A stretch of DNA of 64,000 nt from contig NZ_LR594487.1 of assembly GCF_901686465.1 (NCBI RefSeq), positions 1,361,650 through 1,425,649 on the forward strand, given 5' to 3'. The stretch is from Halorubrum sp. DM2. Lineage in GTDB: Archaea > Halobacteriota > Halobacteria > Halobacteriales > Haloferacaceae. A model generated the notes under the pieces. The model ran no database searches, was not told the DNA's origin, and was given only the letters and a program-made list of their open reading frames with translations. Below are positions 1 through 64,000 of the stretch, in pieces. Numbering within the stretch: the first letter of the stretch is position 1; each line of letters opens with the position of its first letter. Both the position numbers and the translations under genes were made by a program.

Positions 1-140
1 GGCGGATGCCGGTCGCGATGGTCCTCGATGTCCGGTCCGGCGAGCCGGTCGTCGCGTACACGTACGAGGGGCGGATGCCCGCCGACCGCCCGGAGATCGA
101 CGACCTGCTCGACGAGGTTCGGGCGTTGCGCGCCGACTGA
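1..140 (+). CDS. C-terminal end of an unidentified protein (partial)
   Basis: The reading frame beginning at base 3 is open from the window edge to a TGA at 138-140 and encodes the last 45 residues of a protein that starts outside the window. The tail is acidic, ends in DEVRALRAD and looks like a beta strand pair followed by an amphipathic helix. It stops three bases before the ATG of the UbiA-family gene, so the two are probably co-transcribed. I do not recognise the family. Confidence 0.5.
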   Translation, partial: RMPVAMVLDVRSGEPVVAYTYEGRMPADRPEIDDLLDEVRALRAD

Positions 141-143
141 CGG

Positions 144-1064
144 ATGTGCGAGTCCGACCGTCGCACCGTTCTCGTCGCGCTCTGGCGGATGTCCCGCCCC
201 GCACAGATCGCGCTGATCGGGCTCGTGTACGCCCTCGGTGTCTCGATGGCGCTCGGTCGGGGCGCGACGGTCGACCTTGCGAATGTGGGTATCGGTCTAG
301 CCGCGCTCGTCTCGGTCGCCGCGAGCGTCCACTACGCGAACGAGTACGCGGACGCTGAGACCGACGCGCTCACGGACCGCACCCCCTTCTCCGGCGGGAG
401 TGGCGCGCTCGCCGAGACCGGTCTCCAGCGTCGCCTCGCGCTGTGCGCCGCGGTCGCGTCCGCCGCGATCGGTCTGTTGCTGCTCGCCTGGGCCGCGAGT
501 CCGCTGGGCGGACGACCGCTGTCGACGGTTCACGCCGTCCTGCTCGGTGGGATCCTCCTCGTCGGCTGGCAGTACTCGGTCGGGCCGCTCCGGCTCGCGT
601 GGCGCGGATTCGGCGAGATCACGAACGCCGCGCTCGGCGGGATCGCACTGCCGCTGTACGGGTTCGCGGTCGTCGCCGGCGAACTGACACTCGACGCCGC
701 GCTCGCGACCGTTCCGTTCGCGCTCGTTGTGTTCGTGAACCTCCTGGAGACGCAGTGGCCGGACCGCCGGGCGGACGCCGCGGTCGGGAAGCAGACGCTC
801 GCGACGCGGTGGTCACCCCGTCGACTTCGAGCGGTGTACGGGCTCGTAAGCCTCGCCGCCGCGGGATCCGGCGTCGCGCTCGCCGGTCGTGTGCTCCCGT
901 CGGTCGTTGTGGTCGGAACGCTCGTTCCGATGGTCGGTCTAGTTCCCGGGTACCGGCGGTTCACGCGGCGGGAGGAACCACTGCCTGCGGTCGCGACGAT
1001 GGTGGTCACGGCCGCGACGACGACGGTCGCGTGGGGCGCGGTCGCCGCCGGACTCGTCGGCTGA
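144..1064 (+). CDS. UbiA-family prenyltransferase
   Basis: Integral membrane enzyme of the UbiA superfamily, which transfers an isoprenoid chain from a polyprenyl diphosphate to an acceptor. The 306-residue protein is almost entirely hydrophobic helices, fitting the 8-9 helices of the family. The first Asp-rich motif is NxxxDxxxD at N66, D70 and D74, and the second is DRRAD at D207-D211, the two Mg-diphosphate binding sites. The acceptor is not identifiable; haloarchaeal members include lipid, menaquinone and heme-type enzymes. The ATG at 144 follows the previous stop by three bases; an in-frame ATG at 189 would remove 15 polar residues and is a possible alternative start. Confidence 0.85.
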   Translation: MCESDRRTVLVALWRMSRPAQIALIGLVYALGVSMALGRGATVDLANVGIGLAALVSVAASVHYANEYADAETDALTDRTPFSGGSGALAETGLQRRLALCAAVASAAIGLLLLAWAASPLGGRPLSTVHAVLLGGILLVGWQYSVGPLRLAWRGFGEITNAALGGIALPLYGFAVVAGELTLDAALATVPFALVVFVNLLETQWPDRRADAAVGKQTLATRWSPRRLRAVYGLVSLAAAGSGVALAGRVLPSVVVVGTLVPMVGLVPGYRRFTRREEPLPAVATMVVTAATTTVAWGAVAAGLVG

Positions 1065-1103
1065 CTCGGCCGTCGTCGGCCGAACGTCCACTTGCTCGAC
1101 GAC

Positions 1104-2651
1104 TCAGGGGAGTTTTCGACCGACCGCGGTCGACAGCCGGTTCCGAACGGCCTGCCGGTCGGGGAGCGACGGGAGCGTCGCCGAGAGCGCGCCGACGAGT
1201 CCGCCCCACAGGAGGTGACCGACGAGCGAGGCCGCGTTCAGGTTCGGGAGCGGCGTCGCGACACCCACGGCGTTCAACCAGAGGCTCATGACGACGCCGG
1301 CCATGACGAACCATAGGAAGAGCCCGTAGGCGATCCCCGCGGCGACGGTAGCGCCGACGGAGTCACCGAGGAGATCGTCCGGCACCTCCGACCGAGCGAC
1401 GGTGAACACCGTCGCGAACACGGCGCTGTGGAACAGGTGCGCGACCCATCCGACCGACGAGACGGAAGCCCCGTACAGCGCGCCGATCACAGGTAGCGTT
1501 CCGGTCGTCGCCTGGAAGAAGGCCCCCATCGCGACGCCGGCCGCCAGCCCGATACCGAGCGTCCGCCACAGCGTCCCGCTCGCGAGCCCCGGGGCGTCCC
1601 CGCTCGCCGCGTTCCGACTGCTCCGCGGGAGCAACACCCGGACCGTCGTTTCCTTGTCGGTCGCGTCGACGACCACCTCACCGCCGTATCTGGCTACGAG
1701 GAGCCGCAGGACCGGGACGCCGTAGTCCACGTCGTTCCGCTCCTGTTCGGGGACCCCTTCGACGAGCACCTCGCGTTCGCGGTCGCTGAGCCACGCTCCG
1801 GGGGCGGTGACGGACAACTCCACGAGTCGGTCCCGGACATCGACTGCGAGGGGGCCGGCACCCCCGTCCGCCCAGTCGGGAAGCGCCGCGAGCTCGTCGA
1901 GCAGCCGGTCGAAGTACCGGTCGGCCCTGATCGTCACCGACGGGGGTGACTCCGCCGACTCGACGCGGGCGGTCCGTTCCGCGTGTCGCCGTATCGCCTC
2001 GTCGATCCGCACCGGACCGAGCGCGCTGCCGCCGTCGACGGTTCCGACGGTGAGGAATCGCGTCTCGTCGACCGCCCGGTCGATCCGAGCGATTGCGTCG
2101 GTGATCGCCGTCTTACTTCGACCTGCGGTTCCCGCTTGCCCTTCGAACAGGAGGTCCGTGTGCCCTTGGAGAATCGTGACGGAGTTTCGGACCTCGTGTC
2201 TGAGGATCCGGTTGAGGAGCCGCGCCTGTTCGATCTGCCGGTCCACGACCGCCTGCCGCCGGTCCGCCTCTGCACCCCTGATTCCGACGAGCAGCCCCGC
2301 GCCGCCGCCGACGATTCCGACGGCAGCCGCCGCCGCGGTGGCGTCACCCGGCGACGACGTCATCGCCAGCGGTCCGAGTGCGAGCCCGACCGCCGCGGAG
2401 CCGGCGACGAACCATTCGAGGACACTTCGGGCGTACGCGCGGTCTCGCGCGCTGATCGCGAGGTTGACGCCGTACAAGACGACACCGAACCCCACTACCA
2501 GAACGAACACCGCACTCATCTCCATCGCCAGCGCCGTGTCTGTCACCAGCAGGTCTGCGACCGTTCCGCGCGTCAGCAGGAACGCGACGACCGCGATAGC
2601 GACGCCTGCCGGCTTGAATGCGAGACGATCGCTCGGTGACGGTCTGTCCAT
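1104..2651 (-). CDS. Membrane sensor histidine kinase with extra C-terminal membrane domain
   Basis: Predicted sensor kinase of 515 residues with an uncommon layout. Residues 14-125 hold about four membrane helices. Residues 145-170 form an H-box (NRILRHEVRNSVTILQGH, phospho-acceptor His152). Residues 215-343 occupy the place of the ATPase domain, but no DxGxGI motif is visible; the corresponding stretch reads SVTAPGAWLSDRE. Residues 362-505 are another set of about four hydrophobic helices after the kinase region, whereas most haloarchaeal kinases end at the ATPase domain. No response regulator is adjacent. A small palindrome overlaps its promoter. The histidine kinase call is good; whether it hydrolyses ATP is doubtful. 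Confidence 0.75.
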   Translation of the reverse strand: MDRPSPSDRLAFKPAGVAIAVVAFLLTRGTVADLLVTDTALAMEMSAVFVLVVGFGVVLYGVNLAISARDRAYARSVLEWFVAGSAAVGLALGPLAMTSSPGDATAAAAAVGIVGGGAGLLVGIRGAEADRRQAVVDRQIEQARLLNRILRHEVRNSVTILQGHTDLLFEGQAGTAGRSKTAITDAIARIDRAVDETRFLTVGTVDGGSALGPVRIDEAIRRHAERTARVESAESPPSVTIRADRYFDRLLDELAALPDWADGGAGPLAVDVRDRLVELSVTAPGAWLSDREREVLVEGVPEQERNDVDYGVPVLRLLVARYGGEVVVDATDKETTVRVLLPRSSRNAASGDAPGLASGTLWRTLGIGLAAGVAMGAFFQATTGTLPVIGALYGASVSSVGWVAHLFHSAVFATVFTVARSEVPDDLLGDSVGATVAAGIAYGLFLWFVMAGVVMSLWLNAVGVATPLPNLNAASLVGHLLWGGLVGALSATLPSLPDRQAVRNRLSTAVGRKLP

Positions 2652-2668
2652 ACGTCAAATTATCAGGC

Positions 2669-2684
2669 GTACTTAAAGAAGTAC
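2669..2684. promoter_or_regulatory. Palindrome overlapping the sensor-kinase promoter
   Basis: GTACTT-AAAG-AAGTAC is a perfect 6-bp inverted repeat with a 4-base centre. On the minus strand its centre supplies the TATA-like CTTTAAG, 20-27 bases before the kinase ATG at 2651. A protein bound here would cover the TATA box, so it is a candidate operator. This is inferred from position and symmetry only. Confidence 0.45.
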
Positions 2685-2725
2685 ATTGGTCGTGTAGCTG
2701 GGCCCCTACATCTCGCCTCAGATAT

Positions 2726-3349
2726 TTATTCCGCAGCGGCGAGGCGCTCCGCGACGGCGTCGGTCTCGGCGGTCTCGTGGGCGATGAACCCGTAGTTCGT
2801 GAGCGCAGCCTGAAGCGCCTCCTCGCCGGCCGCCGCCGTGGCGTCGGTCACGGTCAGCACCTCGAAGCCGTTCTCGACGGCGTCACGGAGGTGTGACTCG
2901 ACGCAGAGGTTCGCGCTCATCCCCGCGAGCACGAGCGTGTCGATCCCGCGCTGGCGGAGCTGGATCTGGACATCGTTGCTCCAGAAGCCGGAGAGCTGCT
3001 TGTGCGGCGAGAGGACGAACGTGTTGTCGTCCGGTTCGAGCTCCGGGACGAAGTCGGCACCGTCCCCGGCGGTGTCGAACATCCGCGTGTCAAACATGAT
3101 CTGGTCGATCGTGTTCAGGTGCTCCCAGCTCTCGTACTCCGCGTCCCCGTACTCGTGCGGGGAGTAGAAGACGGGCACGTCGCCCTCCCGAGCGGCGTCA
3201 CGGAGGCGTCGGATCTTGTCGACGACGGCGTTCTCCTCGACGGTCTCGCCCACCTTGTCCCAGACCACGCTATCGGGCTTCAGGAAGTCGATCTGCGGGT
3301 CGGTGACCAGTAGGGCCGTGCTGTCGGCGTCTATTTCGAGTTCACTCAT
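2726..3349 (-). CDS. Isochorismatase-family cysteine hydrolase
   Basis: Cytoplasmic hydrolase of the isochorismatase/nicotinamidase fold, 207 residues. The triad is visible: Asp17 in TDPQIDF, Lys117 in SPHKQLSGF and nucleophile Cys149 in GMSANLCVES. Family members hydrolyse isochorismate, nicotinamide, N-carbamoylsarcosine or similar amides, and the substrate cannot be assigned from sequence. The gene is divergent from an HxlR-type regulator 216 bp away, and the gap carries two GTTAC-type inverted repeats, a usual arrangement for an HxlR target. A TATA-like CTTAAT (3385-3390, minus strand) lies 36 bases before the ATG. Confidence 0.85.
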   Translation of the reverse strand: MSELEIDADSTALLVTDPQIDFLKPDSVVWDKVGETVEENAVVDKIRRLRDAAREGDVPVFYSPHEYGDAEYESWEHLNTIDQIMFDTRMFDTAGDGADFVPELEPDDNTFVLSPHKQLSGFWSNDVQIQLRQRGIDTLVLAGMSANLCVESHLRDAVENGFEVLTVTDATAAAGEEALQAALTNYGFIAHETAETDAVAERLAAAE

Positions 3350-3350
3350 G

Positions 3351-3365
3351 GTTACCTGTAGTAAC
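3351..3365. promoter_or_regulatory. Inverted repeat GTTAC-N5-GTAAC before the isochorismatase-like gene
   Basis: GTTAC at 3351-3355 and GTAAC at 3361-3365 form a perfect 5-bp inverted repeat one base upstream of the hydrolase ATG, in its leader. It shares its core with the stronger palindrome at 3407-3421, so both may be sites for the divergently encoded HxlR protein. Confidence 0.4.
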
Positions 3366-3406
3366 TTGGTATGGTCGAGTAACTATTAAGCCCGCGCGAA
3401 CGTGTC

Positions 3407-3421
3407 GGTAACCGGGTTACC
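3407..3421. promoter_or_regulatory. Palindrome GGTAACC-G-GGTTACC, candidate HxlR operator
   Basis: A perfect 7-bp inverted repeat with a one-base centre lies between the hydrolase gene and the HxlR gene, just upstream of the hydrolase TATA-like box. HxlR proteins are winged-helix dimers that bind short palindromes between themselves and a divergent target. The assignment is inferred from symmetry, position and the second related repeat at 3351-3365. Confidence 0.5.
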
Positions 3422-3535
3422 AACTGGTGAGCTTAAGAGTCGCAGACGAAATTCTCGGGGACGCGAGCGACCCGATCGACGCGGCCTTGCGACACGACAG
3501 TCGGTTTCGTCTCCTCACCTACTTACTAAACGTAT

Positions 3536-3545
3536 CTTTATTTTT
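3536..3545 (+). promoter_or_regulatory. TATA-like box of the HxlR gene
   Basis: CTTTATTTTT stands 21-30 bases before the ATG at 3566, the usual position for a leaderless or short-leader haloarchaeal promoter. It supports the chosen start. Confidence 0.5.
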
Positions 3546-3565
3546 GTGGCGGCCGTAGATCGGGT

Positions 3566-3925
3566 ATGAGCACGGATTCGGAGCCGCTAGAGGTGTGGTG
3601 TGCGGGCAGCGAGTGGTGTCCGATCACGACGACGGCGACGCTGATCGGCAAGAAGTGGCATCCGGTCGTCATTCACCGACTCCTGGAGAACGGCCCGCTG
3701 GGATTCAACGCGCTCAAGGAGGACGTCGACGGGATCTCGGGGAAGGTACAGTCCGACGTCCTCGAAGACTTAGAGGAGCACGGGTTCGTCGACCGAACCG
3801 TCGTCAGCGAGAAGCCGTTCCGCGTGGAGTACTCGCTGACGGACCGCGGGCGGTCGTTGAAACCCGTGATCGTCGCCATGCGTGACTGGGGGAGGGAACA
3901 CCTCACGCCCCCCGACGACCAGTGA
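3566..3925 (+). CDS. HxlR-family winged-helix transcriptional regulator
   Basis: DNA-binding protein of 119 residues, the normal length for HxlR/MarR-like single-domain regulators. Residues 18-110 carry the family pattern CPIT-LIGKKWHPVVIHRLL, a recognition helix region around GISGKVQSDVLEDLE, and a wing ending in YSLTDRGRSL. Cys12 and Cys18 flank the domain start; HxlR relatives often sense thiol-reactive or electrophilic compounds through such cysteines, but no experiment is implied here. Its stop overlaps the GTG of the DUF3179 gene, so they form a transcription unit, while the isochorismatase-like gene is divergent and is its likely target. Confidence 0.9.
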   Translation: MSTDSEPLEVWCAGSEWCPITTTATLIGKKWHPVVIHRLLENGPLGFNALKEDVDGISGKVQSDVLEDLEEHGFVDRTVVSEKPFRVEYSLTDRGRSLKPVIVAMRDWGREHLTPPDDQ

Positions 3926-4926
3926 GCGACCCGAGTGATTCGAGCGACTCGAATGTCTCGGCCATGAACGTCGCGTCTGTCCTCCCGAAGGACGCGATCC
4001 CGAGCGTCGACGACCCGACGTTCGGAGACGGCTACTTCGGCGATCCGGACGACGATGTCCTGGTCGTCGAGCCGGCCGACGACGCGACGCCGGCGCGCGC
4101 CTACCCGATTCGGATACTGAACTATCACGAGGTCGTCAACGATGTGATTCCTACCGTAGGGGGAGACGGCGATCCGATCGCCGTCACGTGGTGTCCGATC
4201 TGCGGCAGCGGCGTCGTCTACGACGCGACCGTCGACGGACGCCGGCTCGCGTTCGGCGTCTCGGGGAAGCTGGCCGACGACGACCTCGTCCTGTACGACC
4301 GCGAGACCGACTCCGAGTGGAAGCAGTCCACCGGCGAGTGCATTGCGGGCGCGCTCGCCGGCGAGCAGCTCCGGGTTCGGCCCGGTCCGATGACGACGTA
4401 CGCGGCCTTCCGCGAGGCCCACCCCGGCGGGCTCGTCCTCCAGCCCGAGTCTGAGGGGTCGGCCGCCGTGAGCGGGTACGACCCCTCCGGCTACGAGGCC
4501 TACGAGGAGCGGGAGGCGTTCGGGCTTCGCGGGATGCGCGGCGAGGGCCTGGAGCGCGAGTGGGATCGGGACGACCTCGACCCGAAGGCGGTGGTCCTCG
4601 GCGTGACGCCGACCGGCGGCGGGGCGCTCGGGTTTCCACTTCCGACCGTTGAGACGGCCGGTGGCGTCGTGGAGGCGACGGTGGGTGAGACCGACGTCGT
4701 CGTCCTCGCGACGGGCGACGGCCTCCACGCCTTCGAGCGACCGGACTTCGAACTCCGGATCGAGGACGGTGTCGTCCACGGCGACGGTACCGTCTGGACG
4801 CCTGCGACGGGGAAAAGCGACGACGGACGACGGCTGCGGCGGGTCCCGACGCGACGGCTCTACGCCTTCGCGTGGCAGGACGACCACGGACCCGACGCGT
4901 TCCACGTGTCCGTCGGTCGCAGGTGA
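3922..4926 (+). CDS. DUF3179 domain protein with a CxxC motif
   Basis: DUF3179 family protein of unknown function, 334 residues from the GTG that overlaps the HxlR stop; ATG at 3964 (MNVASVLPK) is an alternative. The family pattern is clear: DAIPSVDDPTF, YHEVVNDVI, VTWCPICGSG (Cys91 and Cys94 from the GTG), FGVSGKL and LYDRETDSEWKQ. The CPICGS pair could bind a metal or form a disulfide; the second family member in this window has only the first cysteine. No signal peptide is seen, so this copy is probably cytoplasmic while its neighbour is exported. Confidence 0.85.
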   Translation: MSDPSDSSDSNVSAMNVASVLPKDAIPSVDDPTFGDGYFGDPDDDVLVVEPADDATPARAYPIRILNYHEVVNDVIPTVGGDGDPIAVTWCPICGSGVVYDATVDGRRLAFGVSGKLADDDLVLYDRETDSEWKQSTGECIAGALAGEQLRVRPGPMTTYAAFREAHPGGLVLQPESEGSAAVSGYDPSGYEAYEEREAFGLRGMRGEGLEREWDRDDLDPKAVVLGVTPTGGGALGFPLPTVETAGGVVEATVGETDVVVLATGDGLHAFERPDFELRIEDGVVHGDGTVWTPATGKSDDGRRLRRVPTRRLYAFAWQDDHGPDAFHVSVGRR

Positions 4927-4942
4927 CGGGACGACGACCCGT

Positions 4943-5536
4943 TCACAGCCTTTCGGGGTCGATCTGTCGGCCGACGAGGACGAGACTGCCGACCAACAGC
5001 ACGACGGCGATCGGTAGCAGGAACTGGAACGCCGTCACGACGATGCCCGACGCCTGAATCCCGAGGACGATGAACACGACCGGGCCACAGCAGGCGGTGC
5101 CCGACAGGACTGCCGGGATACTTGCGATGACGCCGGACGACGAGGACCCGACTCCGCAGGCCGCCGGCTGTCGCCACGCGAGATACGTCAGACCGAGGTT
5201 GAGACCGACCAGACCGGCGATCGCGATTCCCAGTACGGTGTTGAGCGAAAACAAATATGTCACCGGTCCGGCCGACACCCGAACGACGGGCGTGAACGAG
5301 AACGGACCCAGTTCCGGCTGGAAGAACTTCTCGAAAGCGCCGGAAACGACGAACAGGTCGAACCCGCCGACCCCCGGCGCGAGGTGCCCGAGCGCGTATA
5401 GATAGGCTATCAGGTACCCGACCGCGGTTCCGACGACGACGAGCGTCGCATCGGTCCGACGGAAGACCCCGCCGGTAGCCGCGAAGGTCCTAGAGACGGC
5501 GGATTCGAGCCGTACGGCGGCGTTACGCGTAGACAT
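4943..5536 (-). CDS. Small polytopic membrane protein with SGTACCGP motif
   Basis: 197-residue membrane protein with about four or five hydrophobic segments (roughly 31-50, 95-118, 138-162 and 166-188). A vicinal cysteine pair at 149-150 in SGTACCGP lies inside or at the end of a helix, and Cys127 is in the preceding loop. Paired cysteines followed by Gly-Pro in a helix recall MerT-like transporters and other small thiol/metal membrane proteins, but the overall match is too weak to name it. Its start overlaps the end of the DUF3179 lipoprotein gene by 14 bp, so the two are very likely co-expressed. Function unknown. Confidence 0.7.
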   Translation of the reverse strand: MSTRNAAVRLESAVSRTFAATGGVFRRTDATLVVVGTAVGYLIAYLYALGHLAPGVGGFDLFVVSGAFEKFFQPELGPFSFTPVVRVSAGPVTYLFSLNTVLGIAIAGLVGLNLGLTYLAWRQPAACGVGSSSSGVIASIPAVLSGTACCGPVVFIVLGIQASGIVVTAFQFLLPIAVVLLVGSLVLVGRQIDPERL

Positions 5537-6629
5537 TGGTGTCCGGATAGTACCCGTGCCAGGCGAACCACATCGCGTCGAACACGTGGATCCGCTCTAG
5601 CGGAAGTGCGTTCGGTTCGTACGTGTCGTCGCCGACGACCACCGTATCCGCGTCGGTCGTGACCGTCCGTTCGTCGGGGTTCAGATACACGTATCCGGTG
5701 GCCAACCGCTGATCGGCGACCGCGACGACCGGTGTCCCGTCCAGTTCACCCGACATCACTCGTTCCGAGAGGAGTGTGGATTTGTCGAACGCGACCGCGC
5801 CGTCGGCGGTCCGGGCGCACATGAAGACGCGTTTCCGCTCGAAGCGGTCGTCGTCACTGAGCGGTTCGAACAAGGTGTTCTCGCCGGCATAGTAGCCCCC
5901 GAGCGGGTTGTACGATCCGTACGGGTCTCTACCGTAGTTTCTCGCGGATCCGGTGTCCGTCGAGAGGACCTGGGTGTCTGGACGGAGGTCTCGCCACTGC
6001 TCCCACGTCGTCCACACGAGTCTGAACTCCCGTAGCGATCGGGTCCCGGGAGAGGAGTTCCACGGACCAGGTATCGACGTCGCGAGAATCTGCGGCCACC
6101 AAGCCTCGGTCGCTCGGTCGTACATGACGAGGTTGTTGTTGATGAGGCGGCCGGAGACGCCGAACGTCGTCTCGCCGCGATCGAACCCTTGGACGGTCCC
6201 GGTCAGCGGGCAGTACGTCACCGCGACGGGGAGATCACCGAGGCGATCGTTGACGATCTCGTGTTGTACGAGGATCTTCTGTGGGTACGCCTTTGTCTCA
6301 CCGTTCAGCATGACGCCGAACACGGGGTCACCCGGATCCAGGAAACCGGCGTCATCGGGGTCGACGAACGAGGGGTCGTCGATGGAGGGAATCCCGTCTT
6401 TGGACGGTCCACCCGAGATCGCGAGCGATTCGTACTCGCCGGGGTCCATCGAGAGAGCCAGTGGCTCCTCGGCAGTCGGGACGACCCCGTCGATCTCCGG
6501 CGTCGATTCGTCGGGACTCGTCTCCGCTGTCGTCGAAGATCGCTCGGATCCGCCGTTTACGCCGCTGGTACAGCCTGCGAGTGCCGCGAGGCCAGCAGTC
6601 GCAATGTACTGACGGCGGGTGAACTCCAT
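5523..6629 (-). CDS. Exported DUF3179 lipoprotein
   Basis: Second DUF3179 protein, 368 residues from the ATG at 6629. The start MEFTRRQYIATAGLAALAGC gives a twin-arginine signal and a lipobox (LAGC, Cys20), typical of haloarchaeal Tat lipoproteins. A TATA-like box at 6653-6660 lies 24-31 bases before this ATG, which makes the upstream ATG at 6689 unlikely. Family motifs DGIPSIDDPSF, QHEIVNDRL, VTYCPLTGT and FGVSGRLINNNLVMYD follow. The mature protein would sit on the outer membrane face next to the overlapping paired-cysteine membrane protein. The biochemical role of DUF3179 is not known to me. Confidence 0.85.
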   Translation of the reverse strand: MEFTRRQYIATAGLAALAGCTSGVNGGSERSSTTAETSPDESTPEIDGVVPTAEEPLALSMDPGEYESLAISGGPSKDGIPSIDDPSFVDPDDAGFLDPGDPVFGVMLNGETKAYPQKILVQHEIVNDRLGDLPVAVTYCPLTGTVQGFDRGETTFGVSGRLINNNLVMYDRATEAWWPQILATSIPGPWNSSPGTRSLREFRLVWTTWEQWRDLRPDTQVLSTDTGSARNYGRDPYGSYNPLGGYYAGENTLFEPLSDDDRFERKRVFMCARTADGAVAFDKSTLLSERVMSGELDGTPVVAVADQRLATGYVYLNPDERTVTTDADTVVVGDDTYEPNALPLERIHVFDAMWFAWHGYYPDTNVYA

Positions 6630-6652
6630 CAGTTGATATGAGGGGTGTTGAG

Positions 6653-6660
6653 GAATTAAC
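6653..6660 (-). promoter_or_regulatory. TATA-like box of the DUF3179 lipoprotein gene
   Basis: GTTAATTC on the minus strand is 24-31 bases before the ATG at 6629, consistent with a leaderless transcript and with the Tat-signal start. Confidence 0.45.
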
Positions 6661-6673
6661 GCTTGAGCGACTG

Positions 6674-6775
6674 TGTGTGAAAAACACACATACGTCTTGG
6701 AATCGTGACCTGATATCAGATCTTAATTATTTCAAAGAGAATATATTAGAATAAAAGGCACGCATCAAAACTATC
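6674..6775. promoter_or_regulatory. AT-rich intergenic segment with two symmetric sites
   Basis: The 217-bp gap between two divergent genes is much richer in A and T than its surroundings. TGTGTG-AAAAA-CACACA (6674-6690) is a 6-bp hairpin, and CTGATATCAG (6710-6719) is a perfect 10-base palindrome. No gene fits here. They may be operators for the DUF3179 lipoprotein gene or for uridine phosphorylase; there is no further evidence. Confidence 0.35.
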
Positions 6776-6846
6776 CTCCGAGGTTGTGGGGTGTTCCCCG
6801 CCCGCCGACCGGTCCGTTTTTGCGCGCGGCGGCTGTCTCCGCCGAT

Positions 6847-7572
6847 ATGGCGAAACAGCCGCACCTGCTGGTCGAGGAGGGCGACGTACACGACATCGCG
6901 ATCATTCCCGGGGACCCCGGGCGCGTCGACCGGATCGCGGACCTCTGTGACGACAGCGAGGTCGTCGCGCAGAACCGCGAGTACAAGGTCGTCAACGCGA
7001 GCTACGAGGGCGTCGACCTCACGATCTGTTCGACGGGGATCGGCTGTCCCTCCGCCGCGATCGCCGTCGAGGAGCTCTCGCGGGTCGGCGTCGAGACGTT
7101 CGTCCGCTGTGGCACTTGCGGGGCGCTCCAGCCGGACATGGAGGTCGGCGACATGGTCGTCGCGACGGGCGCGGCCAAGGAGGAGGGGACGAGCAAGCGC
7201 TACGAGTCCGCGAACTACCCCGCGGTCCCGGACTACGACGTGCTCACCGGACTCGTCGGGGCGGCGGAGGACAACGACGAGGAGATCCACGTCGGACCGA
7301 TCGTCTCCGACGACGCGTTCTACAACGAGAGCGACGAGTACGTCGACGACTGGAACGACGCGAACCTGCTCGCGATCGAGATGGAGGCCGCGACCGTCTT
7401 CTCGCTCGCGCGCCGCAAGGGCTTGGCCGCGGGTGCCATCTGTACCGTCGACGGGAACCTCGTCGCCGGCTCGCAGAAGGGCGCGGACTCCGACGACGAA
7501 CTGCCGGAGAAGGCGAAAGACAACGTCGAGCGCGCGATTCGGATCACGCTGAACGCGGTCACGTCGCTGTAG
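6847..7572 (+). CDS. udp: Uridine phosphorylase (PNP/UDP family nucleoside phosphorylase)
   Basis: Cytoplasmic nucleoside phosphorylase of 241 residues that splits uridine with phosphate into uracil and ribose 1-phosphate. The phosphate-binding GDPGRV motif is at 22-27, STGIGCPSAAIAVEEL at about 62-77, and the purine/uridine phosphorylase signature with AIEMEAATVFSLA near residue 178. The start ATG at 6847 was preferred over an in-frame ATG at 6784 because the family begins close before the GDPGR strand. Substrate could also be another nucleoside, but the EMEAA pattern fits the uridine branch. It converges with the UPF0179 gene. Confidence 0.88.
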   Translation: MAKQPHLLVEEGDVHDIAIIPGDPGRVDRIADLCDDSEVVAQNREYKVVNASYEGVDLTICSTGIGCPSAAIAVEELSRVGVETFVRCGTCGALQPDMEVGDMVVATGAAKEEGTSKRYESANYPAVPDYDVLTGLVGAAEDNDEEIHVGPIVSDDAFYNESDEYVDDWNDANLLAIEMEAATVFSLARRKGLAAGAICTVDGNLVAGSQKGADSDDELPEKAKDNVERAIRITLNAVTSL

Positions 7573-7599
7573 CGGCCGAGAGGGGTCGGTCCCGCGGCG

Positions 7600-8046
7600 T
7601 TACTCTTCCGCGCGGAACTCCACGAGCGTCAGGTCTCGGTCGAGCGCGCACGTCTCGTGCGGCGGCTCACCCAGCACCCGATCGATGACGCGCTCGTCGT
7701 CGAAGTCGGCACCGTCGGGGACGCAGTAGCCGTGGCTCGGGCACTCGGTGTGCGGACAGGGGCCGGCGAGCGACGCCTTGCTGCCGGCGTAGGCGCGCTT
7801 CGAGGGGACGTTCGCCGGAACCGACGCGGGTTCGACCTCGACCGCACGGACGCCGGCGTCGTGGACCGCGCAGTCGAGCGTCTGCGCGTTCTCCCGGATG
7901 TCGGTCACACGGTACCGTTTCCCCTCGGAGAGGTTCAGGCACTGGCCGCGGTAGGGACACCCCTCGCAGTCGGTCGATTCCCCCTCGTAGACGAACTCGC
8001 GACCCACGTCGGCGAGCCGAGTCCCGATGAGCGTGACCGTGGTCAT
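7600..8046 (-). CDS. UPF0179 family cysteine-rich protein
   Basis: Conserved euryarchaeal protein of unknown function, 148 residues, the usual UPF0179 length. It begins MTTVTLIGTRLA and carries cysteines spaced as if binding an iron-sulfur cluster or zinc: C27, C30 and C36 in the stretch CEGCPYRGQC, with further ones in GPCPHTECPSHGYC near 106-116 and one close to the C terminus (ETCALD). It is convergent with udp and divergent from tmcA, with about 100 bp between the two starts. Confidence 0.9.
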   Translation of the reverse strand: MTTVTLIGTRLADVGREFVYEGESTDCEGCPYRGQCLNLSEGKRYRVTDIRENAQTLDCAVHDAGVRAVEVEPASVPANVPSKRAYAGSKASLAGPCPHTECPSHGYCVPDGADFDDERVIDRVLGEPPHETCALDRDLTLVEFRAEE

Positions 8047-8153
8047 GCCCGGAGCGACGCGCCGCGCGGCCGTAAGCCTCCCGCCTCCGCCGGACGCGAG
8101 CGGACGGGCGGACTCGGCTCCGTTCGAAAGGGCACGCGCGGAGGGGAAGACAC

Positions 8154-10493
8154 ATGTCCGCGCCTCGGCAACGACGAGCGAAGATGATCGCGGGGGTCAC
8201 GCGGGAGCTACGGGCCGAGGCCGAGCGGGCGAACGAGCGGCGGGTCCTCGCGCTCGCCGGCGACCGGGACCGCGCGATCGACGTCGCCTACGACGCGGTC
8301 GAGGCGGTCGAGATCGACGACGAGGACGTCTCTATCGTCTCGACGCGAGAGGGGTTCCGATTCGAGGAACACCGACCGCGGAGCGCCGACGAGCTGTTGG
8401 GGCGCACCCGCGAGGCGGTAATCCTCGACTGCCACGAGCGGTTCGTCCCGAACGCGCTCGGTCGAGCGGTCGGCGCTGTCGACGGCGGCGGACTCCTGAT
8501 CCTCCTGACGCCCGCGCTCGACGACTGGCCGGGGATCCGCGACCGGTTCGACGACTCGCTCGGGGTGCCTCCGTACGGCGTCGACGACGTGACGGGGCGG
8601 TTCCGCGAGCGCCTCGTTTCGACGCTCCGAACTCACCCCGGCGTCGCGATCGTCGCGCTCGGCGACGACGCAGACGGAGACGTTCTCGAACGCGACGGAC
8701 TCACCGGGGCGGGAGCGGCGGCGGAAGCAGAAGCGGATCGCGGGTCCGTCGACCGGCCGAGCGCGCCGCCGGACGCAGTGTTCCCCGCGGCCGCGTACGC
8801 CGCCTGTCTCACGGGCGATCAGTCGCGGGCGCTGCGGGCGTTCGAGGCGCTCGCGAGTCCCGGCTCCGCGGTCGTCGTCGAGTCCGACCGGGGGCGCGGG
8901 AAGTCGAGCGCGGCCGGGCTGGCGGCGGGCGCACTCGCACTCGGGGGCGGCGACGTGCTCGTCACCGCGCCCGGGTTCCGGAACGCCGCGGAGGTGTTCG
9001 CGCGAGCGCGGGGGCTGATCGGCGGGGAAACCGAGGGGCACGGCGGCGAGGTCGGCGACGGCGACGACCGCGACCTCCGGACTCCGGCGGGCGGTCGCGT
9101 CCGGTTTCTGCCGCCCGCGGCGGCCGCGGCGGAGGCCGCCGCGGCGGACGCCGTGATCGTCGACGAGGCGGCGGCGCTCCCGGTGCGGCTGCTGGAGGGG
9201 TTCCTCGACGCGCCCGCGGTGGCGTTCTGTACGACCGTCCACGGCTACGAGGGGGCGGGCCGCGGGTTCGCGGTCCGGTTCCGCGAGCGGCTGCTCGACT
9301 CGCGGTTCGCGGTGCGGGACGTGCGGCTCGACGAGCCGATCCGGTACGCGCGAGACGATCCGGTGGAGGCCTGGGCGTCGCGCGCGCTCCTGCTCGACGC
9401 CCGGCCCGCGGTGGACGAGGCGGTCGCGGACGCGTCGGTCGGCGACGCGACGTACCGGGCGCTCGATCCTGAAGACCTGCTCGCGGACGAGACGCTGCTC
9501 GGCGAGGCGTTCGGGCTGCTCGTCGCCGCGCACTACCGGACCGAGCCGAACGACCTCGCGCGGTTGCTCGACGCGCCGAACCTCGTCGCGCGGGCGCTGG
9601 TCGCGGGCGACCGGGTCGTCGCGGTCGCGCTGCTCGCGCGGGAGGGCGGACTGGACGCCGAGACGCGGCGGGGGATGTACGAGGGCGAGCGCGTCCGCGG
9701 GAACATGGTGCCGGACGTGCTCACGAGCCAGCTGCGCGACGAGAGCGCCGCCGGGCCGTACGGCCTGCGGACGGTCCGGATCGCGACCCACCACGCGCTC
9801 CGGGACGCGGGGTTCGGCTCGCGGCTGCTCGACGAGGTCCACGCGGAGTTCGGCGGCGACCGCGCGGGAGACGACGGCGACCCCGTCGACTACTTCTCGG
9901 TCGGCTACGGCGCGACGCCGCGGCTCCTCCGCTTCTGGCGGCGGGCCGGCTACCGGATCGTCCACCTCTCGACGACCCGGAACGACGCCTCGGGGGAACA
10001 CTCCGCGGTCATGCTCCGGCCGGAGACGGCGGCGGGTCGCGACCTGCTCGACCGCCACGCCGTCGCGTTCCGGGACCGCGAGCGGGACGGGCTCTCGGAC
10101 GCGCACCGCGACGTCGACCCGGACGTGATTCGCGGGGCGCTCCGGGCGTGTTCCGCCCCCGTCGCGGTCGATCTCACCGAGACCGAGTGGCGCTCCGTCG
10201 TCGGCGCGTCAGTCGGGCCGGGGATGTACGACAGCGCGCCCGGCGCGTTCCGCGACCTCGCGCTCGCGGCGCTGATAGAAGGGGACGGCGACGCCCCCAT
10301 CGACGACCGCGAAGAGCGCCTGCTCGTTCGGAAGGTGCTTCAGGGCCGGTCGTGGGAGGGGGTCGCCGACGACCTCGGCTTCGCCTCGCTGAGCGCGTGT
10401 CGGCGCGCGCTCGGCGACGCCGCCGTCCCGCTCGTCGAGCGGTACGGCACCGAGTTCGCGCGCAGGGAGCGTGAACGATTTATAAACGACTGA
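8154..10493 (+). CDS. tmcA: tRNA(Met) cytidine acetyltransferase TmcA
   Basis: RNA acetyltransferase that makes N4-acetylcytidine using acetyl-CoA and ATP; archaeal relatives modify tRNA and often rRNA. Of its 779 residues, about 1-190 are the N-terminal DUF1726-like domain. The helicase-like domain has a P-loop near 242-253 (ESDRGRGKSSAAG) and a Walker B near 332 (VIVDEAAALPV). A GNAT acetyltransferase fold follows at about 470-650 (RIATHHALRDAGFGSRLL), and a C-terminal tRNA-binding region completes it. ATG at 8154 gives the expected N terminus. Its 3' end runs into a copy of the structured repeat lying in the opposite orientation. Confidence 0.93.
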   Translation: MSAPRQRRAKMIAGVTRELRAEAERANERRVLALAGDRDRAIDVAYDAVEAVEIDDEDVSIVSTREGFRFEEHRPRSADELLGRTREAVILDCHERFVPNALGRAVGAVDGGGLLILLTPALDDWPGIRDRFDDSLGVPPYGVDDVTGRFRERLVSTLRTHPGVAIVALGDDADGDVLERDGLTGAGAAAEAEADRGSVDRPSAPPDAVFPAAAYAACLTGDQSRALRAFEALASPGSAVVVESDRGRGKSSAAGLAAGALALGGGDVLVTAPGFRNAAEVFARARGLIGGETEGHGGEVGDGDDRDLRTPAGGRVRFLPPAAAAAEAAAADAVIVDEAAALPVRLLEGFLDAPAVAFCTTVHGYEGAGRGFAVRFRERLLDSRFAVRDVRLDEPIRYARDDPVEAWASRALLLDARPAVDEAVADASVGDATYRALDPEDLLADETLLGEAFGLLVAAHYRTEPNDLARLLDAPNLVARALVAGDRVVAVALLAREGGLDAETRRGMYEGERVRGNMVPDVLTSQLRDESAAGPYGLRTVRIATHHALRDAGFGSRLLDEVHAEFGGDRAGDDGDPVDYFSVGYGATPRLLRFWRRAGYRIVHLSTTRNDASGEHSAVMLRPETAAGRDLLDRHAVAFRDRERDGLSDAHRDVDPDVIRGALRACSAPVAVDLTETEWRSVVGASVGPGMYDSAPGAFRDLALAALIEGDGDAPIDDREERLLVRKVLQGRSWEGVADDLGFASLSACRRALGDAAVPLVERYGTEFARRERERFIND

Positions 10494-10531
10494 CAGAGCC
10501 GACACGATAGTTTATAGGTGAACGATGCGGT

Positions 10532-10860
10532 GGCGCGTGCCTGCGAGCGGCCGCCGGTGGCGGCCGCGACGCAGCACCGCGCGAGGGAGTCAGTCGCCGG
10601 AGCGAAGCGGAGGCGACTGACGAGGCTGGGGAGGCACGAGGTGCTGTGCGGTCGGGTGGGACTCGAAGGGGCAGCCGCGAGGACGAAGACGCGCGACGCA
10701 AGCACCGCAGCGAGGGAACGAAGTGACCGAGTGAGGCGCGCAGCGAGCGCATCGAGTCCTCGCGGCTGGGGCTTCGGCGGTCACACTCGGAACGGGATCA
10801 CAGCGTATAGCCGAGCGACTGGGGCTTCGGAAGAGTTCACGTCGATCAGCGACTTATAAG
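10532..10860 (-). repeat. Structured repeat element, copy A
   Basis: First of four related elements, read on the minus strand. In order: a TATA-like CTTATAAG (10853-10860); box 1 ending at 10830; box 2 GAAGCCCCAGCCG (10763-10777 region); outer stem cagccgcgaggac/gtcctcgcggctg (10672-10684 with 10756-10768, 13 bp perfect) around a variable 71-base loop; the conserved linear block (10619-10674); stem 2 TCAGTCGCC/GGCGACTGA (10590-10598 with 10612-10620); and stem 3 GCGGCCGCC/GGCGGCCGC (10547-10555 with 10559-10567). It fills the gap between the tmcA and ferredoxin 3' ends. Nothing else is seen in this 437-base gap. Peptides read through it are artefacts of high GC. Confidence 0.85.
10853..10860 (-). 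promoter_or_regulatory. TATA-like box upstream of repeat copy A
   Basis: CTTATAAG on the minus strand precedes the first CCGAAGCCCCAG box of copy A by 21 bases (10831-10851 plus one flanking T). The same 21-base spacing and a similar spacer containing GATCG occur in copy D, which suggests a real promoter for an RNA starting at or near the box. Confidence 0.5.
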
Positions 10861-10930
10861 CGGAACCACCCTCGTACAGCCGGGAAACCGAGACTCCGAG
10901 CGTCAACGCCGCGCCGGCACGTTCGACTAT

Positions 10931-11287
<357 letters not shown>

Positions 11288-11316
11288 TTAAACTCCGCGG
11301 GGTCGGGACGTTCCGG

Positions 11317-13089
11317 TCAGGGGTGCGCGTAGTACGCCACCAGATCCTCGGAGCCGTCCGGACCACCCGCCTCGTCGGTCGCGTCGGGGTCGAACGCGTC
11401 GATCCGCGCGAAGCCGACGCGGACGAACTGGATCACCGTGTCGGGGTCGACGTCGGCGAGCGCCGGTTCGGCGATCCCTCGCACGTCGCCCTCGACGGTC
11501 CGGAGGAGCGTCTCCAGCCCCTCGTCGGCGGGGGCCCAGTGGATCACGTCCACGTCGCCGTCGCGGACCACGTCGATGTCGGCGTCGAGGAAGACGAGTT
11601 CGTCGCCCGCGTGACGGACGCAGCCGTACCCCTTCAGCCAGACGCGCTCGCCCTCGTCCGGGAGGTCGGGGGATTCGACGACGACGCGACCGGCGGGGAC
11701 CTCGCGGTCGCCGCGGTCGGCGTGGTCGGGGTGGAGCGGCGGGTGGCCCGCCTCGGGCGCGGGTTCGTCGCCGTCGACGACCGGCAGTTCCACGGCGGGC
11801 GCGTCGTCGCGGTCGCGGACGAAGAAGTACCGGTTCGCCTCGTCGTCGACGAGGTCTCGGTTGTTCGCGTACACGGAGGACATCGCCAGATCGACGTCGG
11901 AGGTGGACATGCCGAGTTCCGTCATCGAGTCGACGAGCGCCTGCCCGCGGATGCCGCGGCGGCGCATGGACTGGATCGTCGGCGCGCGGGGATCGTCCCA
12001 GCCCGTCAGCTCGCCGGTCTCGATCAGCTCCTTGATCGTCGAGGTCGACAGCTTCACGTCGTACTCGTCGACCTGAACGTGGCCCCAGTGGAGCACCTCG
12101 GGATACTCCCAGCCGAAGTAGTCGTAGACGAACCGCTGGCGCTTCGCGGAGTCCTGGAGGTCGATGCCGCGGATGATGTGCGTGACGCCCGTGAGGTGGT
12201 CGTCGACGCCGGACTGGAAGTCGAGCATGGGCCAGCAGCGGTACTCTGCGGCCTCCTCGCGCGGGTGCGGCGTGTCGATCATGCGGAACGCGACCCAGTC
12301 GCGCAGGGCGGGGTTCTTGTGTTCGATGTCGGTCTTGACGCGGAGGACCAATTCGCCGGAGCCGTACTCTCCGTCGACCATCGCCTCGAACTCCTCGCGG
12401 ACCGTCTCGCCGTCCTTCTCGCGGTGGGGACACGCCTCGCCCGCGTTCTTCAGCTCCGAGAACTCGTCGCCGGAACACGAGCAGGTGTACGCGCCGCCGG
12501 CGTCGATCAGCTCGCGGGCGTGGTCGTAGTACGTCTCCAGCCGGTCGGACGCCCGAATCACGCGGTCCGGCTCGAAGCCGAGGTACTCGATGTCTTCGAG
12601 GATGGCGTCGTAGGCGTCAAGGTCGGGTCGCTTCGTCTCCGGGTCCGTGTCGTCGAACCGGCAGATGAACTCCCCGTCGTAGCGCTCCTTGTACGTCCCG
12701 ATGACGGCGGGCATTCGGGCGTGACCGACGTGCCACGGGCCGTTCGGGTTCGGCGCGGCGCGCATCACGACTTCCCCGTCCTCGGCGTTCGGCAGGTCGG
12801 GGAGGACGCGGTCGTCGGCCTCCGCCTCCGCCTCGAGCTCCGCGAGCCTGTCGGGCGCGAGTTCGCCGAGCCGCTCGCGGCGCTCGGCGTCGTCCAACTC
12901 GGCGACCTCGTTCACGACCGGTGCGAGGACGCCCGGAATCTCGTCGCCGTGCGGGCGGAACTCGGGGTTCTCGCCCATGATCGGGCCCATGATCGCGCCC
13001 ACCTCCGGATCGTTGCCGTGCTTGAGCGCGTTGAAAAGCGCCGCGGCCTCGCCGGCCGCCGCGACGCGCTCGCGGAGTTCGTCGTCCAT
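11317..13089 (-). CDS. gltX: Glutamyl-tRNA synthetase, archaeal type
   Basis: Charges tRNA-Glu, and in archaea usually also tRNA-Gln, whose Glu is then amidated by GatDE. The 590-residue protein from ATG 13089 (MDDELRERV) has the class I HIGH-like PNGPWHVGHAR near residue 118, the archaeal/eukaryotic catalytic core (CRFDDTDPETKRPD), a KLSTS signature in the VKLSTSTIKE stretch, and an anticodon-binding beta-barrel domain at the C terminus. The upstream ATG at 13116 would add nine residues (MTRPRQASR) not typical of the family. Upstream on the minus strand lies a T-rich stretch near 13115-13120 that could be its promoter. Confidence 0.93.
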   Translation of the reverse strand: MDDELRERVAAAGEAAALFNALKHGNDPEVGAIMGPIMGENPEFRPHGDEIPGVLAPVVNEVAELDDAERRERLGELAPDRLAELEAEAEADDRVLPDLPNAEDGEVVMRAAPNPNGPWHVGHARMPAVIGTYKERYDGEFICRFDDTDPETKRPDLDAYDAILEDIEYLGFEPDRVIRASDRLETYYDHARELIDAGGAYTCSCSGDEFSELKNAGEACPHREKDGETVREEFEAMVDGEYGSGELVLRVKTDIEHKNPALRDWVAFRMIDTPHPREEAAEYRCWPMLDFQSGVDDHLTGVTHIIRGIDLQDSAKRQRFVYDYFGWEYPEVLHWGHVQVDEYDVKLSTSTIKELIETGELTGWDDPRAPTIQSMRRRGIRGQALVDSMTELGMSTSDVDLAMSSVYANNRDLVDDEANRYFFVRDRDDAPAVELPVVDGDEPAPEAGHPPLHPDHADRGDREVPAGRVVVESPDLPDEGERVWLKGYGCVRHAGDELVFLDADIDVVRDGDVDVIHWAPADEGLETLLRTVEGDVRGIAEPALADVDPDTVIQFVRVGFARIDAFDPDATDEAGGPDGSEDLVAYYAHP

Positions 13090-13293
13090 ACGGCTCGCTT
13101 GGCGGGGTCGGGTCAAAAACGCCGCGAAACGGCGGGGAGGGGCGGATCCCCCAGCGGCGCAGGCGGAGCGGACAGCGCGGCCCGGCCGGACAGCACGGGC
13201 GGCGTGGGCGGCGACCGCCGCGACGGCGCGCCGCGTGCGGGACGGCGGGTAGGGGCGCTCGACACGAGCCGACGGACCGGCTTAAACTACCGA

Positions 13294-13336
13294 GACCGTT
13301 CACGCGCGTAACGGGCCGCTACCGGCGTAAACGGTC
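13294..13336. other. Imperfect inverted repeat in a 432-bp gap
   Basis: GACCGTTCACGC (13294-13305) pairs with GCGTAAACGGTC (13325-13336) with one mismatch around a 19-base loop. It lies in the gap 13090-13521 between gltX and a small membrane-protein gene, after a TATA-like GGCTTAAAC at 13279-13287. It could be an operator or an RNA hairpin. The rest of the gap is GC-rich and shows no gene. Confidence 0.3.
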
Positions 13337-13521
13337 GAGACGCTTTTACCCGCCCGGACAGAACGGGCAGACTTTCGGCAGGACGAGAGGCGTGACCGCC
13401 CGGATCGGGGGCCCTGACCCGGACGAACGGGTTCGGTTCGTGGCCTTGATGGTCGCCGGGGGCGTGGTGGACGCATGAGCGCAGCGTCGACGGTCGTCGG
13501 AACGCGGAGGAGGGGGTCGGC

Positions 13522-13761
13522 GTGGTAGGACCGATCTCCGAGGCGGAGCGAGACGCCGGAAATCGGAAGATAAAGCTCGTGTTGCTCGCGATCGTCACCG
13601 TCTCGCCGCCGCTGATCGCCCTCCAGTTCGACCCGTCGCCGGTCCAACTGCTCGCCGCGCTCGGCGGCGGCCTCCTCCTCGGATTGGCGGTCGTGTGGTA
13701 CCTCGGACGGCTCGCAGCGGAGTTCAGCGGCGGGCGGCGACGACCCGGGCGACGGCGCTGA
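13522..13761 (+). CDS. Small two-helix membrane protein
   Basis: Predicted 79-residue membrane protein from a GTG start. Two hydrophobic stretches (about 18-36 and 43-64) are joined by a short polar loop, and the C terminus is very basic (GGRRRPGRRR). Small proteins of this shape are common in haloarchaea and mostly lack functions. No better start is available in frame, and the nearest ATG at 13475 belongs to another frame that closes at once. I do not recognise the family. Confidence 0.5.
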   Translation: MVGPISEAERDAGNRKIKLVLLAIVTVSPPLIALQFDPSPVQLLAALGGGLLLGLAVVWYLGRLAAEFSGGRRRPGRRR

Positions 13762-13982
13762 CCCGCCTCTGGCCTCGGGTAAGTACGGCCAGCCTTGTTG
13801 AATTCAATAGAAATTGACAATTTTGCTCTCTCAGTCGCTCAGCACAGGTGATCCACATACTGACACACAGTACGGATCTAGCCATGTTATATCAGAATTC
13901 TAAAATGATTCGCGGATAGATTCCGCAAGCGGGCGGTGGGGTAATCGTATTTCTCTCCGGTTCGTGGAGGCGGTTGCCTAAC

Positions 13983-13990
13983 CTTATTTA
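13983..13990 (+). promoter_or_regulatory. TATA-like box before the 14014 lipoprotein gene
   Basis: CTTATTTA lies 24-31 bases before the GTG at 14014, the spacing of a leaderless haloarchaeal transcript; it supports the GTG as the true start. The gap upstream (13762-13982) is AT-rich and holds no recognisable gene. Confidence 0.45.
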
Positions 13991-14013
13991 CGCGTTCGCA
14001 ACATCAACAACGT

Positions 14014-14436
14014 GTGTATCGGCGTTCCCTCCTTGTAGCACTCACTCCCGCTCTCGCCGGCTGCTCGCTTACACCGACTGGCCCCTTAACGGAGTCATAC
14101 CCGACCAGTGCCCCGAACGTTTTCGCCTCCTTCGACTGGGACCCCGACCGATCTGTACTCATCGTAACGTTCGATCGTGGCAACCGCTTGACGGCCGAAA
14201 ACACCGGGCGACTCAGTGTAATCACACCAGACCCCGAAGGCGTTGAGACGGTGTGGGTCGACCGGGACGATACCGACACGGCCTCCGAGTTCCCACTTAC
14301 ACCCGGAGCGACGCTACATCACGAGATCTCGGCCCCGGCGACGACCCATGTGGTCTGGGAGGGCCCAGAGCAGCAGAACTCGCAGGCGGTCGGTAACTGG
14401 CGGCCGGAGATGACTCGTTCCGAGGGTGGCGAATGA
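14014..14436 (+). CDS. Predicted exported lipoprotein, unknown family
   Basis: 140-residue protein with a short signal: MYRRSLLVALTPALAGC holds a twin arginine, a hydrophobic core and a lipobox (LAGC, Cys17). The mature part is mostly beta strand and looks like a small immunoglobulin-like or chaperone-like domain (SVLIVTFDRGNRLTAENTG), with no enzyme motif. GTG 14014 is supported by the TATA-like box upstream. The stop overlaps the ATG of the next gene by four bases, so the two proteins probably act together outside the cell. I do not recognise the family; its codon use is less GC-biased than that of the neighbouring housekeeping genes. Confidence 0.65.
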   Translation: MYRRSLLVALTPALAGCSLTPTGPLTESYPTSAPNVFASFDWDPDRSVLIVTFDRGNRLTAENTGRLSVITPDPEGVETVWVDRDDTDTASEFPLTPGATLHHEISAPATTHVVWEGPEQQNSQAVGNWRPEMTRSEGGE

Positions 14437-15383
14437 ACCGACGGAGGTTCCTCGCCGGGGCGGGCATAACGGCCCTCGGTACGATCACGGGGTACGGTGG
14501 CCTCCGGGTTACAGACATTCGTCCATACGACCCGGCGCTGCCGACAGGCGAATCGCCGCGTGAGCGTATTATTGCGGCTGCTCGACATCGCCACGCTGTC
14601 GATCATCGAGCCGTCACCAAGGTCCGGGTTCTGGAAGATTGGACCGGTGAGACACCGTATGACCTCGATATCCGCAAGCTGTGGCACGAACCCTCACGAC
14701 GGCGGCACCTCCACACGCTAACGACGTTCGAGACGCCGCTGACAAACAGCAGTCGTCTCGCGGACGCCCCTGACAGGGAGTACATCACGCCCCATCAGAC
14801 GCTGTGGGCGCTCCTTCACTACAACCGAGTGCTCAACGATAGTTACGACCTTCCGTTGACGAACGTGCGCTACATCACAGACGGAGCTTGGCTCTATGAC
14901 CACGATGCGCCGACGCCAGAGGGAGACGCTGTACGCGTCTCAGACAAGCGGAGCGGACACATACCCGACGGTGACTACGAGCGAGCCTTCGAGCCAGTCG
15001 GTCGTGATTTCATCCGCCCTCACCGGACCGACTGGACGCGAACCGCTGCCGATGACGCGACCGTCACGTACCGCGTCACCGGAGCAGATGCGTACGCACA
15101 GGTCGTTCCACTGCCGTTCGCACCCATTTCGGCGTCGGCGTTCGGCGACTGTTGGATAGAGGTGACACTACACCGTAAGACGGGGCGACTCCGGCGGATC
15201 GTCGACAATCGTGCCGTCGTCATTGACCTTCAAGACGGCGCTGGAGAGCGGTCGCTGACGTATCGCATTGAAACCAAGATCGACCGGTACGGGGACACAC
15301 GCGCGCGCCGGCCGGCTGGGAGCGTTAACCGGAGCCTCGAATCGCGTGTGAGAGCTCTGCTTTTCGATCTGATGAACTACTGA
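14433..15383 (+). CDS. Tat-exported protein of unknown function
   Basis: 316-residue protein beginning MNRRRFLAGAGITALGTITG, a clear twin-arginine signal without an obvious lipobox. The mature part has many aromatic and polar residues, with YITPHQTLWALLHYNRVLND in the middle and repeated beta-strand patterns in the C-terminal half (YRVTGADAYAQVVPLP, WIEVTLHRKTGRLRRIVDN). This resembles secreted proteins with a DUF-type beta domain, but no family was recognised. Translationally coupled to the lipoprotein gene before it (ATGA overlap). Base composition is lower in GC than in flanking genes, which may point to horizontal transfer. Confidence 0.65.
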   Translation: MNRRRFLAGAGITALGTITGYGGLRVTDIRPYDPALPTGESPRERIIAAARHRHAVDHRAVTKVRVLEDWTGETPYDLDIRKLWHEPSRRRHLHTLTTFETPLTNSSRLADAPDREYITPHQTLWALLHYNRVLNDSYDLPLTNVRYITDGAWLYDHDAPTPEGDAVRVSDKRSGHIPDGDYERAFEPVGRDFIRPHRTDWTRTAADDATVTYRVTGADAYAQVVPLPFAPISASAFGDCWIEVTLHRKTGRLRRIVDNRAVVIDLQDGAGERSLTYRIETKIDRYGDTRARRPAGSVNRSLESRVRALLFDLMNY

Positions 15384-15445
15384 TCTCTTACAGGCGGGAG
15401 ACACGCCGCGTCCTGCTCAATTTTCTCCTGTCGATGAGTAAAACG

Positions 15446-15461
15446 ATCACTCACGAGTGAT
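15446..15461. terminator. Inverted repeat after the exported-protein pair
   Basis: ATCACTC-AC-GAGTGAT is a perfect 7-bp inverted repeat followed by TTTT (15461-15464), 62 bases after the stop at 15383. It may end the rightward transcript or be an operator. The rest of the gap 15384-15617 is AT-rich, with no gene seen. Confidence 0.35.
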
Positions 15462-15617
15462 TTTCATACACACGCGCGCTGTATCTCGCGTAGCTATCGG
15501 GACATTTCTTTGAGCTAGTAGCAATCTCGACACTCAATAAGCAGATCTCATCGAACGGCTGTTTCGGGCGAGAACATGTCCGGAGAATAGGATATCAGCG
15601 GTGCCGGCCGGCCGTAT

Positions 15618-16505
15618 TCAATCCGCGCCCGTCTCCGCGCCGCGAGCCGGTTCGACGAGGTCGCCGGCCCGGTCGCCCGCGACCGCGCGCGAACTCGACA
15701 GCGGCGAGATGCTCACCTCGCCCTCGACGGCCGCCCGGCGGTCCGAACCGGGGTCGTCCGCGACGTCGCCGCGGAGGAACTCCCGCCAGAAGCGGTCGCG
15801 GAGTTCCATCCCCATCTCGCCGCGACGCTCGCCGAACTCCCATCCTTCGGGGACGTTCTCGTCTTCGGGGACGCTCTCGTTCTCGGGCCCCTCCTCGCCG
15901 GGGTGGAACTCGATCACGTCGAAGCCGCGCGCCGGCTCGGTCAGTCGGTAGGTCGGATCCACCGCCGCCTCGTCGTCCGCGGCCGGCACGTTGACGTTCA
16001 GCACGTCCGCGCCGAACGGGAGGATCCCCTCGTCGATCCGGTCGAGCAGGTCGGCGACGACCTCGCCGGCGACCGCGAAGTCGCCGGCGTCGAGCGTCGG
16101 CGGCACGGGGAGGTTGCCGCGGTCGTACAGCGAGACCGCGATCGCGGGCGTGCCGAGGAAGGAGGCCTCCATCGCGGCCCCGACGGTGCCGGACTGCCCG
16201 AGGATGTGCGCGCCGATGTTCGGCCCGTGGTTACAGCCGGAGACGACGACGTCGGGGTCGAGTCCAAGCGCCACGTCCGCGACCGCGACGCAGTCGGCAG
16301 GGGTCCCCTCGACCGCGTAGCCGCGGTCCGTCTCGGTGTACTCGACCGTCGTCTCCCACCACGAGCGCGCGCCGCCGACGCCGGACTGATTGCTCTCGGG
16401 CGCGACGACCGTCACGTCGTACTCGGTCGAGAGCGCGTCCGCGAGCGCCCGGATCCCGACGGCGTCGATCCCGTCGTCGTTGGTGAGCAGGATCTCGGTT
16501 GTCAC
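15618..16505 (-). CDS. surE: 5'/3'-nucleotidase SurE
   Basis: Metal-dependent phosphatase acting on nucleoside monophosphates. The 295-residue protein has the SurE hallmarks: LLTNDDGIDAVG at the N terminus (metal ligands Asp10 and Asp11), the Ser in APESNQSGVG, and SGCNHGPNIG supplying the Asn ligand. The C-terminal 60 residues are a Glu/Asp-rich tail longer than in bacterial SurE, common in haloarchaeal proteins. ATG 16505 gives the canonical start. It lies upstream of, and on the same strand as, no partner closer than carA (158 bases), so it is probably transcribed alone. Confidence 0.93.
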   Translation of the reverse strand: MTTEILLTNDDGIDAVGIRALADALSTEYDVTVVAPESNQSGVGGARSWWETTVEYTETDRGYAVEGTPADCVAVADVALGLDPDVVVSGCNHGPNIGAHILGQSGTVGAAMEASFLGTPAIAVSLYDRGNLPVPPTLDAGDFAVAGEVVADLLDRIDEGILPFGADVLNVNVPAADDEAAVDPTYRLTEPARGFDVIEFHPGEEGPENESVPEDENVPEGWEFGERRGEMGMELRDRFWREFLRGDVADDPGSDRRAAVEGEVSISPLSSSRAVAGDRAGDLVEPARGAETGAD

Positions 16506-16663
16506 GCGTCACTCTGCGAGGGGACGAGAGAAAACGTCGCCGGTCTGAGACGGGGAGAAACGGCGGCGACGGGGAGCGCGGGGGTCGCGAACGTCGACCG
16601 GGTGGTACTCCGATTGGTCAGCGGAGGGCGCTGTGACCGCGAGAAACGGGGACCGGTCGGGCG

Positions 16664-17725
16664 TCAGTCCGCGGCGATTCGACGGTCCGACGTCGCCAGA
16701 TCCAGCACCTCGTCGAAGAAGCCGAGCGAGTCGTGCGGGCCGGGGTTCGCCTCGGGGTGGTACTGGCGGGTGATGACGTCGAGTTCGTCGCTGTCGAGGC
16801 CCTCGACGGTGTCGTCGTTGACGTTCACCTGCGTCACCTCCAGCGGACCGGTGTCGTCGACCGTGTAGCCGTGGTTCTGCGTGGTCATCACGACCTTGTC
16901 CGTGCGGAGGTCCTTGACGGGCTGGTTGACGCCGCGGTGGCCGAACGCCATCTTCTCGGTCGAGCCGCCGAGCGCGCTCGTGATCACCTGCTGGCCGAGA
17001 CAGATGCCGGCCAGCGGCACCTCGCCCGCGAACTCGTCGACGACCTCTTGGGCCGCGACGAAGTTCTCCGGGTCACCCGGGCCGTTAGAGACGAAGAGCA
17101 CGTCGGGTTCGACGGCGGCCACGTCCTCGGGGGTCGCGTCGTACGGGAGGACGTGGACGTCAGCGCCGCGCTCGGTGAGCGAGGAGACGATAGAGCCCTT
17201 CGCGCCGCAGTCGAGCATGGCCACGTCGACGTCGCCGCCACCCTCGTGGACGGTCGGCTCCGTGACGGAGACCTGCGCGCCGATGTCGACGTGGTCGCTC
17301 ATCGGCTTACACGCCTCCATCTCCGAGACCGCGTCCTCCGGGGTCGCGTCCGGGCCGGCCGCGATCCCGCAGGCCATCGCACCCTCCTCGCGGACGGTGG
17401 TGACGATCTCGCGGGTGTCGACGTGGTCGACGGCGGGCACGCCCTCGCCGGCGAGCCAGTCGGCGACGTCGTCGGTCAGCTCCCGCGCGACCGCCGCGCG
17501 GGGCTGGACCGAGTCGGACTCGAACCGTTCGCTTCGGACGCCGTAGTTCCCGATCAAGGGGTACGAGAAGGTGAGGATCTGTTCGGCGTAGGAGGGGTCG
17601 GTGAGCGACTCCTCATAGCCGGTGTACGCGGTCGTGAACACCAGTTCGCCGCGAGTACGCCCCGGCGCACGGGCGCGCGCTTCGAACACGCGTCCGTCGG
17701 CCAGCGCGATGTAGGCGTCCGACAT
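16664..17725 (-). CDS. carA: Carbamoyl-phosphate synthase small subunit
   Basis: Glutamine amidotransferase subunit that supplies ammonia to CarB for arginine and pyrimidine synthesis. From the ATG at 17725 it has 353 residues, the family norm. Residues 1-140 form the CPSase N-terminal domain (YTGYEESLTDPSYAEQIL), and the class I GATase domain follows with nucleophile Cys in GICLGQQ near 240, the stretch MTTQNHGYTVD, and the His-Glu of QYHPEANPGP. A longer frame to 18214 only overlaps the divergent regulator and was rejected. A TATA-like box lies at 17750-17757. carB is not in the window. The divergent Lrp-type gene and the shared palindrome suggest control by that regulator. Confidence 0.95.
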   Translation of the reverse strand: MSDAYIALADGRVFEARARAPGRTRGELVFTTAYTGYEESLTDPSYAEQILTFSYPLIGNYGVRSERFESDSVQPRAAVARELTDDVADWLAGEGVPAVDHVDTREIVTTVREEGAMACGIAAGPDATPEDAVSEMEACKPMSDHVDIGAQVSVTEPTVHEGGGDVDVAMLDCGAKGSIVSSLTERGADVHVLPYDATPEDVAAVEPDVLFVSNGPGDPENFVAAQEVVDEFAGEVPLAGICLGQQVITSALGGSTEKMAFGHRGVNQPVKDLRTDKVVMTTQNHGYTVDDTGPLEVTQVNVNDDTVEGLDSDELDVITRQYHPEANPGPHDSLGFFDEVLDLATSDRRIAAD

Positions 17726-17749
17726 TACGAGAAACGTACGCGTAAAGGG

Positions 17750-17757
17750 TAATAAAT
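17750..17757 (-). promoter_or_regulatory. TATA-like box of carA
   Basis: ATTTATTA on the minus strand lies 25-32 bases before the carA ATG at 17725, as in leaderless haloarchaeal promoters. It confirms the short CarA start. Confidence 0.55.
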
Positions 17758-17774
17758 GCGTCGTTCGAAGGTTC

Positions 17775-17791
17775 GTTACGATATTCGTAAC
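17775..17791. promoter_or_regulatory. Palindrome GTTACGA-TAT-TCGTAAC between carA and lrp
   Basis: A perfect 7-bp inverted repeat with a 3-base centre stands 17 bases beyond the carA TATA-like box and 32 bases before the Lrp-type gene ATG. Lrp/AsnC proteins bind such AT-centred palindromes. It is the obvious candidate operator for divergent control of carA and autoregulation of the regulator. Confidence 0.55.
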
Positions 17792-17822
17792 GGGTAAGGC
17801 GACGGGGGAGAGACGGACCGGT

Positions 17823-18236
17823 ATGGACGACCTCGACCGACGGATCCTCTCGATCCTGCGACGGGACGCGCGGACCCCGTACACGGAGATCGCGGACCGA
17901 GTCGGGACCTCCGAGGGGACCGTGCGCAACCGCGTCGACCGGATGACCGACGAGGGCGTGATCGAGCGGTTCACCGTCACGACCCGCACCGGCAACGTGA
18001 AGGCGATGATCGAGATCTCGGTGGAGATGAACGTCAACACGGACGAAGTCGGCCAGCGGATGGTCGACTGGGAGGAGGTCGACTTCGTCTGGCAGGTCTC
18101 CGGCGAGGAGGACATCGTCCTCGTCGTCGACGCGGTCGACACGCGCGCGGTCAACGAACTGATCACGCAGGCCCGCGAGATGGACGAGGTCAAGTCGACG
18201 AAGACGCGGCTCATCCTCGACGAGCGGCTGGGATAG
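17823..18236 (+). CDS. Lrp/AsnC-family transcriptional regulator
   Basis: 137-residue regulator. Residues 1-50 form the winged helix (DLDRRILSILRRDARTPYTEIADRVGTSEGTVRNRVDR split as DRRILSILRRDART and YTEIADRVGTSEGTVRNRV). Residues 60-135 form the RAM ligand-binding domain (FVWQVSGEEDIVLVVDAVDTRAVN). Divergent from carA with 97 bp between the starts, which fits an amino-acid or glutamine-responsive regulator of carbamoyl phosphate synthesis; that target is inferred from position only. The ATG at 17823 begins directly with the expected helix. Confidence 0.92.
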   Translation: MDDLDRRILSILRRDARTPYTEIADRVGTSEGTVRNRVDRMTDEGVIERFTVTTRTGNVKAMIEISVEMNVNTDEVGQRMVDWEEVDFVWQVSGEEDIVLVVDAVDTRAVNELITQAREMDEVKSTKTRLILDERLG

Positions 18237-18348
18237 CAGTCGACAGCGACGGGACCCCATCAAAACTGACGCGTCGCTCGTCGGGGCAGAGCGGTTCCGA
18301 AAGAAACGAGTCGTCGGTCGTCACCGTGCGGCGACGTTGAACCTCGCG

Positions 18349-18543
18349 TTAGTTGCGGACGACGTTCATCGCACGGGGGCCCTTCGGGGCCTGCTCGATG
18401 TCGAAGTCGATGTCCTGTCCCTCCTCGAGGTCCGGGCCGCCGACATCTTCCATGTGGAAGAACACGTCGTCGTCAGAGTCGTCAGTCGAGATGAAACCGT
18501 AGCCGCCAGTGTTGTTGAAGAAGTCAACTTTTCCGTTCGCCAT
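18349..18543 (-). CDS. Cold-shock domain protein
   Basis: 64-residue single-domain nucleic-acid chaperone of the CspA family. Both RNP motifs are present: KVDFFNNTGGYGFIS (RNP1 with GYGFI) and DDVFFHMEDV (RNP2). The protein is acidic as usual in haloarchaea. The longer frame upstream to 18678 has no family similarity, and MANGKV is the standard beginning. Convergent with the Lrp-type gene (112 bases apart). Confidence 0.93.
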   Translation of the reverse strand: MANGKVDFFNNTGGYGFISTDDSDDDVFFHMEDVGGPDLEEGQDIDFDIEQAPKGPRAMNVVRN

Positions 18544-18634
18544 TACAAACATACGTTCACTCTGTGAGGGCATAACCTTTCCGAGGGTCGTGGTGGCACG
18601 GCACCTCGCGTGGAACCGCGGACGAGTGTGGCGG

Positions 18635-19564
18635 TCAATACAGATGACCGAAGTACCAGCCGCCGTCGTAGTGAACAAGTAACACGGCGATATGGTCTGG
18701 TATCGAGAGTTGTTCGCGGAGAGCGTTGAACGGCTCCGAATACGGTTTACACTCGGTGTACGTTCCGTCGATCGCTCGGGCCACGATATCCTGCTGTTGG
18801 CTCGTCAGGGAGTCGAGAACAACCCCCCGATTGTCTCCGATGTATTCCTTGAATTCATCCGGTGACCTCGCAACGAGTTCAGTCGAGACGGTCGTGCTCG
18901 TGATCTTCACCGTCAGTTGCTGCTCGAAGGTCAATCGGAGCAACGTCTCGTCCCATTCCAAATAGTGCGTGGCACCACCCGGGATGAACACGGATCGGTC
19001 CCGTACACCGGTCTGTTCGTACGCAAACACGACTGAGAACGACGTGTAATGTGGTGCGTGAAGGAGCCCTGAATTCCCTATTGCGCTGTGGAGTGACTCA
19101 CGATCGTGAGCAGGTAGTTCGGTAAACGGACGAACTGTCACCCCGTCTGAGAGCGCAGATTCATCGACATCGATCTCGACCGAGTATTCGTAACCGGTCG
19201 TCTGTGTTCCGTCGTGATCGGTCGTGTTGATACGGAAATAGCGTGCTTCAGGCCCCGTGACTACGAAGTCCTTCCGGGGGTCCGGAGCGTAGTATCTCCG
19301 GGAAGTAGATTCACCGCGTTCCGAATCGAGCGCGTCGGTAACGGCGACTTGCGACGCGTGAGGCAACCCGTCGAGAGGTGTACTACACTCGTTGGCGATT
19401 CCGGTCGCCGTCGCTTCGTCCAGTGAAAGGCCACCCTCGTTCGAGTCCGAACAGGAGTCCGACCGTGAAAACGGCGCGAGACAGCCGGCGGTGGCCGTAA
19501 TGCCGATACCACCGATCACCCGAAGAACTTGCCGTCGAGTGCTATCACGTGGAGGGCACGTCAT
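18635..19564 (-). CDS. Tat-exported lipoprotein of unknown function
   Basis: 309 residues beginning MTCPPRDSTRRQVLRVIGG with a twin-arginine motif and lipobox (TAGC, Cys28), so it should be anchored outside the membrane. The mature protein is rich in beta strands and polar residues (YRINTTDHDGTQTTGYEYSV read as FRINTTDHDG and TGYEYSVEIDV). No catalytic motif is seen, and no family was recognised. Its base composition is less GC-rich than neighbouring genes, as for the exported pair at 14.0-15.4 kb. The end, VLLVHYDGGWYFGHLY, resembles the close of small secreted stand-alone domains. Confidence 0.65.
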   Translation of the reverse strand: MTCPPRDSTRRQVLRVIGGIGITATAGCLAPFSRSDSCSDSNEGGLSLDEATATGIANECSTPLDGLPHASQVAVTDALDSERGESTSRRYYAPDPRKDFVVTGPEARYFRINTTDHDGTQTTGYEYSVEIDVDESALSDGVTVRPFTELPAHDRESLHSAIGNSGLLHAPHYTSFSVVFAYEQTGVRDRSVFIPGGATHYLEWDETLLRLTFEQQLTVKITSTTVSTELVARSPDEFKEYIGDNRGVVLDSLTSQQQDIVARAIDGTYTECKPYSEPFNALREQLSIPDHIAVLLVHYDGGWYFGHLY

Positions 19565-19737
19565 GCCGGACGGTTGGTCGCTCCCGTTGAAGTATCCGGG
19601 GGAGAACGTTTCATCGCTTCACTCATGAATAGGATTCGATTCGCACGCTACACCGACCCGCTGTTTCACACGATAGCACATCTGAAAAAGAGGATTTCAA
19701 TGGAGCCGGCGAAGCGATTCGGGCGCTCGGCGCTCGC

Positions 19738-21000
<1,263 letters not shown>

Positions 21001-21025
21001 AACGGGCGTGGATTCTTGTGGCCCC

Positions 21026-21033
21026 CTAAAGTG
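21026..21033 (-). promoter_or_regulatory. TATA-like box of icd
   Basis: CACTTTAG on the minus strand ends 26 bases before the icd ATG; its spacing suggests a leaderless mRNA. Confidence 0.45.
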
Positions 21034-21171
21034 CCTGCCGTTTTCGGCGTGAGCGTCGCGCTCGCAGCGTTTGCCGGTTTCGGGCCCCGGTGGCCGTCCG
21101 CCTCCGGCAGGGCCGTCCCGGCCGCAGACCGGCTCGACCGCGACGCGTCAGACCGGCTCGACCACGGCACC

Positions 21172-22305
21172 TCAGACCGACTCGACCGCGACATCGAACA
21201 TCGACCGCCAGCGGTAGCGGCGGCCGCCCCAGACGAAGGTTCGACGAGCGAACGCGTACGCCAAAAGCGGCGGGGCGACCAGCACGCCGGGCGCTGCGAG
21301 CAGGAACGTCACGCGCCGGATCCCGAACCGGGCGTAGGCGACGCCCGCGAGCGCCGTGACGAGCGTCACGCCCGCGACCGGCGCGAGCAGACAGAGCGCC
21401 GCCATCGCGACGCCGAGGAGGACGTTGAACGCGGTCGCCACGGGAGCGTGGTACCGGGTAATCGTGAGGAAGCGGACGAACCGCTCCAGCGACCCGCGGA
21501 GCGATCCGCCGGCCAGGACCTGCCGCGTCCGGTCGACCGCGGCCACGTCGAGGTGGTCGGAGAGCGTCCCGTCGTCGCTGACCGTCCGCCGGAGGTCGCG
21601 TAGGAGCGCGGCCGTCCCGTCGCGGAGGTCGTCGCGCTCGAATATCACCGCACCGCCCCACGCGATGCCCGGCGCGCCCCATGCGGTGCCCGACGTCGAG
21701 ACGGCGAGCGTCCCGCCGATCACGTACGCCGGCTCGAACAGCCGGGCGAGGGGGTCGCGCCCGACGAACACCGGGATCTCCGTGGTCGGCCCGCGACGCT
21801 CGTAGTCGGCGTCGAGCGTCGCCAGCCACGTCGGCGGGTGATGGAAGTCGTCGTCGGTCCAGCAGATCCGGTCGTTCGCTGCGGTCTCCATCCCGGTGGC
21901 GATGGCGTTGGCCTTCCCGGAACAGCCCTCCGGCTCGCCGGCGACCACGACCTCCACCCGAGACGGCAGGTCGCCGCGGCGGTCCGCCACGGGGTCGTCC
22001 GGAGAGTCGCAGATAACGAGCAGTTCGTCGCCTGTGACGCCCCTGTCGGCTTCGATGCCGGCGTCCCCGTCAACGTCGATGCCGGCGTCCTCGTCGAACG
22101 CCTCGGGACCGCGGAGCTGGTCCGCCACCTCGTCGCAGGCGTCGGTCCAGCGGACGGTCGGGAGCAGGACCGAGATCGGCGCAGAACGCGTCGGTGCCGT
22201 GGGTTCTGAACGCGTCGAGGCCGCGGTCGGTTCTGAAGCGGTCACGTCGAACCGTTCGCCCGCCGGGAAGATAAACGGTCGATCGCCGAAGCGATCGACT
22301 GGCAC
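21172..22305 (-). CDS. Family 2-type glycosyltransferase with C-terminal membrane helices
   Basis: 377-residue membrane-anchored glycosyltransferase resembling ceramide-glucosyltransferase-like (GT21/GT2) proteins. The nucleotide-sugar fold begins at about residue 43 (APISVLLPTVRW). The substrate motif is ICWTDDDFHHPP, containing the Asp triad, and GTLDDHLDV-like SDDGTLSDHLDV marks the acceptor side. Residues 285-345 contain two or three hydrophobic helices. The first 42 residues are polar and repetitive (SEPTAASTRSEPTAPTR), so the true start may be the GTG at 22245 rather than ATG 22305. It lies three bases downstream of the HTTM gene and is likely in one operon with it. Confidence 0.8.
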   Translation of the reverse strand: MPVDRFGDRPFIFPAGERFDVTASEPTAASTRSEPTAPTRSAPISVLLPTVRWTDACDEVADQLRGPEAFDEDAGIDVDGDAGIEADRGVTGDELLVICDSPDDPVADRRGDLPSRVEVVVAGEPEGCSGKANAIATGMETAANDRICWTDDDFHHPPTWLATLDADYERRGPTTEIPVFVGRDPLARLFEPAYVIGGTLAVSTSGTAWGAPGIAWGGAVIFERDDLRDGTAALLRDLRRTVSDDGTLSDHLDVAAVDRTRQVLAGGSLRGSLERFVRFLTITRYHAPVATAFNVLLGVAMAALCLLAPVAGVTLVTALAGVAYARFGIRRVTFLLAAPGVLVAPPLLAYAFARRTFVWGGRRYRWRSMFDVAVESV

Positions 22306-22308
22306 CGC

Positions 22309-23892
22309 TCACGCGAGGCGGCACTCCCGAGAGCCGAGCGTCTCGGTCCGCGTCTCCCCGGTCTCGACGTCGACGTCGACCGCCGAGAGCGACACCGACG
22401 CGATCCGTCCGTCGGCGGTGAACGCGTCCGCACGGTCGCAGAGGTGCGCGAGGACCGGATCGACGCGAGCCGGATCGGGGTCGTCTGCGAGCAGAGTGAG
22501 GAGCTTCCGCCAGCGCGCGGTGGGGTACGCCCGGGCGTCGGAGGGCGGCCGGTCCCGAGCGACGCGGTCGCCGTACAGCGCGTCGATCCGATCGCCGTCG
22601 GCGGTCGTCGCGGTCGCCAGCACGAGCGCGTCGGTCGACGGGGGGTCCGGCGCGAACATGTCCCAGCCGCCCTCGGTCGGGTCCGCCGCCGACGCGACCG
22701 GCTCGGGCGTCTCGACGAGTCCGAGCGCCATCCCGTTCCACGCGACGAGCGCGACGAGGAGGACCGCGGCGAGGACCGGAACGACGACGGCGGCGCGGTC
22801 GCGGACGGCCCGGAGCGGTCCGCCCTCAGTCGGCGGATTCGTGAGGAAGGGCCGACGGCTCGCGACGGAGCGAAGCCGGTCGGCGGCGGGAGCGACCGCC
22901 CGCTCAACCCGGTCCCAGACGAACGGCGGGAAGAAGGGGAGCAGCGCGGTCGCGGAGATGACGGAGAAGACGCCGATCTGGAGCGTGAACGCCATCGAAA
23001 GGTGCGCCGCGAGGAGCGTTCCCGCGAGCGCGACCCGGACTCGGCCGACGGCCGCGATCAGCAGCGGCGAGGCGACGAGCAGCGCCAGCCAGCCGTAGGT
23101 GGCGGCGGAGAGCAGCGCGGACCACTCGGGGACGAGTCCGCCGAGCGGGCCGTGGAGGTAGGTGAGTCGGAAGACCCGCTCGACCGCTTCCCCTGCGGGC
23201 CACGCCGTCCCGCGGAGCTTCTCGACCGCGTTGGAGACGTACACCACGACGACGAGCGTCAACAGGAGCGTCGAAGCTGGACCGGCGACGCGCTCGGTCG
23301 CGGGCCGGGAGCCCGACTCGGACGGCGCACGCGACGCCGGCTCCGCCTCGGCCCCGACGCTGCGGCCGCGGACGGCGTCGAGCGACCACCGCGCGCCGAG
23401 CGGGCACAGGAGTCCGGCACCTAAAAGCTGGAGGAGGAGGGTGTCGCCGGCGTTGAGGACGAACGGGTTCCGCGCCTGAAGCGACGCGAGCAGGACCAGC
23501 GAGACCCCGGTCGCGACGCGGGTCCGGTACCCGGCCGCGAGCGCGACGGCGGCGACGGCGGCGGCGAGAAACAGCAGCGCGACGGCCCGCGCCTCGCCGG
23601 AGAGGGCGTGGAGCGAGAGCCGGGCCGCGACGGGGTACGTCTCGGCAAGCAGCGCGCGAGGGAGGACGCCGGCGTCCGTGTAGAAGGCGATCAGGTTCCG
23701 GGCACGGAGCGCGAGGTCGGCGAGGAGGGCGACGCCGAGCGCGACCCGGAACGCGGCGAGCGCGCGCGGATCGATCCCGAATCGGCATCGGAGCGCAGCG
23801 CGGAGGCGGGGGGCGGAGAAGCGGGAGGCGAGAGAGCGGGAGCCCGAGTGCGAACGACCGGAGTCGCCGCCGGCGGGATCGGCTGTCGTCAC
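22309..23892 (-). CDS. HTTM-domain membrane protein
   Basis: 527-residue membrane protein with the HTTM (horizontally transferred transmembrane) domain found in vitamin-K-dependent gamma-carboxylase relatives. The N-terminal half contains the typical FRVALGVALLADL, FYTDAGVLPR and the conserved segment around FVLNAGDTLLLQL, followed by more helices to about residue 390. The C-terminal 130 residues are soluble (WDMFAPDPPSTDALVLATA and WRKLLTLLADD). Carboxylase activity is not implied. It is transcribed with the glycosyltransferase downstream and starts 164 bp from the divergent asparaginase-like gene. Confidence 0.85.
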   Translation of the reverse strand: MTTADPAGGDSGRSHSGSRSLASRFSAPRLRAALRCRFGIDPRALAAFRVALGVALLADLALRARNLIAFYTDAGVLPRALLAETYPVAARLSLHALSGEARAVALLFLAAAVAAVALAAGYRTRVATGVSLVLLASLQARNPFVLNAGDTLLLQLLGAGLLCPLGARWSLDAVRGRSVGAEAEPASRAPSESGSRPATERVAGPASTLLLTLVVVVYVSNAVEKLRGTAWPAGEAVERVFRLTYLHGPLGGLVPEWSALLSAATYGWLALLVASPLLIAAVGRVRVALAGTLLAAHLSMAFTLQIGVFSVISATALLPFFPPFVWDRVERAVAPAADRLRSVASRRPFLTNPPTEGGPLRAVRDRAAVVVPVLAAVLLVALVAWNGMALGLVETPEPVASAADPTEGGWDMFAPDPPSTDALVLATATTADGDRIDALYGDRVARDRPPSDARAYPTARWRKLLTLLADDPDPARVDPVLAHLCDRADAFTADGRIASVSLSAVDVDVETGETRTETLGSRECRLA

Positions 23893-24055
23893 GGTGTTTC
23901 CGAGTCGCCCAGCGGCGGGAATAGGTCTTGCGGCGTCGGAGCGAGACAGTGACAGGAAGGCGACGCTCGGTTGCCGCCGGTCAGCGCCGCGCCGGCTGAG
24001 TTCCGCGTCCGCCGCTGCCGGGCGCGTTTATGTGGCCGCCGCGGGAGCCTCCGAT

Positions 24056-24970
24056 ATGCGAATCATCGTTCACGGCGGTGCCGGCGGTGCCCCGGACGAG
24101 CCGGAGCCCAGACAGGCGGTCCTCGACGAGGCGGCCGCGACCGGTGCCGAGCGCGCGACGCCGCTCGACGCGGTGGAGTCCGCGGTCGGCGTCCTCGAAT
24201 CCGACCCCCGGTTCAACGCCGGGGTCGGCGGCGCAGTCCAGTCCGACGGCGTCGTCCGCACCGACGCGGGCGTGATGACCTCGGACCGCGAGATCGGCGC
24301 GGCCTGCTCGATGCCCGGCGTCGAGCACGCGGCGAGCGTCGCCCGCGTCGTCCGCTCGGAGACGCCGCACGTCTTCGTCTCGGGCGAACACGCGGTCGAC
24401 CTCGCCGAGGAGTTCGGGGTCGAGACCGGCGTCGACCTGCTCACCGACGAGACGCGAGAGCGCTACGAGGCGGAGGACCCGCCGCGGGGCGGCCCCCGAG
24501 AACACCTCGACTGGCTCGCCTCGCGGTTCGGCTCGGGCGACGATCAGGCGGGCGGCGGGTCGGACGGCGACGGCGGGAACGAGAGGGACGCCGCCCCCGA
24601 CCACGACACGGTCGGCGCGGTGGCGACCGACGGCGAGACGTTCGCGGCCGTGACCTCCACCGGCGGGCGGTCGTTCGCGCTCGCCGGGCGCGTCGGCGAC
24701 GTGCCGCAGGTCGGGTCGGGCTTCTTCTGTACCGAGGCCGGCGGCGCGAGCGCGACGGGGGCCGGCGAGGATATCGCCCGCGTGACGCTCTCGCGGCGAG
24801 CGGTCAAGTATCTAGACGACGGGGTCGGGGCACAGGCGGCGGCCGAGCGAGCGATCGACGAGTTCGAGGAGATTACGGGGTCGGGTGCGGGGGTTATCGT
24901 GCTCGGGGACGACGAGGCCGGGAGCGCGTTTAATACAGAAGGGATGCAGACGAGCGTCGCCGATACGTGA
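24056..24970 (+). CDS. Isoaspartyl peptidase / L-asparaginase-like Ntn hydrolase
   Basis: 304-residue member of the plant-type asparaginase family, which self-cleaves before a catalytic threonine. The fold begins IIVHGGAGGAP; NAGVGG and TSDREIGAACS are conserved early elements. The predicted nucleophile is Thr185 in HDTVGAVATDG, preceded by a low-complexity linker (GGGSDGDGGNERDA) longer than usual, where the alpha/beta cleavage would occur. The beta subunit shows STGGRSFALAGRVGDVP and VGSGFFCTEAGGASATG. ATG 24056 was chosen because upstream in-frame sequence to 23894 has no family match. Confidence 0.9.
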   Translation: MRIIVHGGAGGAPDEPEPRQAVLDEAAATGAERATPLDAVESAVGVLESDPRFNAGVGGAVQSDGVVRTDAGVMTSDREIGAACSMPGVEHAASVARVVRSETPHVFVSGEHAVDLAEEFGVETGVDLLTDETRERYEAEDPPRGGPREHLDWLASRFGSGDDQAGGGSDGDGGNERDAAPDHDTVGAVATDGETFAAVTSTGGRSFALAGRVGDVPQVGSGFFCTEAGGASATGAGEDIARVTLSRRAVKYLDDGVGAQAAAERAIDEFEEITGSGAGVIVLGDDEAGSAFNTEGMQTSVADT

Positions 24971-25051
24971 ACGACACGGGCGGATTTCTCGGCGCTTCGG
25001 CGGCCTGACTTTTCGATATCGGCGGTGAATCATCGATCGACGCGGATTCCT

Positions 25052-25454
25052 CCGAAGCCCCAGCCGCTCGCTACGACGAAGCTGCCGCTGAGGTGGCCAC
25101 CGAAGCCCCAGCCGGGAGGCGGGCGCACGCTCGCTGTCGTTCGAAAGGCGCGGAGCGCCTTTCGTGATGACGAGACGCCTTCGGCGTCTCGAACCACGCG
25201 CTTCAGTCGCTCACTACGTTCGCTCCTTCCAGTGCTTGCGTCGTCATCAGAACGCTTCGCGTTCTGATTGGCTCACGAGAGCTTCGCTCTCGTGAACGCC
25301 TGCGCCCGCCTCCCGACTGCCCCTTCGAGTCCCACCCCGCACCGCAACCGCACCTCACGCCTTCCCAGCCTCGTCAGTCGCCGTCGCTTCGCTCCGGCGA
25401 CTGACTCCCTCGCGCGTGCTGCTCGGCCGCGGGGCGGCCTCGCAGGCACGCGCC
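25052..25454 (+). repeat. Structured repeat element, copy B (longest)
   Basis: Copy on the plus strand, filling most of the 612-base gap 24971-25582. Box 1 starts at 25052 and box 2 at 25100. The outer stem GGGAGGCGGGCGCA/TGCGCCCGCCTCCC (25114-25127 with 25301-25314, perfect) encloses 173 bases with four perfect hairpins: 25142-25164 (10 bp), 25171-25191 (9 bp), 25248-25266 (8 bp) and 25274-25294 (9 bp), the last three with TTC(G) loops. Then come the conserved linear block (25317-25375), stem 2 TCAGTCGCC/GGCGACTGA (25374-25382 with 25396-25404) and stem 3 (GCGCGTGC 25412-25419 with GCACGCGC 25446-25453, enclosing GGCCGC/GCGGCC). No TATA box is preserved at the expected spot. It ends 128 bp upstream of cofD. 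Confidence 0.88.
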
Positions 25455-25582
25455 AACCGGGAAATCGGTCGAGTGTCGCCGTTCGTCCCTACGTCAGATG
25501 CGCGGGGTTCCACCTCGAACACCCAGTCTCTACGTCGCCCGCGGAGGCGAGGATACAAATCCGGGCGTCGCCTTGCGCCGGT

Positions 25583-26617
25583 ATGGTAACCTTCCTCGCC
25601 GGGGGGACGGGCACGCCGAAGCTCCTCGACGGCGCGGCCCGCGTGTGGGACTCGGCCGAGACGGCGGTCGTCGCCAACACGGGCGACGACGTCGAGATCG
25701 GCGGCCACCTCGTCTGCCCGGACGTCGACACCGTGCTGTTCGCGGGCGGCGGCGTCCTCGACCGGGAGACGTGGTGGGGGATCGACGGCGACACGACCGC
25801 GACCCACGACGAACTTGGCCGACTCGCCGACGCGGCCGGACTCGAAACCGAGCCCCGGTACCTCGACGACGCGGCCCAGACCGCCGGCCGGGAGATCGCG
25901 CGCTGGCGGCGCTTCTCGGCGGTCGCCGAGTTCATGGAGATCGGCGACCGCGACCGCGCGGTCCACCTCACGCGCACGAGCCTGCTCGACGAGGGGCACA
26001 CGCTCACCGAGGCGATCCGCGTCCTCGCGGACGCGTTCGACCTCGATGTCGACCTCCTTCCGATGTCCGACGACCCGGTGGCGACGCTGATCCACACCGA
26101 GGCCGGCGAGACGATCCACTTCCAAGAGTACTGGGTCGCGCGCCGGGGCGAGCCGCCGGTCGCCGACGTGGAGTTCCGGGGGGCCGAAGACGCCGAGCCG
26201 ACCCACGCCGTGCGCGAGGCGCTCGCCGACCCGGTCGTGATCGGTCCCTCGAACCCCGTGACGAGCCTCGGACCGATGCTGGCGCTGCCCGGCTTCGAGC
26301 GCGCGCTCCGCGAGACGCCCGTGGTCGCCGTCTCGCCGTTCGTCGGCGACGAGGTGTTCTCCGGGCCGGCCGCGGCGCTGATGGAGGGAGTGGGTCGGGA
26401 GCCGTCGACCGCGGGCGTCGCGGACGCGTACCCCTTCGCGGACGCGTTCGTCCTCGACGAGGCGGACCCGACTGAACTCGACCGACACGTCGAGCGCACC
26501 GATACGCGGATCGACGACGCCGACGACGCCGAACGCGTCGCCCGCGCCTGCGAACGTGCGCTGACGGCGGTCGTCGGCGACGTGGCGGACGCAGCGCCGC
26601 GGGAGGGCGCGGAGTGA
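25583..26617 (+). CDS. cofD: 2-phospho-L-lactate transferase CofD
   Basis: Coenzyme F420 biosynthesis enzyme joining the activated phospholactyl (or phosphoenolpyruvyl) group to the deazaflavin Fo. The 344-residue length fits the family. Motifs are [15 protein letters not shown] at the N terminus, [27 protein letters not shown]-like [13 protein letters not shown], and [18 protein letters not shown]. The ATG at 25583 starts right at the first beta strand; the longer open frame upstream comes from the repeat element and is not coding. The stop overlaps the GTG of the Dus-like gene, the first of three such overlaps in this operon. Confidence 0.95.
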
Positions 26618-27456
26618 GCCGGCGCGTCGACGGGGCCGAACCGCCCGCAGGCGACGGCCCCTTCCTCGTCGCCGCGAGCCTCAGCGGCGTCGCGGACGCC
26701 GAGTGGGCCCGGAGGGCGGCCGACCACGTCGACGTCGCGCTGCTCGGCGGCGTCGCACTCGACCCGGCCAGCCGCGCCGCCGCCCGCGACCTCGTCGCCC
26801 GCGGGCGCGAGGAGTTTCTCCCGACTGACCCGCTCGCGTTCGTCGCCGACCAGCTCGACGCGGTCGCGGACGCCGACGCGCCGGCCAGACCGGGGATCAA
26901 CGTCCGGAGCGCGACCCTCGAACCGGTCCGCGAGACCGCAGAGATCTGCGCCGACCGCGACGCGGTCTGCGAGATCAACGCCCACTGCCGGCAGCCGGAA
27001 CTGCGCGCGGTCGGCTGCGGCGAGTCGCTCCTGCGCGATCCGGACCGCTTGGAGCGATACGTCGCCGCCGCGGCCGAGGCGGGCGCGACGACGAGCGTGA
27101 AGGTCCGCGCGGCGGTCCCCGGCGTCGACCTCGTCGCGGCCGCGGAGACCGCCGCGGAGGCCGGCGCGGACTGGGTCCACGTCGACGCGATGGACTCTGA
27201 GCCCGCGGTCGGCGAGGTCGCGAGCGCGCTCGACGACGGACCCCCCGACGCGACGCTCGTCGCGAACAACGGCGTTCGCGGCCGAGAGACGGTCGCCGAG
27301 TACGCGGCCTACGGCGCTGACGGGGTGAGCGTCGGTCGCCCGACGGAGGAGCCGCCCGTCCTCGCGCGCGTCGCCGACGCCGTCGCCGACTGGCGGGCGG
27401 GGGCGCTGCGCGACCGCGGCGGCGACGCGGAACTGGAACCGGAGGCACGACCGTGA
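26614..27456 (+). CDS. Dus-like TIM-barrel flavoprotein
   Basis: 280-residue protein resembling archaeal tRNA-dihydrouridine synthase-like TIM barrels. Supporting stretches are [75 protein letters not shown] and [27 protein letters not shown], the last two matching the FMN phosphate site. The usual catalytic NxGCP loop reads NAHCRQ here: the cysteine is kept but its Gly and Pro are not. Its GTG start lies within the cofD stop. Position between cofD and a CitG-like gene suggests a cofactor role rather than ordinary tRNA modification; that is inference. Confidence 0.75.
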
Positions 27457-28472
27457 CCCGACGCGAGCGTCGGGAGCGCCGGCGGTCGGACGGGAACGAT
27501 CCCGTCGACGACGCGACGCTCGCGCTCTTGGTGGAGGTCGCCGGCACGCCGAAGCCGGGGAACGTCGACCGGCACCGCGACCTCGACGACCTGCGGTTCG
27601 AGTCGTTCCTCGGCGGCGCGGTCGGTGCCCGGGCGGGACTCGAACTGGCGGCGGAGACGGCGAACGGAGGCTCGCCGGACGGGACGGTCGGGGTCGGCGA
27701 CGCCTTCGAGCGCGCCGTCGAGGGGATGGCCGCGCGCGCCGGCACGAACACGCAGTTCGGCTGCCTGCTGCTCCTCACGCCGTTGGTTCGCGCGGCCGCG
27801 GACCCCGACCGCGACCTCTCGCCCGCGGGCGTCGGCGCGGTCTGTCGGGCGACGACGGTCGACGACGCGGTCGCCTTCTACCGAGCGTTCGAGGCCGTCG
27901 ACGTCGCGGTCGGCGACCCGCCGCCGGGCGCTGACGACCTCGACGTGCGGCGCGGGAGCGACGCCGAACCCGCGCTCCGGGAGCGCGATATGACGCTGCG
28001 AGACGTGCTGGCGCTGTCGGCTGCCCCCGACGACCTGGACCGCGTCCCCGACCGGAACGCCGCGGAATGGGTCGAGGGGTTCCCGCGGACGTTCCGCGCG
28101 GCCGAGTGGATCCTGACCGACGAGGGACCGCTCGCCGACCGGGCGGCCCGGGCGTTCCTCGGGCTGCTCGCCGCGGAGCCGGACACCCTCGTCGCGTCGA
28201 CGCGGGGGGCCGAGACGGCCCGCGAGGCGAGCGCGCGAGCGCGAGCAGTCTTGGAGCTGGGCGAGGGCGAGCCGGACAAAGGGAACGCGACGGGTCCGGT
28301 CGGAAGCGTCGACGCGGTCGACGCGGCCGCGGTCCACGACGCCGACCTCGACGCCGCCGAGTCGCTGGCGGAAGCGTTCGCCGCCGAGGGGATCAACCCG
28401 GGGACGACCGCCGACCTCACCTGCGCGGCGCTGTTCGTCGCGCTCCGGCGCGGCGCGGAGGTGGCGCCGTGA
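27453..28472 (+). CDS. CitG-like protein (triphosphoribosyl-dephospho-CoA synthase family)
   Basis: 339-residue protein of the CitG/MJ1655-like family, whose bacterial members make the citrate lyase prosthetic-group precursor. Motifs visible are VAGTPKPGNVDRHRDLDD, FESFLGGAVGARAG, AGTNTQFGCLLLLTPL and AEGINPGTTADLTCA. No citrate lyase genes are nearby, and haloarchaea do not need that cofactor, so the archaeal branch probably has another substrate. The GTG at 27453 overlaps the previous stop by four bases and the stop at 28470-28472 overlaps the next GTG. The Arg-rich first ten residues suggest the true start could lie a few codons later. Confidence 0.8.
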   Translation: MTRRERRERRRSDGNDPVDDATLALLVEVAGTPKPGNVDRHRDLDDLRFESFLGGAVGARAGLELAAETANGGSPDGTVGVGDAFERAVEGMAARAGTNTQFGCLLLLTPLVRAAADPDRDLSPAGVGAVCRATTVDDAVAFYRAFEAVDVAVGDPPPGADDLDVRRGSDAEPALRERDMTLRDVLALSAAPDDLDRVPDRNAAEWVEGFPRTFRAAEWILTDEGPLADRAARAFLGLLAAEPDTLVASTRGAETAREASARARAVLELGEGEPDKGNATGPVGSVDAVDAAAVHDADLDAAESLAEAFAAEGINPGTTADLTCAALFVALRRGAEVAP

Positions 28473-29122
28473 CGCCGGAACCGAGGGACGACCGCGGTCC
28501 CGACCGCGACGATCCGACCGGCGTCGCTCCCGACGGCTGGCCGGTGTCACTCCGGGGTGTCACCGAGTCCGTCGTGACGACGCGCGGGCCGAACGACCGG
28601 TGGAACGTCGCGGCGCTGGGGCTTCACGCGCCGGACGACCCCGGGGATCCGGTCACCGCGCGCACCTACGGGCGCACCCGCACGTGGCGGAACTTCACCG
28701 AGCGCGGCGGCGGCGTGGTCCAGTTCACCGTCGACCCGCGGACGTTCGTGGACGCGGCGCTCACGGTTCGGGAGGCCGACGAGCCGGTCCTGCCGAGCGC
28801 CGACGCGTGGGTCGAGGTCCGCGTCGAGGCGGTCGCGGTCGAGACCGAGGGCGACACGACGATCCGGACGTGGGAGTTGGAGCCGGTGGAGTCGGCGGTC
28901 GCGGCCGAGCGCGTTCCGACGGTAAACCGGGGCTTCGGCGCGGTCGTCGACGCCACGGTGGCCGCCTCGCGGCTCGACGTGCCGTCGTTCGACACCGAGG
29001 AGCTGCTCGACCGGCTCCGCTACTTCGCCGACGTGGTCGACCGCTGCGGCGGGCCGGCCGAGCGCGAGGCGTTCGCCCGGATCGACGAGGCGGCCGGGTG
29101 GCGGGAGCTCGACGGGTCGTGA
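28469..29122 (+). CDS. DUF447 family protein
   Basis: 217-residue protein from GTG 28469, which overlaps the stop of the CitG-like gene. It matches DUF447, a flavin-reductase-like split-barrel family: VTESVVTTRGPNDRWNVAALGL, ARTYGRTRTWRNF, GGGVVQFTVDPRTFVDAALTV and NRGFGAVVDATVAASRLDV. The family co-occurs with tetrahydromethanopterin or methanofuran-linked genes in methanogens and methylotrophs, as I recall, but haloarchaea use folate. It is the last gene of the cofD operon; the longer open frame beginning at 28067 is an artefact. Confidence 0.8.
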   Translation: MTPEPRDDRGPDRDDPTGVAPDGWPVSLRGVTESVVTTRGPNDRWNVAALGLHAPDDPGDPVTARTYGRTRTWRNFTERGGGVVQFTVDPRTFVDAALTVREADEPVLPSADAWVEVRVEAVAVETEGDTTIRTWELEPVESAVAAERVPTVNRGFGAVVDATVAASRLDVPSFDTEELLDRLRYFADVVDRCGGPAEREAFARIDEAAGWRELDGS

Positions 29123-29197
29123 GGACGCGGGAGCGACGCGGCGAGTCGGATTCGAGGTCGGGACCGCGCCTCGCGGCCGCTCGCGGCGGAACGAACC

Positions 29198-29205
29198 CTT
29201 TTAGT
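29198..29205 (+). promoter_or_regulatory. TATA-like box of the S17e gene
   Basis: CTTTTAGT is 24-31 bases before the ATG at 29229, preceded by a C-rich BRE-like stretch; it implies a leaderless transcript. Confidence 0.5.
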
Positions 29206-29228
29206 TCGGGCCACCGGTATCGCTCGGT

Positions 29229-29423
29229 ATGGCCATCAAGCCCAAGTACATCAAGCAGCTGGGGAACGCCCTGCTGGAGCGGTATCCCGACTCGTTCAAC
29301 ACGGACTTCGAGACGAACAAGGACAGCGTCACGGCGCTGACCACCGTCGAGTCGAAGGGCGTCCGCAACCGCATCGCGGGCTACGTCACGCAGAAGAAGG
29401 CGCAGGCGGCGAAACACGCGTAA
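29229..29423 (+). CDS. rps17e: Ribosomal protein S17e (eS17)
   Basis: Small-subunit ribosomal protein specific to archaea and eukaryotes. The 64-residue sequence MAIKPKYIKQLGNALLERYP followed by FNTDFETNKDSV and SKGVRNRIAGYVTQ is a full match to the archaeal length. It is a single gene after the cofD operon with its own TATA-like box, followed by a 135-base gap. Confidence 0.97.
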   Translation: MAIKPKYIKQLGNALLERYPDSFNTDFETNKDSVTALTTVESKGVRNRIAGYVTQKKAQAAKHA

Positions 29424-29558
29424 AGCGAGTTCTCTGCCGGTTCGTTTCGCCAGCGTCGAGCAGCAGGTTTGGTTGTCGCCCGCGGCGGGCCGGGTCTCTT
29501 CTCGATCTGACGACGCCCCTCCCGACGCTTATCCCGGAAGCCGCGGCCACCACCGCCG

Positions 29559-30794
29559 ATGGACGCGCTCGTGCGGCCGGTGGTCGACCCGACGTTCGCG
29601 GCGGGCGCGCTGGCGTTCCTGCTCGGCGGCGTCGCGCTCGGCACCGCGAGCGGGCTGGTTCCGGGGCTTCACGCCAACAACTTCGCGCTGCTTCTGGCCG
29701 GGTTCGCCCCGTCCGTCCCGGCCGACCCGCTGTTCGTGGGCGTCGCGATGCTCGGCGCGGGCGTCGTCCACTCCTTTCTCGACATCGTCCCCGCGCTCGC
29801 GCTGGGCGTCCCCGACGCCGCGACCGCGGTCGCCGCGCTTCCCGGTCACCGGTTGGTGATCGCGGGGCGGGGGCGTGAGGCAGTCCGGCTCTCCGCGGTC
29901 GGCTCCGGGCTGGCGGTCGCGCTCGCCGTGCCGCTGGCGGTGCCGATCACGTGGGTGATGGTCCGGGCGTACCCGACGCTGCGGGCGCACCTCCCGGTGT
30001 TGCTGGCGGGCATCGTCGCGCTGCTCGTGCTCACGGAGTCGTCGCGGCGGGCCGCGGTCGGCGGACTGGTCGCGTTCCTCGCGAGCGCCGCGCTCGGACT
30101 GGCGACGCTCGACGCCGACCCGGCCGCACCGCTGTCGACCGGGGGCGTCCTCGCGCCGCTCTTCGCCGGGCTGTTCGGCGTTCCCGTCCTCGTCGACGCC
30201 CTCGGCGGCGATGGCGTCCCGCCGCAGGCGGACCCGCGGATGGCGATGGACGCGCGCGCCCTCGGGACGAGCGCCAGCGCCGGCTCGCTCGCGGGCGCGG
30301 TGGTCGGGTACGTCCCGGGGGTGTCGGCCGCAATCGCCGCCGTGGCCGCGATGCCGGCGGTGCCGCGCAAGTCGGCCGACCGCGGATTCGTCGTGGCGAC
30401 GAGCGGCGCGAACACGGCGAACACGATATTTGCACTGTTCGCGCTGGTCGCGCTCGGAACGCCGCGGACGGGCGTGACCGTCGCGATCGACCGTGCCGGC
30501 GTCCCGTTCGCGTTGCCGATCCTGCTCGTCGCGGCCGCGACCGCCGCGTGCTTCGGGTTCGCGCTCGTCGTGCTGCTCGGCGACCCGTACCTGCGGATCG
30601 TCGGCAACGCCGACTACACTCGGCTGTCACTCGGCGTTTTGGGGTTGCTCGCGCTCCTCTCGTACGCGTTCGCCGGGGCGTTCGGCGTCGGCGTCCTCCT
30701 CGTTGCTGGCGCGTTGGGGCTCGTCCCGCCGCGGCTCGGTACCCGGCGCGTCCACCTGATGGGCGTGCTGATCGGCCCGCTGATCGTCGGTTGA
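29559..30794 (+). CDS. TctA-like membrane permease
   Basis: 411-residue polytopic membrane protein of the tripartite tricarboxylate transporter TctA/archaeal DUF112 type. Signature stretches are [55 protein letters not shown] and the [17 protein letters not shown] helix break. Bacterial TctA works with TctB and a periplasmic TctC, none of which is next to this gene; archaeal homologues occur alone as well, so the substrate is unknown. ATG 29559 gives a short cytoplasmic tail before the first helix. Confidence 0.82.
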
Positions 30795-30927
30795 GGCCGC
30801 GACGGAGGCGTGGCAGAGAGCCGCCGGCCGGCGCGGTCCGGGCGGTCGAGCGGTGCGGTATCGGGCCGCACGGACCGTTCCGGGGCAAAGAACAACGGTT
30901 AAAAGTCGCGCGCTGGTGAGTACGTGT

Positions 30928-31107
30928 ATGAGCCAGAGCGACTCGAAGGGTACCCCGCAGTGCGTCTCCTGTGGGATCCAGGTGTCCGGCATGAACGCCG
31001 CACGATTCTCCTGTCCGGACTGCGGTGCCACCATCTACCGGTGTGCGAAGTGCCGGAAGCAGAGCAACCTCTACGAGTGCCACGACTGCGGCTTCCGGGG
31101 GCCCTGA
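30928..31107 (+). CDS. Small zinc-ribbon protein (HVO_2753-like)
   Basis: 59-residue protein with four CxxC pairs: CVSCG, CPDCG, CAKCR and CHDCG, enough to bind two zinc ions in a two-ribbon fold. Proteins of this family in Haloferax volcanii are reported as needed for swarming and biofilm formation. A TATA-like GTTAAAAG at 30896-30903 lies 25-32 bases before the ATG. The aEF-1beta gene follows after one base, so the two share a transcript, which links it to translation by context. Confidence 0.9.
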
Positions 31108-31108
31108 G

Positions 31109-31375
31109 ATGGGGGACGTCGCCGCGAAGATCAAGGTCATGCCGAACAGTCCCGACATCGACCTCGACGACCTCCAAGACCGTCTGGAGGAGGTCCTGCC
31201 CGAGGGCGCAAAGATCCGCGGCTTCGAGCGCGACGACGTCGCGTTCGGGCTGGTCGCGCTCCTCCCGACCGTCATCGTTCCCGACGGCGCGGGCGGCACG
31301 GAGGCCGTCGAAGAGGCGTTCTCGCAGGTCGAGGACGTCGAGTCGGTCGCGGTCGAGAACGTCGGTCGCCTCTGA
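31109..31375 (+). CDS. ef1b: Elongation factor 1-beta (aEF-1beta)
   Basis: 88-residue nucleotide exchange factor for aEF-1alpha. The alpha-beta sandwich pattern is complete: [20 protein letters not shown] at the start, [21 protein letters not shown] in the middle and [12 protein letters not shown] at the end. The ATG overlaps the zinc-ribbon stop region (TGAGATG), indicating translational coupling. Confidence 0.95.
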
Positions 31376-31512
31376 GGCGGCGAACCGTCTAACGCGTCGC
31401 GTTCGCGACGCTCGCGGTCCGTTTTGCGAATTCGTTCGGTTCGAAGAGCGACTGCGCCGTGAACTGCGGTCGGGCCGCGAAGCAGCCGAATGAGGCCGTC
31501 TGAACGCGTCGG

Positions 31513-31950
31513 TTACCGGCCCGACTCGTAGAACTCCTCGCGGTACACGCGCCCGAAGGCGTTGCGCCGGAGGGTGCTGGCGGCCGCGTCCGGCTCGTCC
31601 TGGTACGTCGCGGCGATCACCGTGTCCGCGAAGGGAATCGGGTGCCAGACGACGTTGTCGACGTTATCGGAGCCGATCCGGACCACGTCCCCGTCGTCGA
31701 AGTCGCTGTCGGCGAGCCACGCGTCGAACTCGCTCTCCTCGCCGACGTGGACCGCGAGCAGCTCCGCGAACGTCGCGTCGCGCGCGGTGCGGATCACCTC
31801 CGGCGTGACGCGCTCGTCGTACTCGTCGGCGTCGAACGACATCGCCTTGGTCGCCTCGCGGACGACGACCTGCGCGACGGGACCGACCTCCTCGTACCGT
31901 TCGAGCGCCTCTGCTCGCGTCTCGGGAGCGAACGTGCCTCTGGTCTCCAT
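31513..31950 (-). CDS. DUF5809 family protein
   Basis: 145-residue acidic haloarchaeal protein of unknown function. It starts METRGTFAPETRAEALERYEE and ends with FGRVYREEFYESGR, and contains VVREATKAMSFDADEYDERV and WHPIPFADTVIAATY. It is predicted soluble with no metal motif. The gene follows the DUF5810 gene on the same strand (36 bases apart), a pairing I recall from other haloarchaea. Confidence 0.8.
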   Translation of the reverse strand: METRGTFAPETRAEALERYEEVGPVAQVVVREATKAMSFDADEYDERVTPEVIRTARDATFAELLAVHVGEESEFDAWLADSDFDDGDVVRIGSDNVDNVVWHPIPFADTVIAATYQDEPDAAASTLRRNAFGRVYREEFYESGR

Positions 31951-31986
31951 ACGCGGCGTTGACCGGGCGCGGGCAAGGGCGTTCCG

Positions 31987-32532
31987 CTACGCGTCGCGGT
32001 CAGGGGCGTCGGTGGAGGCGTCGTCCTCGGCGTCCGCGTCACCCGCATCGGGGTCGGCGTCGTCCGCGGCGGCTTCGTCTCCGGCCGCCTCTCGGGTCAG
32101 CTCGCGCGCCTCGCGGATCGCCTCCACGACGGCCGGGTCGTCGAGCGCGTCGGGGTCGGGAACGCCGACTCCGGGGGACCCGCTCTGCCCGGAGTGGTCG
32201 TGATCGTGGCCGTGGTCGTGGCCTGCGTGGTCGTGGCCCGCGTGGTCGCCACCGTGACCGGCGTCGCTCGCGGTCGCACCCGACCCCATCCCCACGTCCG
32301 GGCGACCGCGGGAGACGGTGTCCTCGAACACCTCGTTGTACTCGGCGTCGTCGGCGTGGGGCGTCACCTCGGCCGCGAGCCCCGCCGGCTCCCTGTCGCC
32401 CCAGTCGGCGACGTGCTCGTCGAGCCAGTCCTCGTGGTCGCCGCCGTGGAGCATCGCGGTGAACGCGAGGTGGTGCGCGAGGTGTTCGCCGTCGCGCTGC
32501 GGGGTGTCACAGACGGGGCACGCGTATCCCAT
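31987..32532 (-). CDS. DUF5810 family protein with histidine-rich linker
   Basis: 181-residue protein from ATG 32532. The conserved N-terminal domain has a CPVCDTP zinc pair, then EHLAHHLAFTAMLHGGDHEDWLDEH, resembling a C2H2-like zinc site. Residues 92-117 are a His/Gly/Asp run (about nine histidines) that could bind extra metal, and the C terminus is an acidic tail. An upstream frame to 32649 overlaps repeat copy C and is not typical of the family. It pairs with the downstream DUF5809 gene. Function unknown. Confidence 0.8.
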   Translation of the reverse strand: MGYACPVCDTPQRDGEHLAHHLAFTAMLHGGDHEDWLDEHVADWGDREPAGLAAEVTPHADDAEYNEVFEDTVSRGRPDVGMGSGATASDAGHGGDHAGHDHAGHDHGHDHDHSGQSGSPGVGVPDPDALDDPAVVEAIREARELTREAAGDEAAADDADPDAGDADAEDDASTDAPDRDA

Positions 32533-32632
32533 GTCGGGCGTGGGTTCGTCGGTGAGCCGTAAAGCCGCGTCGGCCTCATACGTATGGAAAGTGTCGACCG
32601 ATCGGGACGATGTGGTCGGTTTCATTGCGAGC

Positions 32633-32976
32633 GAGCCAACCGAGAACACCGTCGAAGCCCCAGCCGCGAGGACCTCCGAAAGACGGTCGCCTCGCTTCGC
32701 TCGGCGCTGCGTCTTTCGTGGTCCCGCTCGCTTTCGCTCGCGGGACTCGCGCGACTCGCTGTGCTCCTCGGTCGTTCGCTTCGCTCACTCCCTTGCGGTG
32801 CTTACTTCGTCGTGCTTCGTCCTCGCGGCTGCCCCTTCGAATCCCGCCCCGCACCGCACAGCGACCGCACCTCACGCCTCCCCAGCCTCGTCGCTGGCGG
32901 TCTTCGCTTCGCTCGACAGCCAGCGACTCCCTCGCGCGTGCGACTCGCGCCCTGCGGGCGCTCGTCGGCACGCGCC
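32633..32976 (+). repeat. Structured repeat element, copy C
   Basis: Plus-strand copy in the 556-base gap 32533-33088. The leader CAACCGAGAACACC matches copy D, then box 2 GAAGCCCCAGCCG (32653-32666). Outer stem cagccgcgaggac/gtcctcgcggctg (32661-32673 with 32819-32831) encloses 145 bases with hairpins CGAAAGACG/CGTCTTTCG (32677-32685 with 32710-32718) and GTCCCGC/GCGGGAC (32721-32727 with 32740-32746). The conserved linear block (32829-32892) follows, then stem 2 GTCGCTGGC/GCCAGCGAC (32890-32898 with 32919-32927), and stem 3 GCGCGTGC/GCACGCGC (32934-32941 with 32968-32975) around GCGCCC/GGGCGC. A TTTATAAA (32990-32997) lies just beyond its end. Confidence 0.88.
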
Positions 32977-33030
32977 GACCGCCGATTGTTTATAAATCGA
33001 GTCGTCGCCGTCCTGTATCGATAACAGCAA

Positions 33031-33038
33031 CTTTATCA
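33031..33038 (+). promoter_or_regulatory. TATA-like box of the aIF2-gamma operon
   Basis: CTTTATCA lies 50-57 bases before the GTG at 33089, leaving a leader of about 25-30 bases that contains a Shine-Dalgarno sequence, unlike the mostly leaderless genes around it. Confidence 0.45.
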
Positions 33039-33076
33039 CTCGCACGGGGCGAATTTTCGGTAAGACTACTCCGTTA

Positions 33077-33082
33077 GGAGGT
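33077..33082 (+). promoter_or_regulatory. Strong Shine-Dalgarno site deciding the GTG start of aIF2-gamma
   Basis: GGAGGT ends six bases before GTG 33089. It is the clearest ribosome binding site in the window and fixes the start of the aIF2-gamma reading frame at that GTG. Confidence 0.7.
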
Positions 33083-33088
33083 CCAACA

Positions 33089-34333
33089 GTGACTGAAGCC
33101 AACACACAACCGGAGGTGAACATCGGTCTCGTCGGTCACGTCGACCACGGGAAGACGACGCTGGTACAGGCGTTGTCCGGCTCGTGGACCGACCAGCACA
33201 GCGAGGAGATGAAACGCGGCATCTCGATACGGCTGGGGTACGCGGACGCGACGTTCCGCCGCTGTCCCGGCGTCGACGAGCCGGAGTGTTACACCGTCGA
33301 CGAGGAGTGCGAGGACGGCTCCGCGAGCGAGCCGGTCCGGACGGTGTCGTTCGTCGACGCGCCGGGCCACGAGACGCTGATGGCGACGATGCTGTCGGGT
33401 GCCTCGATCATGGACGGGGCGGTCCTCGTCGTGAGCGCGACCGAGGACGTCCCGCAGGCCCAGACGGAAGAACACCTGATGGCGCTCGATCTCATCGGCA
33501 TCGAGAACATCGTCATCGCGCAGAACAAGGTGGACCTGGTCGACCGCGACCGCGCCGTCGACAACTACCAGCAGATCCAGGAGTTCGTCGAGGGCACGGT
33601 CGCCGAGGACGCGCCGATCGTCCCCGTCTCGGCCCAACAGGAGGTCAACCTCGACCTCCTCATCGACGCCATCGAGTCCGAGATCCCGACGCCCGAGCGC
33701 GACCCGAGCGAGCACGCCCGGATGTACGCGGCCCGCTCGTTCGACATCAACCGACCGGGCGCGACCGCCGAGGACCTCAAGGGCGGCGTCGTCGGCGGCT
33801 CGCTCGTCGCGGGCGAGCTGTCGGTCGGCGACGGGCTGGAGATCCGCCCGGGCCGCGAGGTCGACGAGGAGGGTCAGACGGAGTGGCGGCCCCTCGAAAC
33901 GACCGTCCGCTCGCTTCAGGCGGGCGACCACGACGTCGAGACCGCCCACCCCGGGGGACTCCTCGGCGTCGGCACCGGACTCGATCCGAGCCTGACGAAG
34001 GGCGACGCCCTCGCCGGGCAGGTCGCGGGCGAGCCGGGGACGCTCCCGCCGACCCGCGAAGAGTTCGAGATGACAGTCGACCTCCTCGACCGCGTCGTCG
34101 GCAAGGAGGACGACGAGAGCGGCGAGAGCGACATCGAGGAGATCAGCACCGGCGAACCGCTGATGCTCACGGTGGGCACGGCGACGACGGTCGGTGCCGT
34201 GACGAGCGCGCGCGACGGCGAGTGCGAGGTGAGCCTCAAGCGGCCCGTCTGCGCCGAGGAGGGCGCACAGATCGCGATCAACCGGCGCGTCGGCGCGCGC
34301 TGGCGACTCATCGGCGTCGGGACCCTCGCGTAG
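33089..34333 (+). CDS. eif2g: Translation initiation factor aIF2 subunit gamma
   Basis: GTPase subunit that carries initiator Met-tRNA to the small ribosomal subunit. 414 residues; G1 loop [10 protein letters not shown] at about 16, switch region [15 protein letters not shown], the zinc-knuckle cysteines in [19 protein letters not shown]3 [10 protein letters not shown]4 AQNKVDLV, then the two beta-barrel domains ending [25 protein letters not shown] start is supported by the GGAGGT site. The PIN, rpo7, spt4 and dephospho-CoA kinase genes follow closely on the same strand. Confidence 0.96.
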
Positions 34334-34334
34334 C

Positions 34335-34805
34335 GTGGCCGACGACGCCCGCGCGGACGGTCGGAAACCGACCGCCGCGGGCGACGCCCACGCGGAGAGG
34401 TTCTCAGGAGACGAGACCGGCGGCGTTCCCGTCGTCGCGCTCGACGCGAGCGCCCTGATGGCCCCGGTCGAAGCTGACCTCCGGCTGTTCGAGGAGTTAG
34501 ATCGGCTCCTCGGCGGCTACGAGACCGTGGTGCCGGCGACGGTGACCGCGGAACTCGACGGGCTCCAGCGCGGAAACGGAGCGGAGGCGACCGCCGCGAG
34601 CGTCGGGGCGGACCTCGCGACGCGGGCGGAACCGGTCGAGACGGACGAATCGTACGCCGACGACGCGCTCGTCGCCCTGGCCGCGGCCGGCCGGGCCGAC
34701 GCCGTCGTCACGGTCGACGGACCCCTCGCGACCCGGGTGCTGGACGCGGGCGCACCAGTAATCGGTTTAAGGGGTCGGAACACACTGGCGATAACGGAAC
34801 CATAG
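34335..34805 (+). CDS. PIN-domain protein, predicted ribonuclease
   Basis: 156-residue protein whose residues 34-150 form a PIN nuclease domain of the Fcf1/archaeal kind. Conserved acidic positions are in VVALDASALM, VTAELDGLQ, the ESYADDALVALA stretch and VVTVDGPLATRV. The 33-residue start is polar and low in structure, so the functional start may be later than GTG 34335, which follows the aIF2-gamma stop by one base. The context, between aIF2-gamma and rpo7, is well conserved in archaea as I recall and suggests RNA processing; no antitoxin gene is present, so it is probably not a VapC toxin. Confidence 0.85.
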   Translation: MADDARADGRKPTAAGDAHAERFSGDETGGVPVVALDASALMAPVEADLRLFEELDRLLGGYETVVPATVTAELDGLQRGNGAEATAASVGADLATRAEPVETDESYADDALVALAAAGRADAVVTVDGPLATRVLDAGAPVIGLRGRNTLAITEP

Positions 34806-34826
34806 CGGCCGCGGACAACCAACAAC

Positions 34827-35402
34827 ATGTACAAACGAGTTCGACTCAAGGACACGGTCGAGGTCCCGCCGAAGCACCTGGCGGACGTCACCGACGAGCG
34901 GGTGAAAGCTCTGCTCCAAGACAAGCTGGAAGGACGGATGGACGAGGACGTCGGCAGCGTCGTGAGCGTCATCGAGGTTCACGACATCGGCGAGGGGGCG
35001 GTGTTACACAACCGGCCCGGCGTCTACTACGAGGCAGAGTTCGACGCGCTCACCTACGACCCCGACATGCAGGAGGTCGCCGACGGCACCGTCGTCGAGA
35101 CGGTGGAGTTCGGTGCCTTCGTCGGGATCGGTCCGGTGGACGGCCTCCTCCACGTCTCGCAGATCACCGACGAGTACCTCACATTCGACGGCGCGAACCA
35201 GCAGCTCGCCTCGTCGGACTCCGACAAGACGCTTGGGGTCGACGACGCCGTGCGCGTCCGCGTCGTCACCAAGAGCATCGACGAGCGCAACCCGCGGGAC
35301 TCGAAGATCGGACTCACGGCGAAACAGCCCGGTCTCGGCAAACACGAGTGGCTCGAAGGCCAGCGGAAACACCGCGAACAGACCGGTGAGGAGGCCGACT
35401 GA
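34827..35402 (+). CDS. rpo7: RNA polymerase subunit Rpo7 (E')
   Basis: Stalk subunit of archaeal RNA polymerase, partner of Rpo4. 191 residues: N-terminal RNP-like domain (MYKRVRLKDTVEVPPKHLAD, LQDKLEGRMDEDVGSVVSVIEV) and an S1 RNA-binding domain from about 80 (DGTVVETVEFGAFVGIGPVDGLLHVSQI). Its stop shares one base with the ATG of spt4 (TGATG). Confidence 0.95.
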   Translation: MYKRVRLKDTVEVPPKHLADVTDERVKALLQDKLEGRMDEDVGSVVSVIEVHDIGEGAVLHNRPGVYYEAEFDALTYDPDMQEVADGTVVETVEFGAFVGIGPVDGLLHVSQITDEYLTFDGANQQLASSDSDKTLGVDDAVRVRVVTKSIDERNPRDSKIGLTAKQPGLGKHEWLEGQRKHREQTGEEAD

Positions 35403-35599
35403 TGGCCGAGGACCGCCTGGCGTGTCGCGAGTGTCACCACGTCAACGACCCCGACGCCCAGACCTGCGCGCTCTGTGGGTCGTCGTCGCTGACTGAGGAC
35501 TGGGCGGGCTACGTCATCATCAGCAAGCCCGCGGACAGCCAGATCGCCGAGGAGATGAACGTCTCCGAGGCGGGCGCGTACGCGCTCAAGGTCCGGTAA
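35402..35599 (+). CDS. spt4: Transcription elongation factor Spt4 (RpoE'')
   Basis: 65-residue zinc protein that pairs with Spt5 to keep RNA polymerase processive. Two zinc pairs CRECHH and CALCGS, then WAGYVIISKPADSQIAEEMN, the Spt5-binding strand. The pattern CxxC-x14-CxxC and short length match archaeal Spt4. Overlaps rpo7 by one base. Confidence 0.95.
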   Translation: MAEDRLACRECHHVNDPDAQTCALCGSSSLTEDWAGYVIISKPADSQIAEEMNVSEAGAYALKVR

Positions 35600-35627
35600 C
35601 CGTCCCTATCGTCACCGATCGAACCCG

Positions 35628-36293
35628 ATGACCGACTCGTCCGGTCCCCTTCTCACGCTGCCCGAATCGCTGCGCGACGCGTTCAAAGAGCCGCTTGGAC
35701 CGGTGACGACCGACGCCGCCGCCCTCCTCGAAGCCGTCGACGAGACCCGCGAGCGACACGGCTCCGCGGCGGACCGCCCCCAGCTGATCGCGGTGGGCGA
35801 CGTGGTCACCTACCACCTCCGGGAGGCCGGTCGCGTGCCGGACGTGGCGCTGGTCGACGGGAAGACGGAGCGCGAGGCGGTCCGCGAGGAGATAGCGACC
35901 GCGCTCGCGGGGACGGAAGAGCGACGGACGACCGTCGAGAACCCGGCGGCGGCGCTGTCGACCGCACTGTTCGACGCGCTCTCCGGGGCGCTCGCGGCCG
36001 CCGACCCGGTGACGATCGAGGTGGTCGGCGAGGAGGACTTGGCGGCGCTGCCGGCGATGCTCGCGGCACCGCTCGGGTCGACCGTCGTCTACGGGCAGCC
36101 GGGCGAGGGGATGGTCCGCGTGGCGGTCACGCCCGAGACCCGACGGCGGGCGAAGGAGCTGTTCGATGGACTGGCGGGCGACACGGCGGCCGCGTACGAG
36201 ATTCTCGGCGTCGACCCGAACAGGATCGGCGGTGACGACGCGGCCGGCGAGGGCGTCGATTCGGACGGCGACGACTCGGACGAGAGAGCGTAG
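35628..36293 (+). CDS. GTP-dependent dephospho-CoA kinase
   Basis: DUF359-type enzyme that phosphorylates dephospho-CoA with GTP in archaeal coenzyme A synthesis. 221 residues with the family motifs GDVVTYHLREAGRVPDVALVDGKTERE and VVGEEDLAALPAMLAAPLGSTVVYGQPGEGMV. ATG 35628 is 28 bases after spt4. The C-terminal 20 residues are an acidic tail without known role. It ends the rightward cluster begun by aIF2-gamma. Confidence 0.93.
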   Translation: MTDSSGPLLTLPESLRDAFKEPLGPVTTDAAALLEAVDETRERHGSAADRPQLIAVGDVVTYHLREAGRVPDVALVDGKTEREAVREEIATALAGTEERRTTVENPAAALSTALFDALSGALAAADPVTIEVVGEEDLAALPAMLAAPLGSTVVYGQPGEGMVRVAVTPETRRRAKELFDGLAGDTAAAYEILGVDPNRIGGDDAAGEGVDSDGDDSDERA

Positions 36294-36312
36294 ATCGCCG
36301 CCGAGCGAGCGT

Positions 36313-36897
36313 TTACTCGCGGTCGACGACGACTGTCGCTGCGAGGACGGCGAGCCCGGTCGTCAGCGCGACCGCGCTCGTCAGTCGCGGCGTCACCGGA
36401 ACCGTCGACACCGCGAGGTACGGCTCGATCCCGTTTCGGTGAAGCGCTTCGAGCGCCTCGACCCCCCAGTGACCGCTCGCCAGTAGCGAGAGACCGACGC
36501 CGACGCCGAGCCCGCCGGTGACGAACCCGATTCCGCTGAGCGCGTCCTCCGCGGCGAGAAACGACCAGACGGCGGCGTCGCTCGGCTCGGGACCGCGGGC
36601 GAGGCGTCGCTGGAGCGCGACGAGACCGAGACCGGCCCCGCCGGCGGCGATGGTGCCGACCAGCACGACGGCCGCGACGCCGAGCGGAGTCGCCGCCGGC
36701 GGGCCGGAGAAGCCCGCCTCCCGAACGGCCGCGGGCAGCGTCGCGACGACCGGGGCCGTGAGCGCGCCGAAGAGCGCTACGACGCCGCAGATCCGGGCCT
36801 TCCGGATCGGCGACAGCGGAACGATGACGTTCGCCGCCCGGACGAGGTCGTACTGCGAGCGGTTCGTCGGGTCGAATCGGGCGTCGTCGTCGGACAT
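36313..36897 (-). CDS. Haloarchaeal four-helix membrane protein
   Basis: 194-residue membrane protein from ATG 36897. It begins MSDDDARFDPTNRSQYDLVRAAN, conserved in haloarchaeal relatives as I recall, and has about four hydrophobic segments (around 36-56, 70-95, 105-135 and 170-190). The in-frame ATG at 36918 would add seven residues. No motif is visible and the function is unknown. It converges with the dephospho-CoA kinase gene and is divergent from S24e. Confidence 0.7.
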   Translation of the reverse strand: MSDDDARFDPTNRSQYDLVRAANVIVPLSPIRKARICGVVALFGALTAPVVATLPAAVREAGFSGPPAATPLGVAAVVLVGTIAAGGAGLGLVALQRRLARGPEPSDAAVWSFLAAEDALSGIGFVTGGLGVGVGLSLLASGHWGVEALEALHRNGIEPYLAVSTVPVTPRLTSAVALTTGLAVLAATVVVDRE

Positions 36898-37007
36898 CCG
36901 CGTGCTAACTGAACTCACGGACCAGAGGACTGAAACCCTGACGCCGAACCGGGCGCACGGTCGACGGTCGGCGGGCAGTTCGGCGGGGACACCCCCGCTT
37001 CGAAATC

Positions 37008-37015
37008 CTTTTACA
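37008..37015 (+). promoter_or_regulatory. TATA-like box of the S24e gene
   Basis: CTTTTACA lies 32-39 bases before the ATG at 37047, giving a leader of a few bases at most. Confidence 0.45.
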
Positions 37016-37046
37016 GCTTTCGAGGGGATATACGTCCAACTGAACC

Positions 37047-37352
37047 ATGGACGTCGATATCATCTCCGAGGAGGAGAACCCGATGTTGCACCGCACGGAC
37101 ATCCGATTCGAGACGACCCACGAGGAGGCCACCCCCTCGCGGCTGTCGGTCCGTGACTCGCTCGCCGCCAAGCTCGACAAGGACTCCGAGGAGGTCGTCG
37201 TCCACGAGCTCGACACGAAGTTCGGCATGCGCAAGACGATCGGCTACGCGAAGGTGTACGACTCGGCCGCCGACGCCTTAGACGTCGAGCAGGACCACAT
37301 GCTCGAACGCAACAAGATCGGCGACGAAGAGGCGGACGCCGAGGAAGCCTAA
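37047..37352 (+). CDS. rps24e: Ribosomal protein S24e (eS24)
   Basis: 101-residue small-subunit protein: MDVDIISEEENPMLHRTDIRF, then RDSLAAKLDKDSEEVVVHELDTKFG and KVYDSAADALDVEQDHMLERNK, ending in an acidic tail. A full-length archaeal match. The kae1-bud32 gene begins only ten bases after its stop, so S27ae, often encoded right after S24e, is not here. Confidence 0.96.
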   Translation: MDVDIISEEENPMLHRTDIRFETTHEEATPSRLSVRDSLAAKLDKDSEEVVVHELDTKFGMRKTIGYAKVYDSAADALDVEQDHMLERNKIGDEEADAEEA

Positions 37353-37362
37353 CGCCCGCCGG

Positions 37363-39087
37363 ATGCGAGTTCTCGGCATCGAGGGTACCGCGTGGTGTGC
37401 GAGCGCCGCGCTGTACGACGCCGAGACCGACTCCGTTCTCATCGAATCGGACCCCTACGAGCCGGACAGCGGCGGCATTCACCCGCGCGAGGCCGCCGAG
37501 CACATGTCCGAGGCGATCCCGGAGGTCGTCGACCGGGTGTTGACCGCGGCCGAGGCGGAACACGGTCCCGACGCGATCGACGCGGTCGCGTTCTCGCGCG
37601 GGCCGGGGCTCGGTCCCTGTCTCCGGATCGTCGGGACCGCGGCGCGGTCCCTAGCCGGGACGCTCGACGTCCCGCTGGTCGGCGTCAACCACATGGTGGC
37701 GCACCTTGAGATCGGTCGTCACCAGTCGGGCTTCGATAACCCGGTCTGCCTGAACGCCTCGGGAGCGAACGCCCACCTGCTCGGCTATCACGACGGGCGG
37801 TACCGCGTGCTCGGCGAGACGATGGACGCGGGCGTGGGCAACGCGATAGACAAGTTCACGCGCCACGTCGGGTGGAGTCACCCCGGTGGGCCGAAGGTCG
37901 AGGCGGCGGCGACGGAGTACGCGGCGGACGGCGACGATGTCGCCGCCGACCTCCTCGATCTCCCCTACGTCGTCAAGGGGATGGACTTCTCCTTCTCCGG
38001 GATCAGCTCGGCAGCCAACGACGCCGCGGACGACGGCGTCGCCGTGGAGCGGATCTGCTTTTCGCTTCAGGAACACGTGTTCGCGATGCTCGCGGAGGTG
38101 TCGGAGCGCGCGCTGTCGCTGACGGGCGCGGACGAACTCGTGTTGGGCGGCGGCGTCGCACAGAACGACCGTCTGCGGGAGATGCTGGCCGCGATGTGCG
38201 AGGCCCGCGGCGCGGAGTTTTTCGCGCCGAAGCCGCGCTTCCTCCGGGACAACGCGGGGATGATCGCGGTGCTGGGCGCGAAGATGGCCGCCGCGGGCGA
38301 CACCGTCCCGATCGCAGAGTCCGCGGTCGACCCGAACTTCAGACCGGATCAGGTGCCGGTGACGTGGCGGACGGGCGAGTCCGTCGCGCGGGTCCCCGGC
38401 AGTGGGGGAGAGGCGGCGGGCGCAGAGACGACGGGCGGGGAAACGACGGACGGGGAACCGGCCGACCGCCGCGGCGCGGAGGCGACCGTCGCGGTCACCG
38501 GGACGGGCGACAACCGCCGCGTGACCAAGCGGCGCGTGGCGAAGTCGTACCGACACCCGGAGCTGGACCGGACGCTCAGGCGCGACCGGACCGTCGCGGA
38601 GGCCCGGCTGGCGAGCGAGGCGCGGCGCGCGGGCGTCCCGACCCCGCTCGTGTACGACATCGACCTCGCGACCGCGACGCTGACCCTCCAGTACGTCGGT
38701 GATCGGGACCTCGCGGCCGCCCTCGACGAACGGTGGACCGAGACCGTCGGCCGCCATCTCGCGCGGCTCCACCGCGCGGGAATGGTTCACGGCGACCCGA
38801 CCACCCGGAACGTCCGGGTGTCTCCCGACACCGCCGAATCGGCCGGACGCGGGGGCGAGTCGAACGAGACGTCGGGGACGTACCTGATCGACTTCGGACT
38901 CGGCTACCACACGGGTCACGTCGAGGACCACGCGATGGACCTCCACGTGTTCGAGGGGTCGGTCCGGGCGACCGCGGCCGACCCCGATCCGCTGACCGCG
39001 GCGTTCGAGGCGGGGTACGAGTCCGCTGGCGACCCTGAGGTCCTCGACCGGCTTCGGGACGTCGCCGACCGCGGTCGGTACCGCTGA
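37363..39087 (+). CDS. Kae1-Bud32 fusion, tRNA t6A modification
   Basis: 574-residue fusion of the two core KEOPS subunits. Residues 1-330 are Kae1, which transfers threonylcarbamoyl to A37 of ANN-decoding tRNAs; the metal ligands are the two histidines of NHMVAHLEIG near 108-112, with further conserved FSGISSAAND and GGGVAQNDRL. A linker of about 50 residues rich in Gly/Glu/Thr follows. Residues 385-574 are Bud32, an atypical kinase/ATPase with MVHGDPTTRNVRV and YLIDFGLGYHT. The fusion is known in several archaea. The Bud32 part has an extra Gly/Ser/Asn insertion between its catalytic loop and DFG. Confidence 0.95.
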   Translation: MRVLGIEGTAWCASAALYDAETDSVLIESDPYEPDSGGIHPREAAEHMSEAIPEVVDRVLTAAEAEHGPDAIDAVAFSRGPGLGPCLRIVGTAARSLAGTLDVPLVGVNHMVAHLEIGRHQSGFDNPVCLNASGANAHLLGYHDGRYRVLGETMDAGVGNAIDKFTRHVGWSHPGGPKVEAAATEYAADGDDVAADLLDLPYVVKGMDFSFSGISSAANDAADDGVAVERICFSLQEHVFAMLAEVSERALSLTGADELVLGGGVAQNDRLREMLAAMCEARGAEFFAPKPRFLRDNAGMIAVLGAKMAAAGDTVPIAESAVDPNFRPDQVPVTWRTGESVARVPGSGGEAAGAETTGGETTDGEPADRRGAEATVAVTGTGDNRRVTKRRVAKSYRHPELDRTLRRDRTVAEARLASEARRAGVPTPLVYDIDLATATLTLQYVGDRDLAAALDERWTETVGRHLARLHRAGMVHGDPTTRNVRVSPDTAESAGRGGESNETSGTYLIDFGLGYHTGHVEDHAMDLHVFEGSVRATAADPDPLTAAFEAGYESAGDPEVLDRLRDVADRGRYR

Positions 39088-39156
39088 CGGCGCTGAAGCG
39101 AACGGCCCGCCGGACGGCCGGGCCGCGCGGCGCGATCGGAGAGCGGTTGCGCCACG

Positions 39157-39164
39157 ATTTATAG
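39157..39164 (+). promoter_or_regulatory. TATA-like box of the DUF5808 gene
   Basis: GATTTATA lies 24-31 bases before ATG 39188, indicating a leaderless transcript and favouring this ATG over 39164. Confidence 0.5.
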
Positions 39165-39187
39165 TGCCGGCCGATAGAGTGAGTCGT

Positions 39188-39481
39188 ATGGCAGACAAAC
39201 AGTCGTCGGGAGAGATTCTCGGCATTCCGTACAACTTCGAGCGTCCGAGCCTCGGACGGCTGCTCTCGTCGTACTGGCAGCCCGACAAGGGGATGCTCGT
39301 CGAGAAGCCGTTCGGCATCGGCTACACGCTGAACCTCGCCAACTGGCGGTCGTGGGTCGTCCTCGCGGTCGCCGGCGGGCTGTACTACCAGCAACAGCAG
39401 TCCGGCGGCGCGGCCGTCTCCGAGGAGGGGGCGTCCGAGGACGACGACGGACCTGTCGAAGTGATCGTCGACGACGACTGA
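39188..39481 (+). CDS. DUF5808 family protein
   Basis: 97-residue haloarchaeal protein. The conserved core reads GEILGIPYNFERPSLGRLLS and KPFGIGYTLNLANW; it is followed by a single membrane helix around 57-71 (WVVLAVAGGLYYQQQ) and a very acidic tail. Probably an inner-membrane protein with a cytoplasmic N-terminal domain. Function unknown; no operon partner. Confidence 0.85.
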   Translation: MADKQSSGEILGIPYNFERPSLGRLLSSYWQPDKGMLVEKPFGIGYTLNLANWRSWVVLAVAGGLYYQQQQSGGAAVSEEGASEDDDGPVEVIVDDD

Positions 39482-39564
39482 CCTGGCTGCGGCCGGCGGA
39501 CCGCAATCCGTGCGCCACGGTAACGCGGTCGCCGTTTTTCGTCGTTGATTCCGTATCGGGTTCG

Positions 39565-39572
39565 TTTAAATA
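39565..39572 (+). promoter_or_regulatory. TATA-like box of the 44-residue zinc protein gene
   Basis: TTTAAATA lies 23-30 bases before the ATG at 39595, and a purine-rich GGAGGGGA (39583-39590) sits between them, so both a leaderless and a Shine-Dalgarno start are possible. Confidence 0.5.
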
Positions 39573-39594
39573 CGAGAAGAACGGAGGGGAGTCA

Positions 39595-39729
39595 ATGAAG
39601 GTACAGTTCGAGTGTTCGTGTTCGGAGGAGATCTCCGAGTTCACCCGGGGGGAGACCAGCCGCGGGGTTCACGTGGAATGCGGAAACTGCGGCGCGGTGT
39701 ACGCCGTGACTATCACCGAGTTGGAGTAG
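39595..39729 (+). CDS. Tiny zinc-ribbon protein
   Basis: 44-residue protein MKVQFECSCSEEISEFTRG with CSC near the start and CGNC at 33-36, which together could bind one zinc ion as a minimal zinc ribbon. It has its own TATA-like box and ribosome binding site. Its last 17 bases overlap the 3' end of the convergent histidine kinase gene. Such very small zinc proteins are common in haloarchaea and mostly uncharacterised; this one could regulate transcription or RNA. Confidence 0.7.
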   Translation: MKVQFECSCSEEISEFTRGETSRGVHVECGNCGAVYAVTITELE

Positions 39730-40624
39730 CGGGCGGGGTCGTCGACTCGAACCGGAGCCGAACCGTGGTGCCGTCGTCGCCCGCCTCGAACCGAACGGTG
39801 CCGCCCTGCGTCTCGCACATCCACTTGACCAGCCACAGCCCGATGCTGCTCGCGTGCGAGAGCGCCGTCTCCTCTTCGGCCTGTAACACGGCGCGCTCGT
39901 CCGGGGGGATCCCCGGGCCGTTGTCGGTGACCTCCAGACACGTGGTCGTCCCGTTCTCGCGGATCGTCGCCTCGACGCGTCGGGTCGACCCGTTGTTGTG
40001 CGTGACCGCGTTCTCGAACACCTCGCGGATCGGGAACGCGACGGAGTCGTCCGCGCGGATCCACGCCGCCGAGGGGGTCTCAACCGTGACCTCGGCGTCG
40101 TCGACGTCGACGGATCCGACCGCCTCGCGGACCGCATCGACGAGGTCGACGCGGCCGTCCGGGGGCTCGGAGGACGCGTCCTCGATCACTCGGAGCTTCT
40201 CGCTTATCGCGACGACGTCGTCGGTTGTCTCTCGGATCGTCTCGACGTACCCCTCGCTCCGGTCGTCGTCGACCCGGTCGCCGAGGAGGTCCGCGTACCC
40301 GCGGATCACGTTGAGGTCGTTTCGGACGTTGTGACGGAACACCCGACTCAACACCTGTAGCTGCTGGTTGGAGGTTTCGAGGTCCCGATGGGCGGTCTCC
40401 GCCCGGCGGCGGTGGTAGGTGACCGCCCCGTAGAGAACCCCACCGGACCCGGCGACCAACAGCCAGTCGCCGACGAGACGCGTCGGCGTCCACGCGGCCG
40501 CGGTCCCAGTCGCGGAGGCGACCGCGAGGTCGGCCGCGACCGCGAACAGCGCCCCGACACAGAGGTACGCCGCCGTGAGAGCGGTCGCGGACCGGCCGTA
40601 GACGAGTTCCAATCTACATTTCAT
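39713..40624 (-). CDS. Two-helix sensor histidine kinase
   Basis: 303-residue kinase. Two membrane helices (about 15-38 and 52-70) precede a coiled linker, an H-box with His98 in SRVFRHNVRNDLNVI, and a complete ATPase domain with N-box FENAVTHNN, G1 DNGPGIP and G2-like SSIGLWLVKWMCE. It has no PAS or GAF sensor domain, so it may sense through the membrane. No response regulator is adjacent. The AT-rich stretch just upstream is its likely promoter. Confidence 0.88.
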   Translation of the reverse strand: MKCRLELVYGRSATALTAAYLCVGALFAVAADLAVASATGTAAAWTPTRLVGDWLLVAGSGGVLYGAVTYHRRRAETAHRDLETSNQQLQVLSRVFRHNVRNDLNVIRGYADLLGDRVDDDRSEGYVETIRETTDDVVAISEKLRVIEDASSEPPDGRVDLVDAVREAVGSVDVDDAEVTVETPSAAWIRADDSVAFPIREVFENAVTHNNGSTRRVEATIRENGTTTCLEVTDNGPGIPPDERAVLQAEEETALSHASSIGLWLVKWMCETQGGTVRFEAGDDGTTVRLRFESTTPPATPTR

Positions 40625-40641
40625 TTATATTTAATTTATAA
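40623..40641 (-). promoter_or_regulatory. AT-rich promoter of the two-helix kinase
   Basis: On the minus strand, TTATAAATTAAATATAAATG runs into the kinase ATG at 40624. It is one of the most AT-rich spots in the window, carries two TATA-like cores, and would yield a leaderless or nearly leaderless mRNA. Confidence 0.4.
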
Positions 40642-40721
40642 CCCAATGAATATTCTCGTGCGAAACACGTCTGCGGCCGACGGCTTAAGCTTTGACCGCC
40701 CGACGCCGGAACGGCGGGGGC

Positions 40722-41006
40722 TCACCACGAGGCACAGTCCGCACAGACGAAGGCCTCACCGTCGCGCCAGCGGCGCTCGACGCGCTCGCCGCACCGGTCG
40801 CAGGCCGTGCCCTCTGCGTGCCACGTCGAGGTGGCGGTCGCGGGGTCAACGTCGTCTGAGGCGTCAGCAGCGGCGTCCGACTTGGCGTCGGTCGAGTCGT
40901 CGACGGCACCGTCCGGCTCGGTGTCGACAGCGCCGTCGGTTCCGGCATCACCGGTCTCGCCGTCGGCGTCCGGGGCGAAGTCGTCGAGCGAACGGTCCTC
41001 GGACAT
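40722..41006 (-). CDS. DUF7573-like zinc-finger protein
   Basis: 94-residue protein with a long acidic, Thr/Ala-rich N-terminal region of variable spacing (residues 1-60) and a conserved C-terminal zinc finger: CDRCGERVERRW then FVCADCASW. The ATG at 41006 directly abuts the stop of lysS, so it is translated from the same mRNA. The function is unknown; the link to LysRS and UMP kinase is by position only. Confidence 0.8.
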   Translation of the reverse strand: MSEDRSLDDFAPDADGETGDAGTDGAVDTEPDGAVDDSTDAKSDAAADASDDVDPATATSTWHAEGTACDRCGERVERRWRDGEAFVCADCASW

Positions 41007-42737
41007 CTACGCCTCCCGGCGCAGCCGGTCGACGACGTAGTCGCGCTCCAGTTCGCCGAGGAACTCGCCGAGCCGCGGTCCCTGCGTGTCGTCGAAGAAC
41101 AGGCGGTAGCCCGCCGCGAAGAAGTCGCTCACCTCGACGTCGTGGTCGCGGGCGGTCTCGTACATCGCTCCCTGGATCTCCTCGCCGTCGTGGCCCTCTA
41201 CGACGAAGTCGGCGAGGTCGTCGAGCGCGGCCGCGACGTCGTCGTCGAACTCGACCGCGGGGAGGTCGGTCTGGAGGCGGTAATCGTACTCGTTTCCGGT
41301 CCGCTCCGCCCAGTTTCGGGCCTGCTCCACGCGGGCGAGCGCGGCGTCGACCGCGTCTGCGTCCGCGTCGTCCGGAATGTGTCCCTCGTCGCGGGCGAGT
41401 CGCTCGCGGAAGTCGGGGTCGTCGACCATGCCGAGGACCGCCGCGAACGTGTACGGGAGCCGGATGGGTTTCTCCGTCGGCGGGTCGTCGACGCGACCGA
41501 CGACGAATGGATAGGCGCGCTCGGCGAAGGCGGTCAGGTCCGGGTCGTCGACCTCGCCGAAGTAGGCGCGTTCGAACCGGTCGAAGCGGTCGACGAGCTG
41601 GTCGAGCCGCTCGATGTCGAGGTCGCGCGCCTTCTTCGGGTGGAGCGCGAAGAAGTAGCGCAGCACCTCGGGTTCGAGCAGTTCTAACAGCTCCTGAACA
41701 GTGACGACGTTGCCCTCGGAGGAGGAGAACGCCTCGCCGTTGAGCGTGAACCACTCGTACACCATCGGTACGGGCGGCTCCTCGCCGAACACGTTCCGGG
41801 CGACGTCGACGCCGGAGGGCCACGACCCCTCCGCGTGGTCCTTGCCGAACGGCTCGAAGTCGACGCCGAGGACGTCCCACTGGGCGGGCCACTCCAGCCG
41901 CCACGGGAGCTTCCCCTCCCGGAACGTCGCGGTCCCCTCGTGCCCGCATCCCTCGATGGTGTTGCCGCCGGCGTCCATGTCGGTACAGACGTACTCGACG
42001 GTCTCGCCGTCGAGGTCGATGGCCGTCACCGTCTCGGTCACCTTCCCGCACGCCTCGCAGACGGGGTTGAAGGGGACGTACTCGTCGTCGACCTTGTCCT
42101 GGTACGCTCCGAGCACCTCGCGGACGCGGTCGACATCGCCGAGGACGGTTCGGACCGCATCGTCGAAGTCGCCGTCGGCGTACAGCTCGGTGTTCGAGAG
42201 CATCTCGACGGGGACGTTCAGTCGGTCGGCGTCGGCCTTCAGCAGACCGGCGAAGTGGGCCGCGTACGACTCGGACTCCCCGAACGGGTCCGGGATCGAC
42301 GTGTACGGCTTGCCGAGGTTGCGGCCGAGCGCGCCCGCGTCGACCTCGCCGAGCCCGACGATGTCGCCGTCCGCGTTCGCCAGTTTGCGCGGGACCTTCC
42401 GCAGCGGGTCCTTGTCGTCGGAGGTGAACACCTGCCGGACCTCGTGGCCGCGGTCGCGAAGCACCTCGGCGACGAAGTAGCCGCGCATGATCTCGTTGAA
42501 GTTCCCGAGGTGCGCGACGCCGGAGGGGGAAACGCCGCCCTTGATCACGATCGGCTCGTCGGGGTCTCGCGCCTCGACCTCGTCGGCGACCACGTCGGCC
42601 CAGAAGGCGTGGAAGGTCTCGTCCGCCCGGTCGTCGGCTGCCTCCTCGTCGTCGAGCGCGGACGCCTCGGAGAGGATGTGCGGGGAATCGTCGGCCGGGG
42701 AGTCTGCCGGATCGCCGGAGGTGTCGTCAGCGCTCAT
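41007..42737 (-). CDS. lysS: Lysyl-tRNA synthetase, class I
   Basis: 576-residue class I LysRS, the archaeal type unrelated to the class II bacterial enzyme. HIGH-like PSGVAHLGN near 73, zinc-binding insert with CEACGK and later a Cys-rich EGCGHEG site, and the KMSKS-like FSSSEGNVVTV near 345. From ATG 42737, which overlaps the pyrH stop by four bases (ATGA). The first 40 residues are acidic and variable. The much longer open frame reaching 44558 is a non-coding extension into pyrH and beyond. Confidence 0.95.
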   Translation of the reverse strand: MSADDTSGDPADSPADDSPHILSEASALDDEEAADDRADETFHAFWADVVADEVEARDPDEPIVIKGGVSPSGVAHLGNFNEIMRGYFVAEVLRDRGHEVRQVFTSDDKDPLRKVPRKLANADGDIVGLGEVDAGALGRNLGKPYTSIPDPFGESESYAAHFAGLLKADADRLNVPVEMLSNTELYADGDFDDAVRTVLGDVDRVREVLGAYQDKVDDEYVPFNPVCEACGKVTETVTAIDLDGETVEYVCTDMDAGGNTIEGCGHEGTATFREGKLPWRLEWPAQWDVLGVDFEPFGKDHAEGSWPSGVDVARNVFGEEPPVPMVYEWFTLNGEAFSSSEGNVVTVQELLELLEPEVLRYFFALHPKKARDLDIERLDQLVDRFDRFERAYFGEVDDPDLTAFAERAYPFVVGRVDDPPTEKPIRLPYTFAAVLGMVDDPDFRERLARDEGHIPDDADADAVDAALARVEQARNWAERTGNEYDYRLQTDLPAVEFDDDVAAALDDLADFVVEGHDGEEIQGAMYETARDHDVEVSDFFAAGYRLFFDDTQGPRLGEFLGELERDYVVDRLRREA

Positions 42738-43453
42738 CGCTCTCCCGCCCAGTAGCTCGGTTCGCTCCCATCGGCCGGCACCACGTCGGTCCCCGTGTGG
42801 TCGCCGCGGAGGACGGCCTCGACGACGTCGGTCGGGTCGGTCCCGTCGAGGACGATCGACCGGATTCCCGCTCGGTCGATCAGCTTCGCCGCGAGCAGGT
42901 CGACGGGCGCGGACGCGCCCGCGTTCCGGCTCATCGGGAGGACGACCTCGACGAGTTCGGCCGGCGACAGCGACGCGAACTGCGTCGCGTCGGGGTCGGC
43001 GTTGGGGTCGGCGTCGTACACGCCGTCGGCACTCGTGGCGTACACGAGCAGGTCGGCATCGACCGACTCGGCGAACGCGGCGGCGACCGCGTCCGTCGTC
43101 TGCCCGGGCGTGACGCCGCCCATCACCGCGGCCTCGTTCCGGCGGAGCGCCGCCCCCGCCTCCTCGTAGTCGGTCGCGGGCGCGAGGTTCGCGCGGTCGC
43201 CGAGCGCGGCGATCAGCAGGCGCGCGTTGAGGCGGGTGGTACCGATGCCGAGCTGGTCGAGTTCGACCTCGTTGGCCCCGATGTCGCGGGCCGTTTCGAT
43301 GTACTCGCGGGCGACGCCGCCCCCGCCGACGACGACTCCCACCTCGCAGCCGTCGGTGACCAGCCGTTCGATCGCCTCGGCGTACGCGGCCACGCGCTCG
43401 GGGTCGAGGTCCGGCGCGAGCACGCTTCCGCCGACAGAAACGACGACTCTCAT
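42734..43453 (-). CDS. pyrH: UMP kinase, archaeal type
   Basis: 239-residue amino-acid-kinase-fold enzyme phosphorylating UMP to UDP. VVVSVGGSVLAPDLD at the start, GVVVGGGGVAREYIETA, GGVTPGQTTDAVAAAFAE and ATSADGVYDADPN are the archaeal UMP kinase motifs. Translationally coupled to lysS through an ATGA overlap. Confidence 0.94.
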   Translation of the reverse strand: MRVVVSVGGSVLAPDLDPERVAAYAEAIERLVTDGCEVGVVVGGGGVAREYIETARDIGANEVELDQLGIGTTRLNARLLIAALGDRANLAPATDYEEAGAALRRNEAAVMGGVTPGQTTDAVAAAFAESVDADLLVYATSADGVYDADPNADPDATQFASLSPAELVEVVLPMSRNAGASAPVDLLAAKLIDRAGIRSIVLDGTDPTDVVEAVLRGDHTGTDVVPADGSEPSYWAGER

Positions 43454-43583
43454 TGCCGACGAGTACCCCTGTCGCGGTCTTAAGGATTGTCAAGCCCGGA
43501 CGCGTCGCGTCGGGAAACCATCGAGTGCCCTCGGCTCGGGACGACCGGGAAACGCCTAAGCCGGTCGCGTCCCGCTCTGGGGT

Positions 43584-44441
43584 ATGCGACCGATATCGAT
43601 CGTCGGCGACGGGGCCGCCGGGCTGGCGCGACGGCTCGCGGGGCGACTCGACGGGCGGGTCGCCGTCGTGGAGCGCGACGGCGACTCTGCCGAGGGAGGC
43701 AGACCGGATCCGGAGCCGAGCGGTCCGGCCGCCGACGGCGGGATCGTCGGCCCGGCTCAGCGCCCCGAGGCCGACACCGCGATCGCGTTCGACGGGGACG
43801 GGAACTGGACCGGGCGGGGGACGATCGAGGGGTTCGACGACCTGCTGGACGGGCTCGCCCCCGACCACGACTACCTGCTGGCGGTCGGCGAGTCGCGGCT
43901 GCGGGTGCCCGCGGTCCTGCTCGGTCCCGATCCGGACCCCGATAGCGTGCCGGGGACCGTCCTCGCGACCGCGGCCTCCCCGGGCGCGGTCGACCTCGAC
44001 TCCCTCGTCGCCGACCTCGACACCGCGGACCCGTGGATCACCCGCGAGACGCTCGTTGGGCGCGTCGAGGCGTCGGCGGACGCGGACCGGTCGGGCGCGA
44101 TCGCCACGTTCACCGGTCGCGTGCGCGCTCGTGACGGTCCGGACGACGACCGGACGACCCACCTCGCGTTCGAGAAGTACGAGGGGGTCGCCGAGGAGCG
44201 CATGGACGCCATCGCGGACGAGCTCACGGACCGCGACGGCGTCTTTGACGTGCGGATGCACCACCGCACGGGAGTGATCGAGGCGGGCGAGGACATCGTG
44301 TTCGTCGTCGTCCTCGCCGGCCACCGCCGGGAGGCGTTCCGAACCGTCGAGGACGGGATCGACCGGCTGAAAGACGAGGTCCCGATATTCAAAAAGGAGG
44401 CGACGGAATCGGAGACGTTCTGGGTCCACCGACGCGACTGA
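43584..44441 (+). CDS. moaE: MoaE-like molybdopterin synthase with degenerate MobB-like N-terminal domain
   Basis: 285-residue fusion. The C-terminal half (about 145-285) is MoaE, the large subunit that converts precursor Z to molybdopterin: GAIATFTGRVRARDG, LAFEKYEGVAEERMDAI, the RMHHRTGVIEAGEDIVFVVVLAGHR stretch and DRLKDEVPIFKKE, which keeps the two catalytic lysines. The N-terminal part begins PISIVGDGAAGLARRLAGRL, positioned like a MobB P-loop but without the GK[ST] lysine, so it should not bind GTP normally. The MoaD partner is not next to it. ATG 43584 has little competition. It is divergent from pyrH. Confidence 0.85.
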   Translation: MRPISIVGDGAAGLARRLAGRLDGRVAVVERDGDSAEGGRPDPEPSGPAADGGIVGPAQRPEADTAIAFDGDGNWTGRGTIEGFDDLLDGLAPDHDYLLAVGESRLRVPAVLLGPDPDPDSVPGTVLATAASPGAVDLDSLVADLDTADPWITRETLVGRVEASADADRSGAIATFTGRVRARDGPDDDRTTHLAFEKYEGVAEERMDAIADELTDRDGVFDVRMHHRTGVIEAGEDIVFVVVLAGHRREAFRTVEDGIDRLKDEVPIFKKEATESETFWVHRRD

Positions 44442-44798
44442 GCGGCTCCCGGAGGTCGATCCATACGGCGCGGACGCGTCTCCGGACGGTGCGGACGCGC
44501 CGCCGGACCGAGCGCGCGAGGGACGCGCGGCCGCCTCGAAGCGGCGGATGTAGAGCAATATTTGCCAAAAAACGCCGCTCGAACGGAGGAGCGGCGAGCG
44601 TCTCGACGGCGGAGTGGAAATCGGAGAAACGTACTCAGATCAATTTGTAAAAGGTCTAAGCGGATTTGAAACGTTTTTAAAACGTCCGTCAGACACATTT
44701 TAGCCGGTCGAGTCCGGTGAAACGCCCTGAAACCCCCTGAACGTCACCCAACGGTGTCACCTTTATAACACCCTCCGGCGGCAAGCGTGGGATGTACT
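44442..44798. other. 357-base intergenic region with palindrome
   Basis: The left half is GC-rich; the right half (44560-44790) is AT-rich with runs such as CAATATTTGCCAAAAA. ACGTTTT-T-AAAACGT (44671-44685) is a perfect 7-bp inverted repeat with a one-base centre, and CCCTGAA occurs twice at 44727-44750. No open reading frame is convincing. It may hold an operator or small RNA between moaE and the DUF7123 gene. Confidence 0.4.
44761..44769 (+). promoter_or_regulatory. TATA-like box of the DUF7123 gene
   Basis: CTTTATAAC lies 30-38 bases before the ATG at 44799; with the preceding CAC it matches the haloarchaeal BRE/TATA pattern well. Confidence 0.55.
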
Positions 44799-45059
44799 AT
44801 GAGCGCGACTGCGAACCCCTCCACGAACGCGAGCGCGAACGACGACCGCAGCAAGGAAGAGCGGCTGAAAGAGTACCTGCTCGACCGCGCACAGGACGGC
44901 GAGATGTACTTCAAAGGGAAGTTCATCTCCGAGGACGTCGACCTCTCCCCGAAGGAGATCGGCGCGCTGATGGTGAAGCTCCGCGACTCCGCGACGGAGC
45001 TGACCGTCGAGAAGTGGTCGTACACGGGCGCGACGACCTGGCGCGTCGAGCCCGCCTGA
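44799..45059 (+). CDS. DUF7123 family winged-helix-like protein
   Basis: 86-residue haloarchaeal protein. After a 17-residue Ser/Asn/Ala-rich start, the domain KEERLKEYLLDRAQDGEMYFKGKFIS plus DLSPKEIGALMVKLRDS and WSYTGATTWRVEPA looks like a small winged helix, so DNA binding is possible. ATG 44799 was chosen over 44787 by the family start. Single gene with a strong promoter; function unknown. Confidence 0.85.
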   Translation: MSATANPSTNASANDDRSKEERLKEYLLDRAQDGEMYFKGKFISEDVDLSPKEIGALMVKLRDSATELTVEKWSYTGATTWRVEPA

Positions 45060-45241
45060 TCCGGTCTCGCGCCGCAGCCGAACCCGCCCCGTTCGATCCC
45101 CGCCGCGCTCTGTCCGCGGCGCGGTCCCCGCCCGCGCTTTTCCGACCGCCCGACCCGCGAGCGACCGCTCCGGTCGTCCGGTCCCGGTCTCCGTGCCCGC
45201 CGACGCGGGGTTTATACTCGCCGACCGGTTACGACGTGCCG

Positions 45242-46390
45242 ATGCCAGATCACGAGGACGCGGCGACGCCCGACGACGGCGCGCCGCGTCCGGAGCCGCT
45301 CCGAACGTTCTTCCGGATCGACGAGGTCCGCCGCGAGGACGGTCGCGTGCGATACCATGGCGAGTCGTACGTCCCGGAGCGGACGCTGTTGCGGAAGCTG
45401 ACCCCGTACTTCCGGGAGGCGGGCTACGAGGTCGACGTCGAGGCCGTCGAGGGGGGCCACGTCGTCGTCGCGACGCCGTTCGACCGCGGTCGCGAGGGGA
45501 TCCCGTGGGTGAACGTCGCCATGTTCGCGGCGACCGTGCTGTCGACGCTTTTCGTCGGCGCGTACGGCTGGTACTACGTCCCGCTCGCGGAGATCCAGTC
45601 GAACCCGCTGACGCTGCTTCAGGCGTGGCCGTTCACCGCCGCCGTCCTCGGCGTCCTGATGACCCACGAACTCGGCCACTACGCCGCCGGACGCTACCAC
45701 GGCGTCCCCGTCTCCCTCCCGTACGTCATCCCGTTCGTCTTCCCGTTCGGGACGCTCGGCGCGGTCATCCGCATCCGCGGCCGCATGCCCTCGCGGAAGG
45801 TCCTCTTCGACATCGGCGCGGCCGGGCCGATCGCGGGGCTGGTCGCGACGGTGATAGTGACCGCGATCGGCCTCTCGCTCGACCCGATCCGGGTGCCGGC
45901 GGAGCTCGCGAGCTCGTCGGGGGCGATGATCCGGTTCAACAACCCGCCGCTGTTGGGACTCATCGCCGACGCGCTCGGCCAGCCGACGAGCTACGGCGAC
46001 CCGCGGCTCACCGCCCACCCGGTGGTGATCGGCGGCTGGGTGGGGATGTTCTTCACCCTCCTGAACCTCCTGCCGGTCGGCCAGCTCGACGGCGGCCACA
46101 TGGTTCGGGCGATGGTCGGCCCCCGGCAGGAGACGGTCGCGGCGCTCGTCCCCGGCGTCCTGTTCGGAATCGCCGCGTACCTCCACTTCTGGCGGGGGCT
46201 CGGCCTGAACGAGTCCGTCGGCCTGTGGGCGTTCTGGGGGGTGTTCGCGGCGGTGATCGCCTTCAACGGGCCGGCAGATCCGACCGACGAGGGCGGGCTG
46301 GGGCTGCCGCGGCTCGCGGTCGGCGTCGCCACGTTCGCCGTCGGCGCGCTCTGTTTCCTCTTGGTGCCGATCCAAGTCATCGGAGCGTGA
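45242..46390 (+). CDS. Site-2 protease family intramembrane metalloprotease
   Basis: 382-residue membrane zinc protease of the M50/S2P family. A soluble N-terminal domain of about 85 residues is followed by six or so helices. The zinc ligands are in MTHELGHYAAGR (HExxH) and the LPVGQLDGGH motif supplies the Asp. Residue length and PDZ-less layout match the archaeal group without a PDZ domain. Such enzymes cleave membrane-bound regulators; the substrate here is unknown. It begins at the ATG 45242, preceded by a weak promoter. Confidence 0.92.
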   Translation: MPDHEDAATPDDGAPRPEPLRTFFRIDEVRREDGRVRYHGESYVPERTLLRKLTPYFREAGYEVDVEAVEGGHVVVATPFDRGREGIPWVNVAMFAATVLSTLFVGAYGWYYVPLAEIQSNPLTLLQAWPFTAAVLGVLMTHELGHYAAGRYHGVPVSLPYVIPFVFPFGTLGAVIRIRGRMPSRKVLFDIGAAGPIAGLVATVIVTAIGLSLDPIRVPAELASSSGAMIRFNNPPLLGLIADALGQPTSYGDPRLTAHPVVIGGWVGMFFTLLNLLPVGQLDGGHMVRAMVGPRQETVAALVPGVLFGIAAYLHFWRGLGLNESVGLWAFWGVFAAVIAFNGPADPTDEGGLGLPRLAVGVATFAVGALCFLLVPIQVIGA

Positions 46391-46429
46391 GGCCGCGATG
46401 ACCCGGAACTCACCCACCGAGGCGCGACG

Positions 46430-47257
46430 ATGACCGGATTCTCCTCGCGAGCGCGTGCGCGAGTCGAACGGCTCGGCTTCCGAACGCTGTACCGGGTCGC
46501 CGACCTGACGTACGCGCTCGGCGTCGCGACCCCGAAGCGGACGGTCGCCGGGACCTACTGGAGCTACGAGCCGACGAACCCCCACGGCGACGACCCGGGG
46601 CTCGCCGCGCTCGACCGCCTGCCGGACGACGCGGTGATCGTCGACGCCGGCGCGCACGTCGGCGAACACGCGATCCCGCTGGCGCGAAACACCGAGCGGC
46701 GGGTGGTCGCGTTCGAACCCAACGGGGAGAGCGCTGACCGGCTGGCGCGGAACGCGGAGCGGAACGGGCTCGGCGACCGGCTCGACCTCAGGCGGGCGGG
46801 GCTCGGGGACGCGAACGCGACGCTGACCTTCTACCGGTCGACGTTCTCGAAGTGCTCGGCGTTCGACCGCGACCTCGCGACGAGGTGGGGCGCGCGCGTC
46901 GCGGGCACGGAGTCGGTCCCGGTCCGGCGGCTCGACGGCCTTGTCGAGGGTGTCGGCGACTCCGGTCCGACAGAGGGCGTCGCCGTCCCGCCGCCGGACG
47001 CGATCAAGGTCGACGTGGAGGGCCACGAGGCCGCTGTCCTCCGGGGGGCCGCGGAGGCGATCGCGACCCACCGGCCGCTGCTCGTGGTGGAGGTTCACGA
47101 CGCGGACTCGGCGGACGACGAGGCCGAGGCAGCCGATTCTGCGACCGACGATTCTGCCGAACTACGTGAGTGGTTGAGAAATCGCGGCTACGCGGTCGAG
47201 GACGCGGAGGACGTGTGGGTCTGTCGGCCGATCGAGGGGCCGGAAGCGCGGGACTGA
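46430..47257 (+). CDS. FkbM-family methyltransferase
   Basis: 275-residue SAM-dependent methyltransferase of the FkbM family. Motif I is VIVDAGAHVGEHAIPLARN, motif II VVAFEPNGESADRLARNAERNGL, and later KVDVEGHEAAVLRGA and PLLVVEVHD, all typical. FkbM proteins modify sugars or natural products. The C-terminal 70 residues are acidic and low in complexity. Its stop is two bases before the stop of the convergent UbiB gene, with no room for a terminator. Confidence 0.88.
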   Translation: MTGFSSRARARVERLGFRTLYRVADLTYALGVATPKRTVAGTYWSYEPTNPHGDDPGLAALDRLPDDAVIVDAGAHVGEHAIPLARNTERRVVAFEPNGESADRLARNAERNGLGDRLDLRRAGLGDANATLTFYRSTFSKCSAFDRDLATRWGARVAGTESVPVRRLDGLVEGVGDSGPTEGVAVPPPDAIKVDVEGHEAAVLRGAAEAIATHRPLLVVEVHDADSADDEAEAADSATDDSAELREWLRNRGYAVEDAEDVWVCRPIEGPEARD

Positions 47258-47258
47258 A

Positions 47259-48932
47259 TCAGTCCTCGCGCCGGTTTTTCATCCCCTGTCTGGTGAACTG
47301 CGGCGTGGCGCGGAGCCCGCGCTTCTTGCGGAACGACCGGTACAAGGCGATCGCGAGCGGCGCGGACAGCGCGAGGATACCCAAGGCGATCCGCCACTGC
47401 TGGGTGAACGAGTAGAGGATCGTCGCCGAGAGGACGCCAACCGCGAGCAGCACCGAGTAGGCGATCCGCATCGCCAGCTTCTCTAATACCTTCGTGTCGT
47501 CCTCCAGCACGACGTTGACGGTCAGGTCGTCGCGGTTGGCGCGGTCGAGGAACTCGTCGGCCTTCGGCGGGACCGTGAACAGTGCCTCGGTGGTCTTTTG
47601 CACCTGTCTGCCGGCGTCCTCGGCGAGGTCGCGGGCGGTCTGCTCGTAGTACCCCTCCTCGCGGAGGTAGTCGGTCGCCGTCGAGATGAAGTCGAACTCG
47701 GGGTCGAGCGTGACACAGACCCCCTCGACGACGGTGGCGACCCGGAGGACCAAGGCGAGGTTCGGCGGGAGCCGCAGCGGGAACTCGTAGATAGTCGACT
47801 CCACCTGCTCGATGATCTGGTTCACCTGATACTGCTCGATGTCCTCGCCGCTGGCGTCGGCGATGGCCAGTTCCATCACGTTGCCCATCACCTCCCGGTC
47901 GGCCTCCGGCGAGAGCGTGCCCATCGAGACCAGCGTGTCGAGGATGGCGTCGATGTCCTGTCTGGCGACCGCGACGTAGAACTCGACTATCTTCTCCTGG
48001 ATGAACGGGTCGACCCGGCCCGCCATCCCGAAGTCGTAGAAGATGACGGAGCCGTCGTCCGCGACCGCGAGGTTCCCCGGGTGGGGGTCGGCGTGGAACA
48101 CGCCGTCCTCGATGATCATCTGGAGGTACACCTCCTGAAGCGTCTCCGCGATGGCGGTGCGGTCGTGGCCCGCCTCGTCGAGCGCGTCGACCTCGCTTAT
48201 CTTCGTGCCCGGGACGTACTCCATCGTGAGCACTCGCGGGCCGGAGACCGCCTCGTACGTGCGCGGGATCCGGATTCGGTCCTCGTCGGCGAAGTTGCCG
48301 CGGATCTCTTCGAGCATCGTCCGCTCGCGGGCGTAGTCCATCTCCTCGTGGATCGTCTTGTCGAACTCGTCCGCGAGGTTCTCCAAGGAGAACGCCCGGC
48401 CCGCGCCCGTGAACCGCTTGACCAGCGGGATCGACCAGCGGATCGTCCGGAGGTCGGCCTCGACGAGCGACTCGATCCCGGGACGGCGGACCTTCACCGC
48501 GACGGAGTCGCCCTCGTAGGTCGCCGTGTACACCTGCCCGAGGCTCGCGCCGCTTATCGGGTCGCGGTCGAAGTCGTCGAACGTCTCGTCGACCGGGCCG
48601 AACTCGTCTTCGAGGACGACCTTCGACTCCTCCCAGGACGCGGGCGGCACGTCGTCTTGGAGCCCCTCCAACACCTCGATGTACGCGGGCGGGAGGATGT
48701 CGGGCCGCGTCGAGAGGATCTGCCCGAGCTTGATGAACGTCGGACCGAGCGTGAGCAGGATGTCGAGAAGCACCGCGGCGCGCTCGCGCTGGGTCTCGGC
48801 GTCGACCTCGCGGCTCCCGCCGAACAGGAAGTAGCGCCGGCTGTCACGCCAGTAGGCGACGATGAGCGGCGAGAACTGCCGCAGGACGACGACGAACCGC
48901 CAGTAGGCGCGAAGGTTGACCAGCGTGACCAC
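47259..48932 (-). CDS. UbiB/ABC1 (AarF) family atypical kinase
   Basis: 557-residue membrane-associated protein kinase-like ATPase involved in isoprenoid quinone or lipid metabolism. The KxGQ motif is in GPTFIKLGQILSTRPDILP, the VAVKVRRPGIESLVEADL stretch has the Ala-rich nucleotide loop, HADPHPGNL is the catalytic loop, and YDFGMAGRV carries the DFG Asp. Two hydrophobic helices at the C terminus (about 490-530) anchor it. It is three bases upstream of the Hsp20 gene's stop on the same strand, so it follows Hsp20 in an operon. Confidence 0.93.
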   Translation of the reverse strand: MVTLVNLRAYWRFVVVLRQFSPLIVAYWRDSRRYFLFGGSREVDAETQRERAAVLLDILLTLGPTFIKLGQILSTRPDILPPAYIEVLEGLQDDVPPASWEESKVVLEDEFGPVDETFDDFDRDPISGASLGQVYTATYEGDSVAVKVRRPGIESLVEADLRTIRWSIPLVKRFTGAGRAFSLENLADEFDKTIHEEMDYARERTMLEEIRGNFADEDRIRIPRTYEAVSGPRVLTMEYVPGTKISEVDALDEAGHDRTAIAETLQEVYLQMIIEDGVFHADPHPGNLAVADDGSVIFYDFGMAGRVDPFIQEKIVEFYVAVARQDIDAILDTLVSMGTLSPEADREVMGNVMELAIADASGEDIEQYQVNQIIEQVESTIYEFPLRLPPNLALVLRVATVVEGVCVTLDPEFDFISTATDYLREEGYYEQTARDLAEDAGRQVQKTTEALFTVPPKADEFLDRANRDDLTVNVVLEDDTKVLEKLAMRIAYSVLLAVGVLSATILYSFTQQWRIALGILALSAPLAIALYRSFRKKRGLRATPQFTRQGMKNRRED

Positions 48933-48935
48933 CCG

Positions 48936-49310
48936 TCAGGCGTCGCCCTCGTCGTCCGCGTCGTCGACGGGGATGGTCCGGGAGACGTCGCGGTCGCGCT
49001 TGGGGAGCGTAATCTCGAGGACGCCGCGGTCGGTCTCGGCGTCCGCGCCCGCCCCGTCTGCGTCGTTGGGGAGCGGGAGCTCCGCGTCGAGGAACAGCGG
49101 GCGGTCCTCGCGGACGTACTCGAACCCCTCGGGGACCGCCTTCTCGCGGCGGCCTTCGATCTCGATGCGCCCGTCCTCGACGAGGACCTCGGTGGTCTCG
49201 GCGGTCGCGCCCGGGAGGTCGATGACGAGGATGTACCCCTCGTCGGATTCGAGTAAGTCCGCAAACACCGCGTCCGGGAGGTCCCGGAGCGCGTCGCGTA
49301 GCGCTGACAT
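48936..49310 (-). CDS. Hsp20/alpha-crystallin family small heat-shock protein
   Basis: 124-residue chaperone from ATG 49310 (a GTG at 49316 would add two residues). The alpha-crystallin domain spans about 22-115: YILVIDLPGATAETTEVLVE, RIEIEGRREKAVPEGFEYVRE, and the closing GVLEITLPKRDRD. Part of a run with UbiB downstream. The window contains two other Hsp20-like genes (51124 and 63381). Confidence 0.85.
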   Translation of the reverse strand: MSALRDALRDLPDAVFADLLESDEGYILVIDLPGATAETTEVLVEDGRIEIEGRREKAVPEGFEYVREDRPLFLDAELPLPNDADGAGADAETDRGVLEITLPKRDRDVSRTIPVDDADDEGDA

Positions 49311-49403
49311 GGACACTGGTAGGGTCGCCGCGGCGAAAAAGCTGTGGAAAAGGCGGATCGACGTGCGGGGAGGCCGGCCCGTCCACCCGCGGTCGCGGGG
49401 CGT

Positions 49404-50117
49404 TCAGTCGCCGCGCTTCGGACCGTCGCCGTCGAACGGGTCCAGATCGAGGGGGCCGATGTCATCGCCCTGCGACTCGCCCGGGAGTATGTCACCGAGT
49501 CCCGCACCGAACGCGGCCGCGGCCCAGACGACGGCGATCCGGCCGAGCCGTTCGACCGCCGTCGGGTCGCCCTCGTGGAGGCGACCCCAGAACAGCAGCA
49601 TCACCGTCGACGTGGTCAGCGACACGAGGAGGACGCCCGCGTACCGCCGGGGGATGATCCCGAGGATCGGGTGTCTGATCACGATCTGCCGGAAGTCGGC
49701 GAAGTAGAGGAGGCCGGCGACCGCGGCGAAGACGAACCCGACGTGCGCGAAGAGGAGGACTGGAACTCCGGCGACGGTGATCGCCGCGAACCACGCCGCG
49801 ATCTCGAAGACGCCGCCCTCGACGAGCAGCGGGAGCGCGAACAGCACCGCCCCGACGAACGACTCGGCCAGGTCCCGGGAGGTGTACTTGGTGATCCGCT
49901 CGGCGAACGCCGCGCGCCCGGGCATGCGCTCGACGAGCGAGATGGTCTGTCGGACCTTCTCGCGCTCGTGGCCCTCGTCGACCGTGTCGCTGAGCGCGTC
50001 GAGCTTCGCGAGGAGGTCGTCGATGTCCGGCTCGTCGGGGCCGCGTGCGGGGTCGACGCGCTCGCCCGAACCGTCCGCCCGCCCCGTGTCTGCGTCCCGT
50101 TCGTCGCTGTCCACCAT
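49404..50117 (-). CDS. DUF2391 family membrane protein
   Basis: 237-residue membrane protein from ATG 50117. The N-terminal 60 residues contain a charged coiled region (DIDDLLAKLDALSDTVDEGH). Then come five or so helices including KYTSRDLAESFVGAVLFALPLLVEGGVFEIA, split here as TSRDLAESFVGAVLFALPL and VEGGVFEIAAWF, matching the TIGR02587-like DUF2391 family. Unknown function; an ATG at 50126 in frame is an alternative start. Confidence 0.8.
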   Translation of the reverse strand: MVDSDERDADTGRADGSGERVDPARGPDEPDIDDLLAKLDALSDTVDEGHEREKVRQTISLVERMPGRAAFAERITKYTSRDLAESFVGAVLFALPLLVEGGVFEIAAWFAAITVAGVPVLLFAHVGFVFAAVAGLLYFADFRQIVIRHPILGIIPRRYAGVLLVSLTTSTVMLLFWGRLHEGDPTAVERLGRIAVVWAAAAFGAGLGDILPGESQGDDIGPLDLDPFDGDGPKRGD

Positions 50118-50156
50118 GTTCCCCACGACGCGAGGGCGACCTAAAAGGGTCAGTAC

Positions 50157-50927
50157 CTACAGCCGAGCGAGGAACTCGGAGAGCGCCTCGTTGAACGCGG
50201 CCGGCCGTTCGAGCATCGCGAGGTGGGCGGCGTCGGTGAGTTCGGTCCACTCCCCGTCCGGGATCCGGTCGGCAAGGTACTCGTGGTACGCCGGCGGAGT
50301 GAGTTCGTCGTGCGCGCCGACGAGCGCGAGGGTCGGGACGCCGATCTCGTCGAGGCGGTCGCGGACGTCGAAGTCGTGGCAGGTGAGGAAGTCCCGTTCG
50401 GTCACCGCGCGCCCGCACGCCCGCATTGACGCCTCCGAGAGCTCGACATACTCGGCGGGGGCGTCGTGGAACAGCCGATTCGGTTCGTGAAGCAGCGAGA
50501 CCGCCCGGTCGAAGTCGGTCGCGAGCGCGTCCCGGAGGGGCTCGGCCACCGCGAGCTTCGCGCCCGTGCCCGCGAGGACGAGTCCGTCGAGCGCGAGGTC
50601 GCGCTCCGAGGCGATCCACAGTGCGACCGCGCCGCCGAGGGAGTTGCCGCAGATCACGGTCGCGTCCGTCGCCTCGGCGACCGCGGCGACATCGTCGGCG
50701 TACGCGTCGAGCGTCTCGGGACCGGCGGGCGTCGCGACGTCCTCGCTGTCCCCGTGTCCCGAGAGGTCGACGGCGACGCCCGGGAACCGGTCGGCGAGCC
50801 GCGCCTGCGACTTCCAGACGTCCTTCGTGCCGCCGCTGCCGTGGACGAAACAGACCGTCGGCCCGTCGCCGCCGCGGTCGAAGCGGCGGTAGGCCGTCTC
50901 GCGGCCGTCGTGGGTGACCCGTTCCAT
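50157..50927 (-). CDS. Alpha/beta hydrolase
   Basis: 256-residue serine hydrolase of the alpha/beta fold. The nucleophile elbow is GNSLGG with Ser96, the oxyanion region HGSGGTKDVW at 29-38, an Asp in VGAHDELTP near 205 and a His in TDAAHLAML near 235 complete the triad. No lid or signal peptide is evident, so it is cytoplasmic; its substrate (ester, lactone or peptide) is not predictable. It lies divergently from the Hsp20-like/Cdc48 pair, 196 bases between starts. Confidence 0.9.
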   Translation of the reverse strand: MERVTHDGRETAYRRFDRGGDGPTVCFVHGSGGTKDVWKSQARLADRFPGVAVDLSGHGDSEDVATPAGPETLDAYADDVAAVAEATDATVICGNSLGGAVALWIASERDLALDGLVLAGTGAKLAVAEPLRDALATDFDRAVSLLHEPNRLFHDAPAEYVELSEASMRACGRAVTERDFLTCHDFDVRDRLDEIGVPTLALVGAHDELTPPAYHEYLADRIPDGEWTELTDAAHLAMLERPAAFNEALSEFLARL

Positions 50928-51090
50928 GTCGGACCGATTCGACGCCGAGCGGTATAAACGCTGGAGGGGACCGACTCGGGGTCGGAGACGGGAGGCGGAA
51001 GCGGGGCCGAAGTGGGCGGCGATCGGCCCCGAACCGCTACACTACCGATACGCCGAAAAATTCTCACGTCATGCGATTTTCTGCGACAAC

Positions 51091-51099
51091 TTTAAATAC
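51091..51099 (+). promoter_or_regulatory. TATA-like box of the Cdc48 operon
   Basis: TTTAAATAC lies 25-33 bases before ATG 51124. Between them, CTAAC-TCGTA-GTTAG (51108-51122) is a perfect 5-bp inverted repeat covering the likely transcription start, a plausible repressor site for stress control. Confidence 0.5.
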
Positions 51100-51123
51100 C
51101 TGTGCGACTAACTCGTAGTTAGG

Positions 51124-51375
51124 ATGAATCACATACAGACCCAATCGACCGGCGACGGCGCGCTGTTGCGCCGGTACGAGTACGACGACGGGTGGATCGT
51201 CGCCGCCGACTTGGGCGTCGACGACGAGACCGTCGCGATCGACACGGTCGGCAAGGCGGCGATCGTCGTCGTCGAGGGACCGGACGGGCCGGTCGAGTCG
51301 GAGTTCGATCTGCCCGGAACGGCCGCGTCCGCGGTCGTGAACAACGGCGTCCTCACCGTGGAGGGCGAGCGATGA
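51124..51375 (+). CDS. Small Hsp20-like protein coupled to Cdc48 (DUF7127-like)
   Basis: 83-residue protein made of beta strands: [38 protein letters not shown] and the closing [13 protein letters not shown], which mirrors the last strand of alpha-crystallin domains (GVLxV). It lacks the N-terminal and C-terminal extensions needed for large Hsp20 oligomers. It overlaps cdc48 by four bases (ATGA), so equimolar production and a joint role, such as adaptor or client delivery to the unfoldase, are plausible but unproven. Confidence 0.8.
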
Positions 51376-53636
51376 AACTCACCGTCAAGCCGCTGAAACA
51401 GAAGGACGCCGGTCGCCGCCTCGCGGCGATCGACCGCGTCGCGGCCGACGAGCTGGGGCTCTCCGGCGGGGACATCGTCCGCGTCGAGGGGGGCGAGGGC
51501 GCCGCGATCGCGCGCGTCTGGCCCGGCTACCCCGAGGACGACGGCACGGGCGTGATCCGCATCGACGGCCGCCTCCGGCAGGAGGCCGACGTGGGGATCG
51601 ACGACCGCGTGACCGTCGAGGACGTCGACGTCTCGCGGGCGGACGCGGTCACGATCGCCTTCCCCAGCCAGCTGCGGGTGCGGGGGCAGATCGCCCCGTT
51701 CATCCGCGACAAGCTCTCCGGGCAGCCGGTGACCGAGGGGCAGACGATCCGCACGTCGCTCGGCTTCGGGCTGATGGGCGGCCAGTCGCAGGCGGTCCCG
51801 ATGAAGATCGCCGAGACCAGCCCCGGCGGCACGGTGGTCATCACCGACGAGACGGAGATCAGCATCTCCGAGATCTCCGCCGAGGAGATCGCCGACCGCG
51901 GCGAGGCCGCGGGCGGGACCGGCGAGGGGCCGGACGTCACCTACGAGGACATCGGCGGGCTCGACGACGAGCTCGAACAGGTCCGCGAGATGATCGAGCT
52001 GCCGATGCGGCACCCGGAGCTGTTCAAGCGCCTCGGCATCGACCCGCCGAAGGGCGTCCTGCTCCACGGGCCGCCGGGCACGGGGAAGACGCTGATCGCG
52101 AAGGCCGTCGCCAACGAGATCGACGCGAACTTCCACACGATCTCCGGCCCGGAGATCATGTCGAAGTACTACGGCGAGAGCGAAGAGCAGCTCCGCGAGG
52201 TGTTCGAGGAGGCGGCCGAGGAGTCGCCCTCGATCATCTTCATGGACGAGCTGGACTCCATCGCGCCGAAACGCGAGGAGGCCGGCGGCGACGTGGAACG
52301 GCGCGTCGTGGCCCAGCTCCTCTCGCTGATGGACGGGCTCGAAGAGCGCGGCGAGGTCGTCGTCATCGGGGCGACGAACCGCGTCGACGCCATCGATCAG
52401 GCGCTCCGACGGGGCGGCCGCTTCGACCGCGAGATCGAGGTCGGCGTCCCCGACCGCGACGGCCGCAAGGAGATCCTCCAGGTCCACACGCGGAACATGC
52501 CGCTGACCGACGGGATCGACTTGGACGAGTACGCCGAGAACACGCACGGCTTCGTCGGGGCCGACCTCGAGTCGCTCGCGAAGGAGTCCGCGATGCACGC
52601 GCTGCGGCGCATCCGCCCCGAGATCGACCTCGAAAGCGACGAGATCGACGCCGACGTGCTGAACAGCATTCAGGTGACCGAGGCGGACTTCAAGGAGGCG
52701 ATCAAGGGGATCGAACCCTCCGCGCTCCGCGAGGTGTTCGTCGAGGTCCCCGACACCACCTGGGACGACGTCGGCGGGCTCGAAGACACCAAAGAGCGGC
52801 TCCGCGAGACGATCCAGTGGCCGCTGGAGTACCCCGAGGTGTTCGAGGAGCTCGACATGCAGGCCGCCAAGGGCGTCCTGATGTACGGCCCGCCGGGCAC
52901 GGGGAAGACCCTGCTCGCGAAGGCCGTCGCCAACGAGAGCGAGTCGAACTTCATCTCGATCAAGGGGCCAGAGCTGCTGAACAAGTACGTGGGCGAGTCC
53001 GAGAAGGGCGTCCGCGAGGTGTTCAGCAAGGCCCGCGAGAACGCGCCGACCATCGTGTTCTTCGACGAGATCGACTCGATCGCCACCGAGCGCGGCAAGA
53101 ACTCCGGCGACTCCGGCGTCGGCGAGCGCGTCGTCTCCCAGCTGCTGACGGAGCTCGACGGGCTCGAATCGCTGGAGGACGTCGTCGTCATCGCGACGAC
53201 GAACCGGCCGGACCTCATCGACTCCGCGCTGTTGCGCCCCGGTCGTCTGGACCGGCACGTCCACGTGCCCGTTCCCGACGAGACGGCGCGCCGCCGGATA
53301 TTCGAGGTCCACACGCGCAACAAGCCGCTGGCGGACGACGTCGACCTCGACGCGCTCGCCCGGAAGACCGACGGCTACGTGGGTGCCGACATCGAGGCGG
53401 TCGCCCGCGAGGCCTCGATGAACGCCTCCCGGGAGTTCATCGGCAGCGTCACGCGCGAGGAGGTCGGCGAGTCCGTCGGCAACGTCCGCGTGACGATGGC
53501 ACACTTCGAGGACGCGCTGAGCGAGGTGAACCCCAGCGTCACCCCCGAGACGCGCGAGCGGTACGAGGAGATAGAAAAGCAGTTCAGACGGTCCGAGGTG
53601 GAGCGCGACGAGGCCGAACCGGCCGCGTTCCAGTAG
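51372..53636 (+). CDS. cdc48: AAA+ unfoldase Cdc48 (VCP/p97 family)
   Basis: 754-residue archaeal Cdc48. The N domain (about 1-190) has the double-psi barrel [16 protein letters not shown] and the four-stranded half. D1 Walker [14 protein letters not shown] is near 233 and Walker [13 protein letters not shown] near 290. D2 Walker [14 protein letters not shown] is near 506 and Walker [12 protein letters not shown] near 563. It unfolds tagged or damaged proteins, likely for the proteasome. The C terminus ends EPAAFQ, with no hydrophobic-Tyr-x tail of the type that opens the 20S gate. Translated together with the upstream Hsp20-like gene. Confidence 0.96.
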
Positions 53637-53677
53637 GCCGGCCGGACCCGCGCTCGACTCCCCGCTTTCCGACCGCG

Positions 53678-53683
53678 TTTTTT
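53678..53683 (+). terminator. T-tract after cdc48
   Basis: TTTTTT follows a GC-rich stretch about 40 bases after the cdc48 stop and touches the end of the convergent small gene; intrinsic termination in archaea uses such T-runs. Confidence 0.4.
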
Positions 53684-53898
53684 CAGATCAGTCCGAGCGT
53701 CGACAGCAGGTAGAAGGCCGCGACGACGACGATACCTATCGTGATGAGCCGCCACGCGAGCTTCAGGACGAACTTTCCGACGATGATGACGAGCGCGACG
53801 GCGACCAGGGCGACGAGCAGTTGCCCGACCTGACTACCGAGGAGCGCGGCCTGCGCCGGCGCGGCGAGGCCGGCGAGCGCGAGCGATGAAGCGGTCAT
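53683..53898 (-). CDS. Small membrane protein
   Basis: 71 residues from ATG 53898; ATGs at 53910 and 53925 give slightly longer versions. It has two hydrophobic segments: ALLGSQVGQLLVALVAVALVI at 16-36 (a QVGQ start) and RLITIGIVVVAAFYLLSTLGL at the end. A signal-peptide-like start (SSLALAGLAAPAQA) may be cleaved. No family was recognised. It converges with cdc48. Confidence 0.55.
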   Translation of the reverse strand: MTASSLALAGLAAPAQAALLGSQVGQLLVALVAVALVIIVGKFVLKLAWRLITIGIVVVAAFYLLSTLGLI

Positions 53899-54351
53899 GT
53901 CCGGGACCATGGCGAGGCCGGGCATAAGCTTGTGGGACCGGACCGCGACGACAGTTATCGAAATTTGATAAGTCTGCGGCAAGAACTGCGGAAAATTCGG
54001 ACGTACGCGCGTCGATACGGCGGTCTCGGCGGAGCGGATGGCCGTCGACATCGCAGAATCCGCCGGGGGTCGACCCCCCTTTTGTTCCGGTGGGAAGCCG
54101 CTCTGTTCGGGTAGTTTTCGCGAGTACCTATCAGTTTCACTCCGGTCTGGCTACGCTTATGTGTCCGGAAGCCGTTCCTTGGTGACGTACCGGATTCAGC
54201 GTCAGACGGGCGGCACGGACGTTGTATACGGAATCGGACATGTAGACGCCGGTCGGGCCCGAACATCCGAACGTACAAGGGCCCGCCTCGCCAGTACACC
54301 AACACTACGAATGATTCAGATCCCACGCCAAGCCAGCGGGGTGGCCGTCGA
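53899..54351. other. 453-base intergenic region upstream of nrdJ
   Basis: No gene is convincing here. TTATC-N7-GATAA (53955-53971) is a weak inverted repeat near the promoter of the small membrane-protein gene. GGGGGTCGACCCCC (54065-54078) is a perfect palindrome followed by CTTTTG, terminator-like. The rest shows no B12-riboswitch signature, though the downstream enzyme needs cobalamin. The right half may hold the nrdJ promoter and leader. Confidence 0.4.
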
Positions 54352-57300
54352 ATGAGCAGCGACGGTGTCACCGCGAACGACCTCGAACTGCCGATCAAAC
54401 GCACCACGGGCGACACGATGGAGGAGCGCCTCACGGGCAACGCCTACCACAACATCCTGCCCGCGCGCTACCTCCGGAAGGACGCGAACGGGGAGCCGAT
54501 CGAGAACCCCGAGGAGCTGTTCGACCGCGTCGCGCGCAACGTCGCGCTCGCCGAGGCGGTCTTCGAAGCCGAGCGGCAAGGGGTCGACGTCACCGTTACG
54601 CCCGACCAGCTGAAGCCCGACCACCCCCGGCGCGACGAGCTCGCCGAGGAGGTCTTCGGCGCGGGCGTCACGGCCGACGACGACGCGGAGGCGACGCTGA
54701 CGGAACACAACGTCAACAAGTTCGCGTTCGACACCGTCGTGCCCGAGCTGCCCGACGACGTGCGCGACCACGTCGAGGAGACAGCCGAGACGTTCCGCGA
54801 CGGGATGGAGTCGCTCTCCTTCATGCCGAACTCGCCGACGCTGATGAACGCGGGCGACGAGCTCCAGCAGCTCTCCGCCTGCTTCGTCGACTCCCCCGAC
54901 GACGACATCACCGACATCCACCAGACCGCCAAGGAGGCGGCCGAGGTGTTCCAGTCCGGCGGCGGCATGGGGTACGCCTTCTGGCAGCTCCGCCCCTACG
55001 GCGACGCGGTCGGCTCCACGGGCGGTATCGCCTCCGGGCCGATCACGTTCATGCGGACGTTCGACCAGATGTGCGAGACGATCGCGCAGGGCGGCGCGCG
55101 CCGCGGCGCGCAGATGGGCGTCATGCGCATCTCGCACCCGGACGTCATCCAGTTCATCCACGCGAAGAACAAGGACGTCTCTCTGGCCCACTCGCTGCGG
55201 CTCAACGACCCCGACGACTTCACGCACAACTCCTTCGCGGACGCCTTAGAGGAGGCCCGCGACCTCATCGACGAGGACGGGAAGGTCCCCGAACACCTCC
55301 GTAACGCCGTGGAGGGACACCTCTCGAACTTCAACATCAGCGTCGGCGTCACCGACGACTTCATGGACGCGCTCCGCAACGACGAGGAGTTCACCTTCAC
55401 CAACCCCCGCACCGGTGAGGCCCACGTCGCGACGCCGGAGACGAAGGAGCTGTACGACATGTTCGGGCTCGGCGAGCACGTCGAGGTCGGCGAGGAGCTC
55501 TCCGTCCCGGCCGCCGAGATCTGGGACGACATGATCGAGGGGGCCCACGAGAACGGCGAGCCGGGCGTGGTCTACCTCGAACGGATCAACAAAGAGCACT
55601 CCTTCGACGTCGAGGAGAACCCGGACCACCGGATCCTCGCGACGAACCCCTGCGGCGAGCAGCCGCTCGAAGAGTACGAGGCCTGTAACCTCGGCCACAT
55701 CAACCTCTCGACGCTCGCGGACCTCGACGCGCCGGACTGGCGCGTCTGGTCCGACGAGCACGCAGACGAGTACGACACCCGGGCCGACGCGATCGACGCG
55801 TTCCTCGACGAGGCGATCGACTTCGAGGAGTTCGACGAGCGGATCGCGTACGGCACTCGCTTCCTCGAGAACGTCGTCACGATGTCCGACTTCCCGGTCG
55901 ACGAGATCGAGGAGAAGGTCCGCGACATGCGGAAGATCGGGATGGGTATCATGGGGCTCGCACAGCTGTACATCCAGCTCGGCGTCCGCTACGGCTCCGA
56001 GGAGGGCAACGAGATCGCCCGCCAGCTGATGACCCACATCAACCACGAGTCGAAGCTGGCCTCCCACGAGCTCGCCGAGGAGCGCGGGACGTTCAACGAC
56101 TGGGCCGACTCGAAGTACGCGAACCCGACCGAGTACCGCGACTGGTTCGAACACTACACCGGGCTCGACGCCGACGAGTGGGCGGACGGCTTCCCGATCC
56201 GCAACCACAACACGACGACGATCGCCCCCACCGGGACGACGTCGATGATCGGCAACACGACGGGCGGGTGTGAGCCGATCTACAACGTCGCCTACTACAA
56301 GAACGTCTCCGACGACGTACAGGGCGACGAGATGCTCGTCGAGTTCGACGACTACTTCCTCCGCACGCTGGAGGCCAACGACATCGACGTCGAGGCCGTA
56401 AAGGAGGAGGCGCAGGCCCAGATGGCCGAAAACGAGTTCGACGGCGTCGACGGGTTAGAGACCGTTCCGGACGCGATCGGCGAGCTGTTCGTCGTCACCG
56501 GCGATCTCTCGGCGAAGGACCACGCCGGCGTTCAGGTCGCCTGTCAGAAGGGCGTCGACTCCGCCATCTCGAAGACCGTCAACGCGCCGAACGACTCCAC
56601 GCTCGGCGACGCCAAGGAGGTCTTCGAGTACATCTACGAGAACGGCGGGAAGGGCGTCACCTACTACCGCGACGGCACCCGCTCGAAGCAGGTACTCACG
56701 ACGCGCGCGCAGAACACGGAGTTCGCCGACGAGAGCGAGGCCGCGGAGACCCTCGTCGAGCAGATCAACGAGGTCTTCGGCGGGGTCGAGGCGTTCCTCG
56801 ACAACGAGGACGTCCGGACCGCGATCGACGCGGAGGTCTCGGAGCTGCTCGAAGCCAGCGACCAGCCCCGGATCGACTACAGCGAGCGCAGTCCGCGTCC
56901 CGACTCCCTGAACGGCGTCACCCAGCGGGTCGAGACCGGCTACGGCAAGCTGTACGTCACCATCAACGAGGACGACAAGGGGCTGCCGTTCGAGCTGTTC
57001 GCGAACATCGGCCACTCCGGCGGCTACACCAACTCCTTCACGGAGGCGCTCGCGAAGGTCATCTCGACGGCGCTCCGCTCTGGCGTCGACCCCGAGGAGA
57101 TCGTCGACGAGCTACAGGGCACCCGGAGCCCGAAGGTCGCGTGGGACAAAGGCGAGCAGATCCAGTCGATCCCGGACGCGATCGGCACGGCCCTGCGCCG
57201 CTACCTCGACGACGACGTCGACAAGGGGATCCCCCAGCAGCAGAGTCTCGACGACGTCGAGGAGAGCGCGACGAGCGAGTCGGCCGGCCGGCCCGGCCAG

Positions 57301-57516
57301 ACCGACGGCGGCGCGGCCGCCGACGCGGCCGCCGGCAACGGCGCGCTCGACGCGCCCGAGGCCGCCGACACGGACGACGCGGCGGGCGCAGACGACGCGA
57401 TGCAAGAACTCATCGCGGCCGGCGAATCGCCCGAGTGCCCGGACTGCGGCGGGATGAACCTCTACTACTCCGAGGGCTGCAAGACCTGCGAGTCGTGCGG
57501 CTGGTCGGAGTGTTAA
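54352..57516 (+). CDS. nrdJ: Ribonucleoside-diphosphate reductase, adenosylcobalamin-dependent (class II)
   Basis: 1054-residue enzyme making deoxynucleotides with a radical generated from adenosylcobalamin. Catalytic features are QQLSACFVDSP, GGGMGYAFWQLRPYG, ATNPCGEQPLEEYEACNLGHI (active-site Cys and Glu in NPCGEQ), PTGTTSMIGNTTGGCEPIYN and GVTYYRDGTRSKQ. The C-terminal end LYYSEGCKTCESCGWSEC carries the zinc/dithiol exchange cysteines, complete here. A variable, Ala/Asp-rich stretch (about 950-1000) precedes it. No intein is seen, although haloarchaeal NrdJ can contain one. Start is ATG 54352. Confidence 0.95.
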   Translation: MSSDGVTANDLELPIKRTTGDTMEERLTGNAYHNILPARYLRKDANGEPIENPEELFDRVARNVALAEAVFEAERQGVDVTVTPDQLKPDHPRRDELAEEVFGAGVTADDDAEATLTEHNVNKFAFDTVVPELPDDVRDHVEETAETFRDGMESLSFMPNSPTLMNAGDELQQLSACFVDSPDDDITDIHQTAKEAAEVFQSGGGMGYAFWQLRPYGDAVGSTGGIASGPITFMRTFDQMCETIAQGGARRGAQMGVMRISHPDVIQFIHAKNKDVSLAHSLRLNDPDDFTHNSFADALEEARDLIDEDGKVPEHLRNAVEGHLSNFNISVGVTDDFMDALRNDEEFTFTNPRTGEAHVATPETKELYDMFGLGEHVEVGEELSVPAAEIWDDMIEGAHENGEPGVVYLERINKEHSFDVEENPDHRILATNPCGEQPLEEYEACNLGHINLSTLADLDAPDWRVWSDEHADEYDTRADAIDAFLDEAIDFEEFDERIAYGTRFLENVVTMSDFPVDEIEEKVRDMRKIGMGIMGLAQLYIQLGVRYGSEEGNEIARQLMTHINHESKLASHELAEERGTFNDWADSKYANPTEYRDWFEHYTGLDADEWADGFPIRNHNTTTIAPTGTTSMIGNTTGGCEPIYNVAYYKNVSDDVQGDEMLVEFDDYFLRTLEANDIDVEAVKEEAQAQMAENEFDGVDGLETVPDAIGELFVVTGDLSAKDHAGVQVACQKGVDSAISKTVNAPNDSTLGDAKEVFEYIYENGGKGVTYYRDGTRSKQVLTTRAQNTEFADESEAAETLVEQINEVFGGVEAFLDNEDVRTAIDAEVSELLEASDQPRIDYSERSPRPDSLNGVTQRVETGYGKLYVTINEDDKGLPFELFANIGHSGGYTNSFTEALAKVISTALRSGVDPEEIVDELQGTRSPKVAWDKGEQIQSIPDAIGTALRRYLDDDVDKGIPQQQSLDDVEESATSESAGRPGQTDGGAAADAAAGNGALDAPEAADTDDAAGADDAMQELIAAGESPECPDCGGMNLYYSEGCKTCESCGWSEC

Positions 57517-57559
57517 ACGGGCGCTCGTAGGCGTCGGTAACGAGCGGTCGACCGCGGCG

Positions 57560-57565
57560 TTTTTT
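57560..57565 (+). terminator. T-tract after nrdJ
   Basis: TTTTTT lies 44 bases after the nrdJ stop behind a GC-rich segment (CCGCGGCG), consistent with archaeal intrinsic termination. Confidence 0.4.
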
Positions 57566-57668
57566 CGGAATCCGGATCCGGTCTCACGCGTTTCGCCAGC
57601 CGGCCGGCTGTCCGGTGACTGCTTCCGTCAAGAAACGGAAAGAACGCGTCGTCGAGCGGTCGCGTCGG

Positions 57669-58118
57669 TCAGTCGTCTTCGAGCGCCTGCGCGATGCGCT
57701 GAAGCTGGCGGGTCGCGTCGCGGACCTCGTCGCGGAGCTGGCGGACCTCGCGGACCAGTTCCTCGTTGCCGCCGTCGTCGCCGCGGCCGCCGCGCTCGCC
57801 CTGCGCGCCGGGACCGCCGCCCATGCCGGGCGGACCGCCCGCGCCGCCGGGACCGCCGCCGCCACCGCCCATCATGCCGGACATCATCTGTGCGAAGGGG
57901 TTGCCGCCGCCGCCACCGCCCATCCCCGGCGGGCCGCCGCCGCCCATCATCTCCTCGGGGTCGGGCCGGTCGCCCTCCTCGCGCTCCTGTTCGCGTCGCT
58001 CGCGGATCTCCTCGACGCGCTCGCGGAAGGACTTCTCCTCGCCGTCGTCGCCCTCGGGGGCGTCGCCCTGTTCGCCGGCCTCGCCGTTCTCGGGGTCTGT
58101 GGCGTCGTCGTCTGCCAT
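57669..58118 (-). CDS. Gly/Met/Pro-rich protein with charged coiled-coil ends
   Basis: 149-residue, very acidic protein. Residues 1-55 are charged and end in a helix (KSFRERVEEIRERREQERE). Residues 56-105 are a Gly-rich segment with repeated GGPPGMGGG and NPFAQMMSGMMGG units, and 115-149 is a second helix with heptad character (LVREVRQLRDEVRDATRQLQ). This looks like a flexible linker between two coiled coils, perhaps for oligomerisation or binding another protein. I do not recognise the family; the repeated blocks could also reflect replication slippage. It is 96 bases from the aldo/keto reductase gene on the same strand. Confidence 0.65.
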   Translation of the reverse strand: MADDDATDPENGEAGEQGDAPEGDDGEEKSFRERVEEIRERREQEREEGDRPDPEEMMGGGGPPGMGGGGGGNPFAQMMSGMMGGGGGGPGGAGGPPGMGGGPGAQGERGGRGDDGGNEELVREVRQLRDEVRDATRQLQRIAQALEDD

Positions 58119-58214
58119 GCGCCACGGTTCGGCGGCGCTGCCGAAAAGGGTTGTCGTGGCGTCCGCGACGGTGTATTTATACCTCGGCGGTGAGCGCCGC
58201 GGTCTGCTCCGGCG

Positions 58215-59192
58215 TCACTCGTGTCCGGAGACGCGGACCGGCTCGTACGGCGCTTCGAGCCACTCGATGTCCGAGTCGGACAGGTCGATATCCAGCGCCT
58301 CGACTGCGTCTTCGAGGTGTTCGACGCTCGTCGTGCCGACGATGGGGGTGTCGACCCACTCCTTGCGGAACAGCCACGCGAGCGCGATCTGGGCCATCTT
58401 CACGCCCTTCTCCGCGGCCAGCTCCTCGACGCGCTCGTTGACCGCGAGCCCGCCGCCCTCGCGGTACGGGTGCGCGTAGAGGTGCTCTTCGGTCTCGCCG
58501 CGGAGCGTCGCGTCGACGTCCTCGTGCGGACGGGTCAGGTAGCCGCGGGCGAGCGGACTCCACGGCATCACGCCGACGTTCTCCTTCTCGCATAACGGCA
58601 GCATCTCCCGTTCCTCCTCGCGGTACGCGAGGTTGTAGTGGTTTTGCATCGCGGCGAACCGCTCGTACCCCTCGCGCTCGCTGGTGTGTAGGGCGTCCGC
58701 GAACTGGTGGGCCCACATCGAGGACGCGCCGATGTACCGCACGTCGCCGCGTCGCACGGCATCGTCGAGCGCGGCGAGTGTCTCCTCGATCGGGGTCTCG
58801 TCGTCCCAGCGGTGGATCTGGTAGAGGTCGATCGTGTCGACGCTGAGCCGGTCGAGGCTGTGTTCCAGCTCCTGTTCGATCGCCTTCCGCGAGAGGCCGC
58901 CCGAGTTCGGATTCGACTCGTCCATCTGGAAGTACCCCTTCGTGGCGAGGACGTACTCGTCGCGGTCGTACCCGTCGAGCGCGTCGCCGAGGACGCGCTC
59001 GCTCTCGCCGTTCGAGTACATGTTGGCGGTGTCGAAGAAGTTCACGCCGAGGTCGATCGCGCGCTCGATCAGCTCTTTCCCCTCCTCCTCGTCGAGGACC
59101 CACTCGCGCCAGTCGGAGTCGCCGAAGCTCATACAGCCCAGACATATCTTCGAGACGGTGGTGCCGGTGGAACCGAGGGTCGTGTACTCCAT
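58215..59192 (-). CDS. Aldo/keto reductase
   Basis: 325-residue NADPH-dependent reductase with a TIM-barrel fold. Catalytic tetrad positions are visible: Asp and Tyr in FFDTANMYSNGESE, Lys in YVLATKGYF, and His in YQIHRWD. The C-terminal NADP binding region reads PIVGTTSVEHLEDAV. The family reduces varied carbonyls, so the substrate is unknown. ATG 59192 fits the start MEYTTLGSTGTTVSKICLG. Divergent from the photolyase-related gene; 51 bases separate the starts, so the promoters must overlap. Confidence 0.93.
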   Translation of the reverse strand: MEYTTLGSTGTTVSKICLGCMSFGDSDWREWVLDEEEGKELIERAIDLGVNFFDTANMYSNGESERVLGDALDGYDRDEYVLATKGYFQMDESNPNSGGLSRKAIEQELEHSLDRLSVDTIDLYQIHRWDDETPIEETLAALDDAVRRGDVRYIGASSMWAHQFADALHTSEREGYERFAAMQNHYNLAYREEEREMLPLCEKENVGVMPWSPLARGYLTRPHEDVDATLRGETEEHLYAHPYREGGGLAVNERVEELAAEKGVKMAQIALAWLFRKEWVDTPIVGTTSVEHLEDAVEALDIDLSDSDIEWLEAPYEPVRVSGHE

Positions 59193-59243
59193 ACTGAGAT
59201 TAGTTCGAGGCGAGGACAAAAAGCTACGCGCGCCGCCGGAGCT

Positions 59244-60959
59244 ATGCCGCTGGCTCCCGTGTCGATCGACGTGAGCGACCGGACGACCTGCTGGCTGCTC
59301 GGCGACCAGCTCAACCCCGACCTCGACGTCCTCGACGACGCCGACGACGTACTGTTGATCGAGGCGCACGGGTTCGCCGACCGGAAACCGTACCACGCGC
59401 ACAAGCTAACGGTAGTGTTCTCTGCGATGCGGCACTTCCGAGACCGGCTCCGCGAGGGCGGCCACGACGTGACCTACGTGCGGGCCGAGTCGTTCGGCGA
59501 AGGCCTCGACGAGTTCTTCGCTGAGCGTTCGGCGGAGACGGAAGGCGGCGGCGACGCGCCCGACCTGCGGCTCATGCGCCCCGCGAGCCACGGGGCGGGC
59601 GACCGGCTCCGCGAACTGGTCGCCGAGCGCGGCGGGACCCTCGAACTCGTCGACAACGAGCTGTTCTGGACGACCCCGGCCGACTGGCGGGCGTGGGCCG
59701 GCGGGGAGGAGACCGAGATCGGTCCCGGCGGGGCCGCCGAGCGCACCTACCGACAGGAGAACTGGTACCGACACGTCCGCCGGGAGACGGGCGTGCTGAT
59801 GGACGACGGCGACCCCGTCGGCGGGGAGTGGAACTACGACGACGCGAACCAGGAGACGCCGCCGGACGAGTGGGAGCCGCCCGGGCGGCCGACGTTCGAG
59901 CCGGACGAGCTGACCCGCGAGACGCACGCGTGGGTCCGCGAGCGGTTCGACACGTGGGGGAACGACTCGCTCGACGGGTTCGCGTGGCCGGTCACCCGGG
60001 CGGAGGCGCTGGAGGCGCTCGACCGGTTCGTCCGCGAGGGGCTGCCCGCGTTCGGCCGGTATCAGGACGCGATGGTCGGCGGCGAGCCGTTCCTCTCGCA
60101 CTCGCTGCTCTCGCCGGCGATCAACCTCGGGCTGCTCGACCCCCGCGAGCCGGTCCGCGCGGTCGAGCGTGCCTACGAGGAACGGGGCGTCGAGCCGGGC
60201 GCGTACGACCCCGATCGGCACGGAGACGCGGGCGGGGCGTCGACGTCGCTCGACGAGTTCGGCGACGGAGACGCCGCGACCGGGGGCGCGAACGACGACC
60301 TCGCCCCCGTCCCGCTCAACGCCGCGGAGGGGTTCATCAGGCAGGTGATCGGCTGGCGGGAGTTCGTGCGCCACGTCTATCGGGAAGCGATGCCCGAACT
60401 GGCCGACGCGAACAAGCTGGAACAAAAGCGGGAGCTGCCGCCCGCCTACTGGGACGGCGAGACCGACATGGAGTGTCTCTCCGAGGCGGTGGGCCACGTC
60501 CGCGAGTTCGGCTACGCACATCACATCGAGCGGCTCATGGTGCTTTCGAACTTCGCGTTGGTGTACGGCGTCGACCCCGGCGAGTTAAACGAGTGGTTCC
60601 ACCTCGGCTTCGTCGACGCCTACCACTGGGTGACGACGCCGAACGTCGTCGCGATGGGCTCGTTCGGCACCGACGTCCTCTCCTCGAGGCCGTACGCCTC
60701 CTCGGGGAGCTACGTCAACCGGATGAGCGACCACTGCGCCGACTGCCCGTACGCCGTCTCGCGGACGACGGGCGAGGGGGCGTGTCCGTTCAACGCGCTG
60801 TACTGGGACTTCCTGAAGGAGAACGAGGAGACGCTTCGCGGCACCGGGCGGATGGGACTGATGTACTCGCACGTCGACGGGAAGGACGACGAGGAGTGGA
60901 CGGCGATCCGCGAGCGCGCGGCGGCGGTGCGCGAACTGGCGGCGGAGGGGGAGTTATAG
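59244..60959 (+). CDS. FeS-type cryptochrome/photolyase-related protein (DPRP)
   Basis: 571-residue flavoprotein of the deoxyribodipyrimidine photolyase-related / bacterial-photolyase-with-FeS group. The Rossmann-like N-terminal domain starts TCWLLGDQLNPDLDVLDDADD, and the C-terminal helical FAD domain carries NAAEGFIRQVIGWREFVRHVY, PPAYWDG and YHWVTTPNVVAMGSFG. The iron-sulfur ligands are the cysteines in MSDHCADCPY and GACPFNALYW, plus an earlier one (TDMECLSEA). Members repair (6-4) photoproducts or act as light sensors. Start ATG 59244. The 3' end is followed by a small tandem repeat. Confidence 0.9.
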   Translation: MPLAPVSIDVSDRTTCWLLGDQLNPDLDVLDDADDVLLIEAHGFADRKPYHAHKLTVVFSAMRHFRDRLREGGHDVTYVRAESFGEGLDEFFAERSAETEGGGDAPDLRLMRPASHGAGDRLRELVAERGGTLELVDNELFWTTPADWRAWAGGEETEIGPGGAAERTYRQENWYRHVRRETGVLMDDGDPVGGEWNYDDANQETPPDEWEPPGRPTFEPDELTRETHAWVRERFDTWGNDSLDGFAWPVTRAEALEALDRFVREGLPAFGRYQDAMVGGEPFLSHSLLSPAINLGLLDPREPVRAVERAYEERGVEPGAYDPDRHGDAGGASTSLDEFGDGDAATGGANDDLAPVPLNAAEGFIRQVIGWREFVRHVYREAMPELADANKLEQKRELPPAYWDGETDMECLSEAVGHVREFGYAHHIERLMVLSNFALVYGVDPGELNEWFHLGFVDAYHWVTTPNVVAMGSFGTDVLSSRPYASSGSYVNRMSDHCADCPYAVSRTTGEGACPFNALYWDFLKENEETLRGTGRMGLMYSHVDGKDDEEWTAIRERAAAVRELAAEGEL

Positions 60960-61033
60960 CAGCGGGGACCGGAGCGGGGGGAGCTGTAGCAGAGGGAGCC
61001 GGAGCGGAGGGAGCTGTGGCGGGGCGGCCGTAG
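60947..61033 (+). repeat. Tandem repeat of about 30 bases at the photolyase 3' end
   Basis: A purine-rich unit of roughly 30 bases is repeated about 2.7 times from 60947 to 61033. It copies the end of the gene including its Gly-Glu-Leu-stop codons, so in the reading frame of the gene the GEL-stop tail recurs at 60978-61007. It probably arose by slippage. It lies between the photolyase-related gene and the next minus-strand gene and contains no promoter. Confidence 0.6.
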
Positions 61034-61036
61034 CGC

Positions 61037-61282
61037 CTATTCGCCGTTCGCGAGTCGCCGGAGCCGGGGAATCCCCTGCTCGTAGCCGAGCCCGACGAGC
61101 CCCACGTACAGCGCGATCAGGCCCATGCCGACGGCCCACGCGCCGAGCACGAGTTGGCCGCCCGAGACGGCGGAGAGTCCGAACTGTTCGAGTACGACGC
61201 CGATCACGGACGCGACGCCGGCACCGAGGGTGACGACGAGGAGTTCGGCGAGTTCGACCGCGACGGCGGGTACTTCGACCAT
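61037..61282 (-). CDS. Small haloarchaeal two-helix membrane protein
   Basis: 81-residue protein from ATG 61282. Two hydrophobic segments: AVELAELLVVTLGAGVASVIG at 8-28 and GAWAVGMGLIALYVGLVGLGY at 47-67, ending in a basic tail (GIPRLRRLANGE). It resembles small haloarchaeal DUF-type membrane proteins but the family number is uncertain (DUF7512-like). Function unknown. It lies just after the tandem repeat and 102 bases from the next minus-strand gene. Confidence 0.65.
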   Translation of the reverse strand: MVEVPAVAVELAELLVVTLGAGVASVIGVVLEQFGLSAVSGGQLVLGAWAVGMGLIALYVGLVGLGYEQGIPRLRRLANGE

Positions 61283-61383
61283 ACCCGAGGGGGACGGTCG
61301 ATCATTATGACTCTTTCGAGAGAACGGTGAACGCCGAGCCGGGCGTGCCGGCGTGGTCGACGCCGCGGGCCGTCGCGCCCCGG

Positions 61384-61563
61384 TCACTTCAGTCCGAACG
61401 ACCGCATGACGGTGTCGGCCAGCCCCTTCGCGATCAGCGCGAGCCCGGCCAGAACCACCATCAGCGCGCCCGCGACGACCGGGTCGTGGAGGGTCAGAAT
61501 GCCGATTCCGGCGAAGACGACGAGGAGGCCGACGATTCCTTCAATTCCGAGCGTGTCGCGCAT
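61384..61563 (-). CDS. Small membrane protein, DUF7470-like
   Basis: 59-residue protein from ATG 61563: MRDTLGIEGIVGLLVVFAGI with a first helix to 25, then HDPVVAGALMVVLAGLALIAKGL with a second. The shape and MRDTLG start match a haloarchaeal DUF7470-like family. Function unknown. Longer frames reaching 61947 merely oppose the aIF1A gene. Its promoter mirrors that of aIF1A. Confidence 0.65.
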   Translation of the reverse strand: MRDTLGIEGIVGLLVVFAGIGILTLHDPVVAGALMVVLAGLALIAKGLADTVMRSFGLK

Positions 61564-61587
61564 GCCGTCGGGTCCGCGGTCCGGTGA

Positions 61588-61632
61588 CCTAAAAGGGCCG
61601 TTTCGGTCCCGACAGAGAGCGGCCCTTTTATT
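61588..61632. promoter_or_regulatory. Mirrored divergent promoters of the DUF7470-like and aIF1A genes
   Basis: AAAAGGGCCG (61591-61600) and CGGCCCTTTT (61620-61629) are a perfect 10-bp inverted repeat. The left arm on the minus strand reads CGGCCCTTTTAGG, 25-35 bases before ATG 61563; the right arm reads CGGCCCTTTTATTT, 28-40 bases before ATG 61660. Each arm is therefore a BRE plus TATA unit for its own gene; the symmetry comes from two near-identical promoters back to back. Confidence 0.6.
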
Positions 61633-61659
61633 TCGGCGAGTGCGTATGGCCGCGTACGC

Positions 61660-61950
61660 ATGAGCAACGGAGACGGCAGCGGTCGGAACGACCTCCGGAT
61701 GCCCGACGACGACGAGGTGTTCGCGGAGGTCGTCGAGATGCTCGGCGCGAACCGCGTCAAAGTGCGCTGTGCGGACGGGAACGAACGGACCGCGCGCATC
61801 CCCGGCCGGATGCAAAAGCGCGTGTGGATCCGCGAAGACGACATCGTCCTCGTCGAGCCGTGGGACTGGCAGGACGAGAAGGCCGACATCTCGTGGCGCT
61901 ACGAGAAGAGCGAGGCCGAACAGCTCCGCGAGGAAGGCCACCTTCAATAA
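61660..61950 (+). CDS. eif1a: Translation initiation factor aIF1A
   Basis: 96-residue OB-fold protein that helps place initiator tRNA on the ribosome. The family stretch runs [42 protein letters not shown] and [17 protein letters not shown]-terminal and C-terminal tails are acidic, as in other halophiles. It has the divergent promoter described at 61588-61632. Repeat copy D lies downstream. Confidence 0.96.
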
Positions 61951-62054
61951 CGGGTCGTGGGAGCAGTCGGCGAGTTCTGGGGAGTTCCGTGACGCTCGTC
62001 CGTTTCTCGGATCGGCGCTGATTTCCCGATCTCTCGGGGATACGTCGGTACAAT

Positions 62055-62390
62055 CGAGTCAACCAAGAACACCTCCAGAGTCCCAACCGCTCGGCTGTAC
62101 AGTAGTGTTCCTGTTTATAAATCACCGATCGGCACGGACCGCTCCGAAGCCCCAGCCGTGAGGCGGACGCACGCTCGCTGCGGTCCTCAGTCGCTCGCTG
62201 CGCTCGCTCCCTGCGGTCCTTACGTCGCCTGCGTCCGCCTCACGGCTGCCCCTTCGAGTCCCGCCGCGCACAGCACAGCACAGCACCTCACGCCTCCCCA
62301 GCCTCGTCGACCGGTCTCCGCTTCGCTCCGACCGGTCGACTCCCTCGCGCGGCGCTCCTCGGCCGCGATGCGGCCTCGGAGGCGCGCGCC
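62055..62390 (+). repeat. Structured repeat element, copy D
   Basis: Plus-strand copy in the 500-base gap 61951-62450. Leader CAACCAAGAACACCTCC (with copy C) and a degenerate box 1 (62072-62100) come first; then TTTATAAAT (62114-62122) and, 21 bases later, box 2 CCGAAGCCCCAGCCG (62144-62158). The outer stem is the longest: 19 bp perfect, 62153-62171 with 62230-62248, around 58 bases. The conserved block (62246-62308), stem 2 GTCGACCGGT/ACCGGTCGAC (62306-62315 with 62331-62340) and stem 3 GGCCGC/GCGGCC with flanking GGCGCTCC and GGAGGCGC follow. It ends 60 bases before the RimK-like gene. Confidence 0.9.
62114..62122 (+). promoter_or_regulatory. TATA-like box inside repeat copy D
   Basis: TTTATAAAT is a consensus haloarchaeal TATA box, exactly 21 bases before CCGAAGCCCCAGCCG. 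The equal spacing and partly shared spacer in copy A argue that an RNA begins near the box. Confidence 0.55.
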
Positions 62391-62450
62391 ACCGCAGTGG
62401 TCCACTCCTGCTCGCGCGGTTTTTAAGTCCGAACGGTCCCCAGCGATGGT

Positions 62451-63344
62451 ATGATCCGGCTCGCGATGACCACCGACGCGGAGACGTTCGAACGCGTGCG
62501 CGAGCCGCTCGGCGAGCGCGGGATCGAGGTCGGCCACGTGCGGGCGAAAGAGCGATCCCTGCGAGTTTCGAGCGGGGGCGGCGAGAGAGCGGAGCCGGCG
62601 GACGAGTTCGACGGCTTCGACGTCGGTCTCGTCTATCCGACGCGGCTCATGGAGGGCGCGGTCGTCGACGAGCGGTTGGGCGTCCCGTGGGTGAACGGCC
62701 GCGACGCGGTCGTGACCTCGCGGAACAAGGCGGGCGTGCTGGCGGCGCTCGACGCCGCCGGACTCCCCACCCCCGGGACGACGCTCGTCTCGAACCCCGT
62801 CGACGAGTCGGTCGTCGTCGACGCCGTCAACGACTTTTCGTACCCCGTCGTCGTCAAGCCGAACTCCGCGACCCGCGGGGTGGGGGTCGCGACCGCGAGC
62901 GACCTCGACTCGCTTCTCGGCGTCGTCGACTACCTGAACCTGATCCACGACTACCGCGCGACGGGCGACAAGTCGTTCCTGATCCAAGAGTTCCTCCCGG
63001 ACGCCCGCGACTACCGCGCGATGGTCGTCGACGGGCGGTACGCGGGGGCGGTGGAACGCGTTCTCGACGACGACGCGCTCGCGGCCGGCCGGTGGAAACA
63101 CAACGTCCACCGGGGCGCGACGGCCCGCGGCGTCGACCTCGACTCCGAGGCGCGCGACCTCGCCGAGCGCGCGGCCGAGACGCTGGGGATCGACTACCTG
63201 GGCGTCGACCTGCTGGCGACCGACGACCGGCTCGTCGTCAACGAGACGAACGCCCGGCCGACCGTCGACGCCGCGACGAAGTACGAGGACGACTTCTACG
63301 ACCGACTCGCGGCGCTGATCCGACGGACCGCTAGCAGAGAGTAG
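62451..63344 (+). CDS. RimK-like ATP-grasp ligase
   Basis: 297-residue ATP-grasp enzyme of the RimK / LysX type, which joins glutamate or another amino acid to a peptide or small molecule. ATP-grasp features: NKAGVLAALDAAGLPTPGTTLV, YPVVVKPNSATRGVGVA (ATP-binding lysine and glycine loop), DKSFLIQEFLPD, and the metal site LVVNETNARPTVDAATK. The N-terminal domain has an extra acidic loop. The acceptor is not predictable; archaeal RimK-like enzymes act in coenzyme F420, methanopterin or lysine routes. It starts 60 bases after repeat copy D. Confidence 0.88.
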   Translation: MIRLAMTTDAETFERVREPLGERGIEVGHVRAKERSLRVSSGGGERAEPADEFDGFDVGLVYPTRLMEGAVVDERLGVPWVNGRDAVVTSRNKAGVLAALDAAGLPTPGTTLVSNPVDESVVVDAVNDFSYPVVVKPNSATRGVGVATASDLDSLLGVVDYLNLIHDYRATGDKSFLIQEFLPDARDYRAMVVDGRYAGAVERVLDDDALAAGRWKHNVHRGATARGVDLDSEARDLAERAAETLGIDYLGVDLLATDDRLVVNETNARPTVDAATKYEDDFYDRLAALIRRTASRE

Positions 63345-63380
63345 CCGAAGGACGGCGAAGAGACGGAGGCAGAGAGCGAC

Positions 63381-63761
63381 TCAGACGAGGTCGATCGACG
63401 CGCTGTCGTCGGCGCGGTCGAACGTGACCTCCAGGACGCCGTTGTTGAACGTCGCGTCGGCGGAGTGTTCGTCGACGGGCGCGGGGAGGTCGACGGTCTC
63501 GTCGTACTCGCGCCGGTCGGAGACCGCGGAGATGGTGAGCGCGTCGCCGTCGCAGCGCAGCGAGAGGTCCTCCTTCGAGACGGCGGGGAGGTCGGCGACG
63601 AGACGTACCGACTCCTCGGTGGCATACGCGTCGACGTGGGTGTCGGAGCCGAACCCGGCGTCGTCCGCGGACGGCCCGTTCGCGTTGGCCATCTCGTTCA
63701 TCATCCGCTCGATCTCCTCGAAGAAGTCTCCGAACGGATCGTCGCGGTCGTCTCTGTCCAT
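63381..63761 (-). CDS. Hsp20-like small heat-shock protein
   Basis: 126-residue protein from ATG 63761. After DRDDPFGDFFEEIERMMNEM, an amphipathic N-terminal helix typical of haloarchaeal Hsp20, the crystallin domain holds TEESVRLVADLPAVSKEDLS, LRCDGDALTISAV, and TFNNGVLEVTFDRAD. The GVLEV strand closes the fold; there is no long C-terminal IxI tail. Start chosen by family; a further ATG at 63854 would add 31 residues with no similarity. Divergent from gap, 164 bp between starts. Confidence 0.85.
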   Translation of the reverse strand: MDRDDRDDPFGDFFEEIERMMNEMANANGPSADDAGFGSDTHVDAYATEESVRLVADLPAVSKEDLSLRCDGDALTISAVSDRREYDETVDLPAPVDEHSADATFNNGVLEVTFDRADDSASIDLV

Positions 63762-63892
63762 ACCTCCCGTGAAGTCGGTGACCCCGATAAGCCTTCTGTC
63801 GGTCGCCGTATCGGCCGCCATCAGAGCCGCCGTCGACGCGGCCGTTCGTAACAAATTCGAACGATTATGACGATCTCGGGGCGACTGAGCCG

Positions 63893-63902
63893 GATTTAAG
63901 TA
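63893..63902 (+). promoter_or_regulatory. TATA-like box of the gap gene
   Basis: GATTTAAGTA lies 24-33 bases before the ATG at 63926, indicating a leaderless transcript of GAPDH. Confidence 0.5.
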
Positions 63903-63925
63903 GTTGGCTCTCGCCTTTTTCGAAC

Positions 63926-64000
63926 ATGAGTAAATCGCATCTGGCAGCTGGCGACGACGTGAGCGACGACGAGGTCGTTCGAGTGGGACTCAACGGCTTC
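63926..64000 (+). CDS. gap: Glyceraldehyde-3-phosphate dehydrogenase, N-terminal part
   Basis: Only the first 25 residues lie inside the window. They read MSKSHLAAGDDVSDDEVVRV followed by GLNGF, the opening of a class I GAPDH whose Rossmann loop normally continues GRIGR. Haloarchaeal GAPDH starts with this kind of acidic extension before VRVGLNGF. The enzyme interconverts glyceraldehyde 3-phosphate and 1,3-bisphosphoglycerate; direction cannot be told here. A TATA-like box at 63893-63902 supports the start. The rest is beyond the window. Confidence 0.75.
   Translation, partial: MSKSHLAAGDDVSDDEVVRVGLNGF

Follow-up and report, generated by a model that had tools for sequence, protein, structure and literature searches.

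A CitG–DUF447 gene pair in the haloarchaeal cofD operon is co-inherited with an RFAPS homologue and Mer and may serve a methanopterin-type one-carbon carrier

Introduction

The triphosphoribosyl-dephospho-CoA synthases CitG and MdcB share the PF01874 domain, and CitG adds ribose from ATP to dephospho-CoA. Genes of this family also occur in the tetrahydromethanopterin (H4MPT) islands of methylotrophic bacteria, where RFAPS, CitG and DUF447 lie together with pterin one-carbon genes (mch, mtdB, mfnB). An island with the order orf19-orf20-afpA-orf21-orf22 is described in PMC3615186. Beta-RFAP synthase (RFAPS; MptG, MJ1427, MTH0830) belongs to the GHMP family and carries GLGSGTQ and GRGGxSGVG loops. 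Its Arg26 has a reported role in pABA binding, and an Asp19Asn exchange in the methanogen enzyme lowered its activity without abolishing it, according to passages of PMC6787355.

For haloarchaea, passages of a 2021 review (PMC8305020) state that methanopterin-specific enzymes are absent, that tetrahydrofolate is used in place of methanopterin, that tetrahydrofolate is the probable substrate of Mer and Mch, and that HVO_2628 is not RFAPS; the same review calls the importance of F420 in these organisms enigmatic. In Sulfolobus solfataricus the carrier is sulfopterin, a modified folate, as stated in part of PMC3697235. DUF447 proteins of Pyrodictiaceae have been suggested, without a test, to serve cannula formation, in an excerpt of PMC13140500 (2026). 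Within the open-licence literature we found no paper tying DUF447 or CitG/triphosphoribosyl-dephospho-CoA synthase to methanopterin, and none on MJ0144 or on ribofuranosylaminobenzene in haloarchaea.

Results

The window, a stretch of 64,000 nucleotides from Halorubrum sp. DM2, holds four successive genes on the forward strand: cofD (25583 to 26617), a gene for an MJ0144-type Dus-like FMN barrel (26614 to 27456), a CitG-type gene (27453 to 28472) and a DUF447 gene (28469 to 29122). The four-gene operon with three four-base overlaps described in the earlier note is confirmed: each border is a GTGA stop/start, at 26614 to 26617 (cofD/Dus-like), 27453 to 27456 (Dus-like/CitG) and 28469 to 28472 (CitG/DUF447), all on the plus strand. 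Exactly this order was found in 68 of 80 named cofD loci of haloarchaea, which are the 80 best among 217; since so many loci keep it, the arrangement is not due to chance. In-frame NTGA overlaps were present in the named haloarchaeal loci at 46/77 cofD–Dus borders, 59/69 Dus–CitG borders and 60/70 CitG–DUF447 borders.

The cofD product, the 2-phospho-L-lactate (or enolpyruvate) transferase of F420 synthesis, passes the TIGR01819 equivalog cut-off of 257.45 with 382.5 bits and is the sole PF01933 match of the genome. Its neighbour, the Dus-like protein, scores 26.1 bits with PF01207, above the gathering score of 20.4, and 136.5 bits with the MJ0144 family TIGR00736, below the cut-off of 218.7. 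The catalytic motif of Dus is NxGCP. The haloarchaeal proteins lack it and have AHCRQ instead in 16 of 16 rows, with the Cys kept at the same place; a profile search returned no match to the methanogenesis marker 9 domain in the haloarchaeal barrel. The CitG-type protein, of the archaeal or H4MPT-island kind and a presumptive user of ATP as ribosyl donor, matches PF01874 over nearly its full length (191.6 bits versus a gathering score of 27) and has the PDB match 3h9p. It shares this domain with CitG and MdcB but misses all of their equivalog models, with scores of 12 to 23 bits where 272 to 477 are required (TIGR03125, 16.7 of 272.3; TIGR03132, 23.3 of 282.35). Where E. coli CitG has NTHKG and SPGGSAD, the haloarchaeal protein has NTxFG and NPGTTAD, motifs common to other archaea. 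The DUF447 protein, of the FMN-type split-barrel kind (PF04289 and PF20766), scores 84.4 bits for DUF447_N (cut-off 24) and 65.1 bits for DUF447_C (cut-off 24.8). Its structure model (pLDDT 93.0) is closest to 2nr4 (Z 22.7) and 2iml (Z 22.6), both DUF447 structures with FMN bound, a fold likeness that makes the protein a putative FMN binder.

Gene presence was compared across 74 non-redundant haloarchaea, after the duplicates G276 (= G018) and G307 (= G011) had been removed. In 50 named genomes, selected from those with the 80 named loci, CitG and DUF447 were called from the cofD locus in 35 and by genome search in 15. Mer was considered absent when no match exceeded the Mer cut-off, and the RFAPS search covered genomes other than G326, G328, G093 and G129. 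DUF447 and Mer were both missing from the same five of the 74 genomes and from no others; RFAPS was missing from these five and G325, and CitG from these five and G317. One of the five is Halobacterium salinarum, and two are Halobellus. On the cofD tree (88 rows), which is a single-gene tree with any row of no known loser status scored as a non-loser, the five losers require four changes. This count is a safer figure than the Fisher value for DUF447 versus Mer (6e-8), which ignores shared ancestry. CitG and DUF447 are co-inherited with RFAPS and with Mer, the putative carrier-using enzyme, and the discordant genomes are G325 (without RFAPS only), G317 (without CitG only) and, outside the 74 and the RFAPS search, G328, which has CitG and DUF447 and no Mer over the cut-off.

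All five losers retain the cofD–Dus pair. Eight loci have this pair only. Two of them (L148, L155) stop at a contig end, and their genomes (G330, G329), small drafts with no CitG or DUF447 match in a genome search, lie outside the RFAPS and Mer searches and were kept out of the loser count; for two more (L193, L195), CitG and DUF447 are encoded elsewhere in the genome. The operon is two modules, a cofD and Dus-like pair and a CitG and DUF447 pair. A single four-gene functional unit is ruled out, since the losers retain cofD–Dus and locus L119 holds both pairs apart. The proposal that the four genes act together thus stands for CitG with DUF447, while cofD and the Dus-like gene form a separate pair. 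Likewise, the co-occurrence of families on which the earlier note had staked its proposal is tight in haloarchaea between CitG and DUF447, and between these two and RFAPS or Mer, but cofD is kept upon their loss.

The RFAPS homologue of Halorubrum sp. DM2 (G000:C1:288868-289950) is unlinked to the operon. It passes the subfamily model TIGR00144 (156.5 versus 113.5 bits) and lies below the equivalog model NF040726 (172.9 of 328 bits). Membership in the GHMP family, both glycine-rich loops and the Arg26 equivalent are shared with MptG, MJ1427 and MTH0830; besides its sub-equivalog score, the haloarchaeal protein differs from these in having Asn for Asp19. This replacement was seen in 16 of 16 haloarchaeal rows, as was conservation of the Arg26 and His98 equivalents. 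The haloarchaeal clade is long-branched, and a possible sister grouping with the bacterial enzymes has support of 58/49. Its GQSSWGP motif is also found in five of six bacterial rows and is missing from most other archaeal rows.

Haloarchaeal Mer resembles F420-dependent Mer: it meets the NF002619 equivalog cut-off of 276 with 462.5 bits, and the best PDB matches of the Halobellus clavatus copy are Mer, but it misses the TIGR03555 equivalog cut-off (289.7 of 348.7 bits). In Halobellus clavatus the gene lies in an operon mer-DUF447-RFAPS. In Halorubrum sp. DM2, cofE is immediately upstream of mer. Of 73 mer loci, the 30 with the best scores were compared, and in 29 of them the two genes adjoin on the same strand.

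The earlier note had stated that the CitG-like and DUF447 families turn up repeatedly in the company of methanopterin genes, and our searches bear this out. In all six bacterial plasmids with a DUF447 match, homologues of CitG, RFAPS, Mch, MtdB and MfnB lie within 28.5 kb; no CofD or Dus match was found in these tetrahydromethanopterin islands, and the two of them that are annotated list no Mer in the stretch. Unlike these islands, haloarchaea have CitG–DUF447 downstream of cofD, and their Mer works with F420. Outside haloarchaea, 27 of the phylum's 30 best-scoring loci have CitG next to DUF447. Other archaea of the phylum have Dus(marker 9)-CitG-DUF447 clusters with the same gene order as the haloarchaeal one, and many of these genomes are taken to be methanogens. 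The barrel at one such locus (L112) matches the marker 9 domain TIGR03277 with 174.3 bits, in contrast to the haloarchaeal barrel. RFAPS scores are mostly far higher in the non-haloarchaeal archaea of the phylum than in haloarchaea. Nine of 153 RFAPS matches are below the cut-off, and five of these, at 1e-19 to 1e-22, come from genomes that are 98-99% complete. Among genomes outside haloarchaea, six have RFAPS without DUF447, five lack CitG, and one (G227) has CitG and DUF447 with RFAPS absent. Among 14 control genomes, Sulfolobus acidocaldarius has matches for RFAPS, CitG and DUF447 and none for CofD, Mch or Mer.

Discussion

The RFAPS–CitG–DUF447–Mer module is well supported by co-inheritance and gene neighbourhoods; its product and each of its reactions are what we infer. 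Because of the co-loss, the mer-DUF447-RFAPS operon, the cofE–mer adjacency and the bacterial islands, CitG and DUF447 most likely help to make a methanopterin-type one-carbon carrier that is reduced by Mer with F420H2. The proposed pathway has two branches. CofD with the Dus-like flavoprotein would serve F420 synthesis, and RFAPS, CitG and DUF447 would make the ribosylated arylamine side chain of the carrier. RFAPS would condense PRPP with p-aminobenzoate (or 4-hydroxybenzoate) and release CO2, the putative flavoprotein DUF447 would carry out a reduction en route to an open-chain arylamine, and CitG would add a second ribose from ATP. The pterin would then be coupled, and Mer would convert the methylene-carrier to the methyl-carrier with F420H2, probably to supply methyl groups, for instance to methionine synthesis. 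Folate would exist alongside this carrier. Also in favour are the folate-type dihydropteroate synthase and Mch kept by the three losers tested, the RFAPS, CitG and DUF447 matches of Sulfolobus acidocaldarius, and the conserved Arg26 and His98 equivalents of RFAPS. Counting against the explanation are the RFAPS score under the NF040726 cut-off, the Asn in place of Asp19 and the long branch of the RFAPS clade, the Mer score under the TIGR03555 cut-off, the three discordant haloarchaea and the exceptions outside the class, the independence of Mch from the module, the second dihydropteroate synthase-type protein kept by H. salinarum, and the published views on Mer, Mch, HVO_2628 and the DUF447 proteins of Pyrodictiaceae. 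For the whole explanation, in which F420 has this job, the CitG/DUF447/RFAPS genes make the side chain and Mer uses the carrier, we give a rough probability of 0.55. We regard it as close to an even bet that most haloarchaea make such an undescribed carrier beside folate through RFAPS, CitG and DUF447, with F420-dependent Mer reducing it and with F420 and the carrier made from coupled operons. Much of the early work on haloarchaeal folates was done with Halobacterium salinarum, and the carrier would have been overlooked because this species is one of the few losers. If true, the explanation would overturn the folate-instead-of-methanopterin view of haloarchaea, give F420 a clear job there, and make CitG and DUF447 methanopterin-type genes that are testable in the tractable aerobe Haloferax volcanii rather than in a strict anaerobe.

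Alternatively, Mer could act on tetrahydrofolate, as passages of PMC8305020 assign it, and RFAPS, CitG and DUF447 could be responsible for some other product, either a modified folate or a different ribosylated aromatic, which by coincidence is dispensable in just these species, such as those that gave up making methionine. Reduced biosynthesis could strip several pathways at once, and the three losers tested retain a folate-type dihydropteroate synthase (DHPS) and Mch. Against such a coincidence stand the joint loss of DUF447 and Mer, seen in five of five cases in the set of 74 and counted as four losses on the cofD tree, the operon that ties Mer to the product of DUF447 and RFAPS, and the company of RFAPS, CitG and DUF447 with H4MPT genes in bacteria. 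We consider this alternative possible, if unlikely.

A second reading concerns the Dus-like gene alone and is compatible with a methanopterin-type carrier. As a weaker candidate, it may encode the missing archaeal dehydro-F420-0 reductase ('CofX'), an enzyme that would reduce a C=C bond with FMN and whose gene is coupled to cofD. According to part of PMC6450877, the archaeal dehydro-F420 reductase is unidentified, and its authors sought nitroreductase-fold genes near cofE. The gene stays beside cofD in all five losers, and the structure model (pLDDT 89.9), with Dus, DPD and DHOD barrels among its best Foldseek matches, resembles FMN-dependent C=C reductase barrels. Yet a genome search of G002 returned no Dus-like match, none was found at the cofD locus of L172, L227 or L115, and in the phylum a match at E <= 0.001 is missing from 58 of 157 genomes. 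Moreover, five non-haloarchaeal loci (L112, L117, L118, L120, L121) have the Dus-like gene with CitG–DUF447 and no cofD in the stretch. The assignment is doubtful, and we offer it as a secondary lead.

The earlier note had proposed that the operon makes or modifies F420 or another unreported cofactor. The latter half fares better, the partners being RFAPS and Mer. Modification of F420, in which CitG would ribosylate F420 or Fo before or beside a reduction by DUF447, would suit the tight coupling to cofD in the 68 loci and the order cofE-cofD-CitG-DUF447 in G162, outside the haloarchaeal class. It is not favoured, because the losers keep cofD without CitG and DUF447, and the bacterial islands have the latter two, with RFAPS, and no CofD or Dus match; Sulfolobus likewise has all three without a CofD match. 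To our knowledge RFAPS has no role in F420. We judge this reading quite improbable. A role of CitG in making the prosthetic group of citrate lyase or malonate decarboxylase, suggested by the family name and by the place of E. coli citG in a citrate lyase-type operon, can be dismissed given the equivalog scores far under the cut-offs, the motif replacements and the joint loss with RFAPS and Mer.

Two folate-side genes were considered as further module members. A strong Pterin_bind match and Mch were present in 24 of 24 genomes tested, including three losers (the two Halobellus losers were outside this test), which rules out Mch. A second DHPS-type protein is ruled out as a strict member, as H. 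salinarum retains one. In H. salinarum the Pterin_bind domain is preceded in its protein by Mur-ligase domains, the arrangement of the FolCP fusion. The second DHPS-type protein of L073 passes TIGR01496 (178.9 versus a cut-off of 162.6). In G007 and G001 its place as second Pterin_bind match is taken by a protein that lies next to a B12-binding one, as judged from domains in G007.

The operon is built from two modules

Four plus-strand genes, cofD (25583-26617), a Dus-like gene (26614-27456), a CitG-type gene (27453-28472) and a DUF447 gene (28469-29122), make up the operon; Pfam and NCBIfam confirmed all four families, and a GTGA overlap is found at each of the three borders. An asparaginase-type gene lies upstream, while rps17e (29229-29423) and a TctA-type transporter gene lie downstream. 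The genome of Halorubrum sp. DM2 forms a single contig, has a completeness of 99.94% and gives one match to PF01933. We scanned with a cofD alignment and compared the best 80 of 217 loci, all named. The order cofD-Dus-CitG-DUF447 was found in 68/80, cofD-Dus only in eight, of which two are truncated by the end of a contig, and other patterns in the remaining four. In-frame four-base overlaps occurred at 46/77 cofD-Dus, 59/69 Dus-CitG and 60/70 CitG-DUF447 borders of these loci. DUF447 was matched in 142 of the 145 sampled genomes of the class.

The operon consists of two modules, cofD-Dus and CitG-DUF447. Genome searches matched neither DUF447 nor CitG in G001, G007 and G018 (Halobacterium salinarum), haloarchaeal genomes that are 99% complete and retain cofD adjoining the Dus-like gene (loci L102, L103 and L104); G018 and H. 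salinarum DSM 3754 share 100% identity in cofD. At another locus, L119, the two pairs are separated, and genome G002 has cofD, CitG and DUF447 with no match to the Dus-like protein. The predicted Dus-like model (pLDDT 89.9) resembles the barrels of Dus, dihydropyrimidine dehydrogenase and dihydroorotate dehydrogenase, among other TIM barrels, and its AHCRQ motif is invariant in 16/16 rows. Grouped with cofD, this protein could possibly act as the archaeal dehydro-F420-0 reductase, an enzyme described in PMC6450877 as not yet known; this role is weakened because the Dus-like gene is missing at several cofD loci. In a non-haloarchaeal relative (L112, 6305-7447), the Dus-like barrel carries a methanogenesis marker 9 domain (TIGR03277), and marker 9 is thereby linked to CitG-DUF447.

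CitG and DUF447 are lost with RFAPS and Mer

The beta-RFAP synthase homologue (RFAPS), encoded away from the operon, gave no match in G001, G007 and G018; all 23 remaining haloarchaea sampled with them had one. RFAPS, CitG and DUF447 were likewise all unmatched in Halobellus rufus and H. captivus, within a named set of 50 genomes. The F420-dependent methylene-tetrahydromethanopterin reductase, Mer, exceeded its cut-off in 73 of 80 genomes searched; the seven below it were these five losers, G276 (the duplicate of G018) and G328, a Natronomonas draft. Weaker luciferase-family matches do exist in H. salinarum and the Halobellus losers. Across 74 non-redundant genomes, DUF447 and Mer were jointly missing in five and never one without the other; RFAPS and Mer were jointly missing in five, with one discordant genome (G325, without RFAPS), and CitG and Mer disagreed in one (G317). 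G328, where RFAPS was not searched, was left out of the 74; it has CitG and DUF447, with Mer not over the cut-off. In a cofD tree with 88 rows, well-supported branches keep the losers apart, so that four independent changes are needed to account for the five.

Pterin_bind and Mch were matched in all 24 genomes tested, G001, G007 and G018 among them, and in H. salinarum the strong Pterin_bind match lies in a protein with Mur-ligase domains in front, like the FolCP fusion. A second Pterin_bind match occurred in 23/24 haloarchaea. In Halorubrum sp. DM2 it is a stand-alone protein (L263, 1427-2683) besides the long one, and at locus L073 the stand-alone protein is a TIGR01496 DHPS. It is of a different kind in G007 (L260, 1537-3231; the copy whose domains were tested) and G001 (L261, 890-2583), where a second PF00809 protein adjoins a B12-binding protein; in these two genomes, which lack the module, it perhaps offers another route to methylated tetrahydrofolate.

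Gene neighbourhoods join the same families. Halobellus clavatus, in which CitG is unmatched, carries a minus-strand operon of mer (L222, 11269-10247), DUF447 (10250-9588) and RFAPS (9583-8585). In Halorubrum sp. DM2, cofE is immediately upstream of mer (L258), and among the 30 top-scoring of 73 mer loci, 29 have cofE as a same-strand neighbour of mer. Outside the class but in the same phylum, G162 has consecutive cofE-cofD-CitG-DUF447 (L264, 12723-15741), and of the 30 highest-scoring DUF447 loci from outside haloarchaea, 27 have CitG next to DUF447.

Bacterial islands point to pterin chemistry

A plasmid search with DUF447 returned six records, two annotated with these genes and four without a gene table there. 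In all six, homologues of RFAPS, CitG, DUF447, Mch, MtdB, DUF6513 and MfnB lie within 28.5 kb; Fae was found in four of these stretches, and CofD and the Dus-like protein were matched in none. On plasmid pAZKH, CitG and DUF447 exceed their Pfam cut-offs. The statement in the earlier note that CitG-like and DUF447 proteins recur among methanopterin genes is thus borne out. Its proposal that the operon makes or modifies F420 is not favoured for CitG and DUF447: since they keep company with tetrahydromethanopterin genes in plasmid stretches lacking CofD and Dus-like matches, their product most likely belongs to pterin one-carbon chemistry. In one bacterial tetrahydromethanopterin island (L267, 12565-14001), a DUF6513 protein directly upstream of DUF447 has a sub-threshold PterinBD-DUF4346 match (26.7 bits vs a cut-off of 29.6) and is a candidate pterin-joining enzyme.

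Sulfolobus acidocaldarius, in the control set, matched RFAPS, CitG and DUF447, with CofD, Mch and Mer unmatched; S. solfataricus uses a modified folate, sulfopterin, according to PMC3697235. Among non-haloarchaeal genomes, DUF447 was unmatched though RFAPS was present in G160, G178, G185, G229, G233 and G275 (75-91% complete), CitG was unmatched in G216, G225, G233, G249 and G275, and RFAPS was unmatched in G227 (99% complete) despite CitG and DUF447; G194, G223, G231, G247 and G266 gave only weak RFAPS matches. Therefore, outside haloarchaea the three families are common companions that are not strictly tied. For the DUF447 proteins of Pyrodictiaceae, PMC13140500 makes a different suggestion, a role in forming cannulae.

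Proposed pathway and the haloarchaeal RFAPS

The DUF447 model (pLDDT 93.0) is closest to FMN-bound DUF447 structures of Methanosarcina (2nr4, Z 22.7) and Archaeoglobus (2iml, Z 22.6), followed by flavin reductases. The motifs of haloarchaeal CitG agree with other archaea in the phylum and differ from E. coli CitG. In the proposed pathway, RFAPS would start the side chain, DUF447 would provide a reduction, CitG would add the second ribose, the pterin would then be joined, and Mer would reduce the methylene form using F420H2. That the carrier serves methionine synthesis is a guess, one in keeping with the need of H. salinarum for methionine.

Haloarchaeal RFAPS passed the subfamily model and failed the equivalog model. 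Equivalents of Arg26 and His98, placed by motif, are kept in 16/16 haloarchaeal rows; Arg26 aligned as Arg in 4/6 bacterial and 9/10 other archaeal rows. Position 19 is Asn in 16/16 haloarchaeal rows and Asp in 6/6 bacterial and 10/10 other archaeal rows. For the Methanothermobacter enzyme, PMC6787355 gives Arg26 a role in pABA binding and reports that Asp19Asn leaves partial activity with an about threefold higher KM. The Haloferax volcanii homologue, HVO_2628, is listed as not isofunctional in PMC8305020. We read the haloarchaeal protein as RFAPS-like, with a possible shift in its aromatic substrate. In Haloarcula rara, the RFAPS homologue is split across two overlapping frames (L225, 4268-5430), a pseudogene or sequencing error that may mark an early stage of loss.
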